Source: Clostridiaceae bacterium Marseille-Q4143
GTDB taxonomy: Bacteria; Bacillota; Clostridia; Lachnospirales; Lachnospiraceae
Reading direction: 5' to 3'
Assembly: GCA_018228645.1 (NCBI GenBank)
Contig: CP073693.1
Span: 620,001 to 684,000 of the forward strand
Length of the DNA stretch: 64,000 nt
In this document: positions 1-64,000 of the stretch, piece after piece
How positions within the stretch are numbered: position 1 is the first letter of the stretch
Layout: each line of letters begins with the position of its first letter
Made by a program: the position numbers and the translations under genes
The notes under the pieces: model-generated
Databases searched by the model: none
What the model saw: the letters and a program-made list of their open reading frames with translations, nothing else
Told to the model about the DNA's origin: nothing

Positions 1-308
1 TCCTTCATGGGCTTTCCGTCCTTCCCCAGCTTGGGCGCACCCCTTTGGAGCATTTTTCCGCACTCCACCAGAATTGTTCCCTTCGGGTCCGTCACAACAT
101 AGGAGCTGTGCATCTGCATCAGGTTGGGTTTCAGCCAGAATCGGGTCTTACCGGAACCGGAGCCGCCAATCACCAGTACATTTTTGTTTCTGGCAGTCTT
201 GGGGTCCTTGGGGCGGCTGTTCATGGTCAGGCTCTCCGTTTTCGTCAGAATCACATTGTTCTGAAATACAGGATCAACGTAAGGTGCAATATCCTCACGG
301 GTTCCCCA
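1..308 (-). pseudogene. VirD4/TcpA-type coupling protein, downstream piece (split gene, runs off window)
   Basis: The minus strand reads a coupling-protein segment starting W-G-T-R-E-D-I-A-P-Y. It continues through NNVILTKTESLTMNSRPKDP to the Walker A motif IGGSGSGKTRF and then VVTDPKGT. This is the nucleotide-binding core of the T4SS coupling ATPase that delivers the relaxase-DNA complex to the conjugation channel. The frame continues past position 1. Going upstream, the first non-native codon is at 309-311 and an in-frame stop lies at 321-323 inside the inserted element, so this piece has no start of its own. Its missing N-terminus is at 10318-10617. Confidence 0.9.
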
Positions 309-312
309 TGAA
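304..312. other. Left attachment junction (attL) of the inserted element
   Basis: Plus-strand CCCCA (304-308) belongs to the coupling gene; TGAAGCG starting at 309 belongs to the element. The CA at 307-308 is the proposed crossover dinucleotide. The call rests on exact repair of the host reading frame when 309-10317 is removed. Confidence 0.8.
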
Positions 313-373
313 GCGTTTTGTCAAGTGCTTTTCGCAATTTATTGACGCAAAACAGGATTTTTTCAAGAGAAAA

Positions 374-396
374 GCCCCATGCGGTCAACATGGGGC
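374..396 (-). terminator. Terminator after the primase-helicase gene
   Basis: A perfect 8-bp stem, GCCCCATG (374-381) with CATGGGGC (389-396) and a 7-nt loop, followed on the minus strand by TTTTC. It lies 60 bp downstream of the last gene of the mobilization operon and just inside the element's left end, so it would also keep element transcripts from entering the coupling gene. Confidence 0.6.
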
Positions 397-454
397 GAGT
401 TGATAAAGTGAAAGTGCGAAAGTGCAAGGTGCAAAGGCTCTGCGTTTTGCACTT

Positions 455-2338
455 TCATTTTGCAGTTTCGGGCGGCTGCTTCTTCTTGATGAAGTTGTAC
501 CATTGACTTCCAACGCGCCTTGCGCCCAATATGCCGCCCATGCTGCGCTTGGCATTTTGTACCGTTCTTTCGGATATTCCGGCTTCGGCTGCCGCCTTGA
601 CAATATCCTCGCTTGCCATTTCCTTACCGTCTGCAAGTAAATCGAGTATCAACCTTTCCGCTTGCTCGGTCTTGGTTTCGGTGTTGCCGCCTGTGCCGGA
701 CAGCAGTTCATCAGCGGTAATGTCATATTCGCCTATCCATGAAAAGCCGCTTTCCGCGCCCAACGAAAACGCCATAGGCTTACCCTCCGGTGCAAGGGAA
801 GATTTGTCGTGAATGATAACGCGCACATTCGGCTCTCGTTTCACGCGCCCTATGAGCAGCACACTACGAGCGGCGGCTCGGAAGTCGATAGAGCCTAATC
901 CCCGGTATGCGCTCTGACCTCCGGCAGCTTTGTTCAAGTGCCCGATAAGCACAACGGCACACCCGGTACGCTCTGCAACTTCGGCAAGGCGGCGAAAGAT
1001 AGGGCGTATTTCGTTTGCCTTGTTCATATCCGTTTTTTCGCCTACATACGCCTGTATGGGGTCAAGGATTATAAGACGCGCCCCGGTCTGCCGGATTGCC
1101 CTTTCTATGCGTTCATCGGATAAGGACAATTCCTGTTTGCCCTCGTCAATGACAAGTACCCGGTCAAGGTCTGCGTCCGCTTCCATAAGGCGCGGCTTGA
1201 CGGTATCGCCCAAACCGTCCTCTGCGGTCTGATAGATAACATTAAAAGGCTCATGCTCTGCCATAGCCGGAAAGGGCTTGCGGTTGGTACAGGCGGCGCA
1301 AAGGCGCAGGGCAAGGGTGGTTTTTCCCTCGCCGGGGTTGCCCTGTACGATTGTTACCTTTCCAAAAGGGATATACGGCTCCCATAGCCATTCAACGGTC
1401 TGTGTGTCAACCTCGCTCATGCGGATAATTTCAACGGTTTCTTCCTGTTGCGGCTCACGCAAGCCATAGACAGCTTCGCGCAGATATTTTCCGTCTGTAA
1501 TTTCCTCTTTACGCTGTAAAACCTCGTTCCAGTCTTTGAACAACGGTACAAGGCGATTGACGGTGTAGCCTTGGGGGATAATGCTGTTAAGGCGGCTGCA
1601 AGCGTCTGTCCCGGCTTTGTCGCTGTCAAGGCAGAGATAGACGGTCTTGATATTCGGACGGTCAGAGAGAAAACGCAGCAGGGCTTTTTCACTCACGCCG
1701 CCCAATGACAGATAGCTTTGTTTCTGCCATTCCTTTTTGAACAGGCAGAGGAAAGATAACAGGTCAATGGGGGCTTCAAAGACAAAAAGCCTTTCGCCCT
1801 CGCCCCGGTAGCAGAAGTTAAAAGTCTTGTCGCTGCCTTTCACATCAAGCCGGAAGCTGCCCACCGTTCCCCGTTGGTGGGCATATCTCGGTATGCCGCT
1901 TTCATCTCTGCCGACAAATACGGCGTTATGGTGGGCGGCTTCCTCGTAGAGATCGCCGCAGGAAAAGAAAAAGCCCGACACATCTTCATCAATGCGCCGG
2001 GCGGCTGTAAGGTAGTTCCTCGCTGTTTGGTTGTCGGGGCTTTTGGGTGGTAGTCTGAATTGCAGATAGACGGGTGGGGGTGCTTCGCCCCGTTCGCCTA
2101 TCAGCATTTCAACGGCTTCAAGAAAACTTTTGCCGTAAAACTCCATGACAAAATCAATCGGACCGCCGCCTTTGCTCTGGCTGTGCCGATACCATCTGTT
2201 TTCTCTGACCGTCAAGCTGTCGTGCCGTTTCCAACGGTACTCCTGTCCGGCGCGTTCAAGCTGTTCGCCCTGGGCTTGCAGGAATGATACAAGGTCGGTC
2301 TGATTTGCCCGGTCAATCTGTTCTTTGGTGTAGGTCAT
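455..2338 (-). CDS. Toprim/DUF3991 primase fused to RepA-like helicase
   Basis: 627 aa. The N-terminal third is a DUF3991/Toprim primase-like part, with the DLVSFLQAQGE start and LCLDSDKAGTDA near residues 230-245. The middle is a RecA/DnaB-fold ATPase with Walker A GNPGEGKTTLALRL (about 335-348), Walker B LIILDPIQAY and an IGHLNKAAGGQSAYRG stretch, like RepA-type AAA_25 helicases. The C-terminus looks like a winged-helix segment. A role in priming and unwinding the element after transfer, or in plasmid-like replication, is inferred. Its ATG overlaps the relaxase stop (ATGA at 2335-2338), so the two are probably translationally coupled. In related elements these domains are often separate genes. 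Confidence 0.8.
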   Translation of the reverse strand: MTYTKEQIDRANQTDLVSFLQAQGEQLERAGQEYRWKRHDSLTVRENRWYRHSQSKGGGPIDFVMEFYGKSFLEAVEMLIGERGEAPPPVYLQFRLPPKSPDNQTARNYLTAARRIDEDVSGFFFSCGDLYEEAAHHNAVFVGRDESGIPRYAHQRGTVGSFRLDVKGSDKTFNFCYRGEGERLFVFEAPIDLLSFLCLFKKEWQKQSYLSLGGVSEKALLRFLSDRPNIKTVYLCLDSDKAGTDACSRLNSIIPQGYTVNRLVPLFKDWNEVLQRKEEITDGKYLREAVYGLREPQQEETVEIIRMSEVDTQTVEWLWEPYIPFGKVTIVQGNPGEGKTTLALRLCAACTNRKPFPAMAEHEPFNVIYQTAEDGLGDTVKPRLMEADADLDRVLVIDEGKQELSLSDERIERAIRQTGARLIILDPIQAYVGEKTDMNKANEIRPIFRRLAEVAERTGCAVVLIGHLNKAAGGQSAYRGLGSIDFRAAARSVLLIGRVKREPNVRVIIHDKSSLAPEGKPMAFSLGAESGFSWIGEYDITADELLSGTGGNTETKTEQAERLILDLLADGKEMASEDIVKAAAEAGISERTVQNAKRSMGGILGARRVGSQWYNFIKKKQPPETAK

Positions 2339-3849
2339 AGGGAAATATCCTCCTTTTTGCGTCTTGGTGTTTGGTGTGTCTGTTCCTGTGTGCGCTGCTC
2401 GGCTTGCTCTACAATATCAATGCACTTTCGGATTTGCTGTAACTCCTTAACCTCGCTGCGCTTTGTTTTCAGTTCTTCATATTCGCCTGTGGATTGGGCT
2501 TTCAGTTCGTCAAATTCTTTCTGCCACTCGGACACCTTGAAAGACTTTGTACCCTCCGGCAGATTTGCGTGCAGGAAACGGTTGGCGGCGTTCCAGATAA
2601 TGAGGTCGCTTTCGTGGGCTTGCTCAAATTTTTCTCTCTTTTTGCCCCATCCGTTTTTCAGCGTTTTCAGTTCATCGTGAATGGGCTTCAAGCGGTTGTA
2701 GTTGCTGCCATGCTCGATAAACTTTTCCAATGTCCTCATGCGCTTCTGCTTGGCAACAACGCTTGTATTCAGCCGCTTTGCTTCTTCATCAACAGAGGAA
2801 AGGGCAGCGTCCAAATCTTCAAGGGTAGCAATGCCCTTGCTTTGCAGATAGACAATCGCCTTGCTGATTTTTTGCAATTCCCCGGCAGTATGCTGTTGCT
2901 GCCAGCCCTGTGAATACTTCCGGCTTTTCTCTCGTTCAATGCTCAAATACCTTGTAAGCAGCGTGGCAATATCGGGAGAGTGCGGGGCAGCTTGCAGTTG
3001 CTTCTTAGCGGCGAAAACCTCCGCAAGCCATTCTTTCAAGCTGTCGATATAGCCCCGGATTTCCCGCATAAGTCGGTTGGTCTTTTGTATCATGCGGTTG
3101 ATTTCTCCCTTGTCGGTGGCTATGCCTTTCTTCTCCATTTGGGAAGCTGCAACACCCATGTGGACGGTGGGGAGTTCCTCAATACCACGCTCTGCATGGC
3201 TGCGGTGGTCGATACGCTCCGCGCTGCCGCTTCGCTCTAAATAGTCGTTGGCAAGGTCAGCCCACGCCTTGCGCCATAGGTCGGCGTTCTCCTGCCTGTT
3301 CCAGTCCATAAGGTCAACCTTGCGCGTCTTGTATCTGCCGCTTGGCAGCTTTACGCGCTCCCCATTTTCGTCAAGGACATATTCCTTTTTTGACTTCGCC
3401 GCCCATGTGCCTTTTTCATCAAGGGGGCGCATAGTCAAAAGGATATGAGCGTGTGGGTTGCCGTTGCCTGTGTCGTGGATATTGAAGTCGGCGCACATTC
3501 CTTTGGAAACAAATTGAGAGGAACAGTATTCCCGGACAAGGCGGGTCTGTTCCTCTCTTGAAAGTTCAACAGGTAGGGCGATTTCGATTTCCCTCGCAAG
3601 CTGTGAGTTATTCGATTTTTCGATTTGCTCCACGCTGTTCCATAGAATAGAACGGTCAGAGAAAGAGGGTGGGGCATGGGGCGGCAGCATGATTTCAGAA
3701 TGAACAACGCCGCCTTTTCTTGTATAGTCGTGGGTCAGTCCGTCCCACTCGTTTGTCAGCTTCTCTCCGGCGCGGTAGGCTGCTGCGGCTACGGCAGATT
3801 TGCCCTTTCCCCGGCTGACAATCTTAATGCTGCAATGGTAGATTGCGAT
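2335..3849 (-). CDS. MobA/MobL (MobQ-type) relaxase, apparent ATC start
   Basis: 504 aa from the chosen start. The protein begins x-AIYHCSIKIVSRGKGKSA with the AAAYRAG motif, and carries the metal-binding histidine motif GNGNPHAHILLTMRPLD at about residues 120-135, followed by a long coiled-coil tail. It would nick at the oriT-like site just upstream and lead the strand into a host conjugation channel. Family members start with Met exactly where this gene has ATC (3847-3849), 7 nt after a strong GGGAGG ribosome site; no ATG or GTG fits. In-frame TTG codons about 10 codons upstream lack a ribosome site. The gene is transcribed toward the primase and overlaps it by 4 nt. Confidence 0.85.
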   Translation of the reverse strand: MAIYHCSIKIVSRGKGKSAVAAAAYRAGEKLTNEWDGLTHDYTRKGGVVHSEIMLPPHAPPSFSDRSILWNSVEQIEKSNNSQLAREIEIALPVELSREEQTRLVREYCSSQFVSKGMCADFNIHDTGNGNPHAHILLTMRPLDEKGTWAAKSKKEYVLDENGERVKLPSGRYKTRKVDLMDWNRQENADLWRKAWADLANDYLERSGSAERIDHRSHAERGIEELPTVHMGVAASQMEKKGIATDKGEINRMIQKTNRLMREIRGYIDSLKEWLAEVFAAKKQLQAAPHSPDIATLLTRYLSIEREKSRKYSQGWQQQHTAGELQKISKAIVYLQSKGIATLEDLDAALSSVDEEAKRLNTSVVAKQKRMRTLEKFIEHGSNYNRLKPIHDELKTLKNGWGKKREKFEQAHESDLIIWNAANRFLHANLPEGTKSFKVSEWQKEFDELKAQSTGEYEELKTKRSEVKELQQIRKCIDIVEQAEQRTQEQTHQTPRRKKEDISL

Positions 3850-3958
3850 AGTATCACCTCCCGATACGGTCAACAAAACCCCATGAAAGTGAATAGCTTG
3901 CAAAGCAAGGTGTTCGCTTTCGTGGGGTACACAAAAGGGTAGACAGCGCAAGCTGTCG

Positions 3959-3981
3959 CAGGGAAAGTGTAGGTTTCCCTG
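3959..3981. repeat. Inverted repeat upstream of the relaxase gene
   Basis: A perfect 8-bp palindrome with a 7-nt spacer (CAGGGAAA at 3959-3966, TTTCCCTG at 3974-3981) in the 214-bp gap between the DUF3847 and relaxase genes. A second small GC-rich hairpin follows at about 3984-3997. These may be relaxase or accessory-protein sites of the transfer origin, or they may control mob expression. The rest of the gap shows no coding signal. Confidence 0.45.
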
Positions 3982-4049
3982 TCGCGGCGCAAGCCGCCAA
4001 TCTCTGCACAAGGCAATAATGCCCGGTGCGGAGATAAAGCCCTCGGCAG

Positions 4050-4090
4050 AGCGCACACGCCCGTTAGGGTGTATAAGTGCGCCCTTGTGT
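4050..4090 (+). other. oriT: Candidate oriT with MobQ-type nic sequence
   Basis: The plus strand reads TAAGTGCGCCCTT at 4074-4086, matching the nic-region core shared by RSF1010/R1162 and Gram-positive MobQ plasmids (TAAGTGCGCCCT). Immediately 5' is an imperfect hairpin, ACACGCCC (4055-4062), loop GTTA, GGGTGT (4067-4072), the usual arrangement recognised by this relaxase family. It lies just upstream of the mobL gene and overlaps the last codons of the DUF3847 gene. The nick position is inferred from the family. Confidence 0.75.
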
Positions 4091-4399
4091 GCAAGGGTAA
4101 TTCTTCGGTGTCGCTTCTCCGGCTCGTTTTCTCAAAAACTCCTGCGCTTTGTCGCTGAAAACCGCGGTGTAGAGGAAGTCGCGGGCTTCCTGTTCTGACA
4201 TATCAATGAGTGCCGGGACAAGGCTTTCAAGGTAGCCGCCCCGCGAACAAAGACGGTGGTTGCGCTCCTTGCGCTTCTCAATGGCAAGTTTGCGGTCAAG
4301 CATTTTGTTCCTGTTCTCATACTGCCGGATTTTCTTCTGTGTCAGTTCCATTTCGGCGTTACATTCCTCGATGGTGGTCGGTGGTTTTTTCTTCGACAT
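4064..4399 (-). CDS. DUF3847 family protein
   Basis: 111 aa. A short charged protein with an N-terminal coiled coil (MELTQKKIRQYENRNKML, heavy in Lys/Arg/Glu) and a compact C-terminal part (LVPALIDMSEQEARDFLYTA). It matches the DUF3847 family, found next to MobA/MobL relaxases in Firmicutes elements, so an accessory role in relaxosome assembly or mob regulation is likely but unproven. The start has a good AAGGAGGG site. Its final codons are written in the oriT sequence, so the C-terminus may be set by DNA function. Confidence 0.7.
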   Translation of the reverse strand: MSKKKPPTTIEECNAEMELTQKKIRQYENRNKMLDRKLAIEKRKERNHRLCSRGGYLESLVPALIDMSEQEARDFLYTAVFSDKAQEFLRKRAGEATPKNYPCTQGRTYTP

Positions 4400-4433
4400 G
4401 GTAGCCCTCCTTTTTGATTTTTAGTAAAAGAAA

Positions 4434-4467
4434 AGGGCGGCTACTTCGGTTTGGAAATAGTCGCCCT
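4434..4467 (-). terminator. Hairpin plus U-tract ahead of the DUF3847 gene
   Basis: Stem AGGGCG-CTA / TAG-CGCCCT with one mismatch and a loop of about 14 nt, followed on the minus strand by CTTTTCTTTT. It sits between the membrane-protein gene and the DUF3847 gene, so it could end transcripts from the cargo genes or attenuate mob transcription. Confidence 0.5.
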
Positions 4468-4501
4468 GTTGGGGAATTATGTTATTGTTATTTGAATAAT
4501 A

Positions 4502-4876
4502 TTATTCTGCCGCGTCTGTGTTACTTTTATCTGCTTTCTTCATTTTCAAGGAGCCCAAAATAAAGACAGCTCCGAAAATGAAACAAAGGACAGACCAGAT
4601 AGCAAGGTCAGAGAAGCTACCGTAATTTACAATTCCCAGCAGTCCGCCCAACAGATAGAATACTCCGGCAACAATTCCGCCGCCTTTGCTCTTTCGGGTT
4701 GCTACTCCAACGATGCCTGCAATCAGCATACAGAAAGCAAGCAACATTCCTGATGTTCCGCTTACTTCGCCGTTATCTGCTAAAGCATTTCCTAATCCGG
4801 CAGCGCAAGATTGAAAAGCTACTAAAACAAATAAAACCATGCTGATAATTCCGATTACTAATTTTGCCGTTTTCAT
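4502..4876 (-). CDS. Small four-helix membrane protein
   Basis: 124 aa from the ATG at 4876, which follows GAGGTG; an in-frame GTG three codons earlier is less likely. Four hydrophobic segments are visible: residues about 4-25, 40-58, 68-85 and 90-108. They are separated by short loops, one with the polar RKSKGGG sequence, and the tail is charged (KMKKADKSNTDAAE). It does not match a family I can name; the layout is like DUF4190/TM2-type small membrane proteins. It directly follows the lipoprotein gene (18-bp gap), so the two are probably co-expressed cargo. Confidence 0.6.
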   Translation of the reverse strand: MKTAKLVIGIISMVLFVLVAFQSCAAGLGNALADNGEVSGTSGMLLAFCMLIAGIVGVATRKSKGGGIVAGVFYLLGGLLGIVNYGSFSDLAIWSVLCFIFGAVFILGSLKMKKADKSNTDAAE

Positions 4877-4894
4877 GTTGCACACCTCATCTCG

Positions 4895-5800
4895 TTACGG
4901 ATTTAATGTAATTACCTCATTTGCAAAATCTTCGCCCATAAAATCATCAGCATCGTATGCTCTAAACAGGACTTCGATTTCTTCCACTTCGGTAATTCCG
5001 TTTTCCTCTAAAGTTGTATCAGACCATGCCATAGAACTAAATGCACATTTTCCGGCAGAAACAGAAGTTGCATAGAATGGGTCTGCCATAAAGCCGTTTA
5101 CAGATGCGTCATCAACGCTGAACATTACCGTTTTGTCTGTCTTGTTCAGCAAGAACAGATTGGCAGTATAGCCCCATATCTCATCATCTTCATAGCCTGT
5201 TACGATAACAGTAACATAATCATTATCGATAATCACATTATCAGTAGCCTGTGCTTCTCTCACAAATGCAACAGCGTTTTCTTCTCCGTATGGATAGACA
5301 TGGATTGTTTCCTTTCCAACAGGGTCAGCAGACCAATCATTGCTATCATACACCTTGAAAGTCAATTCAATATCTGTGTATTCAACAATACCATTTTCCT
5401 CAAGAGTATCGGTGCTAAAGTTGATTTCTTCGTTAGCCTTTTTGCCAGCAGCTACCTCGCTTGCAAACATTGGATCGCACTGAACACCATTGATGGAAGC
5501 ACTCTCGACAGAGAACATATAGGTTTTCTCTGTGGACTTGTTTTCAAGCTGTGCTTTCAGAGTGTAGCCCCACATATTATCGGGGTCGATTTCGGTAATT
5601 TTTACCGCACACTCTGCGTTGTCAATGGCAACAACTTCCTCAAATACGATTTGATTTTCGGTGTTGTCGTTTTCGGTGCTTTCTTCATTTTGAGAAGAAG
5701 CGGGGGCATCGTCAGATGCGTCAGGTGTCGCTTCTCCGCCACAAGCTGCAAGAGATAGCACTAAAGCAAGCGAAAGAAGCAAGGTTACAAGTTTTTTCAT
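4895..5800 (-). CDS. Lipoprotein with two tandem Ig-like repeats
   Basis: 301 aa. A signal peptide with lipobox LAAC (Cys20) is followed by an acidic Ser/Asp/Glu linker (about 21-50). Two homologous domains come next (about 55-165 and 180-295), each with WGYT, a T-x-MFSV-x-x-ASxNG block and DTLEENGI. The repeat marks an internal duplication. The domain resembles the extracellular beta-sandwich proteins common in Clostridia, with no enzymatic motif. The protein should be anchored outside the membrane and be tied to the small membrane protein behind it. Its place between erm(B) and the mobilization genes makes it cargo of the mobile element. Function unknown. Confidence 0.7.
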   Translation of the reverse strand: MKKLVTLLLSLALVLSLAACGGEATPDASDDAPASSQNEESTENDNTENQIVFEEVVAIDNAECAVKITEIDPDNMWGYTLKAQLENKSTEKTYMFSVESASINGVQCDPMFASEVAAGKKANEEINFSTDTLEENGIVEYTDIELTFKVYDSNDWSADPVGKETIHVYPYGEENAVAFVREAQATDNVIIDNDYVTVIVTGYEDDEIWGYTANLFLLNKTDKTVMFSVDDASVNGFMADPFYATSVSAGKCAFSSMAWSDTTLEENGITEVEEIEVLFRAYDADDFMGEDFANEVITLNP

Positions 5801-5823
5801 TCCATTCCCTCCGTTATTAAAAA

Positions 5824-5856
5824 GTGTAACTTTCCAAATTTAAAAAAGCGACTCAT
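5824..5856 (-). pseudogene. Truncated short ORF normally found after erm(B)
   Basis: Five bases after the erm(B) stop an ATG opens M-S-R-F-F-K-F-G-K-L-H, which I recognise from memory as the start of the small ORF behind erm(B) in Tn917/pAMbeta1-type cassettes. After 11 codons the sequence changes to the lipoprotein's own upstream region. This marks one edge of the erm(B) cassette. The match relies on memory, not on an alignment. Confidence 0.4.
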
Positions 5857-5860
5857 AGAA

Positions 5861-6598
5861 TTATTTCCTCCCGTTAAATAATAGATAACTATTAAAAATA
5901 GACAATACTTGCTCATAAGTAATGGTACTTAAATTGTTTACTTTGGCGTGTTTCATTGCTTGATGAAACTGATTTTTAGTAAACAGTTGACGATATTCTC
6001 GATTGACCCATTTTGAAACAAAGTACGTATATAGCTTCCAATATTTATCTGGAACATCTGTGGTATGGCGGGTAAGTTTTATTAAGACACTGTTTACTTT
6101 TGGTTTAGGATGAAAGCATTCCGCTGGCAGCTTAAGCAATTGCTGAATCGAGACTTGAGTGTGCAAGAGCAACCCTAGTGTTCGGTGAATATCCAAGGTA
6201 CGCTTGTAGAATCCTTCTTCAACAATCAGATAGATGTCAGACGCACGGCTTTCAAAAACCACTTTTTTAATAATTTGTGTGCTTAAATGGTAAGGAATAT
6301 TCCCAACAATTTTATACCTCTGTTTGTTAGGGAATTGAAACTGTAGAATATCTTGGTGAATTAAAGTGACACGAGTATTCAGTTTTAATTTTTCTGACGA
6401 TAAGTTGAATAGATGACTGTCTAATTCAATAGACGTTACCTGTTTACTTATTTTAGCCAGTTTCGTCGTTAAATGCCCTTTACCTGTTCCAATTTCGTAA
6501 ACGGTATCGGTTTCTTTTAAATTCAATTGTTTTATTATTTGGTTGAGTACTTTTTCACTCGTTAAAAAGTTTTGAGAATATTTTATATTTTTGTTCAT
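5861..6598 (-). CDS. erm(B): Erm(B) 23S rRNA adenine-N6 dimethyltransferase
   Basis: 245 aa, full length. It methylates A2058 of 23S rRNA and gives macrolide-lincosamide-streptogramin B resistance. It begins [20 protein letters not shown], has the SAM-binding motif [15 protein letters not shown] (about residues 34-48) and the catalytic-type motif VGNIPYHLS (about 98-106), and matches Erm(B) as I know it apart from the known N/S variation at that NIPY position. The start follows AGGAG at normal spacing. Expression is controlled by the leader peptide and hairpins upstream. The AT-rich composition contrasts with the neighbouring GC-richer mobilization genes, as expected for an imported resistance cassette. 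Confidence 0.98.
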
Positions 6599-6627
6599 GT
6601 AATCTCTCCTGAAGTGATTACATCTAT

Positions 6628-6657
6628 AAACAAATACAGAAGTTAAACGATTTGTTT
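6628..6657 (-). promoter_or_regulatory. erm(B) translation-attenuator hairpin
   Basis: AAACAAAT (6628-6635) pairs with ATTTGTTT (6650-6657) in the leader mRNA just upstream of the erm(B) ribosome site, between the leader peptide and the methylase. It fits the known scheme in which ribosome stalling on the leader rearranges the RNA and exposes the methylase start. Confidence 0.6.
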
Positions 6658-6722
6658 GTAATTTTAGTTATCTGTTTAAAAAGTCATAAGATTAGTCACT
6701 GGTAGGAATTAATCTAACGTAT

Positions 6723-6806
6723 TTATTTATCTGCGTAATCACTGTTTTTAGTCTGTTTCAAAACAGTAGATGTTTTATCTACATTACGCATTTGGAATAC
6801 CAACAT
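6723..6806 (-). CDS. ermBL: erm(B) leader peptide
   Basis: 27 codons, starting MLVFQMRNVDKTSTVLKQTK and ending YADK. This is the intact ErmBL peptide. In the known mechanism, macrolide-bound ribosomes stall at the RNVDK region, near Asp10, and switch on erm(B) translation. It has its own strong ribosome site (GAAGGAGGG) and lies 124 bp upstream of the erm(B) start. An intact leader implies inducible rather than constitutive resistance. Confidence 0.93.
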   Translation of the reverse strand: MLVFQMRNVDKTSTVLKQTKNSDYADK

Positions 6807-6838
6807 GACGAATCCCTCCTTCTTATCCCTTTAGTAAC

Positions 6839-6981
6839 GTGTACTTTCCTGTAAACGCATTTTATCGACAAATTAGCCGGGATATAAACGAATATTTACA
6901 TTTCAAGACTTGAAAAACGCCGTCTGAAGAAGTATAATATTAAATACCTATAAGCAATAGGCGGTTTACAGGAAAGTACAC
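6839..6981. repeat. 18-bp inverted repeat flanking the erm(B) promoter region
   Basis: GTGTACTTTCCTGTAAAC at 6839-6856 recurs as its exact reverse complement at 6964-6981, framing 107 bp of AT-rich sequence that should contain the erm(B) promoter. The right copy also forms half of the terminator at 6956-7002. These could be remnants of an older transposon end or a resolvase site; I cannot decide from sequence alone. Confidence 0.6.
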
Positions 6982-7001
6982 CTTTCTGTAAAACCGCCTA
7001 T

Positions 7002-7002
<1 letters not shown>
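6956..7002. terminator. Strong hairpin after the resolvase gene
   Basis: AATAGGCGGTTTACAGGAAAG (6956-6976) pairs almost perfectly with CTTTCTGTAAAACCGCCTATT (6982-7002), with a 5-nt loop. It overlaps the resolvase stop codon and lies just upstream of the erm(B) promoter region, so it can insulate erm(B) from read-through. It lacks a long U-run. Confidence 0.6.
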
Positions 7003-7616
<614 letters not shown>

Positions 7617-7683
7617 TTATCCTCCTGTTCGTTTTACATAGACATCAACCGTCCTTACCTAATAATTTTACTGTATCTTTGTG

Positions 7684-7986
7684 TCATGGCTTGCTTTTCC
7701 CGGCTGAAATACCATGCTTCTTTGCATAGTCGCTTGCCGCCTGTCTGCGTTCCTCGCTGTATGGTGCGGTCAGACGGAAAGAGAAGCGTCCCTTTGCAAT
7801 CTCAAACTCCATACAGCCCGTTTCCGGGTCGCTGTCGGTCAGCTTACAGACAGAGGGGAAGCGGCGGCTGTACGCGGTCAGCCTGTTCTTCAAGTCGGTG
7901 TTGTGGGTGCGGATATGGATAAGGGGGTCTTTCTCGTCAAACCAAATATCGGTGGTCTTTTCCTGCTTTTTCAGTCCTGTTTTCAT
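7684..7986 (-). CDS. Conserved hypothetical protein of the mobile element
   Basis: 100 aa from the ATG at 7986, which has a strong AAGGAG site. It is a small soluble protein with DIWFDEKDPLIHIRTHNTDL, an LKNRLTAYSRRFPS block and a lysine-rich end; proteins like this occur beside TnpW/TnpX genes in gut Firmicutes elements, with no known function. The same frame stays open 67 codons upstream, including a CPYC motif and part of the overlap with tnpW, but no start with a ribosome site is seen there. Confidence 0.6.
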   Translation of the reverse strand: MKTGLKKQEKTTDIWFDEKDPLIHIRTHNTDLKNRLTAYSRRFPSVCKLTDSDPETGCMEFEIAKGRFSFRLTAPYSEERRQAASDYAKKHGISAGKSKP

Positions 7987-8140
7987 AAACTCTCCTTTCT
8001 GCGCCCCTGTTACGCAGTAGGGGCATTTTTCGGGTGTTTTCTTCGGCTCTTGACTTGGGAAAAACGGCGTTTTTTCAATAGAAAATGCTCTGGCGATACA
8101 TTCCTCGTCCAGAGTGTTCCAATCGTCAAATATTCCGTTT

Positions 8141-8335
8141 TTACGGCTCTTGACCGTCAGACGCAGAAAAATGCGAATAGTCGGCAAGTATCGCTTTCAG
8201 CAGCTTGTCGCGGAATGTTTCTGCGCTTCTGTGATTGAAAAACAACTCCGCAACGATGGTCTGTCCGTTCCGCTGTGTTGTGATGATACCATCCGGCTGC
8301 TTCTGCGCGGTGGTTGTGGTTTTCTTTTCTGTCAT
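8141..8335 (-). CDS. tnpW: TnpW-family transposon protein
   Basis: 64 aa: MTEKKTTTTAQKQPDGIITT at the start, then RNGQTIVAELFFNHRSAETFRDKLLKAI in two pieces. This is the TnpW family named from Tn4451, always a small protein beside the large serine recombinase; its role is not established. The start follows GGAAGGAG. It lies directly downstream of the recombinase gene, separated by a terminator-like hairpin. Confidence 0.8.
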   Translation of the reverse strand: MTEKKTTTTAQKQPDGIITTQRNGQTIVAELFFNHRSAETFRDKLLKAILADYSHFSASDGQEP

Positions 8336-8366
8336 TGGGTCACTCCTTCCTTTGGGTGCAAAAAAA

Positions 8367-8390
8367 GGATTTCCCATAGTTGGAAAATCC
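8367..8390 (-). terminator. Hairpin and U7 between the recombinase and tnpW genes
   Basis: GGATTTCC / GGAAAATCC stem (8367-8390), followed on the minus strand by a run of seven T. It should end most recombinase transcripts, so tnpW would depend on read-through or its own promoter. Confidence 0.65.
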
Positions 8391-8414
8391 CTTTCTGCTG
8401 TCGGTTATTCTGTT

Positions 8415-10262
8415 TTACGATACGGGCAGCGCAGCGGCTTGCGCCTTTCGCTTTGCCCGATATTCCCGCGCCTTGATGCGTTCATACTCCCGGCGTTTTT
8501 CAAGGTTTTTCGCCCGGTATTCCTTTGAGTAGTTCCGATGATAAGCGCGGCTCTTTTCCTTTTGGGCTTCTTCGATTTTCTCCCGCATTTGCCGGATTTC
8601 TTCCTCTGTCGGCTCTGCAAGCTGTGTCAGTTCGTTTTCAAACTTGCCGATATAGCTGAAATATATCCCGATATGCTGAACAGCTTGTTTTGCCCTTTTC
8701 TTATCGCGCTCATGCACTTCAATTCTGCTGATAAATTCATTGAGAATGGCGGGGGTAAGGTCGGTAAAGGCGGCGTAGCGTTCTATCAGCTTCAAAAACT
8801 TATGCGCCCATCCTCCTGCGTCCTCAAACGCGGATAACTGTTCTTTGAGTTCTGCAAGTTCCGCTTTCAGCGTATAGTATTCCTCCGAATATTTCTGTGA
8901 CATTTGCTCGTATCGGTCTTGTGGGATAGCACCGAGGGCGTTATCCTCGTAGAGTTTATTCAGCACCTTGTCAATCTGTTCAAGGCGTGTTGTAATTTGC
9001 GGAATACGCTTCTGCTGTTTTTTGCTCTTGTCCGTCTGCTGCATATCAAGGTTTTTTCGGACTAATGCTTCAAATTCCTCCCGGTTGCTTATGGAGTATT
9101 CTGCAACTTTTTTCAGAACATCCGCGATAGTCTGCATGACTAAATCAGCGTCTATGATGTGCGGGGAATTGCATTTGGGATTTTTGGCTTTGCCCTTGTG
9201 GTACTCGCTGCAAAAGGCAACATGACGCTTGCCGCCGTTCCTGTAATCTATGCGAATGTGCATTTTTGCGCCGCAGTCTTTACAGAACATCAAGCCCGAC
9301 AAAGGGTGGATTTCTCCGTCCCCGTTAGGGCGTCTGACAGGCGCGTTTTCCAAAATCCGCTGTACGGTTTCAAAGTCGGCGCGGTCGATAATCGGCTCAT
9401 GCACATTCTCGGTTATCTGCCATTCGCTTTTATCTACATAGTGGTTGCGCTTGTCCCGAAAATGCTTTGTGGTCTTGAAATTGACAACATCACCACAATA
9501 CTCCTGCCTTGTGAGTATCTTGGTTAAGGTTGCTTTGTTCCATTTATAGCGATTTTCCTCGTTCAGCGGTCTGCTTTTCGCTGTCCCTCTGTCGTGCTGT
9601 TTGAGGTAGAACGTAGGCGTGAGGATTTGCTCGTTTTTGAGATATACGGCAATTTGGTTTCTGTTCTTCCCGCCGATAAACAGACGGAAAATCAAGCGTA
9701 CCACTTCGGCGGCTTCCTCGTCGATTATCCAAAAATCCTTGTTGTTCGGGTCTTTCATATATCCGTATGGGGCTTCGGTGGCGATGGGTTTGCCGCTTGC
9801 ACCCTTGGTCCTGATACCCGTTTTTACTTTCTTGCTGATGTCCTTTGCGTACCACTCCGACATGATATTGATAAAGGGCGCAAACTCCAATGTATCGGGA
9901 TTGTCGCTGTCTATGCCGTTATTGACCGCGATAAAGCGGACATTGTTCCGTCTGAATACCTCCATTGCATTGCCGACTTGGAGATAATCACGCCCCCAGC
10001 GCGTCAGGTCTTTCATAATGCAGACGCCTATTTTTCCGTTTTCCACATCCTCCATCATGCGGGAATAGGCAGAGCGGTCAAAGAACCTGCCGCTTTCGTC
10101 ATCGTCAATGTAGTGCCGGATATTGGTTAATCTCTGCTGTTGGGCGTACCGTTCCAGAAATGCCTTTTGGTTTACAATGCTGTTGCTCTCGCCGCCATCT
10201 CTGTCCTCGTCCCCGACGGAAAGGCGGGAGTAAAGGGCTGTAATTTTATTATATTCGTTCAT
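8415..10262 (-). CDS. tnpX: TnpX-type large serine recombinase (integrase of the 10-kb element)
   Basis: 615 aa from ATG 10262 (7 nt after AGGAGG). Domains: resolvase catalytic domain (about 1-150) with the serine region ALYSRLSVGDEDRDG and TRWGRDYLQVG; recombinase domain (about 165-290) with APYGYMKDPNN; a zinc ribbon CKDCGAKMHIRI...FCSEYHKGKAKNPKC (about 350-400); a coiled coil; and a very basic C-terminus. This architecture matches TnpX/TndX, which catalyse excision and insertion of Tn4451/Tn5397-class elements. An upstream in-frame start at 10343 would run back through attR into the host gene, so it was not used. The short distance to the right end suggests the attachment site overlaps its promoter region. 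Confidence 0.92.
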   Translation of the reverse strand: MNEYNKITALYSRLSVGDEDRDGGESNSIVNQKAFLERYAQQQRLTNIRHYIDDDESGRFFDRSAYSRMMEDVENGKIGVCIMKDLTRWGRDYLQVGNAMEVFRRNNVRFIAVNNGIDSDNPDTLEFAPFINIMSEWYAKDISKKVKTGIRTKGASGKPIATEAPYGYMKDPNNKDFWIIDEEAAEVVRLIFRLFIGGKNRNQIAVYLKNEQILTPTFYLKQHDRGTAKSRPLNEENRYKWNKATLTKILTRQEYCGDVVNFKTTKHFRDKRNHYVDKSEWQITENVHEPIIDRADFETVQRILENAPVRRPNGDGEIHPLSGLMFCKDCGAKMHIRIDYRNGGKRHVAFCSEYHKGKAKNPKCNSPHIIDADLVMQTIADVLKKVAEYSISNREEFEALVRKNLDMQQTDKSKKQQKRIPQITTRLEQIDKVLNKLYEDNALGAIPQDRYEQMSQKYSEEYYTLKAELAELKEQLSAFEDAGGWAHKFLKLIERYAAFTDLTPAILNEFISRIEVHERDKKRAKQAVQHIGIYFSYIGKFENELTQLAEPTEEEIRQMREKIEEAQKEKSRAYHRNYSKEYRAKNLEKRREYERIKAREYRAKRKAQAAALPVS

Positions 10263-10311
10263 GTGCATACCTCCTGCGTCCACATAGTTTTCCTTACAGT
10301 TAAGATTATGC

Positions 10312-10320
10312 ACCACAGCG
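10312..10320. other. Right attachment junction (attR) of the inserted element
   Basis: Element sequence ends ...GCACCA, followed by the second CA (10316-10317), and the coupling gene resumes with GCGGGCC at 10318. The recombinase gene starts only about 55 bp inside this end, the usual place for an integrase gene next to its attachment site. Confidence 0.8.
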
Positions 10321-10617
10321 GGCCGAACCATATTCCAATCCATGTCGATATTTCTTGGCGTTCTTGCTTTTAAGATACACCGCCAGCCTCAGACTGCCTC
10401 CACAACACAGCCCTACCAACAAGTCCAATGGATGCAGGCTTGGCCAGAAACTTTCCAGCGCCCCAGGCAGAACCGCAATCAGCGAAAGAAACTTTTCTGA
10501 AGCATCCGCCCCTTGTGCCATTCGCCATGCCTCTCCAAAATTGGTAGCAAACAGTCCCATCAGGATATACGGCATATTCAGCAAAATGAGCTTTTTGATG
10601 TCCAATGTCTTTTTCAT
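10318..10617 (-). pseudogene. VirD4/TcpA-type coupling protein, N-terminal piece (split gene)
   Basis: The first 100 codons of the ICE coupling protein: two hydrophobic segments (about residues 10-30 and 60-82) that would anchor it in the membrane, then KNAKKYRHGLEYGSAR. The frame then enters the inserted element and stops after three foreign codons (Cys-Gly-Ala). The continuation, Trp-Gly-Thr onwards, is at 1-308. Start ATG overlaps the pcfB stop (ATGA). Only a short membrane stub could be made unless the insertion excises. Confidence 0.92.
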
Positions 10618-11114
10618 CGTTCCAGCTCCTTTCGCTTGGTGCGATCCACCACAGCATTTTTAACCATCTCTTTGAACTGGTTAAGTTTTGCCAGTACGGA
10701 CGGGCGCTCTGTTTTCGTTGCCTTTTTGACCTTTTTGTTGGTGTACTCTGTAAAAGCTGCTGTCAGAGCATCTGCATCACGGCCTTTGAAAAAAATCAGG
10801 TACTTTGGCGGAGAACTGCTGCGGTCCTTTTTCACCGCATAATCCACACCATATTTCCGGGCGATTTTCTCAAACTCCTTGATAGAGGGGTCTGTGATCT
10901 CAATGTTGGATATTCCCTGATTCTGCCCGACAAGCTGCTTCACAGTCTGTTTTCCATGCGGAACAACCGGCGCATCACGGCTTCTCTGTTTTTCCAGCTT
11001 CTTTTCCTTGCGATGTGCCATGTACTTGCTTATGGCAGCCTTAAACATTCTGCCGGTAAACTTTGTTCCACTGACAACCAGCGTCAAAGTTCTGTTTTCC
11101 ACTTCTTCCTGCAT
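10614..11114 (-). CDS. pcfB: PcfB-family conjugation protein (DUF3801)
   Basis: 166 aa. It contains LTLVVSGTKFTGRMFKAAI, a basic stretch HRKEKKLEKQRSR, and a core with EITDPSIKEFEKIARKYGVD followed by YLIFFKGRDADALTAAF. It matches PcfB/DUF3801 proteins, which lie directly before the coupling protein in Tn1549-like and pCF10-like transfer operons and link the relaxosome to it. It is translationally coupled to the split coupling gene, consistent with working together when that gene is intact. Confidence 0.85.
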   Translation of the reverse strand: MQEEVENRTLTLVVSGTKFTGRMFKAAISKYMAHRKEKKLEKQRSRDAPVVPHGKQTVKQLVGQNQGISNIEITDPSIKEFEKIARKYGVDYAVKKDRSSSPPKYLIFFKGRDADALTAAFTEYTNKKVKKATKTERPSVLAKLNQFKEMVKNAVVDRTKRKELER

Positions 11115-11160
11115 TTTCTCGCCTCCTTTCCACGAAGTTTGCAGGGAATCTCTTTTTTTG

Positions 11161-11202
11161 CTAAGGCGGAACCACCAGCCGCCGCAGAAGATAACGCTTC
11201 AT
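11161..11202 (-). CDS. 13-codon micro-ORF with strong ribosome site
   Basis: ATG-AAG-CGT... encodes MKRYLLRRLVVPP. It starts 5 nt after AAGGAGG, which overlaps the stop of the DUF5720 gene just upstream, and it ends 46 bp before pcfB. The spacing looks like a translated leader rather than chance. The peptide is strongly basic and hydrophobic. Its function is unknown; it may couple translation or sense ribosome state for the transfer operon. Confidence 0.4.
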   Translation of the reverse strand: MKRYLLRRLVVPP

Positions 11203-11212
11203 ATCACCCTCC

Positions 11213-11527
11213 TTAGCGTAACTGGTCAGAACGGTCATAGTGCAGATTGCCCTGACGTACCTTTGCGTGGCTCAAAATCTTAATCTGCCCCTTTTCCTGA
11301 CTATCCAGTGCTTTTTCATAACCGGTATCCGACAGGAACAGGCGGGTTCGTTCGCCTTTCCAGCCAACAGGGGAATCGTTCGTCAGCACATCAAAAATAA
11401 TCATGTGCCGGGTGTCCTCCGCAAAACGCTGGAGGTCCATATATCCATGACCGTGATAATTCTGCGCTCCTGCCTTTGCCCGCATTTCTTCCATCAGCTG
11501 CCCTATGGTCTTTCCCTCAGACATCAT
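11213..11527 (-). CDS. DUF5720 family ICE protein
   Basis: 104 aa. It has GKTIGQLMEEMRAKAGAQNY, then the shared block of this family (DTRHMIIFDVLTNDSPVGWK, ERTRLFLSDTGYEKALDSQ) and ends with VRQGNLHYDR. A second copy of the family is encoded at 12503-12793. Such proteins are confined to the replication/transfer junction of Tn1549-like elements and their role is unknown. Two adjacent ATG codons follow AAGGAG; the first is taken. Confidence 0.75.
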   Translation of the reverse strand: MMSEGKTIGQLMEEMRAKAGAQNYHGHGYMDLQRFAEDTRHMIIFDVLTNDSPVGWKGERTRLFLSDTGYEKALDSQEKGQIKILSHAKVRQGNLHYDRSDQLR

Positions 11528-11566
11528 GCTTGCTCCTTTCTCCCGGCAGTTCCGGGCAATAAAAAA

Positions 11567-11585
11567 GCGACCATTTACCAGCCGC
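11567..11585 (-). terminator. Short hairpin and U6 at the repA stop
   Basis: GCGRC-type imperfect stem (11567-11571 with 11581-11585) and six T on the minus strand. It overlaps the end of the initiator gene, before the next DUF5720 gene. Weak by itself, but it matches the pattern of hairpins between the genes of this module. Confidence 0.35.
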
Positions 11586-12435
11586 CATACAGATCGTGAT
11601 TTACTTGTGAGGTGTAATGATTGCTTATCGTGGTCGGTGCATTGAACAGAACGGTCAGAAGATACTGCTTCATGTTGCGAATTTCCGTGGTGTTCTTCTG
11701 TAAACAGTCCATGACAAACTCAATGTGCGAGTTATCCAGCTTCAAGAACCTGGAACGAACGATTTCATGCGGAAAATCGCTTCCTGCAATACGGGTGGTC
11801 TTTCGCTTTGCACAGACCGTTTCCACGATCAACTCCACAATTTCGTCCAAATCCTCCCGATAAGTTTCATACTGCTGACACAGGTATTCATACCCGATAT
11901 TCTCCTGAATCAATTCCCGATAACTCTCTATCTCTGTGAGTGACATCACATCCCTTCCTTTCCGTTCCGGCAGACAATCTGCCGCGCAATCCCGGAAGGG
12001 AATGGAATCGGTACTTGATCCATAAATATTTTGTTTTTGAGTATTTGATTTCTCTATATTTAATTCTGCGGGCTTTTCCGTATCCGGTTTATCCATATAC
12101 GGGTTTTCCGTATCTGGTGAATCCGTATCCGGTTTTCTAAGCTGTGGCTGCTCGTATATGACATACTCTGTATCGCTGATGCGTCCCTGCCGGTCACGCA
12201 GCTTGTGCCGTACAATATAACCGGCGGCCTCCAATTCCCGCAACGCAGCGCCTATGGCATCCACGCCCTCCTTACAGATCTTTGCAAGACCACGGGTGGT
12301 GTAATTCCAGTCCTCTGGCAAAGATAACATCATGGAAAGCAGTCCCTTGGCTTTTAACGACAGGTTTGCATTTCGTAAATGATGATTGCTCATCACGGTA
12401 TAATCACGGGTCCGTTCAATGCGAAAAACGGCCAT
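11575..12435 (-). CDS. RepA-type replication initiator (RepA_N/DUF6017)
   Basis: 286 aa from the ATG at 12435 (AAGGAGTGAGG site); longer starts run into the hairpin upstream. The N-terminal winged helix (about 1-95) has FRIERTRDYTVMSNHHLRN and LSLKAKGLLSMMLSLPEDWN, typical of RepA_N initiators of Firmicutes elements. A Pro/Asp-rich linker (PDTDSPDTENPYMDKPDTEK) leads to a DUF6017-type C-terminal domain (about 185-286). It likely starts replication of the circular excised ICE, together with ParA/ParB. Sequence and order fit Tn1549-like elements. Confidence 0.85.
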   Translation of the reverse strand: MAVFRIERTRDYTVMSNHHLRNANLSLKAKGLLSMMLSLPEDWNYTTRGLAKICKEGVDAIGAALRELEAAGYIVRHKLRDRQGRISDTEYVIYEQPQLRKPDTDSPDTENPYMDKPDTEKPAELNIEKSNTQKQNIYGSSTDSIPFRDCAADCLPERKGRDVMSLTEIESYRELIQENIGYEYLCQQYETYREDLDEIVELIVETVCAKRKTTRIAGSDFPHEIVRSRFLKLDNSHIEFVMDCLQKNTTEIRNMKQYLLTVLFNAPTTISNHYTSQVNHDLYGGW

Positions 12436-12471
12436 CGACCTCACTCCTTCCGACTTTTGGATATAAAAAAA

Positions 12472-12500
12472 GCCACAATCCCAAATCAAAGAATTGTGGC
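12472..12500 (-). terminator. Terminator between a DUF5720 gene and repA
   Basis: A perfect 8-bp stem GCCACAAT (12472-12479) / ATTGTGGC (12493-12500) with a run of seven T on the minus strand. It should limit how much transcription from parA-parB reaches the initiator gene. Confidence 0.75.
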
Positions 12501-12502
12501 GT

Positions 12503-12793
12503 TCAACTTTCTCTATATTTTCTTGTGCGTTTCTTTCCCGGCTTAAAGTCGAGGATATGTCCCTCAATCACACGAGCATAACGCTTGATCTTGATCTCCC
12601 GGCGCTGCTGGCTTTGCAGGGCAGCCTGATACCCATCCTCGGTCAAAAACAGCCGCATTTCCTCTCCGGGGCTGCCGTAAGCTGTGCTGGGGCGCAGGAC
12701 GGAAAACTCAATCATCCAGCGTGTGTTATCCCAAAACCTCTCTACGGCGAGAATGTTGTGTCCTTTCAGCTCACGGGCTGAAATATCCATCAT
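12503..12793 (-). CDS. DUF5720 family ICE protein (second copy)
   Basis: 96 aa. It starts MMDISARELKGHNILAVERF and shows the same core as the copy at 11213-11527: DNTRWMIEFSVL, EEMRLFLTEDGYQAALQSQQ and a basic end. The copies differ enough to be old paralogs rather than a recent duplication. It sits 12 bp after parB. Role unknown. Confidence 0.75.
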   Translation of the reverse strand: MMDISARELKGHNILAVERFWDNTRWMIEFSVLRPSTAYGSPGEEMRLFLTEDGYQAALQSQQRREIKIKRYARVIEGHILDFKPGKKRTRKYRES

Positions 12794-12805
12794 AGGCGGC
12801 TCCTT

Positions 12806-13741
12806 TCATCGTTCCTGGTCTCTCTGACGCTTTTTCTGCCATGCCTCCAGCAGCTTGATGATGGTTTCCTGCATCCGCTGGGGCGTATAGCTTTTAGGAA
12901 AATACTTCCGCAAGGTGTCAGAGGTAAATGTCACTCGGTCCAGATCGCTTTTCTTTTCCTCACCCATGATGACACGCATCATATCGAGGGTCAGATGCCC
13001 CTCCTGACTGTATTTTTTGAGCCGCTGGGCTTGAGAAAGAGAAGGGGTAGCCTGTTCGCTGTCCATCGCGTCCAACAGGTCTACCTGCTCCTCCTTTTTG
13101 AGAAAGGACAGCTCATAGGCAGGGTTCAGGGCAACCTTCTTCTCATCCACCATATCCATCAATTCAGGAATCAGCTCTGTCAGACGGATATAGCGAAAAA
13201 TCTGGTTTTTACTCTGACCTACTTGCTCTGCCAAAATCTCACTGGACTTCTTGCCCTCTAACTTGTTCCCAACTTGGGAACAAGTTAAATCAACTCGCTC
13301 TCCCTGATGTTTCATAGCATCCAGTTTCATTTTATAAGCAAATGCTCTTTCACTGGGGAGGAGACTTTCTCGTTGCAGATTGCTGTCAACCATAATAATT
13401 GTGGCTGCATCATCGTCCAGATCACGGACAATTACCGGCATGGTCTCTTTTTCTGCCAGTTCACTGGCTCTGTGCCGTCTGTGTCCGGCCACCAGTTCAT
13501 AACCGCCCTCCGGGTCCGGTCGAGCAATCGCCGGAACCAGAACGCCATACTGCTTGATACTGTCAGCGGTCTCCATCATGGCTTCGTCATCCTTGACTTT
13601 GAATGGGTGGTTCTTAAAGGGATGCAGTTCAGACAGCGGAATCTCCTGAATCTTTTCCAGCTTTGCATCCTGACGGCCTTCTTCGGTGGAGAACAGATCA
13701 TCTACCGAGGCCAGCTCTATTTTTTTCGCGCTGCTTTTCAA
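12806..13741 (-). CDS. ParB/Spo0J-like partition protein, TTG start
   Basis: 311 aa. An N-terminal ParB nuclease-like domain (about 30-125) has LSELHPFKNHPFKVKDD, the GHRRHRASEL box and VDSNLQRESLLPSERAFAYK. A KorB/Spo0J helix-turn-helix follows (about 150-215, LAEQVGQSKNQIFRYIRLTE). It binds a centromere-like site to stabilise the excised element with ParA. The start is TTG at 13741, nine bases after AGGAGG, and it overlaps parA by 44 bp. In ICEs these pairs act in segregation of the circular form. Confidence 0.88.
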   Translation of the reverse strand: MKSSAKKIELASVDDLFSTEEGRQDAKLEKIQEIPLSELHPFKNHPFKVKDDEAMMETADSIKQYGVLVPAIARPDPEGGYELVAGHRRHRASELAEKETMPVIVRDLDDDAATIIMVDSNLQRESLLPSERAFAYKMKLDAMKHQGERVDLTCSQVGNKLEGKKSSEILAEQVGQSKNQIFRYIRLTELIPELMDMVDEKKVALNPAYELSFLKKEEQVDLLDAMDSEQATPSLSQAQRLKKYSQEGHLTLDMMRVIMGEEKKSDLDRVTFTSDTLRKYFPKSYTPQRMQETIIKLLEAWQKKRQRDQER

Positions 13742-14519
13742 GTTTCAACACCTCCTTCGTCAGATTTCGATACCCCTCTGCCACCTTTCCGCCAGGGTCA
13801 TGGGCGAAAATACTTTTTCCCTCTGCGCTGATTTCCTTTGCACGGACAGAGTGTGGAATCTCCGTTCCAAAGATTTTGATTTTACTTCCATAGGTGTCCC
13901 GCAGCAAAGCAGCAATCTCTTTTGCAAAGTTGGTGCGGTTATCCACCATCGTCAGCAGGATACCGTCAATCTGGAGCTTTGGATTGATCTGCCGTTTCAC
14001 CTTACTGACCGTAGATAGAAGCTGTTCCAGCCCTTTGGCGGGCAGATACTCTGCCTGAACGGGAATTATGATCCTGTTCGCAGCCGCCAGCGCATTGACC
14101 GTAAGCATCCCCAACGAGGGCTGACAGTCAATCAGGATATGGGAATATTGTCCCTTCAGTGTGTCCAGATATTGCCGTAAAATCGTTTCACGACTCATGG
14201 CGTTTACCAAAGAAACCTCCATACCGGAAAGCTGAATATCCGCAGGCATCAGGTCAACGCCTTCTACATGATGCAGAATACCTTCTCCGGGGCGTATAGG
14301 CTGATCCATCAGAATTTTGCCCATTGCATCCGACAGTGTAAATGGCAGCTTGTCTGGTTGCGGATTGCCCAAGCTGATCGTCAGGCTGCCTTGCGGGTCT
14401 CCGTCGATCAGCAGGACTTTCTTTCCGGCCTGCGCCAGCCCGATTCCCAAGTTGGCACAGGTCGTTGTCTTGCCAACGCCGCCTTTCTGGTTGGCAATGG
14501 CGATGATTTGCGTGTTCAT
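13698..14519 (-). CDS. ParA-family partition ATPase
   Basis: 273 aa from the ATG at 14519; a longer frame to 14588 starts within a hairpin. It opens with the deviant Walker A NQKGGVGKTTTCANLG (about 10-25), then LLIDGDPQGSLT, and the Walker B region HILIDCQPSLGMLTVNAL. It is the first gene of the ICE module seen here and is translated just ahead of parB with an overlap. It would position the element for inheritance. Two terminator-like hairpins lie upstream, so its promoter is either beyond them or read through under control. Confidence 0.9.
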   Translation of the reverse strand: MNTQIIAIANQKGGVGKTTTCANLGIGLAQAGKKVLLIDGDPQGSLTISLGNPQPDKLPFTLSDAMGKILMDQPIRPGEGILHHVEGVDLMPADIQLSGMEVSLVNAMSRETILRQYLDTLKGQYSHILIDCQPSLGMLTVNALAAANRIIIPVQAEYLPAKGLEQLLSTVSKVKRQINPKLQIDGILLTMVDNRTNFAKEIAALLRDTYGSKIKIFGTEIPHSVRAKEISAEGKSIFAHDPGGKVAEGYRNLTKEVLKLEKQREKNRAGLGR

Positions 14520-14569
14520 TGATTTCACCTCATTTCTAATTATTGCTGTTGCTTCTGGAAATAGAAAAA

Positions 14570-14599
14570 GCCGCCACTTCAAAATCATAAAGTGACGGC
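14570..14599 (-). terminator. Hairpin and U5 upstream of parA
   Basis: GCCGCCACTT (14570-14579) pairs with AAGTGACGGC (14590-14599), one mismatch, followed on the minus strand by TTTTTC. It lies 51 bp before the parA start, inside what should be the 5' leader. Confidence 0.6.
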
Positions 14600-14633
14600 C
14601 CTTTCTAATGCCGGAATCTCTGAAACAAAAAAA

Positions 14634-14659
14634 GCACCCAGTTATTTGTTACTGAGTGC
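14634..14659 (-). terminator. Second hairpin and U7 upstream of parA
   Basis: GCACCCAGT (14634-14642) pairs with ACTGAGTGC (14651-14659), one mismatch; the minus strand then has seven T. Together with the hairpin at 14570 it forms a tandem terminator/attenuator pair before the ICE operon. Confidence 0.65.
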
Positions 14660-14779
14660 CTGCATTAGAATCGTATTTAATTGTTCAGATTTGGTCAGAT
14701 TATGCCAAACCCTCCAGCGAAAAATCCGGTGTCTGAGAGTGCCAAATCACCCTCAAAAATACCCCCGAAATTGCTCTCT

Positions 14780-14854
14780 GGTTGTCCTATTTTTTAACCA
14801 CTAAGGCCGTTTTTTGACCCCATTTTTGCCGGTTGTCCTATATTTAACCACTAA
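14780..14854. repeat. Direct repeats near the ICE end
   Basis: GGTTGTCCTA is followed by a T-rich stretch and TTAACCACTAA at 14780-14804, and nearly the same sequence occurs at 14831-14854, 51 bp apart. TTTGGTCA/TGCCAAA motifs occur on both sides (about 14690-14710 and 14879-14900). They could be integrase arm sites, iterons or partition sites. The region 14660-14922 contains no gene. Confidence 0.5.
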
Positions 14855-14922
14855 AACTTGGGTGAAATCGGCTCTCGTTTTGCCAAATTTGGTCAAACCA
14901 TATCAGCCCGTTTAGATATAGC

Positions 14923-14957
14923 AAAAGCCCGGAAAACCTTGATTTTCCGGGCTTTTT
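14923..14957. terminator. rpsI terminator (bidirectional)
   Basis: AAAAGCCCGGAAAA (14923-14936) pairs perfectly with TTTTCCGGGCTTTT (14943-14956), 6-nt loop, with A/T runs on both sides. It closes the rplM-rpsI operon, 30 bp after rpsI, and marks where ordinary chromosome begins. Confidence 0.85.
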
Positions 14958-14987
14958 GAACCATTTTGATATAGTCTGAGCAGTCGA

Positions 14988-15380
14988 TTATCGCTTGCTG
15001 AACTGCGGAGCGCGACGAGCTGCTTTGAGACCGTATTTTTTACGCTCTTTCATTCTCGGGTCACGAGTCAGGAATCCTGCTTTTTTCAGGATCGGTCTGT
15101 ACTCCGGATCAGCCTGTACAAGTGCACGAGCGATACCGTGTCTTACAGCACCTGCCTGTCCGGTGTAACCACCACCACGAACATTTACCAGAACGTCGAA
15201 TTTCTCGGTGTTCTCAGTAGCTGCCAGCGGCTGACGAACGATAACTTTCAGAGTCTCCAGTCCGAAATACTCATCGATGCTTCTTTTATTTACAGTAATG
15301 TTGCCGGTTCCCGGTACCAGATAAACTCTGGCGATGGATTTCTTTCTTCTTCCGGTTCCATAGAATTTTGTCTTAGCCAT
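14988..15380 (-). CDS. rpsI: 30S ribosomal protein S9
   Basis: 130 aa, normal length. It has the family N-terminus [39 protein letters not shown] and the conserved basic tail ending ...APQFSKR, which reaches the P-site tRNA. It is co-transcribed with rplM (28-bp gap). Its 3' end is intact although a conjugative element sits just downstream. Confidence 0.97.
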
Positions 15381-15408
15381 GATAATTTACCTCCTTCTTC
15401 CTACCTGA

Positions 15409-15837
15409 TTAAAATGTCAGAACTTCCGGTTTCTGAGCGGTATGCGGATGCTCTGCACCAGCATAAACATGAAGTTTGGTGAACATCTCTCTTCCGAGCG
15501 GTCCTTTCGGAAGCATTCCTTTAACTGCGAGCTCAACAACCTTCTCCGGTTTCTTTGCAAGCATTTCTCTCAGAGTGGTCTCTTTCATACCACCTACATA
15601 GTCTGAATGATGATAGTAAATCTTCTGATCCAGCTTTTTGCCGGTCACTTTGATTTTCTCTGCGTTTACGATGATTACATAATCACCAGTATCGATATGC
15701 GGAGTAAAGATCGGTTTGTTCTTTCCTCTCAGCACTTTTGCTACTTCAGAAGCCAGACGGCCTAATGTATATCCGGTAGCGTCAACTACGTACCATTTTC
15801 TTTCCACTTTTGCTGGATTAGCCATGAAACTGTTCAT
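15409..15837 (-). CDS. rplM: 50S ribosomal protein L13
   Basis: 142 aa, with [20 protein letters not shown] near the start and the [17 protein letters not shown]-terminus. The start at 15837 ([14 protein letters not shown]) follows AGGAGG by seven bases; the four extra residues before MANP are usual in this bacterial group. First gene of its operon, behind a consensus promoter and a leader of about 100 nt. Confidence 0.96.
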
Positions 15838-15934
15838 AGGTGTACCTCCTGTTAAAATTCAAAGTTTTGTAGCTTTTATACGTAAAAACATCTTACCGGG
15901 GCATTGGATCAGATATTTTCTCGCGTTGTCACAG
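15838..15934 (-). promoter_or_regulatory. rplM 5' leader
   Basis: About 95 nt of untranslated RNA between the predicted start of transcription and rplM. Firmicutes often have an autoregulatory L13 leader here. I see only modest pairing (the segment with CCCCGGTAAGATG), so a functional leader is inferred from position. Confidence 0.3.
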
Positions 15935-15940
15935 TTAATT

Positions 15941-15969
15941 ATTATATGATAGACCGTGACTTGTGTCAA
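15941..15969 (-). promoter_or_regulatory. Promoter of rplM-rpsI
   Basis: On the minus strand TTGACA (15964-15969), 17-bp spacer, TATAAT (15941-15946): both hexamers are perfect sigma-A consensus. It lies directly after the MATE gene stop at 15978. Confidence 0.9.
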
Positions 15970-15977
15970 CCGTTTTT

Positions 15978-17333
15978 TCAGCTTTTTTTGCCAATTTTAG
16001 AGATGATTTTCCGGTTAATATGCACCATGAAAATTACGGACATTGCAAAGGAAACAAGTTCTGCGATGGGGAATGCCCACCACACCAGTTCCACTCTTCC
16101 AGTCTGTGCCAGAAGGAATGCTGCCGGAAGCAATACTACCAGCTGTCTTGCCACAGATACATACATACTGTAGATAGATTTGCCAAGTGCCTGAAATGCA
16201 CCACTTGCTGCTACACCGAAGCTTGCCAGCACAAAACTCAGGCTGATAATCCGAAGGGCCGGAATACCAAGAGCCAGCATCGTCTCGGATGCATCAAACA
16301 TGAGCAGAAGCTGTCTCGGTAACAACTGAAAGGCAGCCAGTCCAAGCAGCATGACAACTACTGCATAAGTCACAACATGACGAATGGCACTTACCACACG
16401 TTCTCTGTTCTGTGCACCGTAATTATAAGCAATAATTGGAGTGACTCCGTTGTTCAGTCCGAATACCGGCATAAAGACAAAACTCTGCAGTTTGAAGTAC
16501 ACGCCGAAGACTGCTGTTGCTGTAGACGAAAACGCAATGAGAATCCGGTTCATACCATAATTCATGGCTGAGCCAATTGCCTGCATGACGATAGCCGGCA
16601 GCCCGATCTCATAGATCTGTCCAATGATCTCCGGATTCGGACGGAAACCTTTCATCTGAATCCGTACTTCTTTATTTTTCAAATGATTCAAACTCACAGC
16701 CAGCACTGCTGCCACCATCTGTCCTGCAACTGTTGCTGCGGCGGCTCCGGCCACTCCCATACGCGGCAGACCAAACATACCAAAAATGAGGATCGGGTCC
16801 AGAATAATATTGGTAAGCGCTCCTACGCCCTGCGTACACATGGTATACACCGTCTTTCCTGTTGCCTGAAGCAGACGTTCAAACATAATCTGGATAAAGA
16901 CACCAAAAGACAGACAACAGCAGATGGAAATATACTGTCGGCCGTACTGCACGATTTCTTCGATATCTGTCTGGCTTCTGTAAAACGGCTCTGCCAGGAA
17001 CAGTCCTACCAATAAAAATACCAGGTAACTCATGATTGCCAGAAAAACAGCATTTTCTGCAATCTTATTTACCTTTTCATAATCTTTCGCCCCAAGATAA
17101 CGAGCCAGCAGTGCATTGACACCCACTGCCGTTCCTACACTGACTGCAATCATCAGATTTTGAATTGGAAATGCCATGGACACTGCAGTCAGGGCATATT
17201 CATCAATCCGTGCCACAAAAACACTGTCCACCACATTATATAATGCCTGCACCAGCATGGATATCATAATGGGCAAGGACATCGTAACAATCAGCTTTCC
17301 TATGGGCATGACGCCCATCTTATTTTCTTCCAT
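15978..17333 (-). CDS. MATE-family multidrug/cation efflux transporter
   Basis: 451 aa, twelve hydrophobic segments in two MatE halves (about 10-220 and 230-440). Marks of the family include PIMISMLVQALYNVVDSVFV at the start of the first half and GLPAIVMQAIGSAMNYGMNR at the start of the second, plus the NNGVTPIIAYNYGA motif. It would export organic cations using Na+ or H+. Substrate cannot be told from sequence. Its ATG overlaps the truA stop (TAATG), so it is coupled to truA translation. Confidence 0.9.
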   Translation of the reverse strand: MEENKMGVMPIGKLIVTMSLPIMISMLVQALYNVVDSVFVARIDEYALTAVSMAFPIQNLMIAVSVGTAVGVNALLARYLGAKDYEKVNKIAENAVFLAIMSYLVFLLVGLFLAEPFYRSQTDIEEIVQYGRQYISICCCLSFGVFIQIMFERLLQATGKTVYTMCTQGVGALTNIILDPILIFGMFGLPRMGVAGAAAATVAGQMVAAVLAVSLNHLKNKEVRIQMKGFRPNPEIIGQIYEIGLPAIVMQAIGSAMNYGMNRILIAFSSTATAVFGVYFKLQSFVFMPVFGLNNGVTPIIAYNYGAQNRERVVSAIRHVVTYAVVVMLLGLAAFQLLPRQLLLMFDASETMLALGIPALRIISLSFVLASFGVAASGAFQALGKSIYSMYVSVARQLVVLLPAAFLLAQTGRVELVWWAFPIAELVSFAMSVIFMVHINRKIISKIGKKS

Positions 17334-18082
17334 TATTCTTTTTCTCCCTTAAAATGTATCTCCATAAGCGTCAGACCTTTGGCCGGCGCCGTCGGTCCTG
17401 CCAGCTTCCGGTCACGGCCTTCCAGAATTTCAGTCATCCGCTCCGGCTCCCATTCGCCCATACCGACTTTCATTAGTGTTCCTGCAATAATTCGAACCAT
17501 ATTGTAGAGAAATCCATTTCCCGTAATTCGAATCACAATCAGATCGCCCTCTTTTTCCACAGTTAATTCATAGATAGTTCGAACCGTAGTCTTCACCTGG
17601 GCGCCTGCTGCACAAAAACTCTGAAAATCATGCTCTCCTTCCAGATAACGCGCCGCCTCCTGCATCCGTGCAATATCCAGCGGCCGATACGTAAAATGTG
17701 CATTCAATCGATAGGCAGGAAGCGGGAACTCCCTGTTCAGAATATGGTATTCATAAGTTTTCACTGTTTTTTGGTATCTTGGATGAAAATCCAGAGGCAC
17801 TTCACAGGAATTCTGAATCCGGATATCCTCCGGAAGACGTTGATTCAACGCATAAGAAAATTTATCTGCTGCCATCCTGGCTTCTGTATCAAACACTGCC
17901 ACATTTCCCATGGCATGCACACCGGAATCTGTCCGGCTGGAACCCATTACATGGATTTCTTCCCCTGTCAGACTGCTGATGGCACGGTTCAGCATGGATT
18001 CAATTGTTTCTCCATTATTCTGTACCTGCCATCCCCGGTAATTGGTGCCGTCATAGGCCACCACCAGTTTCACACGTTTCAT
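17333..18082 (-). CDS. truA: tRNA pseudouridine(38-40) synthase
   Basis: 249 aa. It converts uridines 38-40 of the tRNA anticodon arm. The catalytic aspartate is in GSSRTDSGVHAMGNVAVFD (about residue 52); YDGTNYRGWQVQ at the N-terminus and GNGFLYNMVRIIAGTL near residue 190 are also typical. It follows ecfT by 13 bp. In Firmicutes truA usually follows the ecfA1-ecfA2-ecfT genes, as here. Confidence 0.96.
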   Translation of the reverse strand: MKRVKLVVAYDGTNYRGWQVQNNGETIESMLNRAISSLTGEEIHVMGSSRTDSGVHAMGNVAVFDTEARMAADKFSYALNQRLPEDIRIQNSCEVPLDFHPRYQKTVKTYEYHILNREFPLPAYRLNAHFTYRPLDIARMQEAARYLEGEHDFQSFCAAGAQVKTTVRTIYELTVEKEGDLIVIRITGNGFLYNMVRIIAGTLMKVGMGEWEPERMTEILEGRDRKLAGPTAPAKGLTLMEIHFKGEKE

Positions 18083-18095
18083 ACGGATTCCTTTC

Positions 18096-18920
18096 CTATA
18101 TAAACGAAATATAGTGATAGATCAGTCTTCCAAATACCACCATGGCTGCCATGTATGCCCAGACTGCCACATAAGCCATCCTGTCACAGCTCTCATAATG
18201 CAGTGGTTTCATCTTGGTACGCCCATCCCCTCCGTGGTAGCAGCGCGCTTCCATGGCCATGGCAAGATCATTTGCCCGACGGAACGCAGAGATAAACAGC
18301 GGCACAAGCAGAGGAATCATAGCCTTTGCTTTCTGAATCAGACCACCGGATTCAAAATCTGCTCCTCTGGCGATCTGCGCTTTCATAATTTTATCCGTCT
18401 CTTCCAGTAAAATCGGAATAAAACGAAGTGCGATGGACATCATCATAGACACTTCATGCACCGGTACATGCACCTTTTTCAGCGGCCCCAGTAATTTTTC
18501 CAGACCGTCTGTCAGATCATTCGGCGTAGTCGTCAACGTCATAATCGAAGAACCGATGATCAGGTAAATCAGACGAATTGCCATGAAAATGGCCGTTTTC
18601 AGACCTTTATCCGTAATTTTCAAAAATCCGAAATGCCAGAGAACCACGTCTCCATCAATCAGAAACAGGTTAAATACCACTGTAATCATCAGCAACATAA
18701 CAATGGCTTTCAGACCCTTTGTAATAAATTTAAATGGCACTTTGGATGTTTTGATCACAATGGCCAGAAAAATCGTAGCAATTACGTATCCTAAAATTCC
18801 CTTCGCCACAAAAAGGGAAATGACATACAGCATGGTTGCTACCAGCTTCACCCGTGGATCCAGCTGATGGATCACGGATTTTGCCGGATAGTACTGTCCT
18901 AATGTTATATCTCGAATCAT
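18096..18920 (-). CDS. ecfT: ECF transporter transmembrane protein EcfT
   Basis: 274 aa from the ATG at 18920 (GAGGTG site); a longer frame from 18953 overlaps ecfA2 and is not preferred. Five to six membrane helices, with the two coupling motifs AQIARGADF (about 195) and AMEARCYHGG (about 236) that dock into the two ATPases. It is the shared scaffold that pairs with different vitamin-binding S components encoded elsewhere. Confidence 0.95.
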   Translation of the reverse strand: MIRDITLGQYYPAKSVIHQLDPRVKLVATMLYVISLFVAKGILGYVIATIFLAIVIKTSKVPFKFITKGLKAIVMLLMITVVFNLFLIDGDVVLWHFGFLKITDKGLKTAIFMAIRLIYLIIGSSIMTLTTTPNDLTDGLEKLLGPLKKVHVPVHEVSMMMSIALRFIPILLEETDKIMKAQIARGADFESGGLIQKAKAMIPLLVPLFISAFRRANDLAMAMEARCYHGGDGRTKMKPLHYESCDRMAYVAVWAYMAAMVVFGRLIYHYISFI

Positions 18921-18927
18921 ATTATTT

Positions 18928-19779
18928 TCACCTCTGTCGCAGCCATTTTTCAATGGTCTCCGCAGCTTCCTCTACTGTGGTTGCCTCCGTATCCACAGAC
19001 GCACCTTTTTCCTTCAACTCCTGCATGAGATACGTTACCTGCGGCGCCGCAAGTCCGATCTCCTCCAATTCTTTATAATGACGAAACACTTCCTTGGGTG
19101 TCCCGTCAAAACGTACCTCTCCCTGGTTCATAACAATCAGGCGATCCACATATCTGGCCACATCTTCCATACTATGGGAGACCAGAATTACCGTGATTCC
19201 TCTCTCTTTCTGAAGATAACTGATCTGATCCAGAATTTCATCCCGGCCTCTTGGGTCAAGTCCTGCCGTCGGCTCGTCCAGAATCAACACTTCCGGATCC
19301 ATAGCCAGTACACCGGCAATGGCCACACGACGCTTCTGACCGCCGGACAGCTCAAAAGGAGAACATTTATCATATTCTTCTCCCATGCCAACCATACGGA
19401 GGGCTTTCTTCGCCCGTTCCTCAGCCTCTTCTTTACTGCACCCCAAATTCTTCGGACCAAAGCACACATCCGTCAGTACATCGATCTCAAAGAGCTGATG
19501 CTCCGGGTACTGGAACACCAGTCCGACTTTGCTGCGCAGTTCCTTCATGGAAAAATTCTCTCCATAGATATCTTTTCCATTAAAATAAATCTTTCCGCTG
19601 GTCGCCTTTGTCAATCCATTCAAATGTTGTGTCAACGTGGATTTTCCAGAACCGGTGTGGCCAATGAGACCCACAAACTGCCCATCCGGAATTTCCAGAT
19701 TGATATTTTTGAGCGCATGCATCTCATATGCAGTTCCCTCGGAATAGGTATAATTTACATTTTTAATTTTAATTGACAT
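18928..19779 (-). CDS. ecfA2: ECF transporter ATP-binding protein EcfA2
   Basis: 283 aa ABC ATPase. Walker [10 protein letters not shown] (about 40), Q loop [11 protein letters not shown], signature [13 protein letters not shown] (about 141), Walker [14 protein letters not shown] and switch His in SHSMEDV. The PEHQLF sequence at the Q loop is the EcfA2 (CbiO2-like) mark. It overlaps ecfA1 by 25 bp and precedes ecfT by 7 bp, so the three are one operon. Confidence 0.95.
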
Positions 19780-20609
19780 AATTCTTCCACCAGTTCCTCA
19801 TTACTCAGAATGCCATCGCGCAGAGGGAATCCTTTCTTCTGCAATTCATATGCAAGCAAGGTTGCCTGCGGTACATCCAGACGAAGCTCTTTCAGCTTCT
19901 CCACCTGTGAGAATACTTCTCTTGGAGTTCCATCCATGACAAGATTTCCGTCATCCATGACAAAGACATGGTCTGCCTCAATGACCTCTTCCATATAGTG
20001 GGTAATGAGTATAACCGTGATGCCTTCTTCCTTATTTAACTTTTTGACGGTCTCTATGACACTCTTTCTGCCGTGGGGGTCCAGCATAGCGGTCGGCTCA
20101 TCCAACACGATACAGCGAGGATGCATGGCCATGACGCCTGCAATTGCCACACGCTGCTTCTGTCCACCAGACAGTTTATTAGGAGAATGTTTTCGGTATT
20201 TATACATACCAACTGCTTTTAAGCTTTCTTCCACCCGCTGCCAGATCTCATCGGTAGGCACGCCCAGATTCTCCGGGCCAAATCCCACGTCTTCTTCTAC
20301 GATTGTTCCTATAATCTGGTTATCCGGATTCTGAAATACCATTCCCGCATTCTGCCGAATGTTCCAAAGTTCACTCTCATCCCTGGTATTCATTCCTTCT
20401 ACCCAGAGCGTTCCCTCTGTCGGGGTCAGCAGGGCATTGATATGCTTCGCAAACGTGGATTTACCGGAACCGTTATGGCCCAGTACCGCGATGAACTGCC
20501 CGGACTGTATTTCCAGATTCACATGGTTTACCGCACGTTTTCTGGACTCTACGTTGCCCTCTTCGTCCATACTCTCATAATCAAATGTTACGTTCTCTGC
20601 CCTGATCAT
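19755..20609 (-). CDS. ecfA1: ECF transporter ATP-binding protein EcfA1
   Basis: 284 aa from ATG 20609 (GGGAGG, four bases upstream); an in-frame TTG four codons earlier overlaps that ribosome site. Walker [11 protein letters not shown] loop VFQNPDNQI (EcfA1 type), signature [13 protein letters not shown], Walker [14 protein letters not shown], switch THYMEEV. It has the family's acidic insertion ([18 protein letters not shown]) before the first strand. Pairs with EcfA2 to power vitamin uptake. First gene of the operon. Confidence 0.95.
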
Positions 20610-20671
20610 ACTGCCTCCCAATAAAATTCTTCTTTTGCGCTCATTACATTATATCAAGAAACCTTGAAAAT

Positions 20672-21274
20672 TCAAGAAAAATTCTGATTCTCCCACCAAA
20701 AATGCGCAAGATCCTGCCACTTTTCCTTTTGTCCGCCAGGGACTTTGATAAGCAGGGTTTCTGCCAGTTTCACAGAAGCTTTGTTTTCTTTCTCCGCAAA
20801 GAGATGCACTTCCTCCAGATCCAGCACGTTAAATGCATAGCGCAGCACCGTCTCCGCTACTTCTTTTCCATATCCATTTCCCTGGCATTCGGGGGCGATC
20901 ATATATCCCATCTCAATCTGCCCGGCCAGCCGTTCTGATAGGAAGAGTCCTACCCGGCCAATGACACGTTCCTGTCCGTAAGCATCCTTTTCCAGCACCG
21001 TCCACAGGCCAAAGTCATAAAAGGCATACATATGCCTTACATAAGCTTTTGTATAGACTATTTCCTCTTCCAGTGTCGGCTGCATGGGCGCAATATATTT
21101 TCTCACAGCCTGATCTGTCCCGATCCGATATAATTCCGAAATATCCGAATCAATGGTTTCTCTGATCAGCAGCTGGTCAGTTCTTGCGATCTCCACCGGA
21201 ATTCCCGCTTTTCGAAGTGCATCTCTTTTTTCAAATTCCGGGTCCAGTTCCCAGTCGCTCTCATTTTCCTTCAT
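20672..21274 (-). CDS. GNAT-family N-acetyltransferase
   Basis: 200 aa. An N-terminal extension of about 35 charged residues precedes a RimJ/RimL-like GNAT fold: LLIRETIDSDISELYRI, VIGRVGLFLSE, and the acetyl-CoA-binding motif GYMIAPECQGNGYGKEVAE (about 122-140), then LFAEKENKASVKLAETL. The substrate is unknown; N-terminal amines or small molecules are both possible. It stands alone, upstream of the ecf operon on the same strand (62-bp gap). Confidence 0.8.
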   Translation of the reverse strand: MKENESDWELDPEFEKRDALRKAGIPVEIARTDQLLIRETIDSDISELYRIGTDQAVRKYIAPMQPTLEEEIVYTKAYVRHMYAFYDFGLWTVLEKDAYGQERVIGRVGLFLSERLAGQIEMGYMIAPECQGNGYGKEVAETVLRYAFNVLDLEEVHLFAEKENKASVKLAETLLIKVPGGQKEKWQDLAHFWWENQNFS

Positions 21275-21379
21275 ATCTGTCCTTTACCTTCCGCTCAAAA
21301 TCCGTTACAATAATACTAAATGAACCCGTGAGGATTTTCAATCCGCCGGAGACTATTTATTTTAAAGGAGATTTTTCAT

Positions 21380-21901
21380 ATGGCACAGAATCCTGTTATT
21401 ACCATCGAAATGGAAAATGGTGATATCATCAAAGCAGAACTTTATCCGGAGATCGCTCCGAACACCGTGAATAACTTTATCAGCCTGGTAAACAAAGGCT
21501 TCTACAACGGTCTGATTTTCCATCGCGTCATCGAAGGCTTCATGATCCAGGGCGGATGCCCGGACGGAACCGGCATGGGTGGTCCTGGATACTCCATTAA
21601 AGGAGAGTTCAACCAGAACCGTTTTAAAAATGATCTGAAACACAGCGCAGGCGTCCTTTCCATGGCAAGAGCCATGCATCCGGACAGTGCAGGAAGCCAG
21701 TTCTTCATCATGCACAAAGATGCTCCTCATCTGGACGGCGCATACGCTGCTTTCGGTAAGGTAACCGAGGGCATGGATGTGGTAAATAAGATCGCAGAAT
21801 GCGATACAGATTTCCGTGATCGTCCGATTGTTCCTCAGGTGATGAAAACTGTCACCGTGGAGACATTTGGCGTGGATTATCCGGAACCGGAGACAAAATA
21901 A
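21380..21901 (+). CDS. Cyclophilin-type peptidyl-prolyl isomerase
   Basis: 173 aa, no signal peptide, so cytoplasmic. It has GFYNGLIFHRVIEGFMIQGG (catalytic Arg, about residue 54), GPGYSIKGEF, the DSAGSQFFIM block (about 112) and HLDGAYAAFGKVTEGMDVV. It speeds cis-trans isomerisation of proline peptide bonds during folding. Plus-strand gene among minus-strand neighbours, with its own AAAGGAG site and terminator, so a single-gene unit. Confidence 0.93.
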   Translation: MAQNPVITIEMENGDIIKAELYPEIAPNTVNNFISLVNKGFYNGLIFHRVIEGFMIQGGCPDGTGMGGPGYSIKGEFNQNRFKNDLKHSAGVLSMARAMHPDSAGSQFFIMHKDAPHLDGAYAAFGKVTEGMDVVNKIAECDTDFRDRPIVPQVMKTVTVETFGVDYPEPETK

Positions 21902-21911
21902 TCATGTTTTC

Positions 21912-21950
21912 AAAAAGGCGATTTCCTCTTATCGGGGAAACCGCCTTTTT
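21912..21950. terminator. Terminator between the cyclophilin and amidohydrolase genes
   Basis: AAAAAGGCGATTTCC pairs with GGGAAACCGCCTTTTT across an 8-nt loop. A/T runs on both sides let it serve both convergent genes. Confidence 0.85.
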
Positions 21951-21959
21951 TATGTTCTA

Positions 21960-23225
21960 TTAAGCTTTCAGCAGTTCTGCTGTCACGCCGCAGAACGCTT
22001 TCACGCCATTTACCAGTGCTTCTTCCTGAAAATCAAACCGGTCATTGTGAAGAGGTGCTGAGCATCTGCTCACATTCAGGAAATAACAAGCCTGTCCGCC
22101 ATGGGATCTCACCGCTTCCGACATACAGGAAAAATCTTCACTCACATTAGAGAAGGCTTCCGGGTCGCGCCATACCGGAATCTTCAGCTGCTCAGCACAT
22201 ACCTGTTCCAATCGTTCGTTCAGCTCCGGTGAATTACTGCTGCTCAGTGCTGTACCCATGAGATGTGTCTCTACCGTACAACCATGCATTTCCGCTGCAC
22301 ACTTGACAATTCGCTCTGCATAGGTCTGCATATACTGATTGGCTTCCGACGTCTTTCCCCTTACTTCCAATTCCATGTGAGCAGCATCACAGATAATATT
22401 TCGCCCGCTTCCCGCAACCAGCTTTCCTACATTGATTCTCGTATCCGCCTTCCCATGTCGTGGAATGGCCTGTAAATTCAATACTGCAGTCGCTGCTGCC
22501 AGCAATGCATTATTTCCCTGTTCTGGCGCTGCCGCCGCATGGGATGCTTTCCCATGAAAATCCACATCCAGCTTTGTGGTAGCCAGTCCATGACCCGCTG
22601 TTATACAGATACCACACGGATGCTGCTCAGACCCTCCATACATATGAGCGGCAAGTAGAAAGTCGACATCCTCCAGGTGACCATTCTCCACAATTGCCCG
22701 GGCTCCTCGAACACCTTCCTCTGCTGGCTGGAAAATAAACTTTATCGTTCCGTGAAGCTGTTCTCTCATCTGACACAATAGTTTCGCAGTACCTAAACCT
22801 ACGGTGATATGCCCATCATGTCCGCAGGCATGCATATACCCCGCGTGCTCAGATCGAAAGCCCTCCTGAGCAGGAAAATGATCCAGTTCTTCACACTCCC
22901 TTACAGGAAGTGCATCTATGTCAAATCGCAACGCTACCGTGGGACCCATTCCACAATGCAGCATACCGATCACACCTGTCATGCCACCGCCTTCCGGTAC
23001 CCCCATACGCGCTTCTGCTTTACATACCTGTTGATCCGTCAGCACCTCATCGCAGCCATATAGATGTAATAAATCCGCAATTCTGCCAGATGTCCGAAAT
23101 TCCATCCAGCCCGGTTCCGGATGCCGATGAAAGTCTCGCCGAAGTTCTGACAATTCTGATGCGGAAGCTTCTGCATATTCCGTTATTTTCTGCCAAATCC
23201 GGTTTTTTTCTGTATCATCCATCAT
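21960..23225 (-). CDS. M20-family amidohydrolase
   Basis: 421 aa. Metal-binding residues lie in MHACGHDGHITVGLGTAKLL (about 135-155) and FQPAEEGVRGARAIVENG (catalytic Glu pair about 169-170), with a dimerisation domain from about 220. It resembles the AbgA / IAA-amino-acid hydrolase branch (DFHRHPEPGWMEFRTS), which cleaves N-acyl or amide-linked amino acids such as p-aminobenzoyl-glutamate; the exact substrate cannot be told. It starts 3 bp after the aminotransferase stop, so the two are one operon and may share an amino-acid salvage role. Confidence 0.85.
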   Translation of the reverse strand: MMDDTEKNRIWQKITEYAEASASELSELRRDFHRHPEPGWMEFRTSGRIADLLHLYGCDEVLTDQQVCKAEARMGVPEGGGMTGVIGMLHCGMGPTVALRFDIDALPVRECEELDHFPAQEGFRSEHAGYMHACGHDGHITVGLGTAKLLCQMREQLHGTIKFIFQPAEEGVRGARAIVENGHLEDVDFLLAAHMYGGSEQHPCGICITAGHGLATTKLDVDFHGKASHAAAAPEQGNNALLAAATAVLNLQAIPRHGKADTRINVGKLVAGSGRNIICDAAHMELEVRGKTSEANQYMQTYAERIVKCAAEMHGCTVETHLMGTALSSSNSPELNERLEQVCAEQLKIPVWRDPEAFSNVSEDFSCMSEAVRSHGGQACYFLNVSRCSAPLHNDRFDFQEEALVNGVKAFCGVTAELLKA

Positions 23226-23228
23226 TCT

Positions 23229-24425
23229 CTAATTTTCTGCCTTCAGTTCTTCCATAATCGCCTTAAATACCGGCAGGGAATCCAGAATTGTCTTCTCTGC
23301 CACACAGTAAGAGATTCTTACATACCCGGGGCATCCGAAGCTGTCACTGGGAACTACCAGTACATCATGCTTCTTTGCACGCTCAGAGAACTCTCCTGCA
23401 TCTCCGCTCTTCTCCGGAGATTTCACAAAAAGATAGAATGCTCCCTGAGGCCGTACGCAGTCATAGCCGAGCCTTGTCAAACCATTGTAAAGAAGATCTT
23501 TATTTCGAGCATAAGCCTCAATATCACTTGGTACATCCGCACACATGGCAACCGCTTTCTGGAACAACACCGGCGCACATACAAAGCCCAGCGCACGTCC
23601 TGCACCATTTACTGCAGCCATCACACGTTTGGAATCTGCCATCTCATCCGGCACGATGATATAACCAATGCGCTCACCCGGTAAAGACAGGGATTTGCTG
23701 TAAGAATAACATACAAATGTGTCATTATAATATTTCGGAATATATGGTACATTCAGTCCATCATACACAATCTCACGATAAGGTTCATCGGCAATCAGAT
23801 AAATAGTATGTCCATACTCTTTTTCTTTCTTACAAAGCACTTTAGACAATTTGATAATCGTATCCTCCGAATAAACGACGCCGCTTGGATTATTCGGAGA
23901 ATTAATAATAATGCCCTTCGTCTTCGGGCTCAAAAGTTTCTCAAAAGCTTCAAAATCTATCTGAAAACTCTCTGTATCAGCCGGAGTAATGAACAGCTTT
24001 GCCCCTGCATTTTCCACCCAAACCGTGTATTCCGGGAAGAACGGTGCAAAGGTGATAAACTCATCCCCTGGATTGGTGATGGCATGAATGCTGATATTGA
24101 GAGAGGCCGCAGCACCCACTGTCATATAGAAATTATCCCCGCTGAAATGGGTTTCAAATCTGCGGTTTACAGATTCTGCCAGCATCTGCTTTGCTTTTGG
24201 ATCACCGGATGCCGGAGAATAGCTGTGCAGCACCTCTGCTGGTTCTTCCAGAAGCTTCAGTAATGCATCTTTTACCTCATGGGGTGCCGGAATGCTGGGA
24301 TTTCCCAGACTGAAATCATATACCTTGTCCTCTCCTACAACTTTTTTTCTCTCCAGGCCATAAGCAAAGAGCTCACGAATAACGGAGCTCTTACTTCCAA
24401 GGCCATACATGGTCTCGTTTATCAT
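23229..24425 (-). CDS. PLP-dependent class I/II aminotransferase
   Basis: 398 aa. Marks include FSLGNPSIPAPHEVKDAL, NSPNNPSGVVYSE (about 184), DEPYREIVYDG, and the cofactor lysine in SYSKSLSLPGERIGYI (about 243). It is an aspartate/aromatic-type aminotransferase of the pyridoxamine-linked fold I; the substrate is not clear from sequence. It lies 5 bp after the PH-domain gene and just before the amidohydrolase. Confidence 0.9.
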   Translation of the reverse strand: MINETMYGLGSKSSVIRELFAYGLERKKVVGEDKVYDFSLGNPSIPAPHEVKDALLKLLEEPAEVLHSYSPASGDPKAKQMLAESVNRRFETHFSGDNFYMTVGAAASLNISIHAITNPGDEFITFAPFFPEYTVWVENAGAKLFITPADTESFQIDFEAFEKLLSPKTKGIIINSPNNPSGVVYSEDTIIKLSKVLCKKEKEYGHTIYLIADEPYREIVYDGLNVPYIPKYYNDTFVCYSYSKSLSLPGERIGYIIVPDEMADSKRVMAAVNGAGRALGFVCAPVLFQKAVAMCADVPSDIEAYARNKDLLYNGLTRLGYDCVRPQGAFYLFVKSPEKSGDAGEFSERAKKHDVLVVPSDSFGCPGYVRISYCVAEKTILDSLPVFKAIMEELKAEN

Positions 24426-24430
24426 TTTGA

Positions 24431-24832
24431 TTAATCCTCCTCATGATCGTGATCACAGTCACAGTCGCAATCACAATCATCATCCACTGTCATATATTCG
24501 CGGGAAGATACACGTTTTTTCACACGTTCTTTTTCTACCGCCTCTGAAATCAGTTCTTTGACCCGTCTGGAGTCCTTTACATTTTTAATGCACAGTTTTG
24601 GGGTAGATTTATCTACCGTATCGCAGGTAATGGTTCCCAGTCCAAACAGTCTCTGTACGAAAGACCGCTCCAGTGTCAGATCCATAATACGGTACAGCCG
24701 GATCTCCTCCTCTTTTTTAGAAAAAACTCCGGATTCTACAATAAATTTTTCCGACGTACAAATGTATTTTGTAAATGTCCACGGAAGTCCAAAAAATGTC
24801 CATCTTTTCCGATCGCTCCAAAGAATATCCAT
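24431..24832 (-). CDS. PH-domain (YdbS-like) protein with Cys/Asp/His tail
   Basis: 133 aa from ATG 24832 (AAAGGCAGG site); the ATG at 24865 lacks a clear site. The body (about 15-105) is a bacterial PH fold of the YdbS/bPH2 kind: SEKFIVESGVFSKKEEEIRL, YRIMDLTLERSFVQRLFGLG, TVDKSTPKLCIKNVKD. No membrane helix is seen, unlike most YdbS proteins. The last 17 residues read DDDCDCDCDCDHDHEED, coded by a short tandem repeat of GAYTGY. The alternating Asp-Cys-Asp-His tail looks able to bind metal. Function unknown. Confidence 0.7.
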   Translation of the reverse strand: MDILWSDRKRWTFFGLPWTFTKYICTSEKFIVESGVFSKKEEEIRLYRIMDLTLERSFVQRLFGLGTITCDTVDKSTPKLCIKNVKDSRRVKELISEAVEKERVKKRVSSREYMTVDDDCDCDCDCDHDHEED

Positions 24833-24909
24833 ATGAGATACCTGCCTTTCCCTGTTTGTATCCATTATAGAAGATTTCTACTTAGATGGCAATTCCTGTA
24901 TCATAAAAA

Positions 24910-24935
24910 AACCGCAGGAATTTGTTCCTGCGGTT
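24910..24935 (-). terminator. Terminator of the alpha ribosomal operon (after rplQ)
   Basis: Perfect 11-bp stem AACCGCAGGAA / TTCCTGCGGTT with a 4-nt loop, and a run of seven T on the minus strand, 20 bp after rplQ. Confidence 0.92.
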
Positions 24936-24954
24936 CAAAAGGTTTAAACTTAAA

Positions 24955-25479
24955 TTAAACGAGCTCCAGAAGAACTTCCATAGCTGCGTCACCTTTTCTC
25001 TGGCCGATTTTAACGATACGGGTATATCCGCCGTTTCTTCCAGCGTATTTCGGTGCGATCTCATCGAAGATCTTAGCAACCATATCTACTTCTTTGGTCT
25101 TTTTGCTTCCCTCTACCGGAGTTTTAACGGTGTAGAGAACTTTCAGCATCTGTCTTCTTGCATGAAGTCTGGACGGAAGATCTTTTTTGATCTCTTTCTC
25201 AACTTCATCATAAACAGTTACTTTCTTTCCATCAACAACTTCTTTGACTCTCTTACCATCTTTGTCTTTACGAGCAACTTTAGCGGTAACTTTTACAGTC
25301 TCGAAATTATCTTTCTCTTTTACGCCAAGAGCGATCAGACCTTCAGCGATCTTGCGGATCTCTTTAGCCTTAGCCTCAGTAGTAACGATTTTGCCATTAG
25401 CCAGCAGTGCAGTTACCTGACCTCTGAGTAATGCTTTTCTCTGTGCAGCAGTTCTGCTGAGTTTTCTATATTTTGCCAT
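24955..25479 (-). CDS. rplQ: 50S ribosomal protein L17 (long form)
   Basis: 174 aa from ATG 25479 (TGGAGG site). N-terminal YRKLSRTAAQRKALLRGQVT and C-terminal GRNGGYTRIVKIGQRKGDAA are standard. Between them an extra lysine-rich stretch of about 50 residues (about 68-120) makes the protein longer than the usual 113-130; long forms like this are common in Lachnospiraceae. Last gene of the alpha operon, with an unusual 134-bp spacer to rpoA that holds two hairpins. Confidence 0.96.
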   Translation of the reverse strand: MAKYRKLSRTAAQRKALLRGQVTALLANGKIVTTEAKAKEIRKIAEGLIALGVKEKDNFETVKVTAKVARKDKDGKRVKEVVDGKKVTVYDEVEKEIKKDLPSRLHARRQMLKVLYTVKTPVEGSKKTKEVDMVAKIFDEIAPKYAGRNGGYTRIVKIGQRKGDAAMEVLLELV

Positions 25480-25504
25480 TTTTATTTTCCTCCATTTGGT
25501 TGCG

Positions 25505-25541
25505 CCCCTGCACACGCTTCATCGGACTTACTGTCCAGGGG
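25505..25541 (-). promoter_or_regulatory. Hairpin B of the rpoA-rplQ spacer
   Basis: CCCCTG (25505-25510) pairs with CAGGGG (25536-25541). The loop contains TCATCGGACTTACT (25519-25532), identical to the loop of hairpin A exactly 60 bp away. No U-tract follows, so it is not a terminator. It lies 26 bp before the rplQ start. Confidence 0.65.
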
Positions 25542-25566
25542 TCTGGCTTCAACTTACATACATCTA

Positions 25567-25600
25567 CCCGCATTACGCTCATCGGACTTACTAATGCGGG
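25567..25600 (-). promoter_or_regulatory. Hairpin A of the rpoA-rplQ spacer
   Basis: Perfect 8-bp stem CCCGCATT (25567-25574) / AATGCGGG (25593-25600). The 18-nt loop carries the same TCATCGGACTTACT (25579-25592). It starts 14 bp after the rpoA stop. Stem sequences differ between A and B, so the loop, not the stem, seems to be what is kept. Confidence 0.7.
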
Positions 25601-25613
25601 CAGTTATCATTCC

Positions 25614-26573
25614 TTACTCCTCGCTCTGGTTTAACTCCAGACCAAGTTCTTTCAGTTTTGCAAGTACCTCTTCCAGAGATTTACGACCAAGGTTACGAAC
25701 CTTCATCATATCCTCAGAAGTGCGGTTGCAAAGCTCTTCTACAGTATTGATTCCTGCTCTCTTCAGACAATTGTAAGAACGTACGGAAAGCTCCAGCTCA
25801 TCGATGTTCATCTCAAGAACTTTTTCTTTCTCATCGCTCTCAGTCTCAACCATGATCTCTGCCTGTTTTGCATTTTCAGAAAGATCAATGAACAAGCTTA
25901 AATGCTCGCTCAGAACCTTTGCTGCAAGGCTGACAGCCTCGTCCGGAGCCAGTGTACCATTGGTGTACACGTCCAGAGTCAGTTTATCATAGTCGGTAAC
26001 CTGTCCGACACGAGTATTCTGTACTGTAAGATTTACACGCTCCACCGGTGTGTAGATGGAATCCACTGCAATCACACCAATCGGAAGCTCGTCATTCTTA
26101 TTCTTGTCTGCGCTTACATAACCTCTTCCCTTGGTAATGGTCAGCTCCATATAAAGCTTGCTGTCTGCGCCGCCGTTTAAGTGAGCGATCACCAGGTCCG
26201 GATTGAGGATCTCAATATCCGGATCACACTGGATATCTCCAGCAGTGACTACACCTTCACCTTCAAAATCAATGTAAGCGACCTTTGCTTCCTCTGAATC
26301 GCTGTTATTCTTGATGGAAAGGCTCTTGATGTTCATGATGATCTCAGTCACATCTTCTTTAACGCCCGGGATAGAGCTGAATTCATGAAGTACGCCGTCA
26401 ATCTTTACCTGGCTTACTGCAGTGCCCGGCAGGGAGGACAGCATAATTCTTCTCAGGGAGTTGCCGAGGGTCGTACCATAGCCTCTTTCCAATGGTTCAA
26501 CAACGAACTTACCATATTTTTTATCTTCTGAAATATCTGCTATTTCAATCTTGGGTTTATTAAATACCACCAC
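25614..26573 (-). CDS. rpoA: RNA polymerase alpha subunit, GTG start
   Basis: 319 aa. N-terminal assembly domain (about 1-230) with [21 protein letters not shown]-terminal domain (about 250-315) with [20 protein letters not shown] and [18 protein letters not shown], which touches UP elements and activators. The first of two GTG codons follows AGGAGG by eight bases and gives the family N-terminus ([15 protein letters not shown]); the ATG further upstream would add an unusual extension. Confidence 0.95.
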
Positions 26574-26607
26574 GAAAAGCCCCTCCTGTTCTGTGTTAGG
26601 CGACAAA

Positions 26608-27201
26608 TTACTTGGAATACAGCTCGACGATAAGCATCTCGTTTACCGGGACATCGATCATGTCTCTGGTCGGGAGCTCTTTAACTACACCTTTCAGGTT
26701 CTCCTGATCGGACTCAAGCCACTCCGGAACAAGTCTTCCAGCGGTGGTCTCAAGTACAGCTTTGTAACGATCAGATCCTTTGCAGGACTCTTTGATCTCT
26801 ACAGTGTCACCAGCTTTTACAAGATAAGACGGGATGTTAACCTGTTTTCCGTTTACAAGAACGTGTTTGTGGTCAACGATCTGTCTTGCCTCCTGACGGG
26901 TTCTTGCAAATCCAAGACGGAAGATTACGTTATCCAGTCTGGTCTCAAGCATAACCATCAGGTTCTCACCGGTCATACCTTTCATACGATCAGCCTTTTT
27001 GTAGTAATTACGGAAAGGTTTCTCAAGTACACCGTAGATGAATTTTGCTTTCTGTTTCTCTCTCAGCTGAAGTCCGTACTCGGAAATCTTCTTATTGCCT
27101 CTCTGAGAATGTCTGTTAGATTTTTTATCAATTCCTAAATAGATCGGGTCCAGATCAAGGGACCGGCATCTTTTAAGGACAGGTGTTCTATTTACTGCCA
27201 T
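26608..27201 (-). CDS. rpsD: 30S ribosomal protein S4
   Basis: 197 aa. It has [20 protein letters not shown], the S4 RNA-binding domain (about 88-150) with [16 protein letters not shown] and [19 protein letters not shown]. It starts 30S assembly and in other bacteria represses its own operon. The N-terminal zinc-cysteine cluster is absent (C- type, with single cysteines only). Confidence 0.97.
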
Positions 27202-27217
27202 CTTTCATACCCTCCTA

Positions 27218-27610
27218 TTAAACTCTTCTGCGTTTCGGCGGCCGGCATCCGTTGTGCGGTACCGGAGTAACGTCTGTGATGCTGACAACCTCAAGTCCAC
27301 AAGCCTGAAGTGCACGGATTGCAGCTTCTCTTCCTGAACCAGGTCCTTTTACAAATACATCTACAGTCTTCAGACCGTGAATAAGAGCTGCTTTGGTAGC
27401 AGTCTCAGCAGCCGTCTGAGCAGCGTAAGGAGTAGATTTCCTTGAACCTCTAAAACCAAGACCACCGGCACTTGCCCAGCTCAGTGCGTTACCTTCTGCA
27501 TCTGTCAGGGTAACGATTGTGTTATTAAAAGATGACTGGATATGTGCCTGTCCGCGTTCAACGTTTTTCTTGATACGCTTTTTTGTCACTTTTTTCGTAA
27601 CTTTAGCCAT
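27218..27610 (-). CDS. rpsK: 30S ribosomal protein S11
   Basis: 130 aa. Lys/Arg-rich N-terminus, then [20 protein letters not shown], the [20 protein letters not shown] block and the C-terminal [16 protein letters not shown]. It forms part of the mRNA exit platform of the 30S subunit. Gap of 16 bp to rpsD. Confidence 0.97.
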
Positions 27611-27663
27611 TTCTAAACTAACCTACTTTCTTAAATACATTCTATCGATTAACAGGGTACTAC

Positions 27664-28032
27664 TTATTTCTTCTTATTAGCAACAGTCTTCTTCGGACCT
27701 TTTCTGGTTCTTGCATTGGTCTTAGTTTTCTGACCACGAACCGGAAGGCTTCTACGATGACGAACACCTCTATAGCATCCGATCTCCTGAAGTCTCTTGA
27801 TATCCATAGCGATCTGTCTCTTCAGATCACCCTCGACGGTCTGAGTCTCGTCGATAACAGCACTGATTCTTTTAACCTCATCGTCAGTCAGATCTCTGAC
27901 ACGGGTATCCGGGTTAACCCCAGCCTGTGCAAGAATACGATTGGAGCTTACTCTTCCGATTCCGAAGATGTAAGTCAGACCGATCTCAACACGTTTTTCT
28001 CTCGGTAAATCTACACCAGCAATACGAGCCAT
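27664..28032 (-). CDS. rpsM: 30S ribosomal protein S13
   Basis: 122 aa from ATG 28032 (TAGGAGGAAT site). [20 protein letters not shown] start, helix-two-turn-helix fold, and the basic tail [20 protein letters not shown] that reaches tRNA sites. The frame is open further upstream but without a start that fits. A 275-bp non-coding leader separates it from rpmJ, far more than other gaps in the operon. Confidence 0.96.
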
Positions 28033-28307
28033 TGTGATTATTCCTCCTAATAAAAAATTGGGTTCCGGGCGTTTTTTAATAGGTGCCCGTTGACACTTTC
28101 CTAAATGAGACACGCTCTTTTGGCGCATCCAGCCGGATAAATACCCGACCTTTCAGATACTCTGCATCCGCATTTCTCCGTTTTAAGCAATATCATTGTG
28201 AATAATCCTGGTCAAATCTATTTTGTAATCACGAAGATACCTGCTGTTTAAAGGCATCTCGTGCAGCCGCACAAAAATAATTTTCCACAAGAATCACAGT
28301 TCGCGAA
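28033..28307 (-). promoter_or_regulatory. Structured spacer between rpmJ and rpsM
   Basis: No ORF with a start is found in this gap. In the RNA sense it can form CACGA.../...TCGTG with further pairing (about 28217-28255), and CGGGC / GCCCG (28066-28089), followed at some distance by six T just before the rpsM ribosome site. It may be an autoregulatory leader of the rpsM-rpsK-rpsD-rpoA-rplQ genes; the target protein is not known. Confidence 0.35.
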
Positions 28308-28421
28308 TTAGCCCTGACGCTGTTTGTGCTTCGGATTCTCGCAAATTACTCTGATACTACCTTTTCTTTTGATGATTTTGCATTTCTCGCAAATGGGTTT
28401 TACAGATGATCTTACTTTCAT
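28308..28421 (-). CDS. rpmJ: 50S ribosomal protein L36
   Basis: 37 aa: [20 protein letters not shown] at the start and [10 protein letters not shown] at the end. The zinc-ribbon ligands (Cys11, Cys14, Cys27, His32) are all present, so this is the zinc-binding form. Good AAAGGAGG site. It normally follows infA directly; here about 4.9 kb of other genes separates them. Confidence 0.96.
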
Positions 28422-28590
28422 CGTAAAAATCCTCCTTTCACATCTTGCGTTTTCTTTTGTCTTCCCACCACTGGGTTTTGAAGCGGAAATTTAAAGAAAA
28501 CAAGGCATTTCTTGTTTCCGATCTTCACAAAAACCACTGAAATGCGCACAAAAAACAGGCGCAATGATCCCGTGAAAATCATACTAGAGT

Positions 28591-28619
28591 ATAGTAGCAC
28601 AGGTTATTTCAATTTGCAA
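28591..28619 (-). promoter_or_regulatory. Promoter for rpmJ and the alpha operon
   Basis: Minus strand TTGCAA (28614-28619), 17-bp spacer, TACTAT (28591-28596), with an overlapping TATACT. It lies right behind the AraC gene stop (28632) and about 170 nt before rpmJ, giving the downstream ribosomal genes their own transcription start. Confidence 0.55.
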
Positions 28620-28631
28620 GTGTTTTTTCTT

Positions 28632-29507
28632 TTATTCTTGTTTTTTCTTCATCTTCTCCTGATACTCTTTCGGAGAGGTGCCTTTTATTTTTTTAAATGC
28701 CTTATAGAAGTAACTGTAATTGTCAAATCCTGTTCGTTCTGATGCCTCCACGATAGTTTCCCCATTGCAGATCAGGTACTCTGCGTGTTCAATTCTTTTT
28801 TTCAGCATATATTGGTTCAGTGATTCTCCTGTAATTAGTTTAAATACTTTAGATGTATATCCGGCACTGTAATTCATGACTTCCGCAATCTCTTCCACTG
28901 TAATCCATCGGGAAATATTCTTATCTACATACTCCAGTATTTTGGATACCAGTTTCAGATGTCCGTAATTTGCCGTATCCTCCGGAATATCAATACAATA
29001 ATCTTTATACAGACTTGCAATGATCACATGGATCCATGCTCGCTGCATGACATGTTGATTGGGAAGTCCGCTATACTGAAGATATTCCTTAAGTAACCCC
29101 ATATATTTAACTTCATCTTCAAAATTCATACTCAGGACTGGAAAATACGGCTGTTTGGGATTAAACACCTGAAATAGATTTGAATCTTCGTGAGAACATT
29201 TAATCAGCATATCCGATGTTACACCAAGGCTGATCCTTTTAAAACTGGCTTCTTCCTGTCCTCCAAATCTGTGATTCTGAAACATTCCGCAAAGAGCAAT
29301 ATCTCCCTTTCTCAGTGTATAATATTTTCCTTCATAATAATACTCTATCGGTTCATCACCCAGAAAAAATACAAGTTCATAATAATCATGATGATGGATT
29401 TCCGCTGCCGGATTATCACCTTCTATATAAATTTGGTGTCCAAATCCCTTTTTAAAAATATCATAATCCTTCATGGATATTAACCGGGTTTCTTTTTTAA
29501 TTTCCAC
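28632..29507 (-). CDS. AraC-family transcriptional regulator
   Basis: 291 aa. An N-terminal cupin sensor (about 25-130) has HHHDYYELVFFLGDEP and YYTLRKGDIALCG. The C-terminal pair of helix-turn-helices (about 190-288) has ITVEEIAEVMNYSAGYTSKVF and ERTGFDNYSYFYKAFKKIKG, then TSPKEYQEKMK. It likely senses a sugar acid or derivative and controls the aldolase-dehydrogenase-permease genes just upstream. It follows the permease gene after a hairpin, so partial co-transcription is possible. Confidence 0.88.
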   Translation of the reverse strand: MEIKKETRLISMKDYDIFKKGFGHQIYIEGDNPAAEIHHHDYYELVFFLGDEPIEYYYEGKYYTLRKGDIALCGMFQNHRFGGQEEASFKRISLGVTSDMLIKCSHEDSNLFQVFNPKQPYFPVLSMNFEDEVKYMGLLKEYLQYSGLPNQHVMQRAWIHVIIASLYKDYCIDIPEDTANYGHLKLVSKILEYVDKNISRWITVEEIAEVMNYSAGYTSKVFKLITGESLNQYMLKKRIEHAEYLICNGETIVEASERTGFDNYSYFYKAFKKIKGTSPKEYQEKMKKKQE

Positions 29508-29571
29508 GGGTTCTCTTCTCCTGATTCTTGTTTTCTCTATTTTATCATATACTTTCTATATATATAAGTAA

Positions 29572-29604
29572 GGAGCAAAATATCCTCATCGAATATTTTG
29601 CTCC
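29572..29604. terminator. Hairpin after the permease gene
   Basis: GGAGCAAAATAT pairs with ATATTTTGCTCC (12 bp, perfect, 9-nt loop). The following U-tract is weak, so it may only partly separate the permease from the araC-type gene. Confidence 0.6.
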
Positions 29605-29635
29605 TATAGGGGAATTGTATGTCAGTTTTTATTCT

Positions 29636-31054
29636 TTAGATTAATCCAACTGTTACAAAAACTCCTGCCACTACCAAGCAGATCACTCCGCAAATACTTC
29701 CAAGAACCGTAATATACTTCAGTCCCTGTTTCGTATTCAGATTAAACAATGAGGTTCCTACCCAGAAACCAGAATCACTTAAATGTGATCCCATCATGGT
29801 TCCGCATCCGATCAGGAGTGCTACTGCAACCGGACTCAATCCAAGGCTTCCTACCATCGGTGTACAAATAGCTGCTGCGGTCATACCTGCCGTGGTTCTG
29901 GAACCTACTGCAACCATCATCAATGCACCAATCATGAATGGAAGCATGAAATTCGGGAATCCAATGCTGGAGATGGCTTCTCCAAGAACGGACATTCCTT
30001 CATAGGATTTGATGACGGTACTGAAGCCGCCACCCATAGCGGTTACAAGAAGCGGAATTAATGCTACTTCCAGTGCATCACTGACCCATCCATTGGCCAT
30101 AATCTTGAAGACATCATTTTCTTTTTTGCCTGTATAATGCTCATAATTTTCTTTTACACAGCCACTTCTTGCAAATCCAATGATAAAAGTAACCACAACA
30201 CCGATGAACAATGCAATGTTTTTATTACCAATAGTATTCCAAAATGTATGCATGAATGTACCTTCTGCCAGATACATATTAGCAAATGAGGCTGCGGCAA
30301 TCAGGATAACCGGAATCAAAATTGGTGCTGCGGCCACAAGTACCGGAGGAAGAGCTTCATCTTTAATCAAGAGATTACGATAATCTGTATTATCAACTTC
30401 TTCCACACCCACTACATAATCTGCTCTCGGTGGAATATATTCTTTTGCCACAATTCCTTTGCAGAAAAACCAGGTCAGCATAAAGGCAATAAAAGAAATA
30501 ACAATACCCCATACAATGACCATTCCCAGGTCTGCGGAGAGCATTACAGCCACTGCCAGAATTCCCGGTGTCGGCGGTACAATTGCATGTGTCAGAGAGC
30601 AGCCCAGCATGGTAAATCCGGCCATAGTGGACATAGACTTTTTATCTCTTTTTGCAATCGTAGATGCGATCGGTGCTACCAGTACCTGCGTGATATCTCC
30701 AAACACCGGAATAGACATAATATAAGCTGCCAGCGCAGTAGAAAGTTCCAAGCATTTTCCACGGAACAAAGAAATAAAGAAGTTTACCATGGATTTTACC
30801 GAATTAGAATCTCGGACACCCTGTGCGATAATAGAACCAAAGATGATAACACAGCCAATACTTCCAAGGGTATTGCCGAATCCTTCTACAAACAGGTTTA
30901 TCGTTTTATCCACAGCATATCCAAAACCAATGCCTGTGAACATTCCGGAGATGAACAATGCCATGACTGGATGTACATTAAACTTAATAATCAAGACAAC
31001 AAGAATCACGACCGCTAACAACATTATCAGTAAGAACTGACTGATGCCAACCAT
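29636..31054 (-). CDS. GntP-family gluconate/hydroxy-acid permease
   Basis: 472 aa, about 12 hydrophobic segments. It contains HPVMALFISGMFTGIGFGYA near residue 28, GDITQVLVAPIASTIAKRDK, and the C-terminal GCGTMMGSHLSDSGFWVGTS typical of GntP/DsdX/GntT transporters. It would bring in an organic or sugar acid with H+. It ends the operon that begins with the aldolase (22 bp after the dehydrogenase). Confidence 0.9.
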   Translation of the reverse strand: MVGISQFLLIMLLAVVILVVLIIKFNVHPVMALFISGMFTGIGFGYAVDKTINLFVEGFGNTLGSIGCVIIFGSIIAQGVRDSNSVKSMVNFFISLFRGKCLELSTALAAYIMSIPVFGDITQVLVAPIASTIAKRDKKSMSTMAGFTMLGCSLTHAIVPPTPGILAVAVMLSADLGMVIVWGIVISFIAFMLTWFFCKGIVAKEYIPPRADYVVGVEEVDNTDYRNLLIKDEALPPVLVAAAPILIPVILIAAASFANMYLAEGTFMHTFWNTIGNKNIALFIGVVVTFIIGFARSGCVKENYEHYTGKKENDVFKIMANGWVSDALEVALIPLLVTAMGGGFSTVIKSYEGMSVLGEAISSIGFPNFMLPFMIGALMMVAVGSRTTAGMTAAAICTPMVGSLGLSPVAVALLIGCGTMMGSHLSDSGFWVGTSLFNLNTKQGLKYITVLGSICGVICLVVAGVFVTVGLI

Positions 31055-31076
31055 TTTTACCCCTCCCTTTTGTATC

Positions 31077-32036
31077 TTACTTTAATACATCTTTATTAAC
31101 CACATTAACCGGTTTTTCTCCTTTTAATACCCCTGTAATACCGCTTAACGCTTCTTCCGCCATTCCCAGACGTGCCTTCATGGTTCCACTTGCCACATGT
31201 GGAGTCAGTACCACATTTTCCAGCTCATACAAACCTTCATACGGATGTGGCTCATGTTCATAAACATCCAGCGCAGCACCTTTAATCACACCCATTTTCA
31301 GTGCTTCGCAAAGCTCTTTTTCATCAACAATCGGTCCTCTTGCTGCATTTACGAGATATGCCGTTTTCTTCATTTTCTTTAAAGCTTCCATATTGATGAT
31401 ATGATGATTCTCCGGAATATACGGCATATGAAGGGTTACGCAATCTGCATTTTTCAGAACCTCATCAAATTCCATATATGTTACACCGTACTCTTTTTCA
31501 AGGTCTTCGCTGGCACGGAATTTGTCATAATAAATTACATTCATGCCCATGCCCTGTGCTTTTTTACATACCATCTTACCGATTCGTCCGAATCCAAGAA
31601 TTCCAAGAGTGCTTCCGCTGATAGCCTGATTATGATCTGGAAACAGCGGTGCATACCATTTACCAGTACGAACCTGTTTGTCATATCTTGCAACACCTCT
31701 CATTACATCGAAAATCAGTACCGCAGTCATTTCTGCAGTTGCATCTGTTACCTGAGTAGGTGTGTTAATTACAGCAATTCCTTTTTCTGTTGCATATTTC
31801 CAATCAATATTGTCGTATCCTACACCAAAATTTGCAATGGCTTTCAAATTGCTTCCTTTATCAATCAATGCTTTGTCTGCACGGTTTCCCATGACAAACA
31901 ACGCATCATACTGATCAATAATAGCGCTCACCTCATCATAGGTCAGCTCTTTATCTGGAACTGTCATTTCAAATTCTTTTTTATATTTTTCAGTTGCACA
32001 CTCCGGAATCGCTCCTGTTGTTAAGATTTTCATCAT
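31077..32036 (-). CDS. D-isomer-specific 2-hydroxyacid dehydrogenase
   Basis: 319 aa from the first of two ATG codons (GGGAGG, six bases before). NAD-binding motif GILGFGRIGKMVCKKAQGMG (about 148-168). Catalytic Arg in NAARGPIVDE (about 237), Glu in DVYEHEPHPYEG, His in LTPHVASGT (about 285). It resembles glyoxylate/hydroxypyruvate reductases. With the aldolase upstream it may reduce the aldehyde or keto acid released by cleavage; the substrate is inferred from context only. Confidence 0.88.
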   Translation of the reverse strand: MMKILTTGAIPECATEKYKKEFEMTVPDKELTYDEVSAIIDQYDALFVMGNRADKALIDKGSNLKAIANFGVGYDNIDWKYATEKGIAVINTPTQVTDATAEMTAVLIFDVMRGVARYDKQVRTGKWYAPLFPDHNQAISGSTLGILGFGRIGKMVCKKAQGMGMNVIYYDKFRASEDLEKEYGVTYMEFDEVLKNADCVTLHMPYIPENHHIINMEALKKMKKTAYLVNAARGPIVDEKELCEALKMGVIKGAALDVYEHEPHPYEGLYELENVVLTPHVASGTMKARLGMAEEALSGITGVLKGEKPVNVVNKDVLK

Positions 32037-32047
32037 GTCGTTCCTCC

Positions 32048-32845
32048 CTATTTGTTGATTGTTTCTGCTAATTTTTTCACATCTCCACAAGTGCCTCTCC
32101 AATATGCCATCTGATTTCTAAATTCGTCACCTACGCAAAAATGTTTTACACCGAGACTCTTATAATATTCTGCCTGTTCCATCGTATCAAGTTCACAGCG
32201 AACTGCTACATTATGATCCTGTGCAATCTGAATCATTTTCTCTTCCGCCTTACGAATGTCATCTTTATGATCTTTGGCATCCCAACCAAGACTCATAGAA
32301 TAATCGGACGGTCCGAACTGTACCATCTCCACTCCCGGTATGGAACAAATCTCCTCCAGATTTGCAAGAGTCTCTGCTTTTTCTACCATGAATGCTTTCA
32401 CAGTATTGCTTACCATCTTCGCGTAATCCATCTGGGTCTTGTATGGCTGAAAACCAAGCCATCTGTTATTGGGATATCCAAAACGTCCGCCATATTCCGG
32501 CGCATCAGGGCTTACTGCGTAAAGAGTTTCTTCTACTTCTTTTGCGGTTTTGTGATCGGTGAACAATACTGCCTGGAATCCTGCAGCCATTGCTCTCTGT
32601 GCCACATAGAAACGATTCTGAAAATCTACTTTGATCATAGATGCGATATTATTCAACTCGCATGCTCTTACCAGATTTTCCATTGCCAGCATGTCAAATG
32701 GAGCATATTCTGCCACAAACTCGATATAATCAAAGTTACCTGTGGAAGCAGCTGCCTCCGTAATCACTGGCCAGGTACTCCAGATTCTGGTTGCCACAGA
32801 AGTCTCCCCATTTGTTAAAATGCTTCTTAATTTGTTCTCTTTCAT
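32048..32845 (-). CDS. HpcH/HpaI-family class II aldolase
   Basis: 265 aa. A TIM barrel with the metal-binding acid in MVEKAETLANLEEI (about 168), GVEMVQFGPSDYSMSLG and VGDEFRNQMAYWRGT near the end. The family cleaves 2-keto-3-deoxy or 4-hydroxy-2-oxo acids to pyruvate and an aldehyde. It lacks the exact ATP/CoA motifs of citrate lyase subunits. First gene of a three-gene catabolic operon with its own control region. Confidence 0.85.
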   Translation of the reverse strand: MKENKLRSILTNGETSVATRIWSTWPVITEAAASTGNFDYIEFVAEYAPFDMLAMENLVRACELNNIASMIKVDFQNRFYVAQRAMAAGFQAVLFTDHKTAKEVEETLYAVSPDAPEYGGRFGYPNNRWLGFQPYKTQMDYAKMVSNTVKAFMVEKAETLANLEEICSIPGVEMVQFGPSDYSMSLGWDAKDHKDDIRKAEEKMIQIAQDHNVAVRCELDTMEQAEYYKSLGVKHFCVGDEFRNQMAYWRGTCGDVKKLAETINK

Positions 32846-32888
32846 GGTTTTCTCTCCTTTTAGGTTTGCCGTTTTTGTTTATGTCTTT

Positions 32889-32983
32889 ATTATATAGATT
32901 TCCAAAATGAATCCCATTGAGAGAACCATCTAACCATATTTCGATTTTTGATCTTTATCTATTTTCCAATTTTTATCTATTTT
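32889..32983 (-). promoter_or_regulatory. Control region of the aldolase operon
   Basis: A TATAAT -10 (32889-32894) lies 44 bp before the aldolase start with no good -35. Two direct repeats of AAAATAGATAAA occur upstream at 32954-32965 and 32972-32983, spaced 18 bp, suggesting a site for the AraC-type activator encoded in the same cluster. The rest of the 32846-33181 gap is AT-rich and holds no supported gene. Confidence 0.5.
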
Positions 32984-33181
32984 GTATAGTTTAGTCTCAC
33001 TTTTTCAATATTTTACTGTCTATTTTTTATCACTTCTACAAATTTTATTTTATTAATATTATCAAACTCAATTTCCATATTTCCAAATCGGATATTCTGT
33101 TTTTTCTCAAGCAAACATGTGAAATGGTCTGTCAGGAAGGCAGCATAACTGACGCTGTATGAATTGGAGCGCACAAAAAAA

Positions 33182-33240
33182 GAGACCTGTGTGGCAGAGA
33201 CAGACACCTTCTCGTGTCTGAGCACTGACATACAGGTCTC
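33182..33240 (-). terminator. Large terminator after infA
   Basis: Nested hairpin: outer stem GAGACCTGT (33182-33190) / ACAGGTCTC (33232-33240), inner CAGACAC / GTGTCTG. The minus strand then has seven T. It ends the rpsJ-to-infA transcript and isolates the catabolic genes that follow. Confidence 0.85.
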
Positions 33241-33250
33241 GAATTTTTGC

Positions 33251-33304
33251 TGCGATACACTTCATACGAGCATTATGCTGCCGCCATGGCAGGCCGTTAT
33301 CGCA
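33251..33304 (-). repeat. Hairpin in the infA 3' region
   Basis: TGCGATA (33251-33257) pairs with TATCGCA (33298-33304), enclosing a smaller CTGCC/GGCAG hairpin. It sits between the infA stop and the terminator, so it would be part of the 3' untranslated RNA and may protect its end. Confidence 0.5.
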
Positions 33305-33313
33305 TTATAAAAT

Positions 33314-33532
33314 CTATTTATCTCTCCAGATAATACGTCCCTTGGACAGATCATACGGGGAGAGCTCGATGGTCACTTTATCACCCGGCAGGATACGGAT
33401 GAAGTTCATCCGGAGCTTACCACTGATATGTGCCAGTACTTTGTGTCCATTCTCCAGCTCTACCTGGAAGGTAGCGTTGGGGAGTTTCTCAATTACAGTT
33501 CCTTCGATTTCAATTGCATCTGCTTTAGACAT
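33314..33532 (-). CDS. infA: Translation initiation factor IF-1
   Basis: 72 aa from ATG 33532 (TGGAGGAAT site). The S1-type OB fold is clear: [57 protein letters not shown]. It binds the 30S A site at initiation. The KOW-domain gene ends 2 bp before its start. Confidence 0.97.
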
Positions 33533-33534
33533 TT

Positions 33535-33723
33535 TTATTCCTCCATTGTCCGGTGTATTACCTGGACATGTCTGCGTTTTTTCTTTTTCGGATTCTCCGC
33601 TGTCCGGTGAACCCCGTCTGCTAACCATACATATTCCGCATCTGCGCGGATTATGACATAGATTCTGTTTCGGTCATGGCCAGCCTTGCTTCTGGCCAGC
33701 ATTCCCGCTTCCATCTTTACCAT
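33535..33723 (-). CDS. KOW-domain RNA-binding protein (L14e-like)
   Basis: 62 aa. It begins [20 protein letters not shown], has the KOW-like beta core ([17 protein letters not shown]) and a lysine-rich end [13 protein letters not shown]. It matches the small ribosome-associated KOW/L14e-like family that sits between map and infA in Clostridia. A role in ribosome binding is assumed from fold and place. It is shorter than many relatives (about 90 aa), with the shortening at the C-terminus. Confidence 0.8.
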
Positions 33724-33746
33724 AGATCATTCTCCCTTAAGAGGAT

Positions 33747-34502
33747 CTACTGATGAAGAGTCAGGATCTCCGGCTCGCCGTCAGTGATGAGAACCGTGTT
33801 CTCATAATGTGCGGACGGAGAATGGTCTTCTGAGATAACGGTCCATTCATCATCCAGCCATTTAACTTTCCAGGTTCCCATATTGATCATGGGCTCAATG
33901 GCCAGTGTCATACCCGGCACCAGTTTGATACCGTGGCGTTTCTGACGGAAGTTCGGAATCTGAGGATCTTCATGAAGATTGGTTCCAATTCCATGACCTA
34001 CCAGATCCTGTACAATTCCGTAACCGAATCCGCTTACGTAATCATCAATGGCTGCGGAAATATCAAAAAGATGATTTCCTGCTTTTGCCTGTTTGATTCC
34101 TTCGAAAAAGCTTTGTTTCGTCACATCCATCAGTTTCTGAACTTCCGGGCTTACCTTGCCTACCGCATGGGTTCTCGCTGCGTCGGAATGATATCCTTTG
34201 TAGATGAGTCCTGCATCCAGGCTTACGATATCTCCTTCTTTCAGAATATGATCACGGCGCGGAATGCCGTGAACAACTTCTTCATTGACTGAAACACAGA
34301 TAGAGGCCGGAAAACCGCCGTAATTCAGGAAATTCGGGGTGCAGCCAAGACGACGGATGGTTTTGTCTCCGCACTCATTAATTTCCATTGTGGAAATACC
34401 CGGTCTGATGATCTTTGCCATCTCATCATGGACTATCTCCAGCAGGCGGCCGGCTTCCCGCATCAATTCAATTTCTCTTGCAGATTTAATCGTAACTGAC
34501 AT
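33747..34502 (-). CDS. map: Methionine aminopeptidase, type I
   Basis: 251 aa. It removes the initiator Met from new proteins. Metal ligands are Asp in VSLDAGLIYKGYHSDAARTH (two Asp), His in VQDLVGHGIGTNLHEDPQIP, Glu in LAIEPMINMG and Glu in AHYENTVLITD. Substrate His lies in the VVHGIPRR region. It starts 3 bp after adk and precedes the KOW gene by 23 bp. Confidence 0.97.
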   Translation of the reverse strand: MSVTIKSAREIELMREAGRLLEIVHDEMAKIIRPGISTMEINECGDKTIRRLGCTPNFLNYGGFPASICVSVNEEVVHGIPRRDHILKEGDIVSLDAGLIYKGYHSDAARTHAVGKVSPEVQKLMDVTKQSFFEGIKQAKAGNHLFDISAAIDDYVSGFGYGIVQDLVGHGIGTNLHEDPQIPNFRQKRHGIKLVPGMTLAIEPMINMGTWKVKWLDDEWTVISEDHSPSAHYENTVLITDGEPEILTLHQ

Positions 34503-34505
34503 TTC

Positions 34506-35165
<660 letters not shown>

Positions 35166-35192
35166 TTATACCAGTTTATGCATTTTAAAATA

Positions 35193-35231
35193 GCCTGTAC
35201 AAAATTACCATTCTGGCACTTCCGTACAGGC
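35193..35231. terminator. Hairpin between secY and adk
   Basis: TAGCCTGTAC-side stem GCCTGTAC (35193-35200) / GTACAGGC (35224-35231), 23-nt loop. T-runs flank it on both strands; the better one (TTTTTT) is on the plus strand. It may reduce adk-map-infA expression relative to the ribosomal genes. Confidence 0.5.
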
Positions 35232-35246
35232 TTTTTTCTGTATCGA

Positions 35247-36563
35247 CTAATCGTTCAGAAAACCTTTATAGTAACGTACCAGCATCTGGGATTCGATCTG
35301 TTTTAATGTTTCCAGAACAACTCCTACAATGATGATGATGGACGTGCCTCCGAAGGATACATTAGCGCCAAAGACACCATTGAATACGATCGGGATCACA
35401 CATACTATAATCAGTCCTACTGCACCGATAAATACAATGTAATTTAAAATCTTGCTGAGATATTCCGTAGTCGGCTTACCCGGACGAATACCTGGAATGA
35501 ATCCACCCTGGCGCTTCATATTATTGGAAATCTCGATCGGATTGAAGGTAATGGATGTGTAGAAGTATGCAAAGAATACTACCAGCACAATATATACCAC
35601 AAGACCGATAGAATAGATCGGTCTGCTGGGATCACACCAGCTTGACTGGCTTAATCCAGCCAGAATCTTGGAACCGATACCTGTTCCTCCTGTTTTGCCC
35701 AGAAGAGAAGCAATGACTCCCGGAAAACTCATCAGGGAAGAAGCGAAGATAACGGGGATAACTCCTGCAGTATTTACCTTCAGCGGGATATTCGTGGACT
35801 GTCCGCCTACCATCTTGCGGCCCTGCATTTTCTTTGCATACTGTACCGGAATTCTTCTTTCACCATCCTGAAGGATGATAACGAATACAACCGTAACAAG
35901 AACAACTGCAATGATAATGACTGCAGCGAGTACTGCATTCAGGATTGTCTTCCCTTTCATGAACTGATCATACAGTGTCACAAAATCATCCGGGATTCTG
36001 GACACGATATTGATCAGGAGCACGATGGAAATACCGTTGCCCACACCATATTCCGTGATTTCTTCACCAATCCACATAAGGAATGCACTTCCAGCTGTCA
36101 TAGCGGCCACAACAACAATGCAATTCGGTACGTTAAAGGATTCCAGCAATCCTCTTCCGCCAAATCCGATCGTCATTGCAATACCTTCGATGAGAGCCAG
36201 TGCAACCGTCAAATAACGTGAAATGGTCTGAATCTTCTTTCTTCCATCCTCTCCATCCTTCTGCATCTCTTCCAGTTTCGGAATAGCGATGGTCAGAAGC
36301 TGTACAATAATGGAAGATGTGATGTACGGTGTAATACCAAGTGCAAATAAAGACATGCTGGTAAAAGAACCGCCGGTGAACGCATCAAAAAAATTGAATG
36401 CGTCACCGGTCTGTCTTGCGAACCATTCCTGGAAATAAGTTCTGTTTACACCTGGGATTGGAAGCTGGGAACCAAACCGTACAACGATTAACATTAAAAA
36501 TGTGAAGATCAGTTTCTTGCGAATATCTTCAATTTTAAATGCATTCCGCAGCGTTTTAAGCAT
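35247..36563 (-). CDS. secY: Preprotein translocase subunit SecY
   Basis: 438 aa with ten membrane helices. IRKKLIFTFLMLIVVRFGSQ at the start, GGSFTSMSLFALGITPYITS (helix 2a plug region), RRIPVQYAKKMQGRKMVGGQ in a cytoplasmic loop, and GGFIPGIRPGKPTTEYLSK in the last large loop that contacts SecA and ribosomes. Its ATG shares one base with the rplO stop. Confidence 0.97.
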   Translation of the reverse strand: MLKTLRNAFKIEDIRKKLIFTFLMLIVVRFGSQLPIPGVNRTYFQEWFARQTGDAFNFFDAFTGGSFTSMSLFALGITPYITSSIIVQLLTIAIPKLEEMQKDGEDGRKKIQTISRYLTVALALIEGIAMTIGFGGRGLLESFNVPNCIVVVAAMTAGSAFLMWIGEEITEYGVGNGISIVLLINIVSRIPDDFVTLYDQFMKGKTILNAVLAAVIIIAVVLVTVVFVIILQDGERRIPVQYAKKMQGRKMVGGQSTNIPLKVNTAGVIPVIFASSLMSFPGVIASLLGKTGGTGIGSKILAGLSQSSWCDPSRPIYSIGLVVYIVLVVFFAYFYTSITFNPIEISNNMKRQGGFIPGIRPGKPTTEYLSKILNYIVFIGAVGLIIVCVIPIVFNGVFGANVSFGGTSIIIIVGVVLETLKQIESQMLVRYYKGFLND

Positions 36564-37003
36564 TAGATCACCTCTGCTTTTCCACCAAGAGCCTCAATTT
36601 TAGCTGCTGCACTTGCAGAAAAAGCGTTTGCCTGTACAGTGAGTTTCTTGGTTAACTCTCCATTTCCAAGGATCTTAACTCCGTCTTTCGGGTTTTTAAC
36701 AACACCCTCTGCAATAAGAGTCTCAACAGAAACTACACTGTCATTTTCGAATCTTTCCAGAGCGCTTAAGTTAATTGCAACGATCTCTTTTGTATTGCGA
36801 TTAGTAAAGCCTCTCTTCGGAAGTCTTCTGTATAAAGGCATCTGACCGCCTTCAAAGCCCGGTCTCGGAGCTCCTGAACGAGCTTTCTGACCCTTATGAC
36901 CTTTACCTGCTGTCTTACCGTTTCCTGAACCGTGTCCACGGCCTCTTCTGAAGTTATTGCTCTGTCTGGAGCCTTCAGCGTACTGTAAATTCGATAAGTC
37001 CAT
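36563..37003 (-). CDS. rplO: 50S ribosomal protein L15
   Basis: 146 aa. Glycine/arginine-rich N-terminus ([31 protein letters not shown]) that threads into 23S rRNA, then [20 protein letters not shown]. It overlaps secY by one base. Confidence 0.97.
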
Positions 37004-37029
37004 TGTGGCACCTCCTTACTGTCTGATAA

Positions 37030-37212
37030 TTAGATTTCTTCCACTTTTACTAAGTGTCTTACATGCCAGATCATTCCACGAACTGCATCGTTATCCGGCA
37101 TCTCAACAGTCTTGTTTACTTTCTTAAGACCAAGAGCTTCTACCGTAGCTTTCTGCTTCGGGATAGCGCCGATAGGAGATTTTACTAATGTGATCTTTAA
37201 TTTCTCTGCCAT
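37030..37212 (-). CDS. rpmD: 50S ribosomal protein L30
   Basis: 60 aa from ATG 37212, nine bases after AGGAGG; an ATG two codons earlier is only three bases from it and is less likely. [20 protein letters not shown] and [13 protein letters not shown] are typical of the short bacterial L30. Confidence 0.95.
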
Positions 37213-37226
37213 TTTCATTCTCCTCC

Positions 37227-37736
37227 TTATGCCATGATCTCGTCAACAGACTTACCACGTTTCTTAGCGATCTCCTCCGGAGAGGTCAGACCAGCCAGAC
37301 CTTCGATAGTAGCCAGTACAACATTCTGTTTATTGTTTGATCCCAGAGATTTGGTACGGATATTCTTGATACCAGCAAGCTCTACAACGGCACGTGCAGG
37401 ACCTCCTGCGATGATACCGGTACCTTCCGGGGATTTCTTCAGCAGTACGGAAGCACTTCCGAACTTACCAAAGTTGTCATGCGGAATACTCTTATTGTCA
37501 TCCAGTGCGACGGTTACAAGCTTCTTAACGGCATCTTCTCTGCCCTTACGGATAGCTTCCGGAATTTCAGTGGCTTTTCCAAGACCGGCGCCTACGTGAC
37601 CGTTTCCGTCACCAACGACTACCAGAGCCGTGAAACGCATGCTACGTCCGCCTTTGACGGTCTTACTAACACGCTTAATTGATACGACTTTATCAGTCAG
37701 TTCTAACTGACTTGCATCAATGATCTCATGTCTCAT
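37227..37736 (-). CDS. rpsE: 30S ribosomal protein S5
   Basis: 169 aa. Double-stranded RNA-binding-like N-terminal domain ([40 protein letters not shown]) and C-terminal domain with [19 protein letters not shown] and [12 protein letters not shown]. It lies at the mRNA entry site and affects decoding accuracy. Confidence 0.97.
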
Positions 37737-37754
37737 GTTATGTCTCCTCCTCCT

Positions 37755-38123
37755 CTAAAATTCCAGTCCTGCCTCACGGGCTGCCTCAGCCAGTGCTGCA
37801 ATCTTACCCTGATAAATGAATCCGCCACGGTCAAATACAACCTCTTTGATTCCTTTCTCAAGGGCTTTCTCTGCGATAACTTTTCCAAGATATGCTGCTG
37901 CATCAACGTTGTTGGTTTTCTCAAGCTCAGCTTTTACATCCTTCTGAAGGGTAGAAGCAGATACCAGAGTGTTTCCAACGGTGTCGTCGATAATCTGAGC
38001 ATACATATGATTATTACTTCTGAACACTGCCAGACGCGGTCTCTCAGCGGTGCCGCTGATGTGGTTACGCAGTCTGTAATGCTTTTTAGCGCGAACTTCG
38101 CTTCTTGATTTCTTACTAACCAT
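37755..38123 (-). CDS. rplR: 50S ribosomal protein L18
   Basis: 122 aa. It binds 5S r[43 protein letters not shown], and [20 protein letters not shown] are the standard blocks. Slightly basic N-terminal extension. 18 bp from rplF. Confidence 0.97.
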
Positions 38124-38140
38124 CTTTACACTCTCCTTAT

Positions 38141-38680
38141 TTATTTCTTACCAGTTTTACCAACTTTACGTCTGATAACTTCGGTCTCATACTTGATACC
38201 TTTGCCCTTATACGGCTCAGGTCTTCTCTTATCGCGAATCTCAGCAGCGTACTGGCCAACTTTTTCCTTGTCGATTCCCTTAACGGTGATCTTGTTGCCA
38301 TCTACAACAGCCTCAAGACCTTCCGGATCGGTCATCTCAACCGGATGAGAGTATCCAAGATGAAGAGTCAGGTTCTTTCCGGATTTGGAGCAACGATAAC
38401 CAACACCGTTTACCTCAAGAACTTTCTCATAACCAGTATGAACACCTGTCACCATGTTGGAGATCAGAGTTCTGGTTAATCCGTGTAAAGATTTCATTTT
38501 CTTCAGATCGTTCGGTCTGGTCACTACTACGTGTCCATCCTCAACTTTGATTGTCATTTCTGCGGGAAGTACTCTTTCCAGAGTTCCCTTCGGGCCTTTT
38601 ACGGTCACTTTGTTTCCCTCGGCTACGGTCACGGTTACTCCGTCCGGGATCGCTACCGGTAATCTTCCGATACGGGACAT
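38141..38680 (-). CDS. rplF: 50S ribosomal protein L6
   Basis: 179 aa with two repeated L6 domains: [20 protein letters not shown] start and [40 protein letters not shown] near the end. It sits at the factor-binding face near the sarcin-ricin loop. Confidence 0.97.
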
Positions 38681-38709
38681 AATTCAAATCCTCCTTACTT
38701 AGATTTTCG

Positions 38710-38731
38710 GAAGGGACATGTTTGTCCCTTC
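38710..38731 (-). repeat. Hairpin between rpsH and rplF
   Basis: GAAGGGACA / TGTCCCTTC, perfect 9-bp stem with a 4-nt loop, and no U-tract on the minus strand. In an 83-bp gap, the widest inside this part of the operon; it may be an RNA-processing or attenuation element. Confidence 0.55.
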
Positions 38732-38763
38732 TGTTTTCAGTGAGTTATATAGTAATGTATTTA

Positions 38764-39165
38764 CTACCAAACAAATGCAAGAACTTCGCCGCCGACATTC
38801 AGCTCTCTTGCTTTCTTGTCAGTCATCACACCTTTGTTGGTGGAGATGATAGCGATTCCGAGACCACCGAGTACTTTCGGCAGCTCTTCTCTGCTGGCGT
38901 ATACACGCAGACCCGGTTTGGAAATTCTCTTCAGGCCAGCGATAATTTTATCGTTCTTATCTTTTCCATATTTTAAGGTGATACGGATATCTTTGAAGTT
39001 TCCGTTATCTACCAGATCGTATTTCTCAACATATCCCTCATCTACCAGGATGTCAGCGATCGCAAGTTTCATCTTGGATACCGGTACATCTACGGTATCA
39101 TGCTTTGCAGTGTTCGCATTGCGGATTCTAGTGAGCATATCTGCGATTGGATCGTTCGTTGTCAT
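38764..39165 (-). CDS. rpsH: 30S ribosomal protein S8
   Basis: 133 aa. [20 protein letters not shown] start, [20 protein letters not shown], and the C-terminal [20 protein letters not shown] with GGEVLAFVW. It binds helix 21 of 16S rRNA and in Escherichia coli represses the spc operon; a matching site was not sought here. Confidence 0.97.
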
Positions 39166-39180
39166 TTTGACGTCTCCTTT

Positions 39181-39366
39181 CTACCAGCTTGCTTTCTTTA
39201 CGCCCGGGATCTGGCCTGCGTAAGCCAGCTCACGGAAGCAAATTCTGCAGATTCCATATTTTCTAAGGTAAGCATGCGGACGACCGCAAATTCTGCAGCG
39301 GCTGTATTCTCTGGTGGAGAATTTCTGTTTGCGCTGCTGTTTGATTTTCATCGATGTCTTAGCCAT
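39181..39366 (-). CDS. rpsZ: 30S ribosomal protein S14, zinc type
   Basis: 61 aa. Short C+ form with [20 protein letters not shown] carrying the two Cys pairs, and [18 protein letters not shown] at the end. The zinc-free paralog is not in this window. Confidence 0.97.
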
Positions 39367-39377
39367 GAAATTCCCTC

Positions 39378-39917
39378 CTATTTAGCGAATGGCATATTGA
39401 ATAAGCTTAACAGATAACGAGCCTCCTCGTCTGTCTTAGCGGTGGTAACGAAGATGATATCCATACCTCTTACTTTGTCCACTTTATCATATTCAATTTC
39501 CGGGAAAATCAGCTGTTCTTTGATTCCGAGTGCATAGTTTCCTCTGCCATCGAAAGCGTTCGGGTTTACACCACGGAAGTCACGTACACGCGGAAGTGCC
39601 AGGTTTACCAGACGATCCACGAACTCGTACATTTTCTCTCCACGAAGAGTAACCTTGCATCCGATCGGCATACCCTCACGGATTTTGAAGTTTGCTACGG
39701 AATTCTTTGCTCTGGTCAGAACGACTTTCTGACCGGTGATGGTCTCCAGATCTTTTACTGCAGAATCCAGCACTTTAGCATTCTCTTTAGCCTCGCCGAC
39801 ACCCATGTTGATAACAACTTTGTCAAGCTTCGGCACTTCCATAATGTTTTTATATTCAAATTTTTTGATCATAGCGTCTACGATCTCATTTTTGTACTGC
39901 TCACTGAGTCTACTCAA
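39378..39917 (-). CDS. rplE: 50S ribosomal protein L5
   Basis: 179 aa. It holds 5S rRNA to the large subunit and touches P-site tRNA. Marks: [60 protein letters not shown] and [20 protein letters not shown]. Confidence 0.97.
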
Positions 39918-39943
39918 CTTCTCCAGACCTCCTTCCTCAAATA

Positions 39944-40255
39944 TTAGTCGATAACCTTACCGGTTGCTTTTGCAACGCGGACTTTCTTGTCTCCGTCCAT
40001 CTTGAAACCGATTCTGGAAACTTTTCCTTCGCTTACGAACATAACGTTAGAAGCGTCGATCGGTCCTTCCTGATGTACGATTCCGCCCTGCTGGTTAGCC
40101 GGTGACGGTTTGGTGTGTTTTGTAATCATGTTTACACCCTCTACGAGGACGGTGTTGTTTTTGTGATTAACAGCGATAACCTTGCCTTCGCTTCCTTTGT
40201 CAGTACCGGCAATGACTCTGACGGTGTCGCCTTTTTTAATTTTCATTGTAGACAT
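39944..40255 (-). CDS. rplX: 50S ribosomal protein L24
   Basis: 103 aa from ATG 40255 (AGGAGG, nine bases before). KOW motif [20 protein letters not shown] at the N-terminus and [20 protein letters not shown] in the middle. An assembly starter of the large subunit. Confidence 0.96.
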
Positions 40256-40268
40256 ATTCCGATACCTC

Positions 40269-40637
40269 CTATAATACTTCCGGAGCAAGGGATACGATCT
40301 TCATGAACTGTTTCTCACGAAGCTCTCTAGCTACCGGCCCAAAGATACGGGTTCCTCTCGGGTTTTTATCCTCTTTGATAATAACTGCGGCATTCTCATC
40401 GAATTTGATGTAGGAGCCGTCTTTACGGCGAGCGCCTTTAACAGTGCGGACTACAACAGCCTTCACTACATCGCCCTTTTTAACAACACCGCCTGGTGTT
40501 GCATCTTTAACGCTGGCAACGATCACATCGCCGATGTTTGCATATCTTCTTGTAGAGCCGCCCATAACGCGGATGCAGAGTAATTCTTTTGCACCGGTGT
40601 TATCAGCAACTTTCAGTCTTGTTTCCTGCTGTACCAT
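40269..40637 (-). CDS. rplN: 50S ribosomal protein L14
   Basis: 122 aa. [20 protein letters not shown] start, then [20 protein letters not shown] and [20 protein letters not shown] at the end. It lies at the subunit interface and binds RsfS in stationary phase. Confidence 0.97.
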
Positions 40638-40649
40638 TGCGGCATCCTC

Positions 40650-40904
40650 CTATCTGGCTTTCTCAATAATGCTGATCAGTCTCCATCTCTTGTCTTTAGA
40701 CAGCGGTCTGGTCTCCATAACTTTTACGGTATCACCGATTCCGCACTCATTATTCTCATCGTGCGCTTTTAATTTATAAGTCTTCTTAACGATCTTTCCG
40801 TAGAGCGGATGTTTTACATGGTTCTCTACAGCAACTACGATGGTCTTATCCATTTTATTGCTAACCACTTTACCGACACGGGTTTTTCTCAGATTTCTTT
40901 CCAC
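40650..40904 (-). CDS. rpsQ: 30S ribosomal protein S17
   Basis: 84 aa. [40 protein letters not shown] and [20 protein letters not shown] are the OB-fold blocks. 35 bp after rpmC. Confidence 0.97.
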
Positions 40905-40939
40905 GATTGTTCTCCTTTCTCAAACTGCAGCTTCCAGGC

Positions 40940-41134
40940 TTACGCGTTCTTCTGTGCGATAACAGTCTGAATACGGGCAATATTCTTACGAACCTCTTTG
41001 ATTCTTGCCGTGTTATCCAGCTGATTGGTTGCATTCTGGAATCTCAGGTTGAAAAGTTCCTTCTTTGCAGCTACTAACTCATTGTTCAGTTCTGCAGCTG
41101 ATTTTGCTTTTAAATCTTCAACATATTTATTCAT
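40940..41134 (-). CDS. rpmC: 50S ribosomal protein L29
   Basis: 64 aa from ATG 41134, whose codon lies inside the last codons of rplP (8-nt overlap), so translation is coupled. Two helices: [20 protein letters not shown] and [20 protein letters not shown]. At the peptide exit tunnel, where trigger factor docks. A longer frame begins at a TTG/GTG codon within rplP and is not preferred. Confidence 0.94.
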
Positions 41135-41567
41135 TTTCACTGTTATCACCGCCTTCTAAGTCTGCGCGAGAAACGACTTTACATTTGCAGGGTAACTTGT
41201 GGGTAGCCAGACGCAGTGCCTCTTTTGCGATCTCTTCGGATACTCCGGAAATCTCAAACATAACACGGCCCGGTTTAACAACTGCCACCCAGTACTCCAG
41301 CGTTCCTTTACCGGAACCCATACGGGTCTCAGCCGGCTTGTTGGTTACGGGTTTATCCGGGAAAATTTTGATCCAAACTTTACCACCACGTTTGATGTAA
41401 CGGGTCATAGCGATACGGGCTGCCTCGATCTGATTGGATTTGATCCAGCACGGCTCAAGAGCAACAATACCGTATTCACCATTTGTAATCTTATTACCTC
41501 TAAGCGCCTTACCGGTCATAGTACCGCGGAACTGTTTACGGCGCTTTACTCTCTTTGGCATTAACAT
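41127..41567 (-). CDS. rplP: 50S ribosomal protein L16
   Basis: 146 aa. [20 protein letters not shown] start, [20 protein letters not shown], and [20 protein letters not shown], which reaches the A-site tRNA. The acidic tail [11 protein letters not shown] is a little longer than usual. It shares one base with rpsC. Confidence 0.97.
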
Positions 41568-42223
41568 TATTTATCGCTCCCTTCCTTTGCTGCCTTTGTT
41601 GGAAGAATCTCGCCTCTGTAGATCCATACCTTTACGCCAGTTTTGCCGTAGGTAGTATCTGCTTCTGCGAAACCATAGTCAATATCTGCTCTCAGAGTAT
41701 GCAGCGGGATTGTACCGTCTGAGTAGGTCTCAGTACGAGCCATATCAGCGCCGCCAAGACGACCTGAACAGGTAACTTTGATTCCCTTTGCACCAGACTT
41801 CATAGCACGTCCCATGCAAGATTTCATAGCACGACGGAAGGAGATACGATTCTCCAGCTGCTGTGCAATGTTCTCTGCAACGAGCTGAGCCTCACGGTCC
41901 GGTCTCTTAACTTCTTTGATATCTACAACTACTTTCTTAGTAGTCATCTTCTGTAATTCAGCTCTTACTTTTTCGATCTCTGCTCCGCCTTTACCGATGA
42001 TCATACCCGGTTTTGCAGTAGAGATGATAATTTTAACGCGGTCGGAGGTTCTCTCGATCTCAATCTTGGAAACTCCAGCGCTGTACAGTTTCTTTTTCAG
42101 GAACTTTCTGATCTGATAATCTTCAACCAGGCAGTCTGCGAAATCTGCTTCCGCATACCATTTGGAATCCCAGTCTTTAATAACACCGACTCTAAGGCCG
42201 TGCGGGTTAACTTTCTGTCCCAT
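41567..42223 (-). CDS. rpsC: 30S ribosomal protein S3
   Basis: 218 aa. [20 protein letters not shown] start, KH domain with [20 protein letters not shown] (about 62-80), and C-terminal domain [20 protein letters not shown]. It forms part of the mRNA entry helicase site. Confidence 0.97.
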
Positions 42224-42234
42224 GATTGTCCTCC

Positions 42235-42624
42235 TTATTTCTTCTCGTCAAGCACGATCGTGATGTGGCTCATTCTCTTCTCGATACGATAAGCGCGGCC
42301 CTGTGCTCTCGGTCTGATTCTCTTCATGGTCGGTCCCTTGTCTGCATAGCAGGCAGCTACATAAAGATTCTCAGCGTGCATTCCGTTATTGTTCTCCGCA
42401 TTTGCAATTGCGGACTTTAATAATTTCTCAATCAGTGTGGATGCATATCTCGGATTGTAAGCAACAATACCAAGTGCAGTTTCCACATCTTTACCTCTGA
42501 TGGCATCTAAAACGAAGCAAGCCTTCTGGACAGAAACGTGTGCATAAGATAACTTAGCAGACGGTCTGGTATCCTTCTGGGCATTTCTTTCTCTCTTAAT
42601 CTGACTTCTGGATCCCTTTGCCAT
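42235..42624 (-). CDS. rplV: 50S ribosomal protein L22
   Basis: 129 aa. Its extended loop ([20 protein letters not shown], then [20 protein letters not shown]) lines the nascent-peptide tunnel, where deletions affect macrolide response; here it looks intact. Slightly long basic N-terminus. Confidence 0.97.
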
Positions 42625-42655
42625 TCGATGTAACCTCCTTCCAATATATCAACGA

Positions 42656-42934
42656 CTAACGTCTGGACTTCTTCTCGTCTTTTCCATGTCCTCTGTAAGT
42701 TCTGGTCGGAACGAACTCTCCAAGTTTGTGTCCTACCATATCCTCAGTAACATATACCGGAACATGTTTTCTTCCATCGTGTACTGCGATTGTATGTGAA
42801 ACCATCTGCGGGAAAATAGTGGAACGGCGAGACCAGGTCTTGATCACGGCCTTACTTCCGCTTGCGTTCATAGCGTCTACTTTCTTAAGCAGGCTAGCAT
42901 CTGCAAATGGTCCTTTTTTTAATGAACGAGCCAT
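42656..42934 (-). CDS. rpsS: 30S ribosomal protein S19
   Basis: 92 aa. [20 protein letters not shown] start, [20 protein letters not shown] and [20 protein letters not shown]. In the 30S head, next to S13. Confidence 0.97.
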
Positions 42935-42952
42935 TGTGAAACCTCCTATTCC

Positions 42953-43795
42953 TTATTTGAATGTTCTGCCATCTCTTCTTCTAACGATCAGCTTGTTGGA
43001 CTGCTTGTTCTTCTTTCTAGTCTTAAGACCAAGAGCCGGTTTACCCCAAGGTGTGCACGGACCCGGACGACCGATACCAGTCTTTCCTTCTCCACCACCA
43101 TGCGGATGATCGTTCGGGTTCATGACGGAACCACGGACAGTAGGTCTGATACCCATGTGACGTTTACGACCAGCTTTACCAACGTTGATCAGGTTGTGCT
43201 CGCCATTACCTACAACACCAACGGTTGCACGGCAGTTCAGCGGAACCATTCTCATCTCGCCGGACGGCATTCTCAGGGTAGCATATTTGCCTTCCTTAGC
43301 CATCAGCTGAGCGCTGTTACCAGCAGAACGAACCAGCTGTCCGCCCTTACCAGCATATAACTCTACGTTATGAACCATAGTACCAACCGGAATATTCTCC
43401 AGCGGCAGGCAGTTTCCTACATGAACCTCTGCCTCCGGTCCATTCATGATAACCATTCCAACTTTCAGTCCCTGCGGAGCAAGGATGTAAGCTTTCTCGC
43501 CGTCTGCGTAGCAGATCAGTGCGATGTTAGCAGTTCTGTTCGGATCGTACTCGATACCAACAACAGTTGCCGGAACTCCATCTTTTCTTCTCTTGAAGTC
43601 GATGATTCTGTATTTTCTTCTGGATCCACCTCCACGGTGTCTCACAGTGATTTTACCCTGAGCATTACGTCCTGCGTTTTTCTTAAGAGAAACGACCAGA
43701 GATTTCTCCGGAGTACTTTTGGTGATCTCCGCGAAATCATAACCGGACATATGTCTTCTGGAAGGTGTATATGGGCGGTATGTTTTGATTCCCAT
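42953..43795 (-). CDS. rplB: 50S ribosomal protein L2
   Basis: 280 aa from ATG 43795. Conserved blocks [40 protein letters not shown], and the C-terminal [20 protein letters not shown] with the histidine needed for peptidyl transfer. A longer frame (six more codons) starts without a ribosome site. Confidence 0.97.
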
Positions 43796-43865
43796 TACTT
43801 TATCTCCTTTCAATATCTACGAAATTGTCGTGCTCGTATGCACATAGTTTTAAATCGCTTACGAC

Positions 43866-44165
43866 TTACAGTCCCTCAAAGATCTCGATGTCTTTGCTGT
43901 CTGCAGTCAGCTGAACGATGGCTTTTTTGGTTTTTGCGGTTTTGCCGACAACCATGCCACGTCTCTTATTCTTTCCGTCGCAGTTCATGGTGTTTACGCT
44001 CTGTACTTTAGTACCAGCGAACATTTTCTCTACTGCTTCTTTCACCTGAGATTTGGTAGCCTCGGTATGAACAAGGAAAGTGTATTTCTTCTCGCTCATA
44101 GCTGCCATACTCTTCTCAGTGATAACCGGTTTGAGGATTACATCATAGTATTTGATATCAGCCAT
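43866..44165 (-). CDS. rplW: 50S ribosomal protein L23
   Basis: 99 aa. [40 protein letters not shown] and [20 protein letters not shown]. Main docking point for SRP and trigger factor at the exit tunnel. It shares one base with rplD. A 70-bp gap precedes rplB. Confidence 0.97.
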
Positions 44166-44785
44166 TATGCATATACCTCCTCGATGGTCTTAACAGCATC
44201 CTTGGTAACAACAACAGTGTTGTATTTCAGAATGTCATACACATTGATGGTGTTGGTCAGAGCTGTCTGAATGTTTGCGATGTTGCTTGCAGACTTAACA
44301 ACGTTAGTGTCGTTCTCATTGAGAACTACCAGCGCTTTGGATACGTTCAGTGCATCCAGAACTGCCTGCATTTTTTTAGTTTTGATCTCGTCGAATTTCA
44401 GTTCGTCGAGAACGATGAATTTATTCTCATTTACACAGTTAGTCAGAACGGATTTCAGAGCAAGTCTCTTCTCTTTCTTGTTCAGACGGATCGTGTAATC
44501 TCTCGGAGTCGGAGCGAATACTACGCCGCCGCCGGTCCACTGCGGAGCTCTTGTTGAACCCTGACGAGCATGTCCGGTACCTTTCTGTCTCCACGGTTTT
44601 CTTCCACCGCCGGAAACTTCGGAACGGGTTTTAGCTTTCTGAGTTCCCTGTCTTTTATTTGCAAGCTGTGCAACAACTGCCATGTGTACCAGGTGCTCAT
44701 TTACTTCTACACCGAATACTGCATCGTTCAGTTCAATTGTGCCAACTTCTTTGCCTTCCATATTATAAACAGATACGTTTGCCAT
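44165..44785 (-). CDS. rplD: 50S ribosomal protein L4
   Basis: 206 aa. The internal loop ([20 protein letters not shown], then [17 protein letters not shown]) reaches into the exit tunnel; the globular part controls the S10 operon in enteric bacteria. No change in the loop residues known for macrolide resistance stands out. Confidence 0.97.
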
Positions 44786-44811
44786 TTATGTGTTCCTCCT
44801 TTCCCTAAACC

Positions 44812-45447
44812 TTATTTACCGCTCTTAACGGTCTCTTTGATGGTAACTAAGGCTTTCTTAGGTCCTGGTACCGCACCTTTTACCAACAGTAAGTTGTTCT
44901 CTGCGTCAACTTTGACTACTTCCAGATTCTGGATAGTAATCTGTTTAGCGCCCATGTGTCCAGGCATTCCTTTTCCTTTGAATACCTTACTCGGATCGGA
45001 GCAAGCGCCGTTGGAACCCTGATGACGATGGAATTTAGAACCATGAGCCATCGGTCCTCTGTGCTGGCCAAGTCTCTTAATAGCACCCTGGAAACCTTTT
45101 CCTTTGGATACAGCAGTTGCATCGATCTTATCGCCTGCAGCGAAGATGTCTGCTTTGATCTCCTGTGCCGGTGCGTACTCAGCAGCATTCTCTAATCTAA
45201 ACTCTCTGACAAATTTCTTATAAGCAACGCCTGCTTTGTCAAAGTGTCCTTTCTCTGCTTTGTTCACCAGTTTTTCTCTGGTATCAACGAAACCAACCTG
45301 AACAGCGGCATATCCGTCGTTCTCTACGGTTTTAACCTGAGTTACAACACACGGTCCGGCCTGAAGCACGGTAACCGGAGTGAGCACTCCGTCTTCGTTG
45401 AAGATCTGAGTCATTCCGACTTTTGTAGCTAAGATAGCTTTCTTCAT
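44812..45447 (-). CDS. rplC: 50S ribosomal protein L3
   Basis: 211 aa. [20 protein letters not shown] start, [20 protein letters not shown] and [20 protein letters not shown], the arm that reaches toward the peptidyl-transferase centre. 27 bp upstream of rplD. Confidence 0.97.
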
Positions 45448-45517
45448 TCTTACGTTTCCTCCTGTTCTCTCTACAGCGGAATACCTTCTTTTAAGGAATT
45501 CATTCTAGCCGCAGGAA

Positions 45518-45835
45518 TTATTTGTTTTTCATTTTAATATCAACATACACACCTGCAGGCATCTCAAGGCGGGACAGTGCGTCAACCGTCTTCTGCGTCG
45601 GTGCGATGATGTCGATCAGTCTCTTGTGAGTTCTCTGCTCGAACTGCTCTCTGGAATCTTTATATTTGTGTACTGCACGAAGGATGGTTACTACTTCCTT
45701 CTTAGTCGGCAGCGGCACCGGTCCGCTCACCTTAGATCCCGTTTTCTTTACCGTCTCGATAATTTTCTTGGCGGATGCATCGATCAGCTGATGATCATAT
45801 GCTTTCATTGTGATTCTCATTACTTGACTTGCCAT
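45518..45835 (-). CDS. rpsJ: 30S ribosomal protein S10
   Basis: 105 aa. [20 protein letters not shown] start, [20 protein letters not shown] and [20 protein letters not shown]. Also acts in antitermination as NusE. First gene of the long ribosomal operon, with an AAGGAGG site and a leader of more than 200 nt. Confidence 0.97.
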
Positions 45836-46069
45836 AAAAAAAGTCGCCTCCTTATTCGTACTTTAGACTACCAGTACGACAAGCGGTGACTGTACACTCA
45901 TCCGTGTGTATCACGTGGATACTCACACGATATTTGCCTCTTACTTAAGAAGCTCTTTACTTGTACAGTGACTTGTCGCCAGTTTGCTAACTTGACATTC
46001 GCTCCACGGAAAACCCACGCGCTATACCTGCGTGGCAACCTCACGCTTCATTGCTATCATGTCACAACA
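45836..46069 (-). promoter_or_regulatory. Structured leader of the S10 operon
   Basis: About 230 nt between the promoter and rpsJ with no ORF. CGACAAGCGGTGACTGTACA (45877-45896) can pair, with a small bulge, with TGTACAGTGACTTGTCG (45962-45978). A second hairpin CCACGC / GCGTGG lies at about 46016-46035. Similar position and size to r-protein leaders that bind L4 or S10-operon products; the ligand is unknown here. Confidence 0.5.
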
Positions 46070-46075
46070 TGAATT

Positions 46076-46104
46076 AGTATAATGGAAAACGCCTGATTTG
46101 GCAA
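46076..46104 (-). promoter_or_regulatory. Promoter of the S10 ribosomal operon
   Basis: Minus strand TTGCCA (46099-46104), 17-bp spacer, TATACT (46076-46081), near consensus. Transcription would start near 46069, giving a leader of about 235 nt before rpsJ. The stretch 46105-46244 behind it has no gene. Confidence 0.8.
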
Positions 46105-46244
46105 GACTTTTTTGAAATTTATGAAGAAAATTTTTTCATGAATATATACGAAGTTTTTCGTCTGTTTTTGTGCAAGTTGTATGCATAAAGAGGCAGTCAA
46201 AAGAAAATATGACTGCCTCATCCAGACCAGTTTACTTCATCCCT

Positions 46245-46472
46245 CTATTTGTAGAAGCAGCTTGTCCGCTCCTGGCGGATGTCTTCTTTTACATATCTGG
46301 CATTGAATTCCATATTGATTTCCCGAAGTTCTTTTTTACCGTCAATGTAGTCCTCATACATTTCTGCCAGTCCGGACATGCATCCGTCGCAGTTCGCTTC
46401 AATATTTCCAAGAGACTCTGCCACAATTTTCTCGCGTTCCTCACGAGTTGTCTCTGCAATTAAATATCCCAT
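46245..46472 (-). CDS. Small conserved protein with CDGC motif
   Basis: 75 aa. Mostly helical and charged: TREEREKIVAESLGNIEANC, then CDGCMSGLAEMYEDYIDGKK, ELREINMEFNARYVKEDI. One Cys-x-x-Cys pair sits near residue 28. Similar short proteins are common in Lachnospiraceae and some carry a misleading PurH label; nothing here looks like PurH. It has its own GGAGAAAG site and stands apart from the S10 operon. Confidence 0.65.
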   Translation of the reverse strand: MGYLIAETTREEREKIVAESLGNIEANCDGCMSGLAEMYEDYIDGKKELREINMEFNARYVKEDIRQERTSCFYK

Positions 46473-46875
46473 CGTTCACTTTCTCCTTGTTATGTCTTCA
46501 CTGGTTCTGTGTCCTTTAGCCACTCTTATTCACATTCTTGAGATCAGTCTGGCTATATACGTTTGTTTTTAGCAACAATACCCATTGCGCAATCTTTTTC
46601 ATCCCCAAATAGTGGTTTCTTCTTATTATATAATATTGCTATGGGCATATAGCGCTCTGTCTCTATCCCTCGCCCGTTTTCCTATAAATTTCCGGGTGTT
46701 ATCTTATCAACGGAAGCTCTGCTACCCAAACAGGTGGAAAATCATACGGAACAAATTATTTTCAAAGGGTTTTTATATCATTTCTGGGCGGCAGGATCTG
46801 TAATCCTTCCATATACCCAAAAACAGAAGAGCGGCGAAACCTATCATCTCTCCGAAGCATAAAATACGCAACGCA

Positions 46876-46902
46876 ATAGTATTCTCAGTAAACGAATACT
46901 AT
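46876..46902. repeat. Palindrome in the 46473-46965 gap
   Basis: ATAGTATTC / GAATACTAT, perfect 9-bp arms with a 9-nt centre. It is an operator- or terminator-like element. The whole gap of about 490 bp shows no supported gene; on the minus strand a short hydrophobic reading frame (about 46790-46865) may be a decayed remnant. Confidence 0.45.
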
Positions 46903-46965
46903 GCACGTCATACGAGTCATATATTCGTTACTGCTGTTTCAATACTGTCGCTGGCCATGTCTCTT

Positions 46966-47838
46966 CTATGCTTCCCACCGTCCGCTGGCACCGCAGGGCA
47001 GTACCAGTCCACTCTCGGTTACCGGGAGTCCCACTTCCTGGGAATCTACATGACCGCCAAACTTCCTGAGTTCTGTTCCCAGCATATAGGACAGTACTGC
47101 AGGCTGAAGACCGGTTGTGTAGGAATTAATAAGGAAGAAAAGCGGATCATCACTCAGGATCTGGGTACACAGTTTCACCAGCGGATGAATTGCATCCTCA
47201 ATCTTCCAGATCTCACCTTTCGGTCCTCTTCCATAAGAAGGCGGATCCATGATAATCGCATCGTAGTGATTGCCGCGGCGGATCTCCCGCTCTACAAATT
47301 TCTGGCAGTCATCCACCAGCCAGCGGATCGGTGCATCTTCCAGTCCGGAACTCTTCGCATTCTCCTTCGCCCATGCCACCATTCCTTTGGAGGCATCTAC
47401 ATGAGTAACCGTAGCACCTGCTGCCGCTGCTGCCAATGTCGCACCACCCGTATAGGCAAACAAGTTCAATACTTTGACCGGCCGTCCTGCATTGCGGATT
47501 TTCTCAGAAAACCAGTCCCAGTTTGCCGCCTGCTCCGGGAACAGTCCTGTATGCTTAAAGCTGAAGGGCTTCAGGTTAAAGGTGAGCTTCTTTCCTGACG
47601 GAAGGGTGTATCCAATCTCCCACTGTTTCGGCAAATCAAAGAACTCCCACTCACCGCCGCCTTTGGCGCTGCGGTGATAATGTCCATTCATTTTTCTCCA
47701 ACCCTTATGTTTCTTCGGTGTGTCCCAGATGACCTGCGGATCCGGACGCACCAGGAGATAGCCTCCCCAGCTTTCCAGCTTCTCACCCGCGGAACAGTCA
47801 ATGACTTCGTAATCTTTCCAGTTATCTGCTATGAACAT
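46966..47838 (-). CDS. Class I SAM-dependent methyltransferase (RlmI/RlmK-like)
   Basis: 290 aa. A Rossmann fold with SAM motif VKVLNLFAYTGGATLAAAAA (about 121-140), acidic HVDASKGMVAWAKENA, and the catalytic-type DPPSYGRGPKGEIWKIED (about 198-215). The N-terminal part (DYEVIDCSAGEKLESWGGYL) is a short domain, not a full PUA. Resembles 23S rRNA cytosine/guanine methyltransferases; the base target is not set by sequence. Divergent from the beta-CASP gene. Confidence 0.83.
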   Translation of the reverse strand: MFIADNWKDYEVIDCSAGEKLESWGGYLLVRPDPQVIWDTPKKHKGWRKMNGHYHRSAKGGGEWEFFDLPKQWEIGYTLPSGKKLTFNLKPFSFKHTGLFPEQAANWDWFSEKIRNAGRPVKVLNLFAYTGGATLAAAAAGATVTHVDASKGMVAWAKENAKSSGLEDAPIRWLVDDCQKFVEREIRRGNHYDAIIMDPPSYGRGPKGEIWKIEDAIHPLVKLCTQILSDDPLFFLINSYTTGLQPAVLSYMLGTELRKFGGHVDSQEVGLPVTESGLVLPCGASGRWEA

Positions 47839-48007
47839 ATATTTAAAACCTTTCTCTTCCTTATATATAATATAAATAATTATATCTGCTTTGCTCTCTC
47901 AGCACAAGACAGCACTAAAAATTCCGAGAATTTATGCATGTTGTATATTTTTTTCATATTCTTTCGTTCTTTATTACATATTTTTACAAATATTTCTCTT
48001 CTGTTTG

Positions 48008-48036
48008 TTGCATCTGCACACATAACTTGATATCAT
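48008..48036 (+). promoter_or_regulatory. Promoter of the beta-CASP gene
   Basis: TTGCAT (48008-48013), 17-bp spacer, TATCAT (48031-48036), 32 bp before the start codon. The rest of the 47839-48068 gap is AT-rich and would also hold the divergent methyltransferase promoter. Confidence 0.45.
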
Positions 48037-48068
48037 ATTGATAAGAAGAATTGTAAGGGGGTTGTTTT

Positions 48069-49664
48069 ATGAGACTAGGTTTTGTAGGCGCAGACCATGA
48101 GGTCACCGGAAGCTGTCACTATCTGGAAGTGTGTGGAAAACATATCCTTGTAGACTGTGGTCTGGAACAGGGCAAAGATATCTACGTGAATCAGGATATC
48201 CCGGTACCCATCAACCAGATTGACTATGTTCTGCTGACACATGCCCACATTGATCATTCGGGCCGTTTACCGCTTTTATATAAGAACGGGTTTCACGGAG
48301 ATATTATTTCCACCTTCGCCACCAGCGATCTGTGCAGTATCATGCTCCGCGACAGTGCCCACATTCAGGAATTTGAGGCAGAATGGCGTAACCGGAAAGG
48401 AAAACGTGCCGGTTTGGAAGAATACGTACCTCTATACACCATGGCTGATGCTCTCGGTGCCATCGGTCTCTTCCATCCCTGCGATTATGAGCAGAAAATC
48501 GAACTTTGCCCAGGTATCCATGTAAGATTTCGCGATGTAGGCCATCTTCTCGGTTCCTCCTCCATTGAGATCTGGATTGAGGAAGATGGAGTATCAAAAA
48601 AAATTGTTTTCTCCGGTGATATTGGAAATATCAATCAACCGCTCATCAAAGACCCGATTCCTACGGACACTGCAGACTATGTGGTCATGGAATCCACCTA
48701 TGGCGACCGTTATCACAATGCACCACCTGACTATGCAGCGGAACTGGCTTCTGTCATCAATACCACACTGAAACGCGGAGGCAATCTGGTCATCCCTGCA
48801 TTTGCAGTCGGCAGAACCCAGGAGCTCCTGTATTTTATCCGTGATATCAAAGAACGGAAGCTTCTGGACTTTGATTTTCCTGTTTATGTAGACAGTCCGC
48901 TGGCCATTGAAGCAACTTCTATTTTTAATAAGAACTTTCAATCCTGCTTTGACGATGACGCCATGGCACTCATCAATGCCGGTATCAGCCCGATCAGGTT
49001 CCCGAACCTTCATCTGGCAGTCTCCAGTGATGAGTCCAAGGCCATCAATTTTAATGCTGAGCCGAAAGTCATTATCTCCGCTTCCGGTATGTGCGAAGCC
49101 GGCCGTATCAAACACCACCTGAAACATAATCTGTGGCGTCCGGAATGTACCGTCCTGATTGTAGGATATCAGGCATACAATACGCTGGGACGTTCCCTCA
49201 TTGAAGGAGCTGAATACTGCAAGCTCTTCGGTGAGACGATCGAAATCAGAGCTGAGATCAAACAGCTTCAGGGTATCAGCGGCCATGCTGACAAAAACGG
49301 TCTGTTAAATTGGGTCAAAGCATTTTCACCTAAACCGGAAATGGTATTTGTTGTACATGGTGAAGATACGGTATGTGATGATTTTACCGCATGCCTCAAT
49401 GAAGAATACCAGATTCCTGCCTTCGCTCCCTTCTCCGGTGCCCTGTTCGATCTTGCCACCGGCCTATGGATCAAGGAAGGCCTGAAGATTCCAGTATCTG
49501 CCGAGAAACCTGCTGCCAAACGCAAATCCGATATGTACACAAGACTTATCGAAGCAGGCAAACGGCTTATGCAGGTCATCTACCACAACGAAGGCGGAGC
49601 CAACAAGGATCTCGCCAAATTTATCAGTCAGATCAATTCCCTCTGCGACAAATGGGATCGTTAA
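48069..49664 (+). CDS. Metallo-beta-lactamase/beta-CASP RNase-like protein
   Basis: 531 aa. MBL core (about 1-200) with metal motif LTHAHIDHSGRLP, GHLLGSSSIEIWI and FSGDIGNINQPLI; beta-CASP part (about 205-380) with ESTYGDR, VIPAFAVGRTQELLYFI and ISASGMCEAGRIKHHL; C-terminal metallo-hydrolase motif QGISGHADKNGLL. This is the CPSF/YSH1-like bacterial branch, probably acting on RNA. The C-terminal extension of about 60 residues is helical and not family-typical. GGGGG-type ribosome site. Single-gene unit. Confidence 0.88.
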   Translation: MRLGFVGADHEVTGSCHYLEVCGKHILVDCGLEQGKDIYVNQDIPVPINQIDYVLLTHAHIDHSGRLPLLYKNGFHGDIISTFATSDLCSIMLRDSAHIQEFEAEWRNRKGKRAGLEEYVPLYTMADALGAIGLFHPCDYEQKIELCPGIHVRFRDVGHLLGSSSIEIWIEEDGVSKKIVFSGDIGNINQPLIKDPIPTDTADYVVMESTYGDRYHNAPPDYAAELASVINTTLKRGGNLVIPAFAVGRTQELLYFIRDIKERKLLDFDFPVYVDSPLAIEATSIFNKNFQSCFDDDAMALINAGISPIRFPNLHLAVSSDESKAINFNAEPKVIISASGMCEAGRIKHHLKHNLWRPECTVLIVGYQAYNTLGRSLIEGAEYCKLFGETIEIRAEIKQLQGISGHADKNGLLNWVKAFSPKPEMVFVVHGEDTVCDDFTACLNEEYQIPAFAPFSGALFDLATGLWIKEGLKIPVSAEKPAAKRKSDMYTRLIEAGKRLMQVIYHNEGGANKDLAKFISQINSLCDKWDR

Positions 49665-49668
49665 ACGA

Positions 49669-49706
49669 AGAGAAAGGAGAAGGCATATCCGCCCTCTCCT
49701 TTCTCT
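49669..49706. terminator. Terminator between convergent genes
   Basis: AGAGAAAGGAGA pairs with TCTCCTTTCTCT (12 bp, perfect) across a 14-nt loop. It lies between the beta-CASP gene and the end of the acid-sugar operon and can serve both. Confidence 0.75.
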
Positions 49707-49731
49707 ATTATACAGGAATCTTGTCCATAAA

Positions 49732-51102
49732 TTATGAAAGTTTCAGTCCATCCTGATACAATTTATAGATTTCCAGTCCGGACAGATCCACATCTTCCAG
49801 AGTGATCGGCTGCCCTTTTTTCACATCTCTTAAAAGTGTAGTATTATTCAGCAGATAGAATGGTGCTGCATTTCCTGCCTCTTTTACTTCCAGAAGCTCC
49901 GGAACCAGTCCATCGATTGCATGATGATGTCCATGTACTTTCAGCTCCGTTCCCTTCGCCATATCCTCTTCAGCCACACCTGCCAGAACAGATACCTGAC
50001 GGCACTCCGGATGGCATCCTATTCCCATCAGATCTCCAAGGATGATGGATACCGGAGTCTCCAGTCCCATGAAATGATACGGCAGATAGATACATGCATA
50101 TTTCTTGTTACGGCTTACTACATGACCTTTACCGATGAGGATTTCCCACATCTTCTCGTTCTCGCATCTGATAACAATGAACTCTCCGCCGCAGAAGCTT
50201 GCCTCGTCTGTTCCACGCAGATTATAGAATACATCCACAACACCGGTTTTCTTCAGGATTCCTCCATCCTCTTCCGGAATAAAGATATCAGCCAGCTCAC
50301 TCGGTTTTGCTACCGGATAATCAAGAAACGGAGTTGCCGGTACATATCCGGTAACGTTAGATACCAGGTTCATCTCGCACAGGTCAGCAGAAATAACTTC
50401 TGTGTATTTCTCCACCAGTTTTCTTCTCTGTACCAGGGTCTCAGTTCCTTTATATCTCCAGCAATCCAGCATCTGTGGCATCTGCTCACTTCTTCCGCTT
50501 CCGTCCGTATAAGTCATTTCCCCGGTCTCACGATCCCATACAAAATCATATTCACTGGATTTACCAACTGCAATCACATCCAGTCCAAGAAGTTTTGCCC
50601 AGGAGTAAAGATCCAGCAGGTTTCTCGGCTGATCACCGTTTACTAATGCATATACTGCATTATTCTCTGCTGCGATCTGGTTCAGGATCGGTCCGCATAC
50701 ACTGTCTGTCTCTTTAGAAACCATGTATACGTTGATTCCTTTTTTCAGCGCGATGATAGCAGCGTCTGTACTGACTGCGGTATTTCCGGTACACTCTACC
50801 ATCGCGGTAATGCCGCACTCCATAACCAGACGGTAGTCTTTCACTACGATGATCGCATCTTCAGCGGCAGCATCAATGTCTGCTTTGTTCTCACATACAA
50901 CAATCTTATCTTCCGGGTATCCGATTTCTTTTAACACTGCCAGACACTCTTCCGGATGACGGGAGCAGATCGCTCTTAACTCCATCAGTTTTACGCTTGG
51001 AATCTGAGCAAGAAGAGTATAACCATATCCTTTGGTTGCTCCTACGATTCCAACTCTTGCTTGCTTTCCACTCTTGTCATTCATGATCTTTGTATAATCC
51101 AT
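49732..51102 (-). CDS. SAF-domain NAD(P)-dependent oxidoreductase (homoserine-dehydrogenase-like)
   Basis: 456 aa. Rossmann start RVGIVGATKGYGYTLLAQIP (about 17-36), then AMVECTGNTAVSTDAAIIAL and the ALKKGINVYMVSKETD stretch seen in this family, and a C-terminal SAF-like end (TTLLRDVKKGQPITLEDVDL). Proteins of this type occur beside DUF1537 kinases in acid-sugar loci and would oxidise the starting four-carbon acid. The exact substrate is inferred from the gene cluster. Last gene of the operon. Confidence 0.8.
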   Translation of the reverse strand: MDYTKIMNDKSGKQARVGIVGATKGYGYTLLAQIPSVKLMELRAICSRHPEECLAVLKEIGYPEDKIVVCENKADIDAAAEDAIIVVKDYRLVMECGITAMVECTGNTAVSTDAAIIALKKGINVYMVSKETDSVCGPILNQIAAENNAVYALVNGDQPRNLLDLYSWAKLLGLDVIAVGKSSEYDFVWDRETGEMTYTDGSGRSEQMPQMLDCWRYKGTETLVQRRKLVEKYTEVISADLCEMNLVSNVTGYVPATPFLDYPVAKPSELADIFIPEEDGGILKKTGVVDVFYNLRGTDEASFCGGEFIVIRCENEKMWEILIGKGHVVSRNKKYACIYLPYHFMGLETPVSIILGDLMGIGCHPECRQVSVLAGVAEEDMAKGTELKVHGHHHAIDGLVPELLEVKEAGNAAPFYLLNNTTLLRDVKKGQPITLEDVDLSGLEIYKLYQDGLKLS

Positions 51103-51133
51103 ATTTGTTCTCTCCTTTTATTCTGTAATTCTG

Positions 51134-51736
51134 TTAACCGATTTTATCGTATTTTGCATCTGTCTCAATCATGCAGGCGATCTTTGCACTCTCTTCCAGC
51201 TCCTCGATACCAAAAAATGCATCCATGATAGTCTTGCCGCCCACGATTCCGCCATGATTTTTCAGGAGATAAGCATCTCCATTCGGCAGACTGTTTTTAA
51301 ATGCGTCAAAGAGGGTATCTGAACCCGGTTTTCCATAGGGAACCAGTCCGATCTTTCCAACCTTCATGCCAAGGTACGGGGTATAGGCCGGAATAATATC
51401 ACTATCTTTCTCAAAATGTCTGCAGGACCAGAGTACCGCATACGGTCCGTGTGTATGAACCACTGCCTGTACCTTCGAGTCTTTCTCATAATAATATTTA
51501 TGAAGGGTAAACTCTTTGCTCGCTTTCTTTCCATTCAGACTCTCGCCATCCATGGAAACAACTGCAAAATCATCCGCTGTCAGTGTTCCAAAGCAGGTTC
51601 CGCTTGCCGTAATATATACATTCCCATTATGAAGAAAACTCATGTTTGCGGAGGACCCGCTGGTTTTTCCTCTCTCAAACAGGCTGTGTGCCACCCATAC
51701 AGCATCTTCCAGTTTTTTCTTTAAAATCTCATCCAT
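51134..51736 (-). CDS. Class II aldolase/adducin protein (OtnC-like decarboxylase)
   Basis: 200 aa. Phosphate-binding region GKTSGSSANMSF (about 22-33), Zn histidines in VVHTHGPYAVLWS (about 92-104) and the LLKNHGGIVGG motif (about 155). It resembles L-fuculose-phosphate aldolases and, by context with a DUF1537 kinase, OtnC, which decarboxylates 3-oxo-tetronate 4-phosphate to dihydroxyacetone phosphate. It starts 2 bp after the kinase stop. Assignment to OtnC rests on the neighbours. Confidence 0.82.
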   Translation of the reverse strand: MDEILKKKLEDAVWVAHSLFERGKTSGSSANMSFLHNGNVYITASGTCFGTLTADDFAVVSMDGESLNGKKASKEFTLHKYYYEKDSKVQAVVHTHGPYAVLWSCRHFEKDSDIIPAYTPYLGMKVGKIGLVPYGKPGSDTLFDAFKNSLPNGDAYLLKNHGGIVGGKTIMDAFFGIEELEESAKIACMIETDAKYDKIG

Positions 51737-51738
51737 GC

Positions 51739-53007
51739 TTATTCTCCTCTTTTACCTTCCATGGTCATCTTCACAGCACGTTCAAAGAAATCCGGCTGTC
51801 CGAAGTTTCCTGATTTCAGTACCAGTCTCAGTGCCCGGTTACCAGTAGGTGTCATAACCGGCACTCCCGGCGCAACGCTTTCCCCGATCAGATAGGACTG
51901 ATATCCAAGTCCCTGTGTGACCGCTCCCGAAGTCTCGCCTCCGGCAACAATCACCTGTGTATATCCGTCCTTCACTGCCTTCTGAGCAAGCATGCTCATG
52001 GTCTGTTCCAGAAGTTCTGCAACTTTTTCCCGTCCGGCTTCCTGTACTTTCTTGACATTATCAGCTTTGTCCGAGCTGTAATACAGCACCTTACTGGCAC
52101 CTTTTCCCTCTTCCCAGAGGCTGTCCACCGTGACCTCTCCATTCAGGAGACGGAGTGGATCCACATGTACAGAAAATCCACCGGCTTTCTGATAAGTGTC
52201 AATCTGCTCCAGTGTTGCCTTGGAACAACTGCCTGCCAGCAGAAGACTCTTTTCTGCCGGAACCGTCATCTCTTCTTTTGCTTCTCCGGCTGCTTTTTTT
52301 CGGAATGCTTCTGCCCCCAGAAGTCCGGACCCCCCGGTCATCAGTGAAAGATCACCAAAGATGCCAAGAATCAGCTCCGCATGTGCGTCTTCGTAGTAAT
52401 CCGGCACAATATAAAATCTCGGATGCTCCGCAGCAAACTTCTCCACTTTTGCCAGCACAGCCTCTTTTCCTTCTTGAAGCTCCTGGATAGATAATTTCAT
52501 ACACGGATATTTACTCTGTTCTTTCATCAGTACCGTAATATCAGATGCCCACATGGGAGTCAGCGGATGATTTTTCATATGGCTCTCATGGAGCGGAATT
52601 CCGTTCACAAACAGAGATCCTTCTTTTACCGTTCTTCCATTGACCGGAAGTGATGGACATACCAGCGTATACGGAATATCAAATGTTTCCAGCGCTGCAT
52701 CCAGAATCGGTCCGATATTTCCTTCTTTTGTGGAATCAAATGTAGAACAGTATTTAATATAGAGCTGTGCCGCTCCCTGCGCTTTCATCCACTTCAATGC
52801 CTGAATGGAATCATTTACAGCTTCTTTTACCGGTGCTGTACGGGATTTTAATGCAACTACAATTGCATCACAGTTCTCCGGAAGCTTTTCCTCCGGCAGC
52901 CCGTTAAACAGTACCGTCCGCATGCCCTGTCTTCTGAGAAAAGACGCCGCATCACTTGCCCCTGTAAAATCATCTGCAATACAGCCTACTCTGATTGTTC
53001 CTTCCAT
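51739..53007 (-). CDS. Four-carbon acid-sugar kinase (DUF1537/OtnK-like)
   Basis: 422 aa. N-terminal substrate domain with IADDFTGASDAASFLRRQGM (about 8-27) and C-terminal nucleotide domain with VAGGETSGAVTQGLGYQSYL (about 350-370). The family phosphorylates 3-oxo-tetronates or threonate/erythronate. First gene of an operon that reads kinase, decarboxylase, dehydrogenase, behind a sigma-54 promoter. Confidence 0.88.
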   Translation of the reverse strand: MEGTIRVGCIADDFTGASDAASFLRRQGMRTVLFNGLPEEKLPENCDAIVVALKSRTAPVKEAVNDSIQALKWMKAQGAAQLYIKYCSTFDSTKEGNIGPILDAALETFDIPYTLVCPSLPVNGRTVKEGSLFVNGIPLHESHMKNHPLTPMWASDITVLMKEQSKYPCMKLSIQELQEGKEAVLAKVEKFAAEHPRFYIVPDYYEDAHAELILGIFGDLSLMTGGSGLLGAEAFRKKAAGEAKEEMTVPAEKSLLLAGSCSKATLEQIDTYQKAGGFSVHVDPLRLLNGEVTVDSLWEEGKGASKVLYYSSDKADNVKKVQEAGREKVAELLEQTMSMLAQKAVKDGYTQVIVAGGETSGAVTQGLGYQSYLIGESVAPGVPVMTPTGNRALRLVLKSGNFGQPDFFERAVKMTMEGKRGE

Positions 53008-53062
53008 GTTTCACCTCATCCTCTTTCCTGATTTGCCGAGTTTCTATCTATTTATAATAGTA

Positions 53063-53078
53063 AGCAATCTTCGTGCCA
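53063..53078 (-). promoter_or_regulatory. Sigma-54 promoter of the acid-sugar operon
   Basis: Minus strand TGGCAC (53073-53078), five bases, TTGCT (53063-53067): exact match to the -24/-12 consensus TGGCAC-N5-TTGCW. Located 56 bp before the kinase start. Confidence 0.9.
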
Positions 53079-53142
53079 TCTCTCTCCTTCACAGATTCCC
53101 ACCTATTTTCCATCTTTTTCCCATTGCATCCGCTATTTTATT

Positions 53143-53181
53143 GTTGTATGATAGCTATAATTGCAACATTGCAACTGCAAC
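53143..53181. promoter_or_regulatory. Candidate upstream activator site for the PrpR-type regulator
   Basis: Three TGCAAC units (53162-53167, 53170-53175, 53176-53181) and a GTTG...CAAC inverted arrangement from about 53143. It is 70-105 bp upstream of the sigma-54 promoter and just in front of the regulator gene, the usual place for an enhancer that also autoregulates. Confidence 0.55.
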
Positions 53182-53198
53182 ATCAGTGAGGTGCTTAT

Positions 53199-55121
53199 AT
53201 GATTCATGTATTAATTATCGTACCATACCCGGAACTTGTGGATAAAACCTGTAAGATTCTTGATATTCCAAAATATAAAGATGCCATTGATGCCACCATT
53301 CAGCTGATGACTGTGGATAAAGTCGATCAGGTCATCTCCAGCGGCTACGATCTGATCATTGCCCGCGGCTACACCGCAGTCACACTTTCACAGAAGCAGA
53401 ATGTTCCCATCCTTCCACTTCCGATCACGACACTTGATATCCTGCATGCCATTATTGACTGCAGAGATACCCTCACTCCGACGCCGCGTAAAATCGGATG
53501 CGTTGGACGAGGCAATGAATTTGAAAGTCTGAACAGTCTTACGGATGTTTTAAATATTCCGATTTACATTTCTACAACCAGCACCTATATGGGTGTGGAG
53601 CAGTGCGTACAGGATGCGATTGACCATGGATGTGATGCCATTGTCGGCGGATACTCCGCATTCCTTGCTGCTCAGGATAAGGATATCCCCGGATTTTTTG
53701 TCCGCACCGGTGAAGAAGCCATTACCCAGGTACTGGATGACGCAATCCGTATTATCGAAGCGTCTTCCATGCAGCAGTTTCGAAACGAAATATATAAAAC
53801 CGTCATCCGGTCTTCGACCAATGCGATTCTGTATGTGGATAATCAGGAACGTATTATTATCGAAAACCAGCAGGCGCTTTCCCTGACTCGGAAGAAAACA
53901 TTGAAAACCCGGTCACTTCAGCAGATGCTTCCTTTTATGGATGCCACCTATCGCGAAGTTCTCTCCACCGGAAAAGCAGTGTCCAACGAAATTCAGCAGC
54001 TCTATGACCAGACTATCTCCATAGAGTATATTCCGATTCTGATCCGTGAAAAAGTAGATGGCGTTCTCATCTCTTTCCAGGACATCACGCAGATTCAGAA
54101 GCAGGAAGCCACGATCCGTAAAAACTTAAGTGATAAAGGACTTCGGGCAAAATATACTTTCCGTGATATTATCCATAACAGTGATATCATGAACACCACG
54201 ATTGAAAAAGCCCGCCGTTTTGCAGAGACCTCTTCCAATATAATGCTGCTCGGAGAAAGCGGTACCGGAAAAGAACTTTTCGCTCAGAGTATCCATAACT
54301 GCAGTAAGCGAAAGGACGGACCCTTTGTGGCAATCAACTGTGCCGCACTTCCGGAAAATCTTCTGGAAAGTGAACTTTTCGGTTATGTCCAGGGTGCGTT
54401 TACCGGTACAAATAAAGGAGGTAAAATCGGACTTTTCGAACTGGCCCACGGCGGCACGCTTTTCCTTGACGAGATTTCCGAAGTATCCATCAATGTACAG
54501 AGCAAACTTCTCCGTGTTTTGCAGGAACGTGAGGTGCGGCGAATCGGTGACGACAAAGTGATCTCCGTTGACGTCCGTATTATCTGTGCAACCAATCAGA
54601 ATCTGAAGAAGTTGATCGTGGAAGGCCGTTTCCGTCAGGATCTTCTATACCGGCTGGATGTGCTGCGAGTCTTTCTTCCGCCGCTCCGCCGCCGTGAAAA
54701 AGATGTCCTGCTGATCTTCTCCAGCCTGCTCCGACATTATCTGCCGGACAATGTAGAAGAACTTCCACCGCTTACTCTGGAAGCACAGGAACTGCTTCTT
54801 TTTACTCCGTTTCCAGGAAATGTCCGGGAGCTCAGAAATGTTGCAGAACGTGTCAGTGTACTTCATAATTTTCCGGATGCAATTACTGCTGATGAGCTTA
54901 CCATGGCACTTTATCCGGAAGATATCGATTCCGATGACCATAATGCCTTCTTTGACGCTCCCGCAGCTCCAGTCACGCCCTCCCATGCCAGTAGCGAAGC
55001 GCAGGCCATTCAGGATGCGTTGAAGGAATGTAATGGCAACCAGACCAAAGCTGCCAGACTTCTCGGCATTGACCGAAGCACACTCTGGCGCAAACTGAAA
55101 AAATACAATCTTAATATATAA
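53199..55121 (+). CDS. PrpR-type sigma-54-dependent activator
   Basis: 640 aa. PrpR-N sensor domain (about 1-190), PAS-like domain (about 205-300), AAA+ domain (about 325-550) with Walker [13 protein letters not shown] and Walker [10 protein letters not shown], and a Fis-type helix-turn-helix at the end ([20 protein letters not shown]). The sigma-54 contact loop reads GAFTGT rather than GAFTGA. It should bind an acid-sugar compound and open the sigma-54 promoter facing the other way. GAGGTG ribosome site. Confidence 0.92.
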
Positions 55122-55160
55122 AAATACCGCAGATCGGAAATTTCCGGTCTGCGGTATTTT
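55121..55160. terminator. Terminator between the prpR-type gene and gdhA
   Basis: AAAATACCGCAGA pairs with TCTGCGGTATTTT, with a CGG/CCG inner stem. A/T runs on both sides; it serves both convergent genes. Confidence 0.85.
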
Positions 55161-55181
55161 ATTAGCTTTTTTATAAATCCA

Positions 55182-56537
<1,356 letters not shown>

Positions 56538-56599
56538 TTATAGTACAACATCAACGGTTAGATTTTAGTACTATTTTTCAGATTTTGCAATATTTTTCA

Positions 56600-56628
56600 T
56601 GTATAAAATTAATTTTATTCACTTTCAA
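56600..56628 (-). promoter_or_regulatory. Promoter of gdhA
   Basis: Minus strand TTGAAA (56623-56628), 17-bp spacer, TATACA (56600-56605); start of transcription about 75 nt before the gene. The remaining gap to glgX is AT-rich and otherwise empty. Confidence 0.6.
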
Positions 56629-56687
56629 TACCAGTAGATCTTCGAAATCCGGTCGATTTCCGCCAGTTCTTGTTTCTGTCTGCCCTT

Positions 56688-58817
56688 TTACACGCGTCCT
56701 GTAAATACTACTACAGATCTTGGCTTCATGATAAAATCATGCTGGATAAACGGTGCTTCCTCATCGGTCCAGGTATATTTTCCTTTTCCATTTCCCCAGG
56801 TATTCACGTTCATATACCAGGCTACTCTTCCATATACTTTCGGAAGTGTGATCCGCACATCCTCCCAATAGGTATTCACTGCAATGTAGACCAGATCATC
56901 TTTTCCTTTATCCAGATCATAACCTGCAAAGCTGACACAGAAGGTCATGGCGTCTCTTGCGATATCCGTCCGCTCCGCGTCCGTATCATGGGTATGGATG
57001 GGATCCATGCCGCATACTGCATCCGGTAATTTTTCCCGGATTACCCGGTGTTCCTGACGGAATGCAATCATATATTTGAAAAATTCAAACAGTCCATGAT
57101 TTTTCTCAAGATCGTTCCAGTTCAGCCAGGAGATCTCATTGTCCTGACAGTAGCCATTATTATTTCCATACTGAGTATTTCCAAACTCATCCCCCGCCAG
57201 GAACATGGGGGTGCCACGGCTGCACATGAGCACTGCGCAGGCATTTCGAATCATACGAAACCGGAGTTTCAGTACTTCCGGATCGCTGGTCTCCCCTTCT
57301 GCTCCACAGTTCCAGCTGCGGTTGTCACTGTGGCCATCCAGATTGTTCCAGCCGTTGGCCTCGTTATGCTTGTTATTATAGGCATACAGATCATACAATG
57401 TAAACCCGTCATGGCAGGTGAAGAAATTGACGCAGGAATTATACCCTGCATAATTACCGGTATAGTCATCCCCATACCCACCGTACATATCGCCGGAACC
57501 GCTGATACTCCATGCCGCGCTCCAGGATTCCCACCGTTCTCCTTTAAGGTAAGCCCGCAGCACGTCCCGGTAACGGCCATTCCATTCTGCCCATCTGCGG
57601 CTGGCTGGGAAACTTCCCACCTGATACATGCCACCTGCGTCCCATGCCTCGGCGATCAGTTTGACCCTGCTCAGGATCGGGTCCGATGCCAGATTTCTGA
57701 GCAGCGGCGGATTGTCAAGGGGGGAACCATCTTCATTTCTTCCCAGAATACTTGCCAGATCAAACCGGAATCCATCCACGCGGTAAGTAACCGTCCAATA
57801 CCGAAGACATTCCAGAATCATCTGCTGGACAATGGGATGATTACAGTTCAGCGTGTTTCCGCAGCCGCTGAAATTATAATAATTGCCATCAGGCGTCAGC
57901 ATATAGTAAATATTATTGTCAAACCCTTTGAAACAGAAGGATGGTCCCTGCTCATTTCCTTCCGCCGTATGGTTAAATACCACATCCAGAATCACTTCAA
58001 TGCCATTATCATGAAGTGCACGGATCAGTTTTTTCAGTTCCAGCCCTTCCTTATTATATTCCTCAGATGAGGCATAGGCCGCATTGGGCGCAAAAAAACC
58101 TACCGTATTATAACCCCAATACTCCAGAAGCTTTGTTCCGTTTATTTCCCTGGCGTTGATTACCTCATCAAAGGCAAAGATCGGCATCAGCTCCACCGCA
58201 TTGACACCCAGTTCTTTCAGATACGGAATCTTTTCCTGCAGCCCGGAGAAGGTTCCACGGTGCTTCACCCCGGAGGAGAGATCTTCTGTAAAACCGCGAA
58301 CATGAAGTTCATAGATCACCAGATCGCTCATATTTTTACTGGACTGCGGCATCTCCCCCCAGTCAAAGGTATCCTTTACCACTCTGGCCCGATAGTTACC
58401 TTCCAATTTCTCTCCCCAGGCACGTTTTCCAACTACCGCTCTTGCATAAGGATCCAGCAGAATCTGTTTCCGATCAAATAAAAGACCTTCCCGCGGATTG
58501 CTGGGACCGTCCACCCGGTAGGCATATTCAAATTCCTCAATATTCAGGCCGAAGACAATCATGGAATAGACATCACCAATCTTATAGGATGCCGGAAACG
58601 GAAGCACTGCGTAAGGTTCTTCTTCTCCTTTATGGAACAGCAGCAGTTCACAGGATGTCCCATGATGGGTATGCACAGTAAAATTCACCCCTACCGGGAG
58701 GAGTGTTGCTCCAAAATCTTCAAAATAACCGGGTCTTACCGGATATCCGGCAATTTCCCCCATAGGGCGTGCGGATATCGGAAAACTCGGTGTATAAGTT
58801 CCTGTATAATTCTTCAA
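56688..58817 (-). CDS. glgX: Glycogen debranching enzyme (GH13, GlgX/isoamylase-like)
   Basis: 709 aa from TTG 58817 (AAAGGAAA eight bases before). N-terminal CBM48 (about 20-130), then the GH13 barrel: LELKKLIRALHDNGIEVILD, VFNHTAEG, VDGFRFDLASILG (nucleophile Asp), LIAEAWDAGGMY (acid/base Glu) and FFTCHDGFTLYDL. It cuts alpha-1,6 branches of glycogen or starch-like glucans. An ATG at 58886 overlaps the upstream lipoprotein gene by 49 bp and gives a poor N-terminus, so the start is not fully sure. Confidence 0.88.
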   Translation of the reverse strand: MKNYTGTYTPSFPISARPMGEIAGYPVRPGYFEDFGATLLPVGVNFTVHTHHGTSCELLLFHKGEEEPYAVLPFPASYKIGDVYSMIVFGLNIEEFEYAYRVDGPSNPREGLLFDRKQILLDPYARAVVGKRAWGEKLEGNYRARVVKDTFDWGEMPQSSKNMSDLVIYELHVRGFTEDLSSGVKHRGTFSGLQEKIPYLKELGVNAVELMPIFAFDEVINAREINGTKLLEYWGYNTVGFFAPNAAYASSEEYNKEGLELKKLIRALHDNGIEVILDVVFNHTAEGNEQGPSFCFKGFDNNIYYMLTPDGNYYNFSGCGNTLNCNHPIVQQMILECLRYWTVTYRVDGFRFDLASILGRNEDGSPLDNPPLLRNLASDPILSRVKLIAEAWDAGGMYQVGSFPASRRWAEWNGRYRDVLRAYLKGERWESWSAAWSISGSGDMYGGYGDDYTGNYAGYNSCVNFFTCHDGFTLYDLYAYNNKHNEANGWNNLDGHSDNRSWNCGAEGETSDPEVLKLRFRMIRNACAVLMCSRGTPMFLAGDEFGNTQYGNNNGYCQDNEISWLNWNDLEKNHGLFEFFKYMIAFRQEHRVIREKLPDAVCGMDPIHTHDTDAERTDIARDAMTFCVSFAGYDLDKGKDDLVYIAVNTYWEDVRITLPKVYGRVAWYMNVNTWGNGKGKYTWTDEEAPFIQHDFIMKPRSVVVFTGRV

Positions 58818-58837
58818 ATCTACGGTTTCCTTTCTCT

Positions 58838-59347
58838 CTATTCTGCCTTTTCGGTGCGGAAAAAGACACCTTCCTGATAGATCCACAGTTCTCCGGTGTC
58901 AGTCACAAAAAAGGTATCACCAAAAAACTCCTGATCTTCACTGCTTATCACTTCTCCGAAGGAAATATTCTCCACTCCATCTTCCCAGTCAGAGAGATCT
59001 GCTTTATAGTCTTCTTTTATAGAGTCTGGTGTATAGACATCCTGCATGGTCTCATAACCTTCGATTTCCAGCTGTTCCTCATTGATCTGCACCGTATTAG
59101 CTTCATAGGTTACGGTATTGCCGACCTTCCCTGAAATCTCCTCTTCCGACAGCGCACTGACTTCCGCTGCCTTCGTCTCCGTTACCACCCTGGTTCCATA
59201 CCAGGATGCTTTCTCTGATGCCTCTTCTTCTGTATCTTCTGAAGCACTGTCCTGTACTTCTTGTGCTGTATCTGATGCTGTACTGCCACATCCGCTCAGT
59301 CCGAATATTACACATCCAGCCAGTGCCATCCATACTTTTTTTCTCAT
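58838..59347 (-). CDS. Lipoprotein, function unknown
   Basis: 169 aa. Signal peptide with lipobox LSGC (Cys20), then an acidic linker rich in Ser/Glu/Asp (about 21-48) and a small soluble domain with VVTETKAAEVSALSEEEISG, ANTVQINEEQLEIEGYETMQ and the end VTDTGELWIYQEGVFFRT. No family recognised. It is followed 20 bp later by the glgX start. Confidence 0.65.
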   Translation of the reverse strand: MRKKVWMALAGCVIFGLSGCGSTASDTAQEVQDSASEDTEEEASEKASWYGTRVVTETKAAEVSALSEEEISGKVGNTVTYEANTVQINEEQLEIEGYETMQDVYTPDSIKEDYKADLSDWEDGVENISFGEVISSEDQEFFGDTFFVTDTGELWIYQEGVFFRTEKAE

Positions 59348-59411
59348 CTTGCTGTCCTCCCTGCACTCGTAACGCTATTATACTACATTTGCAGAAAGAA
59401 CGCCAAAAAAC

Positions 59412-60164
59412 TTAAGAAGTTTCTCCGTTTTCCATTAAAATGCCGTCTGCCAGACAGTCGATTAACTCCTGCTGATAGTCTTTACTGCCCAGATTCTGAC
59501 GTTCACTGGAATTAGAAAGATAACCGATCTCCACCAGCACCGCTGTCATGGAGGTATTCCGAAGAACACTGAAATCCGCCGTTCTGGTTCCCCGACAGGA
59601 AATCAGAGAAGATTCCTCCACTGCTGTCACAACGTCTTCTGCCAGCTTCTGTGCTTCGTCACTTCCTTCCCTGTAATAACACTCCAGACCCTGCACACTG
59701 CTGTCATCCTCGCAGTAGTTGCAGTGAATGCTCACGAAAAGATCTGCCTCTTTTTCATTTGCCATGGCGGCCCGCTCTTCCAGAGGAATCTTCGTATCAT
59801 CTGTTCGTGTGAGGAGGACAGAGGCACCTCTCTTTTTCAGCTCCTTCGCTAATTTTTCTGCCACTTGCAGATTCAGATCCTTTTCAAGTACATTTCCGGC
59901 ACTGGTACCCTGATCTTTTCCTCCATGTCCGGCATCAATCATAATCCGCGGCTGTCCTTTCGGAAAAGTCTCCGGCTGCTCAATGACGCTGGCCCCGGCA
60001 AAAGTCTGCTCTTCTCCGTCTGTCGTCAGTCGATTCCACAGAAAAGTACCGCCCCAGATCAGTCCAAATAAGAAAAGGAGAACCACCGTGAGCATTCCAC
60101 ATCGGATCATAAATATCCTGATCATTTTCTTACGCCGTCTCCGGCTCATTCGTCGCTTGCTCAC
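59412..60164 (-). CDS. N-acetylmuramoyl-L-alanine amidase (CwlD-like)
   Basis: 250 aa. Basic N-terminus, one membrane anchor (about 20-42), then an Amidase_3 domain: IDAGHGGKDQGTSAGN (Zn His), LEKDLNLQVAEKLAKEL (Zn Glu), FVSIHCNYCED (Zn His) and TAVLVEIGYLSN (catalytic Glu). It cleaves the bond between MurNAc and the stem peptide. Size and single anchor recall CwlD, which makes spore-cortex muramic lactam; direct evidence for sporulation control is not seen. Confidence 0.88.
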   Translation of the reverse strand: MSKRRMSRRRRKKMIRIFMIRCGMLTVVLLFLFGLIWGGTFLWNRLTTDGEEQTFAGASVIEQPETFPKGQPRIMIDAGHGGKDQGTSAGNVLEKDLNLQVAEKLAKELKKRGASVLLTRTDDTKIPLEERAAMANEKEADLFVSIHCNYCEDDSSVQGLECYYREGSDEAQKLAEDVVTAVEESSLISCRGTRTADFSVLRNTSMTAVLVEIGYLSNSSERQNLGSKDYQQELIDCLADGILMENGETS

Positions 60165-60251
60165 AGCAGTTCTCCTCCGTTCGTTACATCTTATGGGCTT
60201 ATTCTACCGCAAAAATGTATCGGAAGTGTATGAAGTTTTCTAAAGATTTTC

Positions 60252-60890
60252 TTAATCTAAACGATCCAGCAAATCCGCAATAAGACAACCGATCGTCTCA
60301 TAATGAATAAAATCCGTTACGCAGCGGTCCACCAGAATCTGTGCCTGAGCTGGGAAATCTTCCTCTGCTTCCCAGAAAATCAGGCGAAGGTGCACCTGCG
60401 GAAATGCTTCGAATTCATAGCCCACATCTCCAATGTCCAGCTTCGTGCCGTCTGCCTGTTCGCAGGCCGTTCGGAGTTCTTCCAGTTTTCCGGAATATTT
60501 CCGGGCAAAAGGATCCAGAAGCGGATCGGCCGTAGGCCTTCGGGATACCACCCCATCTACCGTCTGGCTTGGCACCCAGCTTCCGGAAATCACCGGTACA
60601 TCTTTTGTATAGTACAGAAAGTGATAGATTGCCATCGCTTCGTTAAAATACAGCTGATCACTCCATGTTTCATCTGATTTCTTTTCCAGAACTCCATTTT
60701 CCAGACGAAGCCGATAGGGGCTGGAAAAATACCATAAATACAGATACCCCCCATCTGTTTCCAGATGAAGAGTATTCATAATCCGGGCAGGGTCATACTG
60801 ACTAAACTCCTGCCTCCACTGTTCACTTACCTTTTCATGATTTTCAAAAAGCACGCCCCGGCTCTGGGCTGCATGATAATTCACACTCAT
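60252..60890 (-). CDS. DUF3786-domain protein
   Basis: 212 aa from ATG 60890 (GAGGGG site). Soluble, with SVNYHAAQSRGVLFENHEKV, LYLWYFSSPYRLRLENG, WSDQLYFNEAMAIYHFLYYT and HLRLIFWEAEEDFPAQAQIL. It fits DUF3786, whose members are found in anaerobes and often thought to relate to corrinoid or metal handling; that link is weak. It stands before the amidase gene, 87 bp away. Confidence 0.7.
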   Translation of the reverse strand: MSVNYHAAQSRGVLFENHEKVSEQWRQEFSQYDPARIMNTLHLETDGGYLYLWYFSSPYRLRLENGVLEKKSDETWSDQLYFNEAMAIYHFLYYTKDVPVISGSWVPSQTVDGVVSRRPTADPLLDPFARKYSGKLEELRTACEQADGTKLDIGDVGYEFEAFPQVHLRLIFWEAEEDFPAQAQILVDRCVTDFIHYETIGCLIADLLDRLD

Positions 60891-60912
60891 GATTTTCCCC
60901 TCTGTTCTTTTC

Positions 60913-61185
60913 CTACCAACGTTCCCGAAATGCGGTTTCCTCCTCCTGAAGGGGGATTTTTTTCTCATCCATTTCCTCAATCTGTATAAAACGCTGTGCC
61001 TGCAGATAAAGAATCAGATCATTGATCTTATTCGGATCTCCCTGCACTTCCATCTCCACACTTCCATCGTAGCAGTTTCTCACCCAGCCTGTGAGACCGA
61101 GGTTTTCCGCCTTATATGTGGAGTGATACCGAAATCCAACCCCTTGGACCCTTCCACGAAAAATAATGTGTTTTCTGACGATCAT
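60913..61185 (-). CDS. acyP: Acylphosphatase
   Basis: 90 aa. FRGRVQGVGFRYHSTYKAEN with the phosphate-binding loop and catalytic Arg (about 18), and GLTGWVRNCYDGSVEMEVQG with the catalytic Asn (about 37). It hydrolyses acyl phosphates. 22 bp before the DUF3786 start and 12 bp after mgtE, so probably co-transcribed with both. Confidence 0.92.
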   Translation of the reverse strand: MIVRKHIIFRGRVQGVGFRYHSTYKAENLGLTGWVRNCYDGSVEMEVQGDPNKINDLILYLQAQRFIQIEEMDEKKIPLQEEETAFRERW

Positions 61186-61197
61186 GCTTTCTCTCCT

Positions 61198-62589
61198 TTA
61201 TCCAACCAGGTGAAGCACATGAATCAATAAAATCCATACCAGACCATAGTAAGTCACTACTGCCACCAGGTCGTTAACAGTTGTAATCAATGGGCCGGAT
61301 GCAACGGCCGGGTCTACATGAATCTTATGGAAGAACATCGGAATCAAGGTTCCCACCAGGCTGGAAATGACCATGGCAATCATCAGTGCCAGTCCTACAC
61401 AACCGGAGATGACAAATGCATGTGGTACCGGATTCTGCTTGAAAATCCATACATACAGTCCGATAAAAATAAACGCAAGTGTTCCAAGAAACAGTCCATT
61501 TAACAGACCCACTCTCATCTCTTTGATGACCAGATGGGCTTTCTGTTTTCCAGTCAGATTTTCATCTACCAGAACACGAATGGTAACAGCCAGGGACTGG
61601 GTTCCCACATTTCCCGCCATATCAAGGATCAGGGACTGGAAACACATGACCACCGGAATCACGGCCACTACCGTCTCAAAGATGCCAACCACGGAAGATA
61701 CGCCAAGGCCAAGTATCAGAAGAATCATCAGCCAGGGAAGTCTCTTTTTCATACTTTCTTTGGTGGTTTCTTCCAAATCCTCCTCTGCCGTCAAACCTGC
61801 CAGCTTTGCATAGTCCTCGCCCATGGCGTCATCTACTACTTCCACCAAATCCTGAGAAGTAATAACTCCGATCAGCTCTTTTTCCTCAGTCAGTACCGGG
61901 ATGGAATCCTCAGCGTAATCCTTAATCTGCTCGATGCAGTCATCGATTTTTTCATGATCCGTCACATACGGATAGGAGGTACTGACGATATCATCCAGTA
62001 ACGTTCCTTCTCTGGCAATGATCAGATCCTTCAGATCGATTGCTCCATAGAACCGATTATCTTTATCAATTACATATACGGTTGAAATATTATCATTCTC
62101 ACCTGCCTGTTGGATCAGTTCCCGCATGGCCTGTCGAATAGTAAGGGTATCATGAATGACAACGAAGTTCGTGGTCATAAGACTTCCGACTTCATCATCC
62201 TCATAAGACTGGATCATCTTGATGTCATGACTGGACTCTTCATCCAGCATGCCAACCAATTTTTCCTGGGTACTGTCATCCAACTCATCCAGAACATCTA
62301 CTGCATCGTCAGAGTCCATGAAGGACAGGACCTTCGCCGCCTGATCCAGATTCAGCTCCTGCAGATATTCGTCGGGGTCTTCAATGTAACTGAAGATCTC
62401 TGCAACCCATTCCGCCCCCAGAAGCGGATACAGCTTCTTTCGTTCCTCTACAGATAACTGTTCAAAGGCATCTGCAATATCACTTTCATGGTAATCGGAA
62501 ATCTGATCCCGCAGTTCTTGCGCATTCAGCGGACTGCGGAAAATTTCCAGCAATTCTTCTACATAATTTGGTTTCCTTGTTGTTTCCAT
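61198..62589 (-). CDS. mgtE: Magnesium transporter MgtE
   Basis: 463 aa from ATG 62589 (AGGAGG, nine bases before). N domain (about 1-130, acidic helices), a CBS pair (about 135-260, with NISTVYVIDKDNRFYGAIDL and IPVLTEEKELIGVITSQDLV), a connecting helix, and five membrane helices (about 290-463) with GNVGTQSLAVTIR and ASGPLITTVNDLVAVVTYYG lining the pore. Mg2+ binding between cytoplasmic domains closes the channel. The gene is preceded by a leader peptide and a terminator-like hairpin. Confidence 0.96.
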   Translation of the reverse strand: METTRKPNYVEELLEIFRSPLNAQELRDQISDYHESDIADAFEQLSVEERKKLYPLLGAEWVAEIFSYIEDPDEYLQELNLDQAAKVLSFMDSDDAVDVLDELDDSTQEKLVGMLDEESSHDIKMIQSYEDDEVGSLMTTNFVVIHDTLTIRQAMRELIQQAGENDNISTVYVIDKDNRFYGAIDLKDLIIAREGTLLDDIVSTSYPYVTDHEKIDDCIEQIKDYAEDSIPVLTEEKELIGVITSQDLVEVVDDAMGEDYAKLAGLTAEEDLEETTKESMKKRLPWLMILLILGLGVSSVVGIFETVVAVIPVVMCFQSLILDMAGNVGTQSLAVTIRVLVDENLTGKQKAHLVIKEMRVGLLNGLFLGTLAFIFIGLYVWIFKQNPVPHAFVISGCVGLALMIAMVISSLVGTLIPMFFHKIHVDPAVASGPLITTVNDLVAVVTYYGLVWILLIHVLHLVG

Positions 62590-62712
62590 CTTCTGCTGCC
62601 TCCTTCTCTCACCCAAAAAAGGGCATAAAAAATCCACCGCTTATGTGATTCTTAAGCGTACCTCCAGTTGCTTACTGCGAAGTGTCGGAATTACATACGG
62701 TGGCTCAAAAAG

Positions 62713-62739
62713 AAGCGGCAGAAAAGAAACCGCCAGCTT
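62713..62739 (-). terminator. Attenuator hairpin in the mgtE leader
   Basis: AAGC-GGC (62713-62719) pairs with GCC-A-GCTT (62732-62739), followed on the minus strand by TCTTTTTG. Its 3' arm, TCTTTTCTGCC in RNA sense, is also complementary over nine bases to an earlier stretch (plus 62771-62779) inside the leader peptide gene, so the hairpin and an upstream pairing exclude each other. Confidence 0.6.
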
Positions 62740-62827
62740 ACCTGAAATCTATGGAATGCTGCCTGGTGTATCTTTTCTGTCTGCCACCGAAGATAATACT
62801 TCGACCTGTACTATCGCAACTGTCCAT
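62738..62827 (-). CDS. Candidate leader peptide of mgtE
   Basis: 29 codons, MDSCDSTGRSIIFGGRQKRY then nine more residues ending SIDFR. The ATG follows GGAGGTG at ideal spacing. The stop codon touches the attenuator hairpin. Two early aspartates and several arginines stand out. It lies about 150 bp before mgtE and no other gene is near, so a role in attenuation of mgtE, perhaps responding to Mg2+, is proposed. Confidence 0.5.
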   Translation of the reverse strand: MDSCDSTGRSIIFGGRQKRYTRQHSIDFR

Positions 62828-62919
62828 AAATTTCACCTCCAAATCTTACTTCTATCTTATTTTAATCCAGGGAGTGGAATCGGTCAAGTCCATAGAACGT
62901 AAAATTTTTTTACAGAAAA

Positions 62920-62946
62920 ACCCCGGAAACCTTACGGTTCCGGGGT
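62920..62946 (-). terminator. tuf terminator
   Basis: ACCCCGGAAACC pairs with GGTTCCGGGGT with a small bulge, 4-nt loop, then TTTTTC on the minus strand. It is 190 bp after the tuf stop, beyond the structured region at 62998-63120. Confidence 0.85.
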
Positions 62947-62997
62947 ATCTTACGTTTGGACACAATGGTGTCATGCGACACCTATATTAACTTATAC

Positions 62998-63120
62998 GCA
63001 GTGCAGTACCTCAACTTCGCTACGCTTCGTTTCGGTCGGGGCATTCGCCCCATAAATTCTTCGCCTAATGACCTTGTGTGAGTAAACTCCCACCGGCCAT
63101 TATTCTCGAATTTGCACTGC
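62998..63120 (-). ncRNA. Structured RNA or palindromic element after tuf
   Basis: A 123-bp unit bounded by GCAGTGCA (62998-63005) and TGCACTGC (63113-63120). Inside, in RNA sense, it forms AATGGCC / GGTCATT enclosing GTGGGAGT / ACTCACAC, a GGGGC-GAAT-GCCCC tetraloop hairpin, and an AGCG/CGCT-type hairpin. Such nested pairing around a closing stem is typical of a folded RNA, but a repeat element is also possible. I do not recognise a named family. Confidence 0.5.
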
Positions 63121-63137
63121 TCATTGCTTATTCGAAA

Positions 63138-64000
63138 TTACTCGATGATAGTAGCAACACGACCTGATCCTACAGTTCTACCACCCTCACGGATAGCGAA
63201 AGTAAGACCCTGCTCCATAGCGATCGGATGGATCAGCTCGATGGTCATCTCTACGTTGTCACCCGGCATGCACATCTCGGTACCAGCCGGCAGCTCGCAA
63301 ACGCCAGTAACGTCAGTTGTTCTGAAGTAGAACTGCGGACGATAGTTGTTGAAGAACGGAGTATGACGTCCACCCTCATCTTTGGTCAGAACGTAAACCT
63401 GAGCGGTGAATTTGGTATGGCAGGTAACGCTGCCCGGTTTAGCAACAACCTGTCCACGAACGATATCAGTTCTCTGGATACCACGAAGCAGACAACCGAT
63501 GTTATCACCAGCCTGAGCCTCATCAAGAAGTTTACGGAACATCTCGATACCAGTTACAACAGTTTTACGGGTCTCCTCTTTAACACCAACGATTTCAACC
63601 TCGTCGTTCAGATGAAGAACACCACGCTCTACTCTACCAGTAGCAACAGTACCACGACCAGTAATGGTGAATACGTCCTCAACCGGCATCAGGAACGGTT
63701 TGTCAGTTGCACGCTGCGGATCCGGGATATAAGAATCAACGGTATCCATAAGCTCCATGATCTTGTCTCCCCACGGTCCCATCGGATCCTCAAGGGCTTT
63801 CAGAGCGGAACCTTTGATGATCGGGCAATCATTGAATCCGTACTCCTCAAGCTGCTCGGTAACTTCCATCTCAACCAGCTCGATCAGCTCTTCGTCATCA
63901 ACCATATCACATTTGTTCAGGAATACAACGATGTACGGTACACCTACCTGACGGGACAGAAGGATGTGCTCTTTAGTCTGAGCCATAACACCATCAGTAG
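63138..64000 (-). CDS. tuf: Elongation factor Tu (partial, N-terminus outside window)
   Basis: About 287 residues of the C-terminal three quarters. GTPase-domain motif [10 protein letters not shown] (NKxD, near the right edge) and SALKALEDP, domain 2 with [20 protein letters not shown], domain 3 with [20 protein letters not shown] and the end [12 protein letters not shown]. It delivers aminoacyl-tRNA to the ribosome. The frame runs off at position 64000 without a start. Stop at 63138-63140. Confidence 0.98.

What the first reader, a model, noticed from the sequence alone, without database searches (positions are those of the whole stretch)
309..10317. erm(B) mobilizable element sits precisely inside the coupling-protein gene of its carrier ICE
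Deleting 309-10317 rejoins codons for Gly-Ser-Ala-Arg | Trp-Gly-Thr-Arg without any scar, so both boundaries are read directly. The passenger has a relaxase and an oriT-like site but no transfer channel, so it must borrow one. It has landed in the ATPase that feeds substrates to such a channel. While integrated it should disable the ICE; after excision it would restore the ICE's coupling protein, which could then move both elements. Whether this is chance or a strategy (coupling gene as a conserved target) is open.
Basis: partly seen in the sequence, partly recalled or inferred. Interest (0 to 1): 0.85.

Follow-up and report, generated by a model that had tools for sequence, protein, structure and literature searches.

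The report
Resistance hitchhiker inside conjugation gene
A 10-kb mobile element carrying an erythromycin-resistance gene sits at one exact, conserved codon of the gene its host conjugative element needs for DNA transfer; relatives in dozens of bacterial genomes sit at the same codon, so this is a targeting strategy of a type already described, not chance.

Summary
Window 309-10317 is an integrative mobilizable element (IME: large serine recombinase, MobQ relaxase, oriT-like motif, erm(B), no transfer channel found) between the two pieces of a VirD4/TraG coupling gene of an ICE. I did not rejoin the pieces; an uninterrupted natural copy of the same gene exists in another genome.
The open question, chance or strategy, is answered: strategy. 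Of 80 loci with a close relative of the recombinase, 72 are inserted between the same Arg and Trp codons of EYGSARWG, 2 more fit but their contigs end there, and 6 lie elsewhere. The same 10,009 bp, base for base, sits at that codon of a coupling gene whose N piece is only 43% alike.
The kind is known: streptococcal IMEs and Tn6104 in traG, with the model 'excision repairs the coupling gene and both move' printed in 2017. Excision and transfer were not tested here.
Possibly new, and inferred: the recombinase's promoter is split over the element's two ends, and its -10 half can mask the recombinase's ribosome site in read-through RNA, which would make the gene state-dependent.
Verdict: new member of a known kind.

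The parts
309..10317 (.). integrative mobilizable element, 10,009 bp; all main genes on the - strand
   Evidence: base-identical copy with the same two borders in L047
10318..10617 (-). upstream (N-terminal) piece of the VirD4/TraG coupling gene; its frame meets a stop at the fourth codon inside the element
   Evidence: alignment to four intact coupling proteins; frame
3..308 (-). downstream piece of the coupling gene with a Walker A-like GGSGSGKT; runs off the window
   Evidence: NF045973 conju_CD1115, E 5.8e-27, 94.6 bits, below the whole-protein cut-off of 250 because only a piece is present
307..308 (-). TG, one copy of the 2-bp direct repeat (probable crossover core)
   Evidence: right flank starts TGGGG in 41 of 41 loci
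10316..10317 (-). TG, other copy of the 2-bp repeat
   Evidence: element starts TG in 70 of 70 loci with an N border
8415..10262 (-). large serine recombinase (615 aa), start codon 55 bp inside the border, same direction as the coupling gene
   Evidence: PF00239, PF07508, PF13408, PF14287
10260..10317 (-). leader of the recombinase gene; bases 5-16 (window 10302-10313) can pair with the ribosome site and the bases before the start codon (10263-10274)
10305..10310 (-). CATAAT, -10-like half of a split promoter, starts 7 bp inside the border
319..324 (-). TTGACA, -35-like half of the split promoter, ends 10 bp before the other border
8141..8377 (-). TnpW-like small protein
   Evidence: PF14202, 38.0 bits against cut-off 25
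7684..8187 (-). ORF of unknown function
   Evidence: no Pfam hit
7002..7613 (-). small resolvase/invertase-type recombinase
   Evidence: PF00239; found in 3 of 80 relatives' loci
5861..6598 (-). erm(B) 23S rRNA methyltransferase
   Evidence: NF012220, 565 bits against cut-off 525
4895..5800 (-). ORF without family (lipoprotein-like start, by eye)
4502..4885 (-). ORF without family (membrane-protein-like, by eye)
4064..4399 (-). DUF3847 protein
   Evidence: PF12958
4074..4086 (+). oriT nick-like motif TAAGTGCGCCCTT
   Evidence: exact motif in 62 of the 80 relatives' loci
2335..4056 (-). MobQ relaxase ORF (MobA_MobL; family homology starts near 3849)
   Evidence: PF03389 E 2.1e-98; NF041496 MobQ 277.5 bits against cut-off 200
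455..2338 (-). Toprim/AAA replication-type protein
   Evidence: PF13481, PF13155, PF13154
10614..14588 (-). visible part of the carrier ICE next to the coupling gene: DUF3801, DUF5720, DUF6017, DUF5720, ParB, ParA; beyond it rpsI at 14988-15380
   Evidence: a similar order (DUF6017, DUF5348, PcfB, VirD4) in pMG2200; that DUF3801 corresponds to PcfB is recalled

Best explanation
The element is an integrative mobilizable element whose large serine recombinase is specific for one DNA site, the codons of EYGSAR|WG in VirD4-type coupling genes of Tn1549-like ICEs. SHOWN by sequence: exact borders; 2-bp TG repeat; same codon and same orientation in 72 of 80 loci; presence of one identical element in ICEs with different coupling genes; a natural uninterrupted copy of the target gene; a TTGACA and a CATAAT on opposite ends of the element whose distances to the borders add up to 17 bp. 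INFERRED: the coupling protein is cut before its ATPase domain, so the ICE is silent while the element sits there; the recombinase excises the element as a circle, which leaves an intact coupling gene; the element's relaxase nicks its own oriT and uses the coupling protein and channel of that ICE, or of another ICE in the cell, to move; in the new cell it finds the same conserved codon in whatever ICE of this type lives there. In the circle the two half-promoters meet in front of the recombinase gene, which would favour prompt re-integration.
For: 80 relatives of the recombinase (best 80 of 192 loci encoding one): N border at the codon in 70, C border only in 2 (L008, L051), contig ends on both sides in 2 (L057, L058, whose remaining letters encode Ala-Arg and Trp), elsewhere in 6. 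The 70 N pieces fall into 47 groups at 95% identity. Of 65 locus pairs with recombinases at least 99% alike, 47 sit in coupling N pieces under 70% alike; the correlation of the two identities is 0.10 over 2,415 pairs. Element identical over 10,009 of 10,009 bp in L047, and in L001 and L002 but for 782 extra bp and, in L001, one mismatch, in coupling genes whose N pieces are 43-53% alike to the window's. Natural empty copy. Intact proteins read through the site. Split promoter 11 of 12 matches in 41 of 41 loci with both borders, against 6-8 of 12 across the integrated left border and 6-9 across the integrated right border. Relaxase and oriT motif. Published model.
Against: No excision, expression or transfer was measured. 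Six of 80 loci lie outside recognizable coupling genes, so specificity is strong but not absolute. 38 of 48 host genomes hold another uninterrupted site motif (39 matches less G308), so restoring the own ICE is not needed for mobilization. In S. suis an IME in the SNF2 gene of an ICE did not excise and was carried along by the ICE (PMC7168690, passages). The ends with the half-promoters are also the recombinase's sites, so their conservation alone does not prove a promoter. The 80 loci are the best-scoring ones, several genomes contribute two, and they are partly related. The relatives share the recombinase and the site, not the whole element: only 3 of 80 carry erm(B), and a relaxase match was found in 59 of 80, at least 80% alike in only 3 (many loci are cut short).
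Confidence: 0.82

Rival explanations
1. Chance landing of a low-specificity Tn4451-like recombinase in one gene of one ICE.
For: Tn4451 relatives have low specificity (review); 6 of 80 relatives lie elsewhere.
Against: 72 of 80 at one codon; the 70 N pieces form 47 groups at 95% identity; the right flank starts TGGGG in 41 of 41.
Confidence: 0.02
2. Harmful pirate: the element inactivates the ICE that it occupies more or less for good and is mobilized in trans by other ICEs or plasmids of the cell; the coupling gene is chosen because breaking it costs the cell nothing and silences a competitor for the channel.
For: 38 of 48 host genomes carry another uninterrupted site motif (39 matches less G308); G001 and G002 have further full-length coupling genes; several coupling genes in the 9 genomes are in pieces; IME_SNF2 did not excise in the test.
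Against: In G003, which has the base-identical copy, no full-length VirD4-type coupling gene was found, though the assembly is in contigs and other coupling classes were not searched. Borders are base-perfect and an uninterrupted allele exists, as precise excision requires. Tn6104, in traG by the review's table, forms a circle.
Confidence: 0.3
3. Passive cargo: the ICE moves with the element inside it, using a coupling protein from another element.
For: Transfer with the IME inside was reported for an ICE with IME_SNF2 and for ICESp2905 with two IMEs; in both the broken genes are not the coupling gene.
Against: Near-identical recombinases sit in quite different coupling genes, and near-identical erm(B) elements sit in ICEs under three genus names, so the element also moves on its own.
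Confidence: 0.12

Closest known systems
IME_Sco1050_traG_site1 / site2 and other serine-integrase IMEs of streptococci (Coluzzi 2017 PMC5357655; Guedon 2017 PMC5704250)
   Same: single serine integrase, own relaxase, inserted inside traG (VirD4) of a Tn5252-superfamily ICE, very short direct repeats, same excision-restores-transfer model in print
   Different: their sequences were not compared, so whether their codon is this one is untested; the cargo here is erm(B)
Tn6104 / Tn6105 of Clostridioides difficile R20291 (Brouwer 2011 PMC3158075)
   Same: mobilizable, TnpX-like recombinase and MobA/MobL gene in Tn6104, 2-bp repeat; in traG by the review's table. Circle shown for Tn6104; the text mentions the empty target, the figure legend says only the joint and the two ends were sequenced. 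Excision of Tn6105 was not detected
   Different: different cargo; identity of codon not tested; Tn6104 carries a TnpV-like protein, this element a TnpW-like one
Tn4451/Tn4453
   Same: large serine recombinase and a neighbour of the Pfam family named for TnpW; a circle-borne promoter is in the title of Lyras and Rood 2000 (seen only in reference lists)
   Different: Tn4451: numerous GA sites and MobV relaxase; here a TG core, one specific codon and MobQ
IME_Rho_tet (PMC12904643)
   Same: serine-recombinase IME with a resistance gene in gut Bacillota, often inserted in a conserved ICE gene; almost identical copies in different contexts
   Different: target maff2 (116 of 256 reconstructed sites), cargo tet(W)/tet(32)
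State-dependent integrase promoters, ICEKp1 (PMC13023037)
   Same: integrated: transcription from outside, damped by leader stem-loops; excised: promoter from the other end
   Different: tRNA target and a whole promoter at one end rather than two halves; experimentally tested there

Membership tests
IME with serine integrase targeting traG of Tn5252-superfamily ICEs | own integrase and own relaxase | tested here: met
IME with serine integrase targeting traG of Tn5252-superfamily ICEs | no VirB4 or other T4SS gene in the element | tested here: met
   none among the ten ORFs scanned; three ORFs have no Pfam family
IME with serine integrase targeting traG of Tn5252-superfamily ICEs | internal site of a VirD4 coupling gene, gene disrupted | tested here: met
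IME with serine integrase targeting traG of Tn5252-superfamily ICEs | very short direct repeat at the borders | tested here: met
   TG at both borders
IME with serine integrase targeting traG of Tn5252-superfamily ICEs | same codon as published site 1 or site 2 | not tested
   the reference elements were not fetched or compared
IME with serine integrase targeting traG of Tn5252-superfamily ICEs | excision and mobilization | not testable with these tools
   needs cells
Tn4451/TnpX family | large serine recombinase, TnpW-family neighbour | tested here: met
   PF00239/PF07508/PF14287 and PF14202; no direct comparison with TnpX itself was made; that these are family traits is recalled
Tn4451/TnpX family | GA core and low specificity | tested here: not met
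   TG core and one codon; family trait
Tn4451/TnpX family | MobV relaxase | tested here: not met
   MobQ; family trait
Tn4451/TnpX family | promoter formed at the circle joint | tested here: inconclusive
   half-sites with a 17-bp spacing; no expression data
Tn1549-like ICE (carrier) | CD1115-type VirD4 with DUF6017 gene nearby | tested here: met
   the label Tn1549-like for pMG2200 and for this gene set is recalled
Tn1549-like ICE (carrier) | relaxase, VirB4, integrase of the ICE | not testable with these tools
   beyond the left edge of the window; no genome held

The most novel reading that the evidence does not exclude
The element's left end is a combined promoter and RNA switch that tells the recombinase gene whether the element is integrated. 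Integrated, only read-through RNA from the ICE's transfer operon covers the gene, and in that RNA the -10 box region pairs with the ribosome site and hides it; in the circle the -35 half from the other end completes a promoter whose RNA should start downstream of that arm, so the ribosome site is freer. Sitting as the next cistron of the coupling gene, the element would then read the ICE's transfer activity and answer only above a threshold, while staying able to re-integrate fast. The -35/-10 geometry recurs in two examples (L096, L101) of a second, about 42%-alike recombinase type at another codon of the same gene.
Probability: 0.35. Interest if true: 0.68.

Novelty: new member of a known kind. 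Interest (0 to 1): 0.45.

Why it matters
It extends a handful of streptococcal and C. difficile cases to loci named for many genera (titles): one family of hitchhiking elements has fixed on conserved codons of the gene that couples DNA to the conjugation channel, so an ICE of this type can be both vehicle and parking place. Near-identical erm(B) copies under three genus names, one of them base-identical to the window's, show that such an element moves independently of its carrier. The split-promoter and leader-RNA design, if real, makes the question of how an IME times its excision to its helper directly testable.

Tried and rejected
Chance insertion: rejected by the 80-locus count. Plasmid origin: no plasmid record holds 80% of the element in one place (0 of 1,279 matching records; the rows listed match only the erm(B) stretch), and all 302 plasmid records with a recombinase match are under 60% alike. 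Crossover at the inner GG instead of TG: it would imply a target that is not Trp-Gly, whereas the four intact proteins read Trp-Gly. Shuffle test of the split promoter in the window alone: 11 of 5,000 shuffles reach the observed score, suggestive, not decisive. Leader RNA: in the window alone the fold is not special (z -1.2, 26 of 200 shuffles as good); the case rests on 69 of 70 loci with at least 3 of 5 ribosome-site bases paired, on one compensating pair (base 19: G-C in 12, C-G in 10, unpaired in 1 of 23 distinct leaders), and on shuffling the first 19 nt (0 of 200 rounds as closed). Against it: L077, the locus at this codon with the least similar recombinase, lacks the pairing; in 4 of 22 leaders the ribosome site is not more open from base 20 than from the border; the 23 leaders are related, so one event may explain the pair; I counted the pairs on single folds and did not run the covariation counter on alignment A2. 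A hairpin in front of the second (site B) recombinase type shows in some folded loci, not in all; not pursued. No viral or metagenome contig scan, no protein-database search and no structure prediction was made.

Neither changes the odds.

Papers: PMC5357655 (passages and section 25), PMC5704250 (passages and section 13), PMC3158075, PMC4701971, PMC7168690, PMC9765467, PMC11389934, PMC12904643 and PMC13023037 (passages only); Lyras and Rood 2000 only as a title in reference lists. Whether the leader switch is already in print was looked for only in the listings and in the passages named; this is weak evidence of absence.
Full report
WHAT IS THERE. Window 309-10317 holds, all on the - strand, a large serine recombinase, a TnpW-like protein, a small resolvase, erm(B), three ORFs without family, a DUF3847 protein, a MobQ relaxase and a Toprim/AAA protein. 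An oriT nick-like 13-mer lies at 4074-4086, upstream of the relaxase homology (1 hit, 0.04 expected with one mismatch allowed); that this motif belongs to MobQ-type origins is recalled, and a paper search for it listed one paper, not opened. No transfer-channel protein was hit. On either side lie the two pieces of a coupling gene of the CD1115 type, followed on the right by genes of an ICE up to ParA at 14588 and then rpsI; the gene set resembles that of pMG2200, and the label Tn1549-like is recalled. The window's own genome is not held and its organism is unknown.

THE BORDERS. L047 (Pseudoflavonifractor sp. MSJ-37) carries the same 10,009 bp with 100% identity, starting and stopping at the same two bases, in a coupling gene whose N piece is only 43% identical to the window's. 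L001 (Ruminococcus turbiniformis) and L002 (Lactonifactor longoviformis) carry it with 782 further bases next to erm(B); both segments are 100% identical in L002, and in L001 one has a single mismatch in 6,517 bp. I did not rejoin the pieces. Four intact coupling proteins from plasmid records read EYGSARWG across the point of insertion. L094, from the genome that also holds L071 (Coprococcus catus; G334), has the window's own gene uninterrupted: the N piece matches 100 of 100 residues, the C piece 101 of 102, on adjacent bases; DNA identity is 96.7% over 1,208 bp on the right side and 98.0% over 299 bp on the left.

CHANCE OR STRATEGY. The recombinase was sought in a collection of 84,980 species genomes; 192 loci encode a relative and the best 80 (82-100% identical) were kept. 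Counting all 80: the N piece ends at the Arg codon 55-59 bp before the recombinase start in 70; in 2 more (L008, L051) the contig begins too close but the C piece starts at the Trp codon; in 2 (L057, L058) only 5-6 flanking letters remain on each side and they encode Ala-Arg and Trp; in 6 (L030, L055, L067, L075, L078, L080) the flank is not a recognizable coupling gene. Among the 70, 41 show both borders; in all 72 the recombinase reads in the direction of the coupling gene. The 70 N pieces form 47 groups at 95% identity (single linkage; a few pieces are short; 24 groups at 90%, 3 at 80%, 2 at 70%). Recombinase identity hardly predicts coupling-gene identity (r = 0.10 over 2,415 pairs), and 47 of 65 pairs with recombinases at least 99% alike sit in coupling N pieces under 70% alike. 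So the recombinase family passes between ICEs and lands on the same codon each time. What the relatives share is the recombinase and the site: erm(B) at 80% identity or more occurs in 3 of 80, a TnpW-like match in 77, a relaxase match in 59 (3 at 80% or more), a Toprim/AAA match in 36, the exact oriT-like 13-mer in 62 (many loci are cut short). In an even draw of 291 genomes of the class, the element's left end occurs in 3 genomes (4 places, including G001, on which the draw was centred; the other two, G044 and G081, are the genomes of L019 and L026), against 45 uninterrupted site motifs in 35 genomes; the four occupied places all follow EYGSAR. The target is therefore fairly common and mostly free.

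IS THERE AN INTACT COUPLING PROTEIN. In 48 genomes that carry the element's end (50 of the 80 loci were submitted), 39 match the uninterrupted site motif; in G308 the only match overlaps the element's own left end, which there starts TGGGG, so 38 remain. Such a gene may still be broken elsewhere. In the three genomes with the near-identical element: G001 and G002 have further full-length coupling genes; in G003 every VirD4-type match is a piece, one broken at this codon and two ending near residue 333-338. G003 is in contigs and other coupling classes were not searched. This cuts both ways: most of these hosts may offer a helper in trans; at least one seems to offer none unless an element leaves.

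A SECOND SITE. In L096 and L101 the coupling gene is broken near residue 330 by elements whose recombinases are 41-42% identical to this one; they read in the same direction and start about 90 bp from the border (border set by eye at a shared GG). L082 and L083 have a coupling-gene piece directly upstream of such a recombinase. The literature describes two traG sites in streptococci; whether these are the same two was not tested.

HOW IT MAY WORK. The model that induction of the ICE provokes excision, that excision restores the coupling gene and that both elements then move was proposed in 2017 for streptococcal IMEs. A circle with a 2-bp repeat was shown for Tn6104 in 2011; the text also mentions the empty target, while the figure legend says only the joint and the two ends were sequenced. 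Against a universal version: an IME in the SNF2 gene did not excise under the conditions tested, and its ICE transferred with it; a second one, in the PPI gene, did not excise either but is defective. My reading adds two sequence features. First, TTGACA ends 10 bp before one border and CATAAT starts 7 bp inside the other; in 41 of 41 loci with both borders the two halves together score 11 of 12 matches to the consensus, against 6-8 across the integrated left border and 6-9 across the integrated right border; for the window alone 11 of 5,000 shuffles do as well; L096 and L101, with another target, keep the same distances with 9 and 10 matches. These ends are also recombination sites, so conservation alone proves nothing about transcription. 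Second, the bases holding the -10 box are complementary to the recombinase's ribosome site and the bases before its start codon: at least 3 of the 5 ribosome-site bases are paired in 69 of 70 loci; mean unpaired probability is 0.24 from the border, 0.45 if the RNA starts at base 20, and 0.55 when the first 19 nt are shuffled (0 of 200 rounds as low; 22 distinct leaders, 18 of them more closed from the border than from base 20). One pair changes on both sides between the two leader types. L077 lacks the pairing, and the window's leader alone is unremarkable against shuffles. RNA from a promoter at the joint would start about base 20 (general knowledge of sigma-70 promoters) and lack the masking arm. 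A comparable design, with leader stem-loops that damp read-through and a promoter from the other end in the excised state, was shown experimentally for ICEKp1 in 2026.

KNOWN OR NEW. The kind (serine-integrase IME inside the VirD4 gene of a Tn5252-superfamily ICE) is known; so is the excision model. This is a new member. It fails two traits of Tn4451 (numerous GA sites; MobV relaxase), so it is not filed there, although it may share the circle-borne promoter. What the calls add: the exact codon, its breadth over loci named for many genera, near-identical erm(B) elements under three genus names with one base-identical to the window's, a natural empty allele, and the possible promoter/RNA switch. 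I did not find the switch in the listings and passages I read, which is weak evidence that it is unreported.

Noticed in passing
L096:1329-18698, L101:1549-19045, L082:1958-4878, L083:2543-4872: Elements with recombinases about 41-43% alike break the same kind of coupling gene at a second point (near residue 330 in L096 and L101), with the recombinase again next to the border and in the same direction.
   Followed up: partly
L001:7545-8326; window 6825/6826: The window and L047 lack 782 bp beside erm(B) that L001 and L002 have; otherwise the elements are virtually identical, so two sub-lineages may circulate.
   Followed up: partly
L078 and L080, just upstream of about 9945: Two of the six off-target insertions: in L078 in a - strand reading frame of an unidentified protein, in L080 in a hydrolase-like frame at a GHSM motif (by eye).
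   Followed up: no
window 14588-14988: The visible ICE genes end between parA and the 3' end of rpsI, a known ICE/IME target; the attachment site was not mapped.
   Followed up: no
window 7002-7613: A match to the small resolvase occurs in 3 of 80 loci, the same number as for erm(B), so it may belong with the erm(B) cargo rather than the backbone.
   Followed up: no
L095:3815-4741 (genome of L047): A further coupling gene ends near residue 338 with no recombinase of this family within the 8.5 kb fetched; what broke it is unknown.
   Followed up: no
NZ_CP017026.1 (L081): A Campylobacter coli plasmid typed as conjugative carries a 42%-alike recombinase with TnpV and an aminoglycoside phosphotransferase-family gene, so this recombinase type has also reached Campylobacterota.
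   Followed up: no
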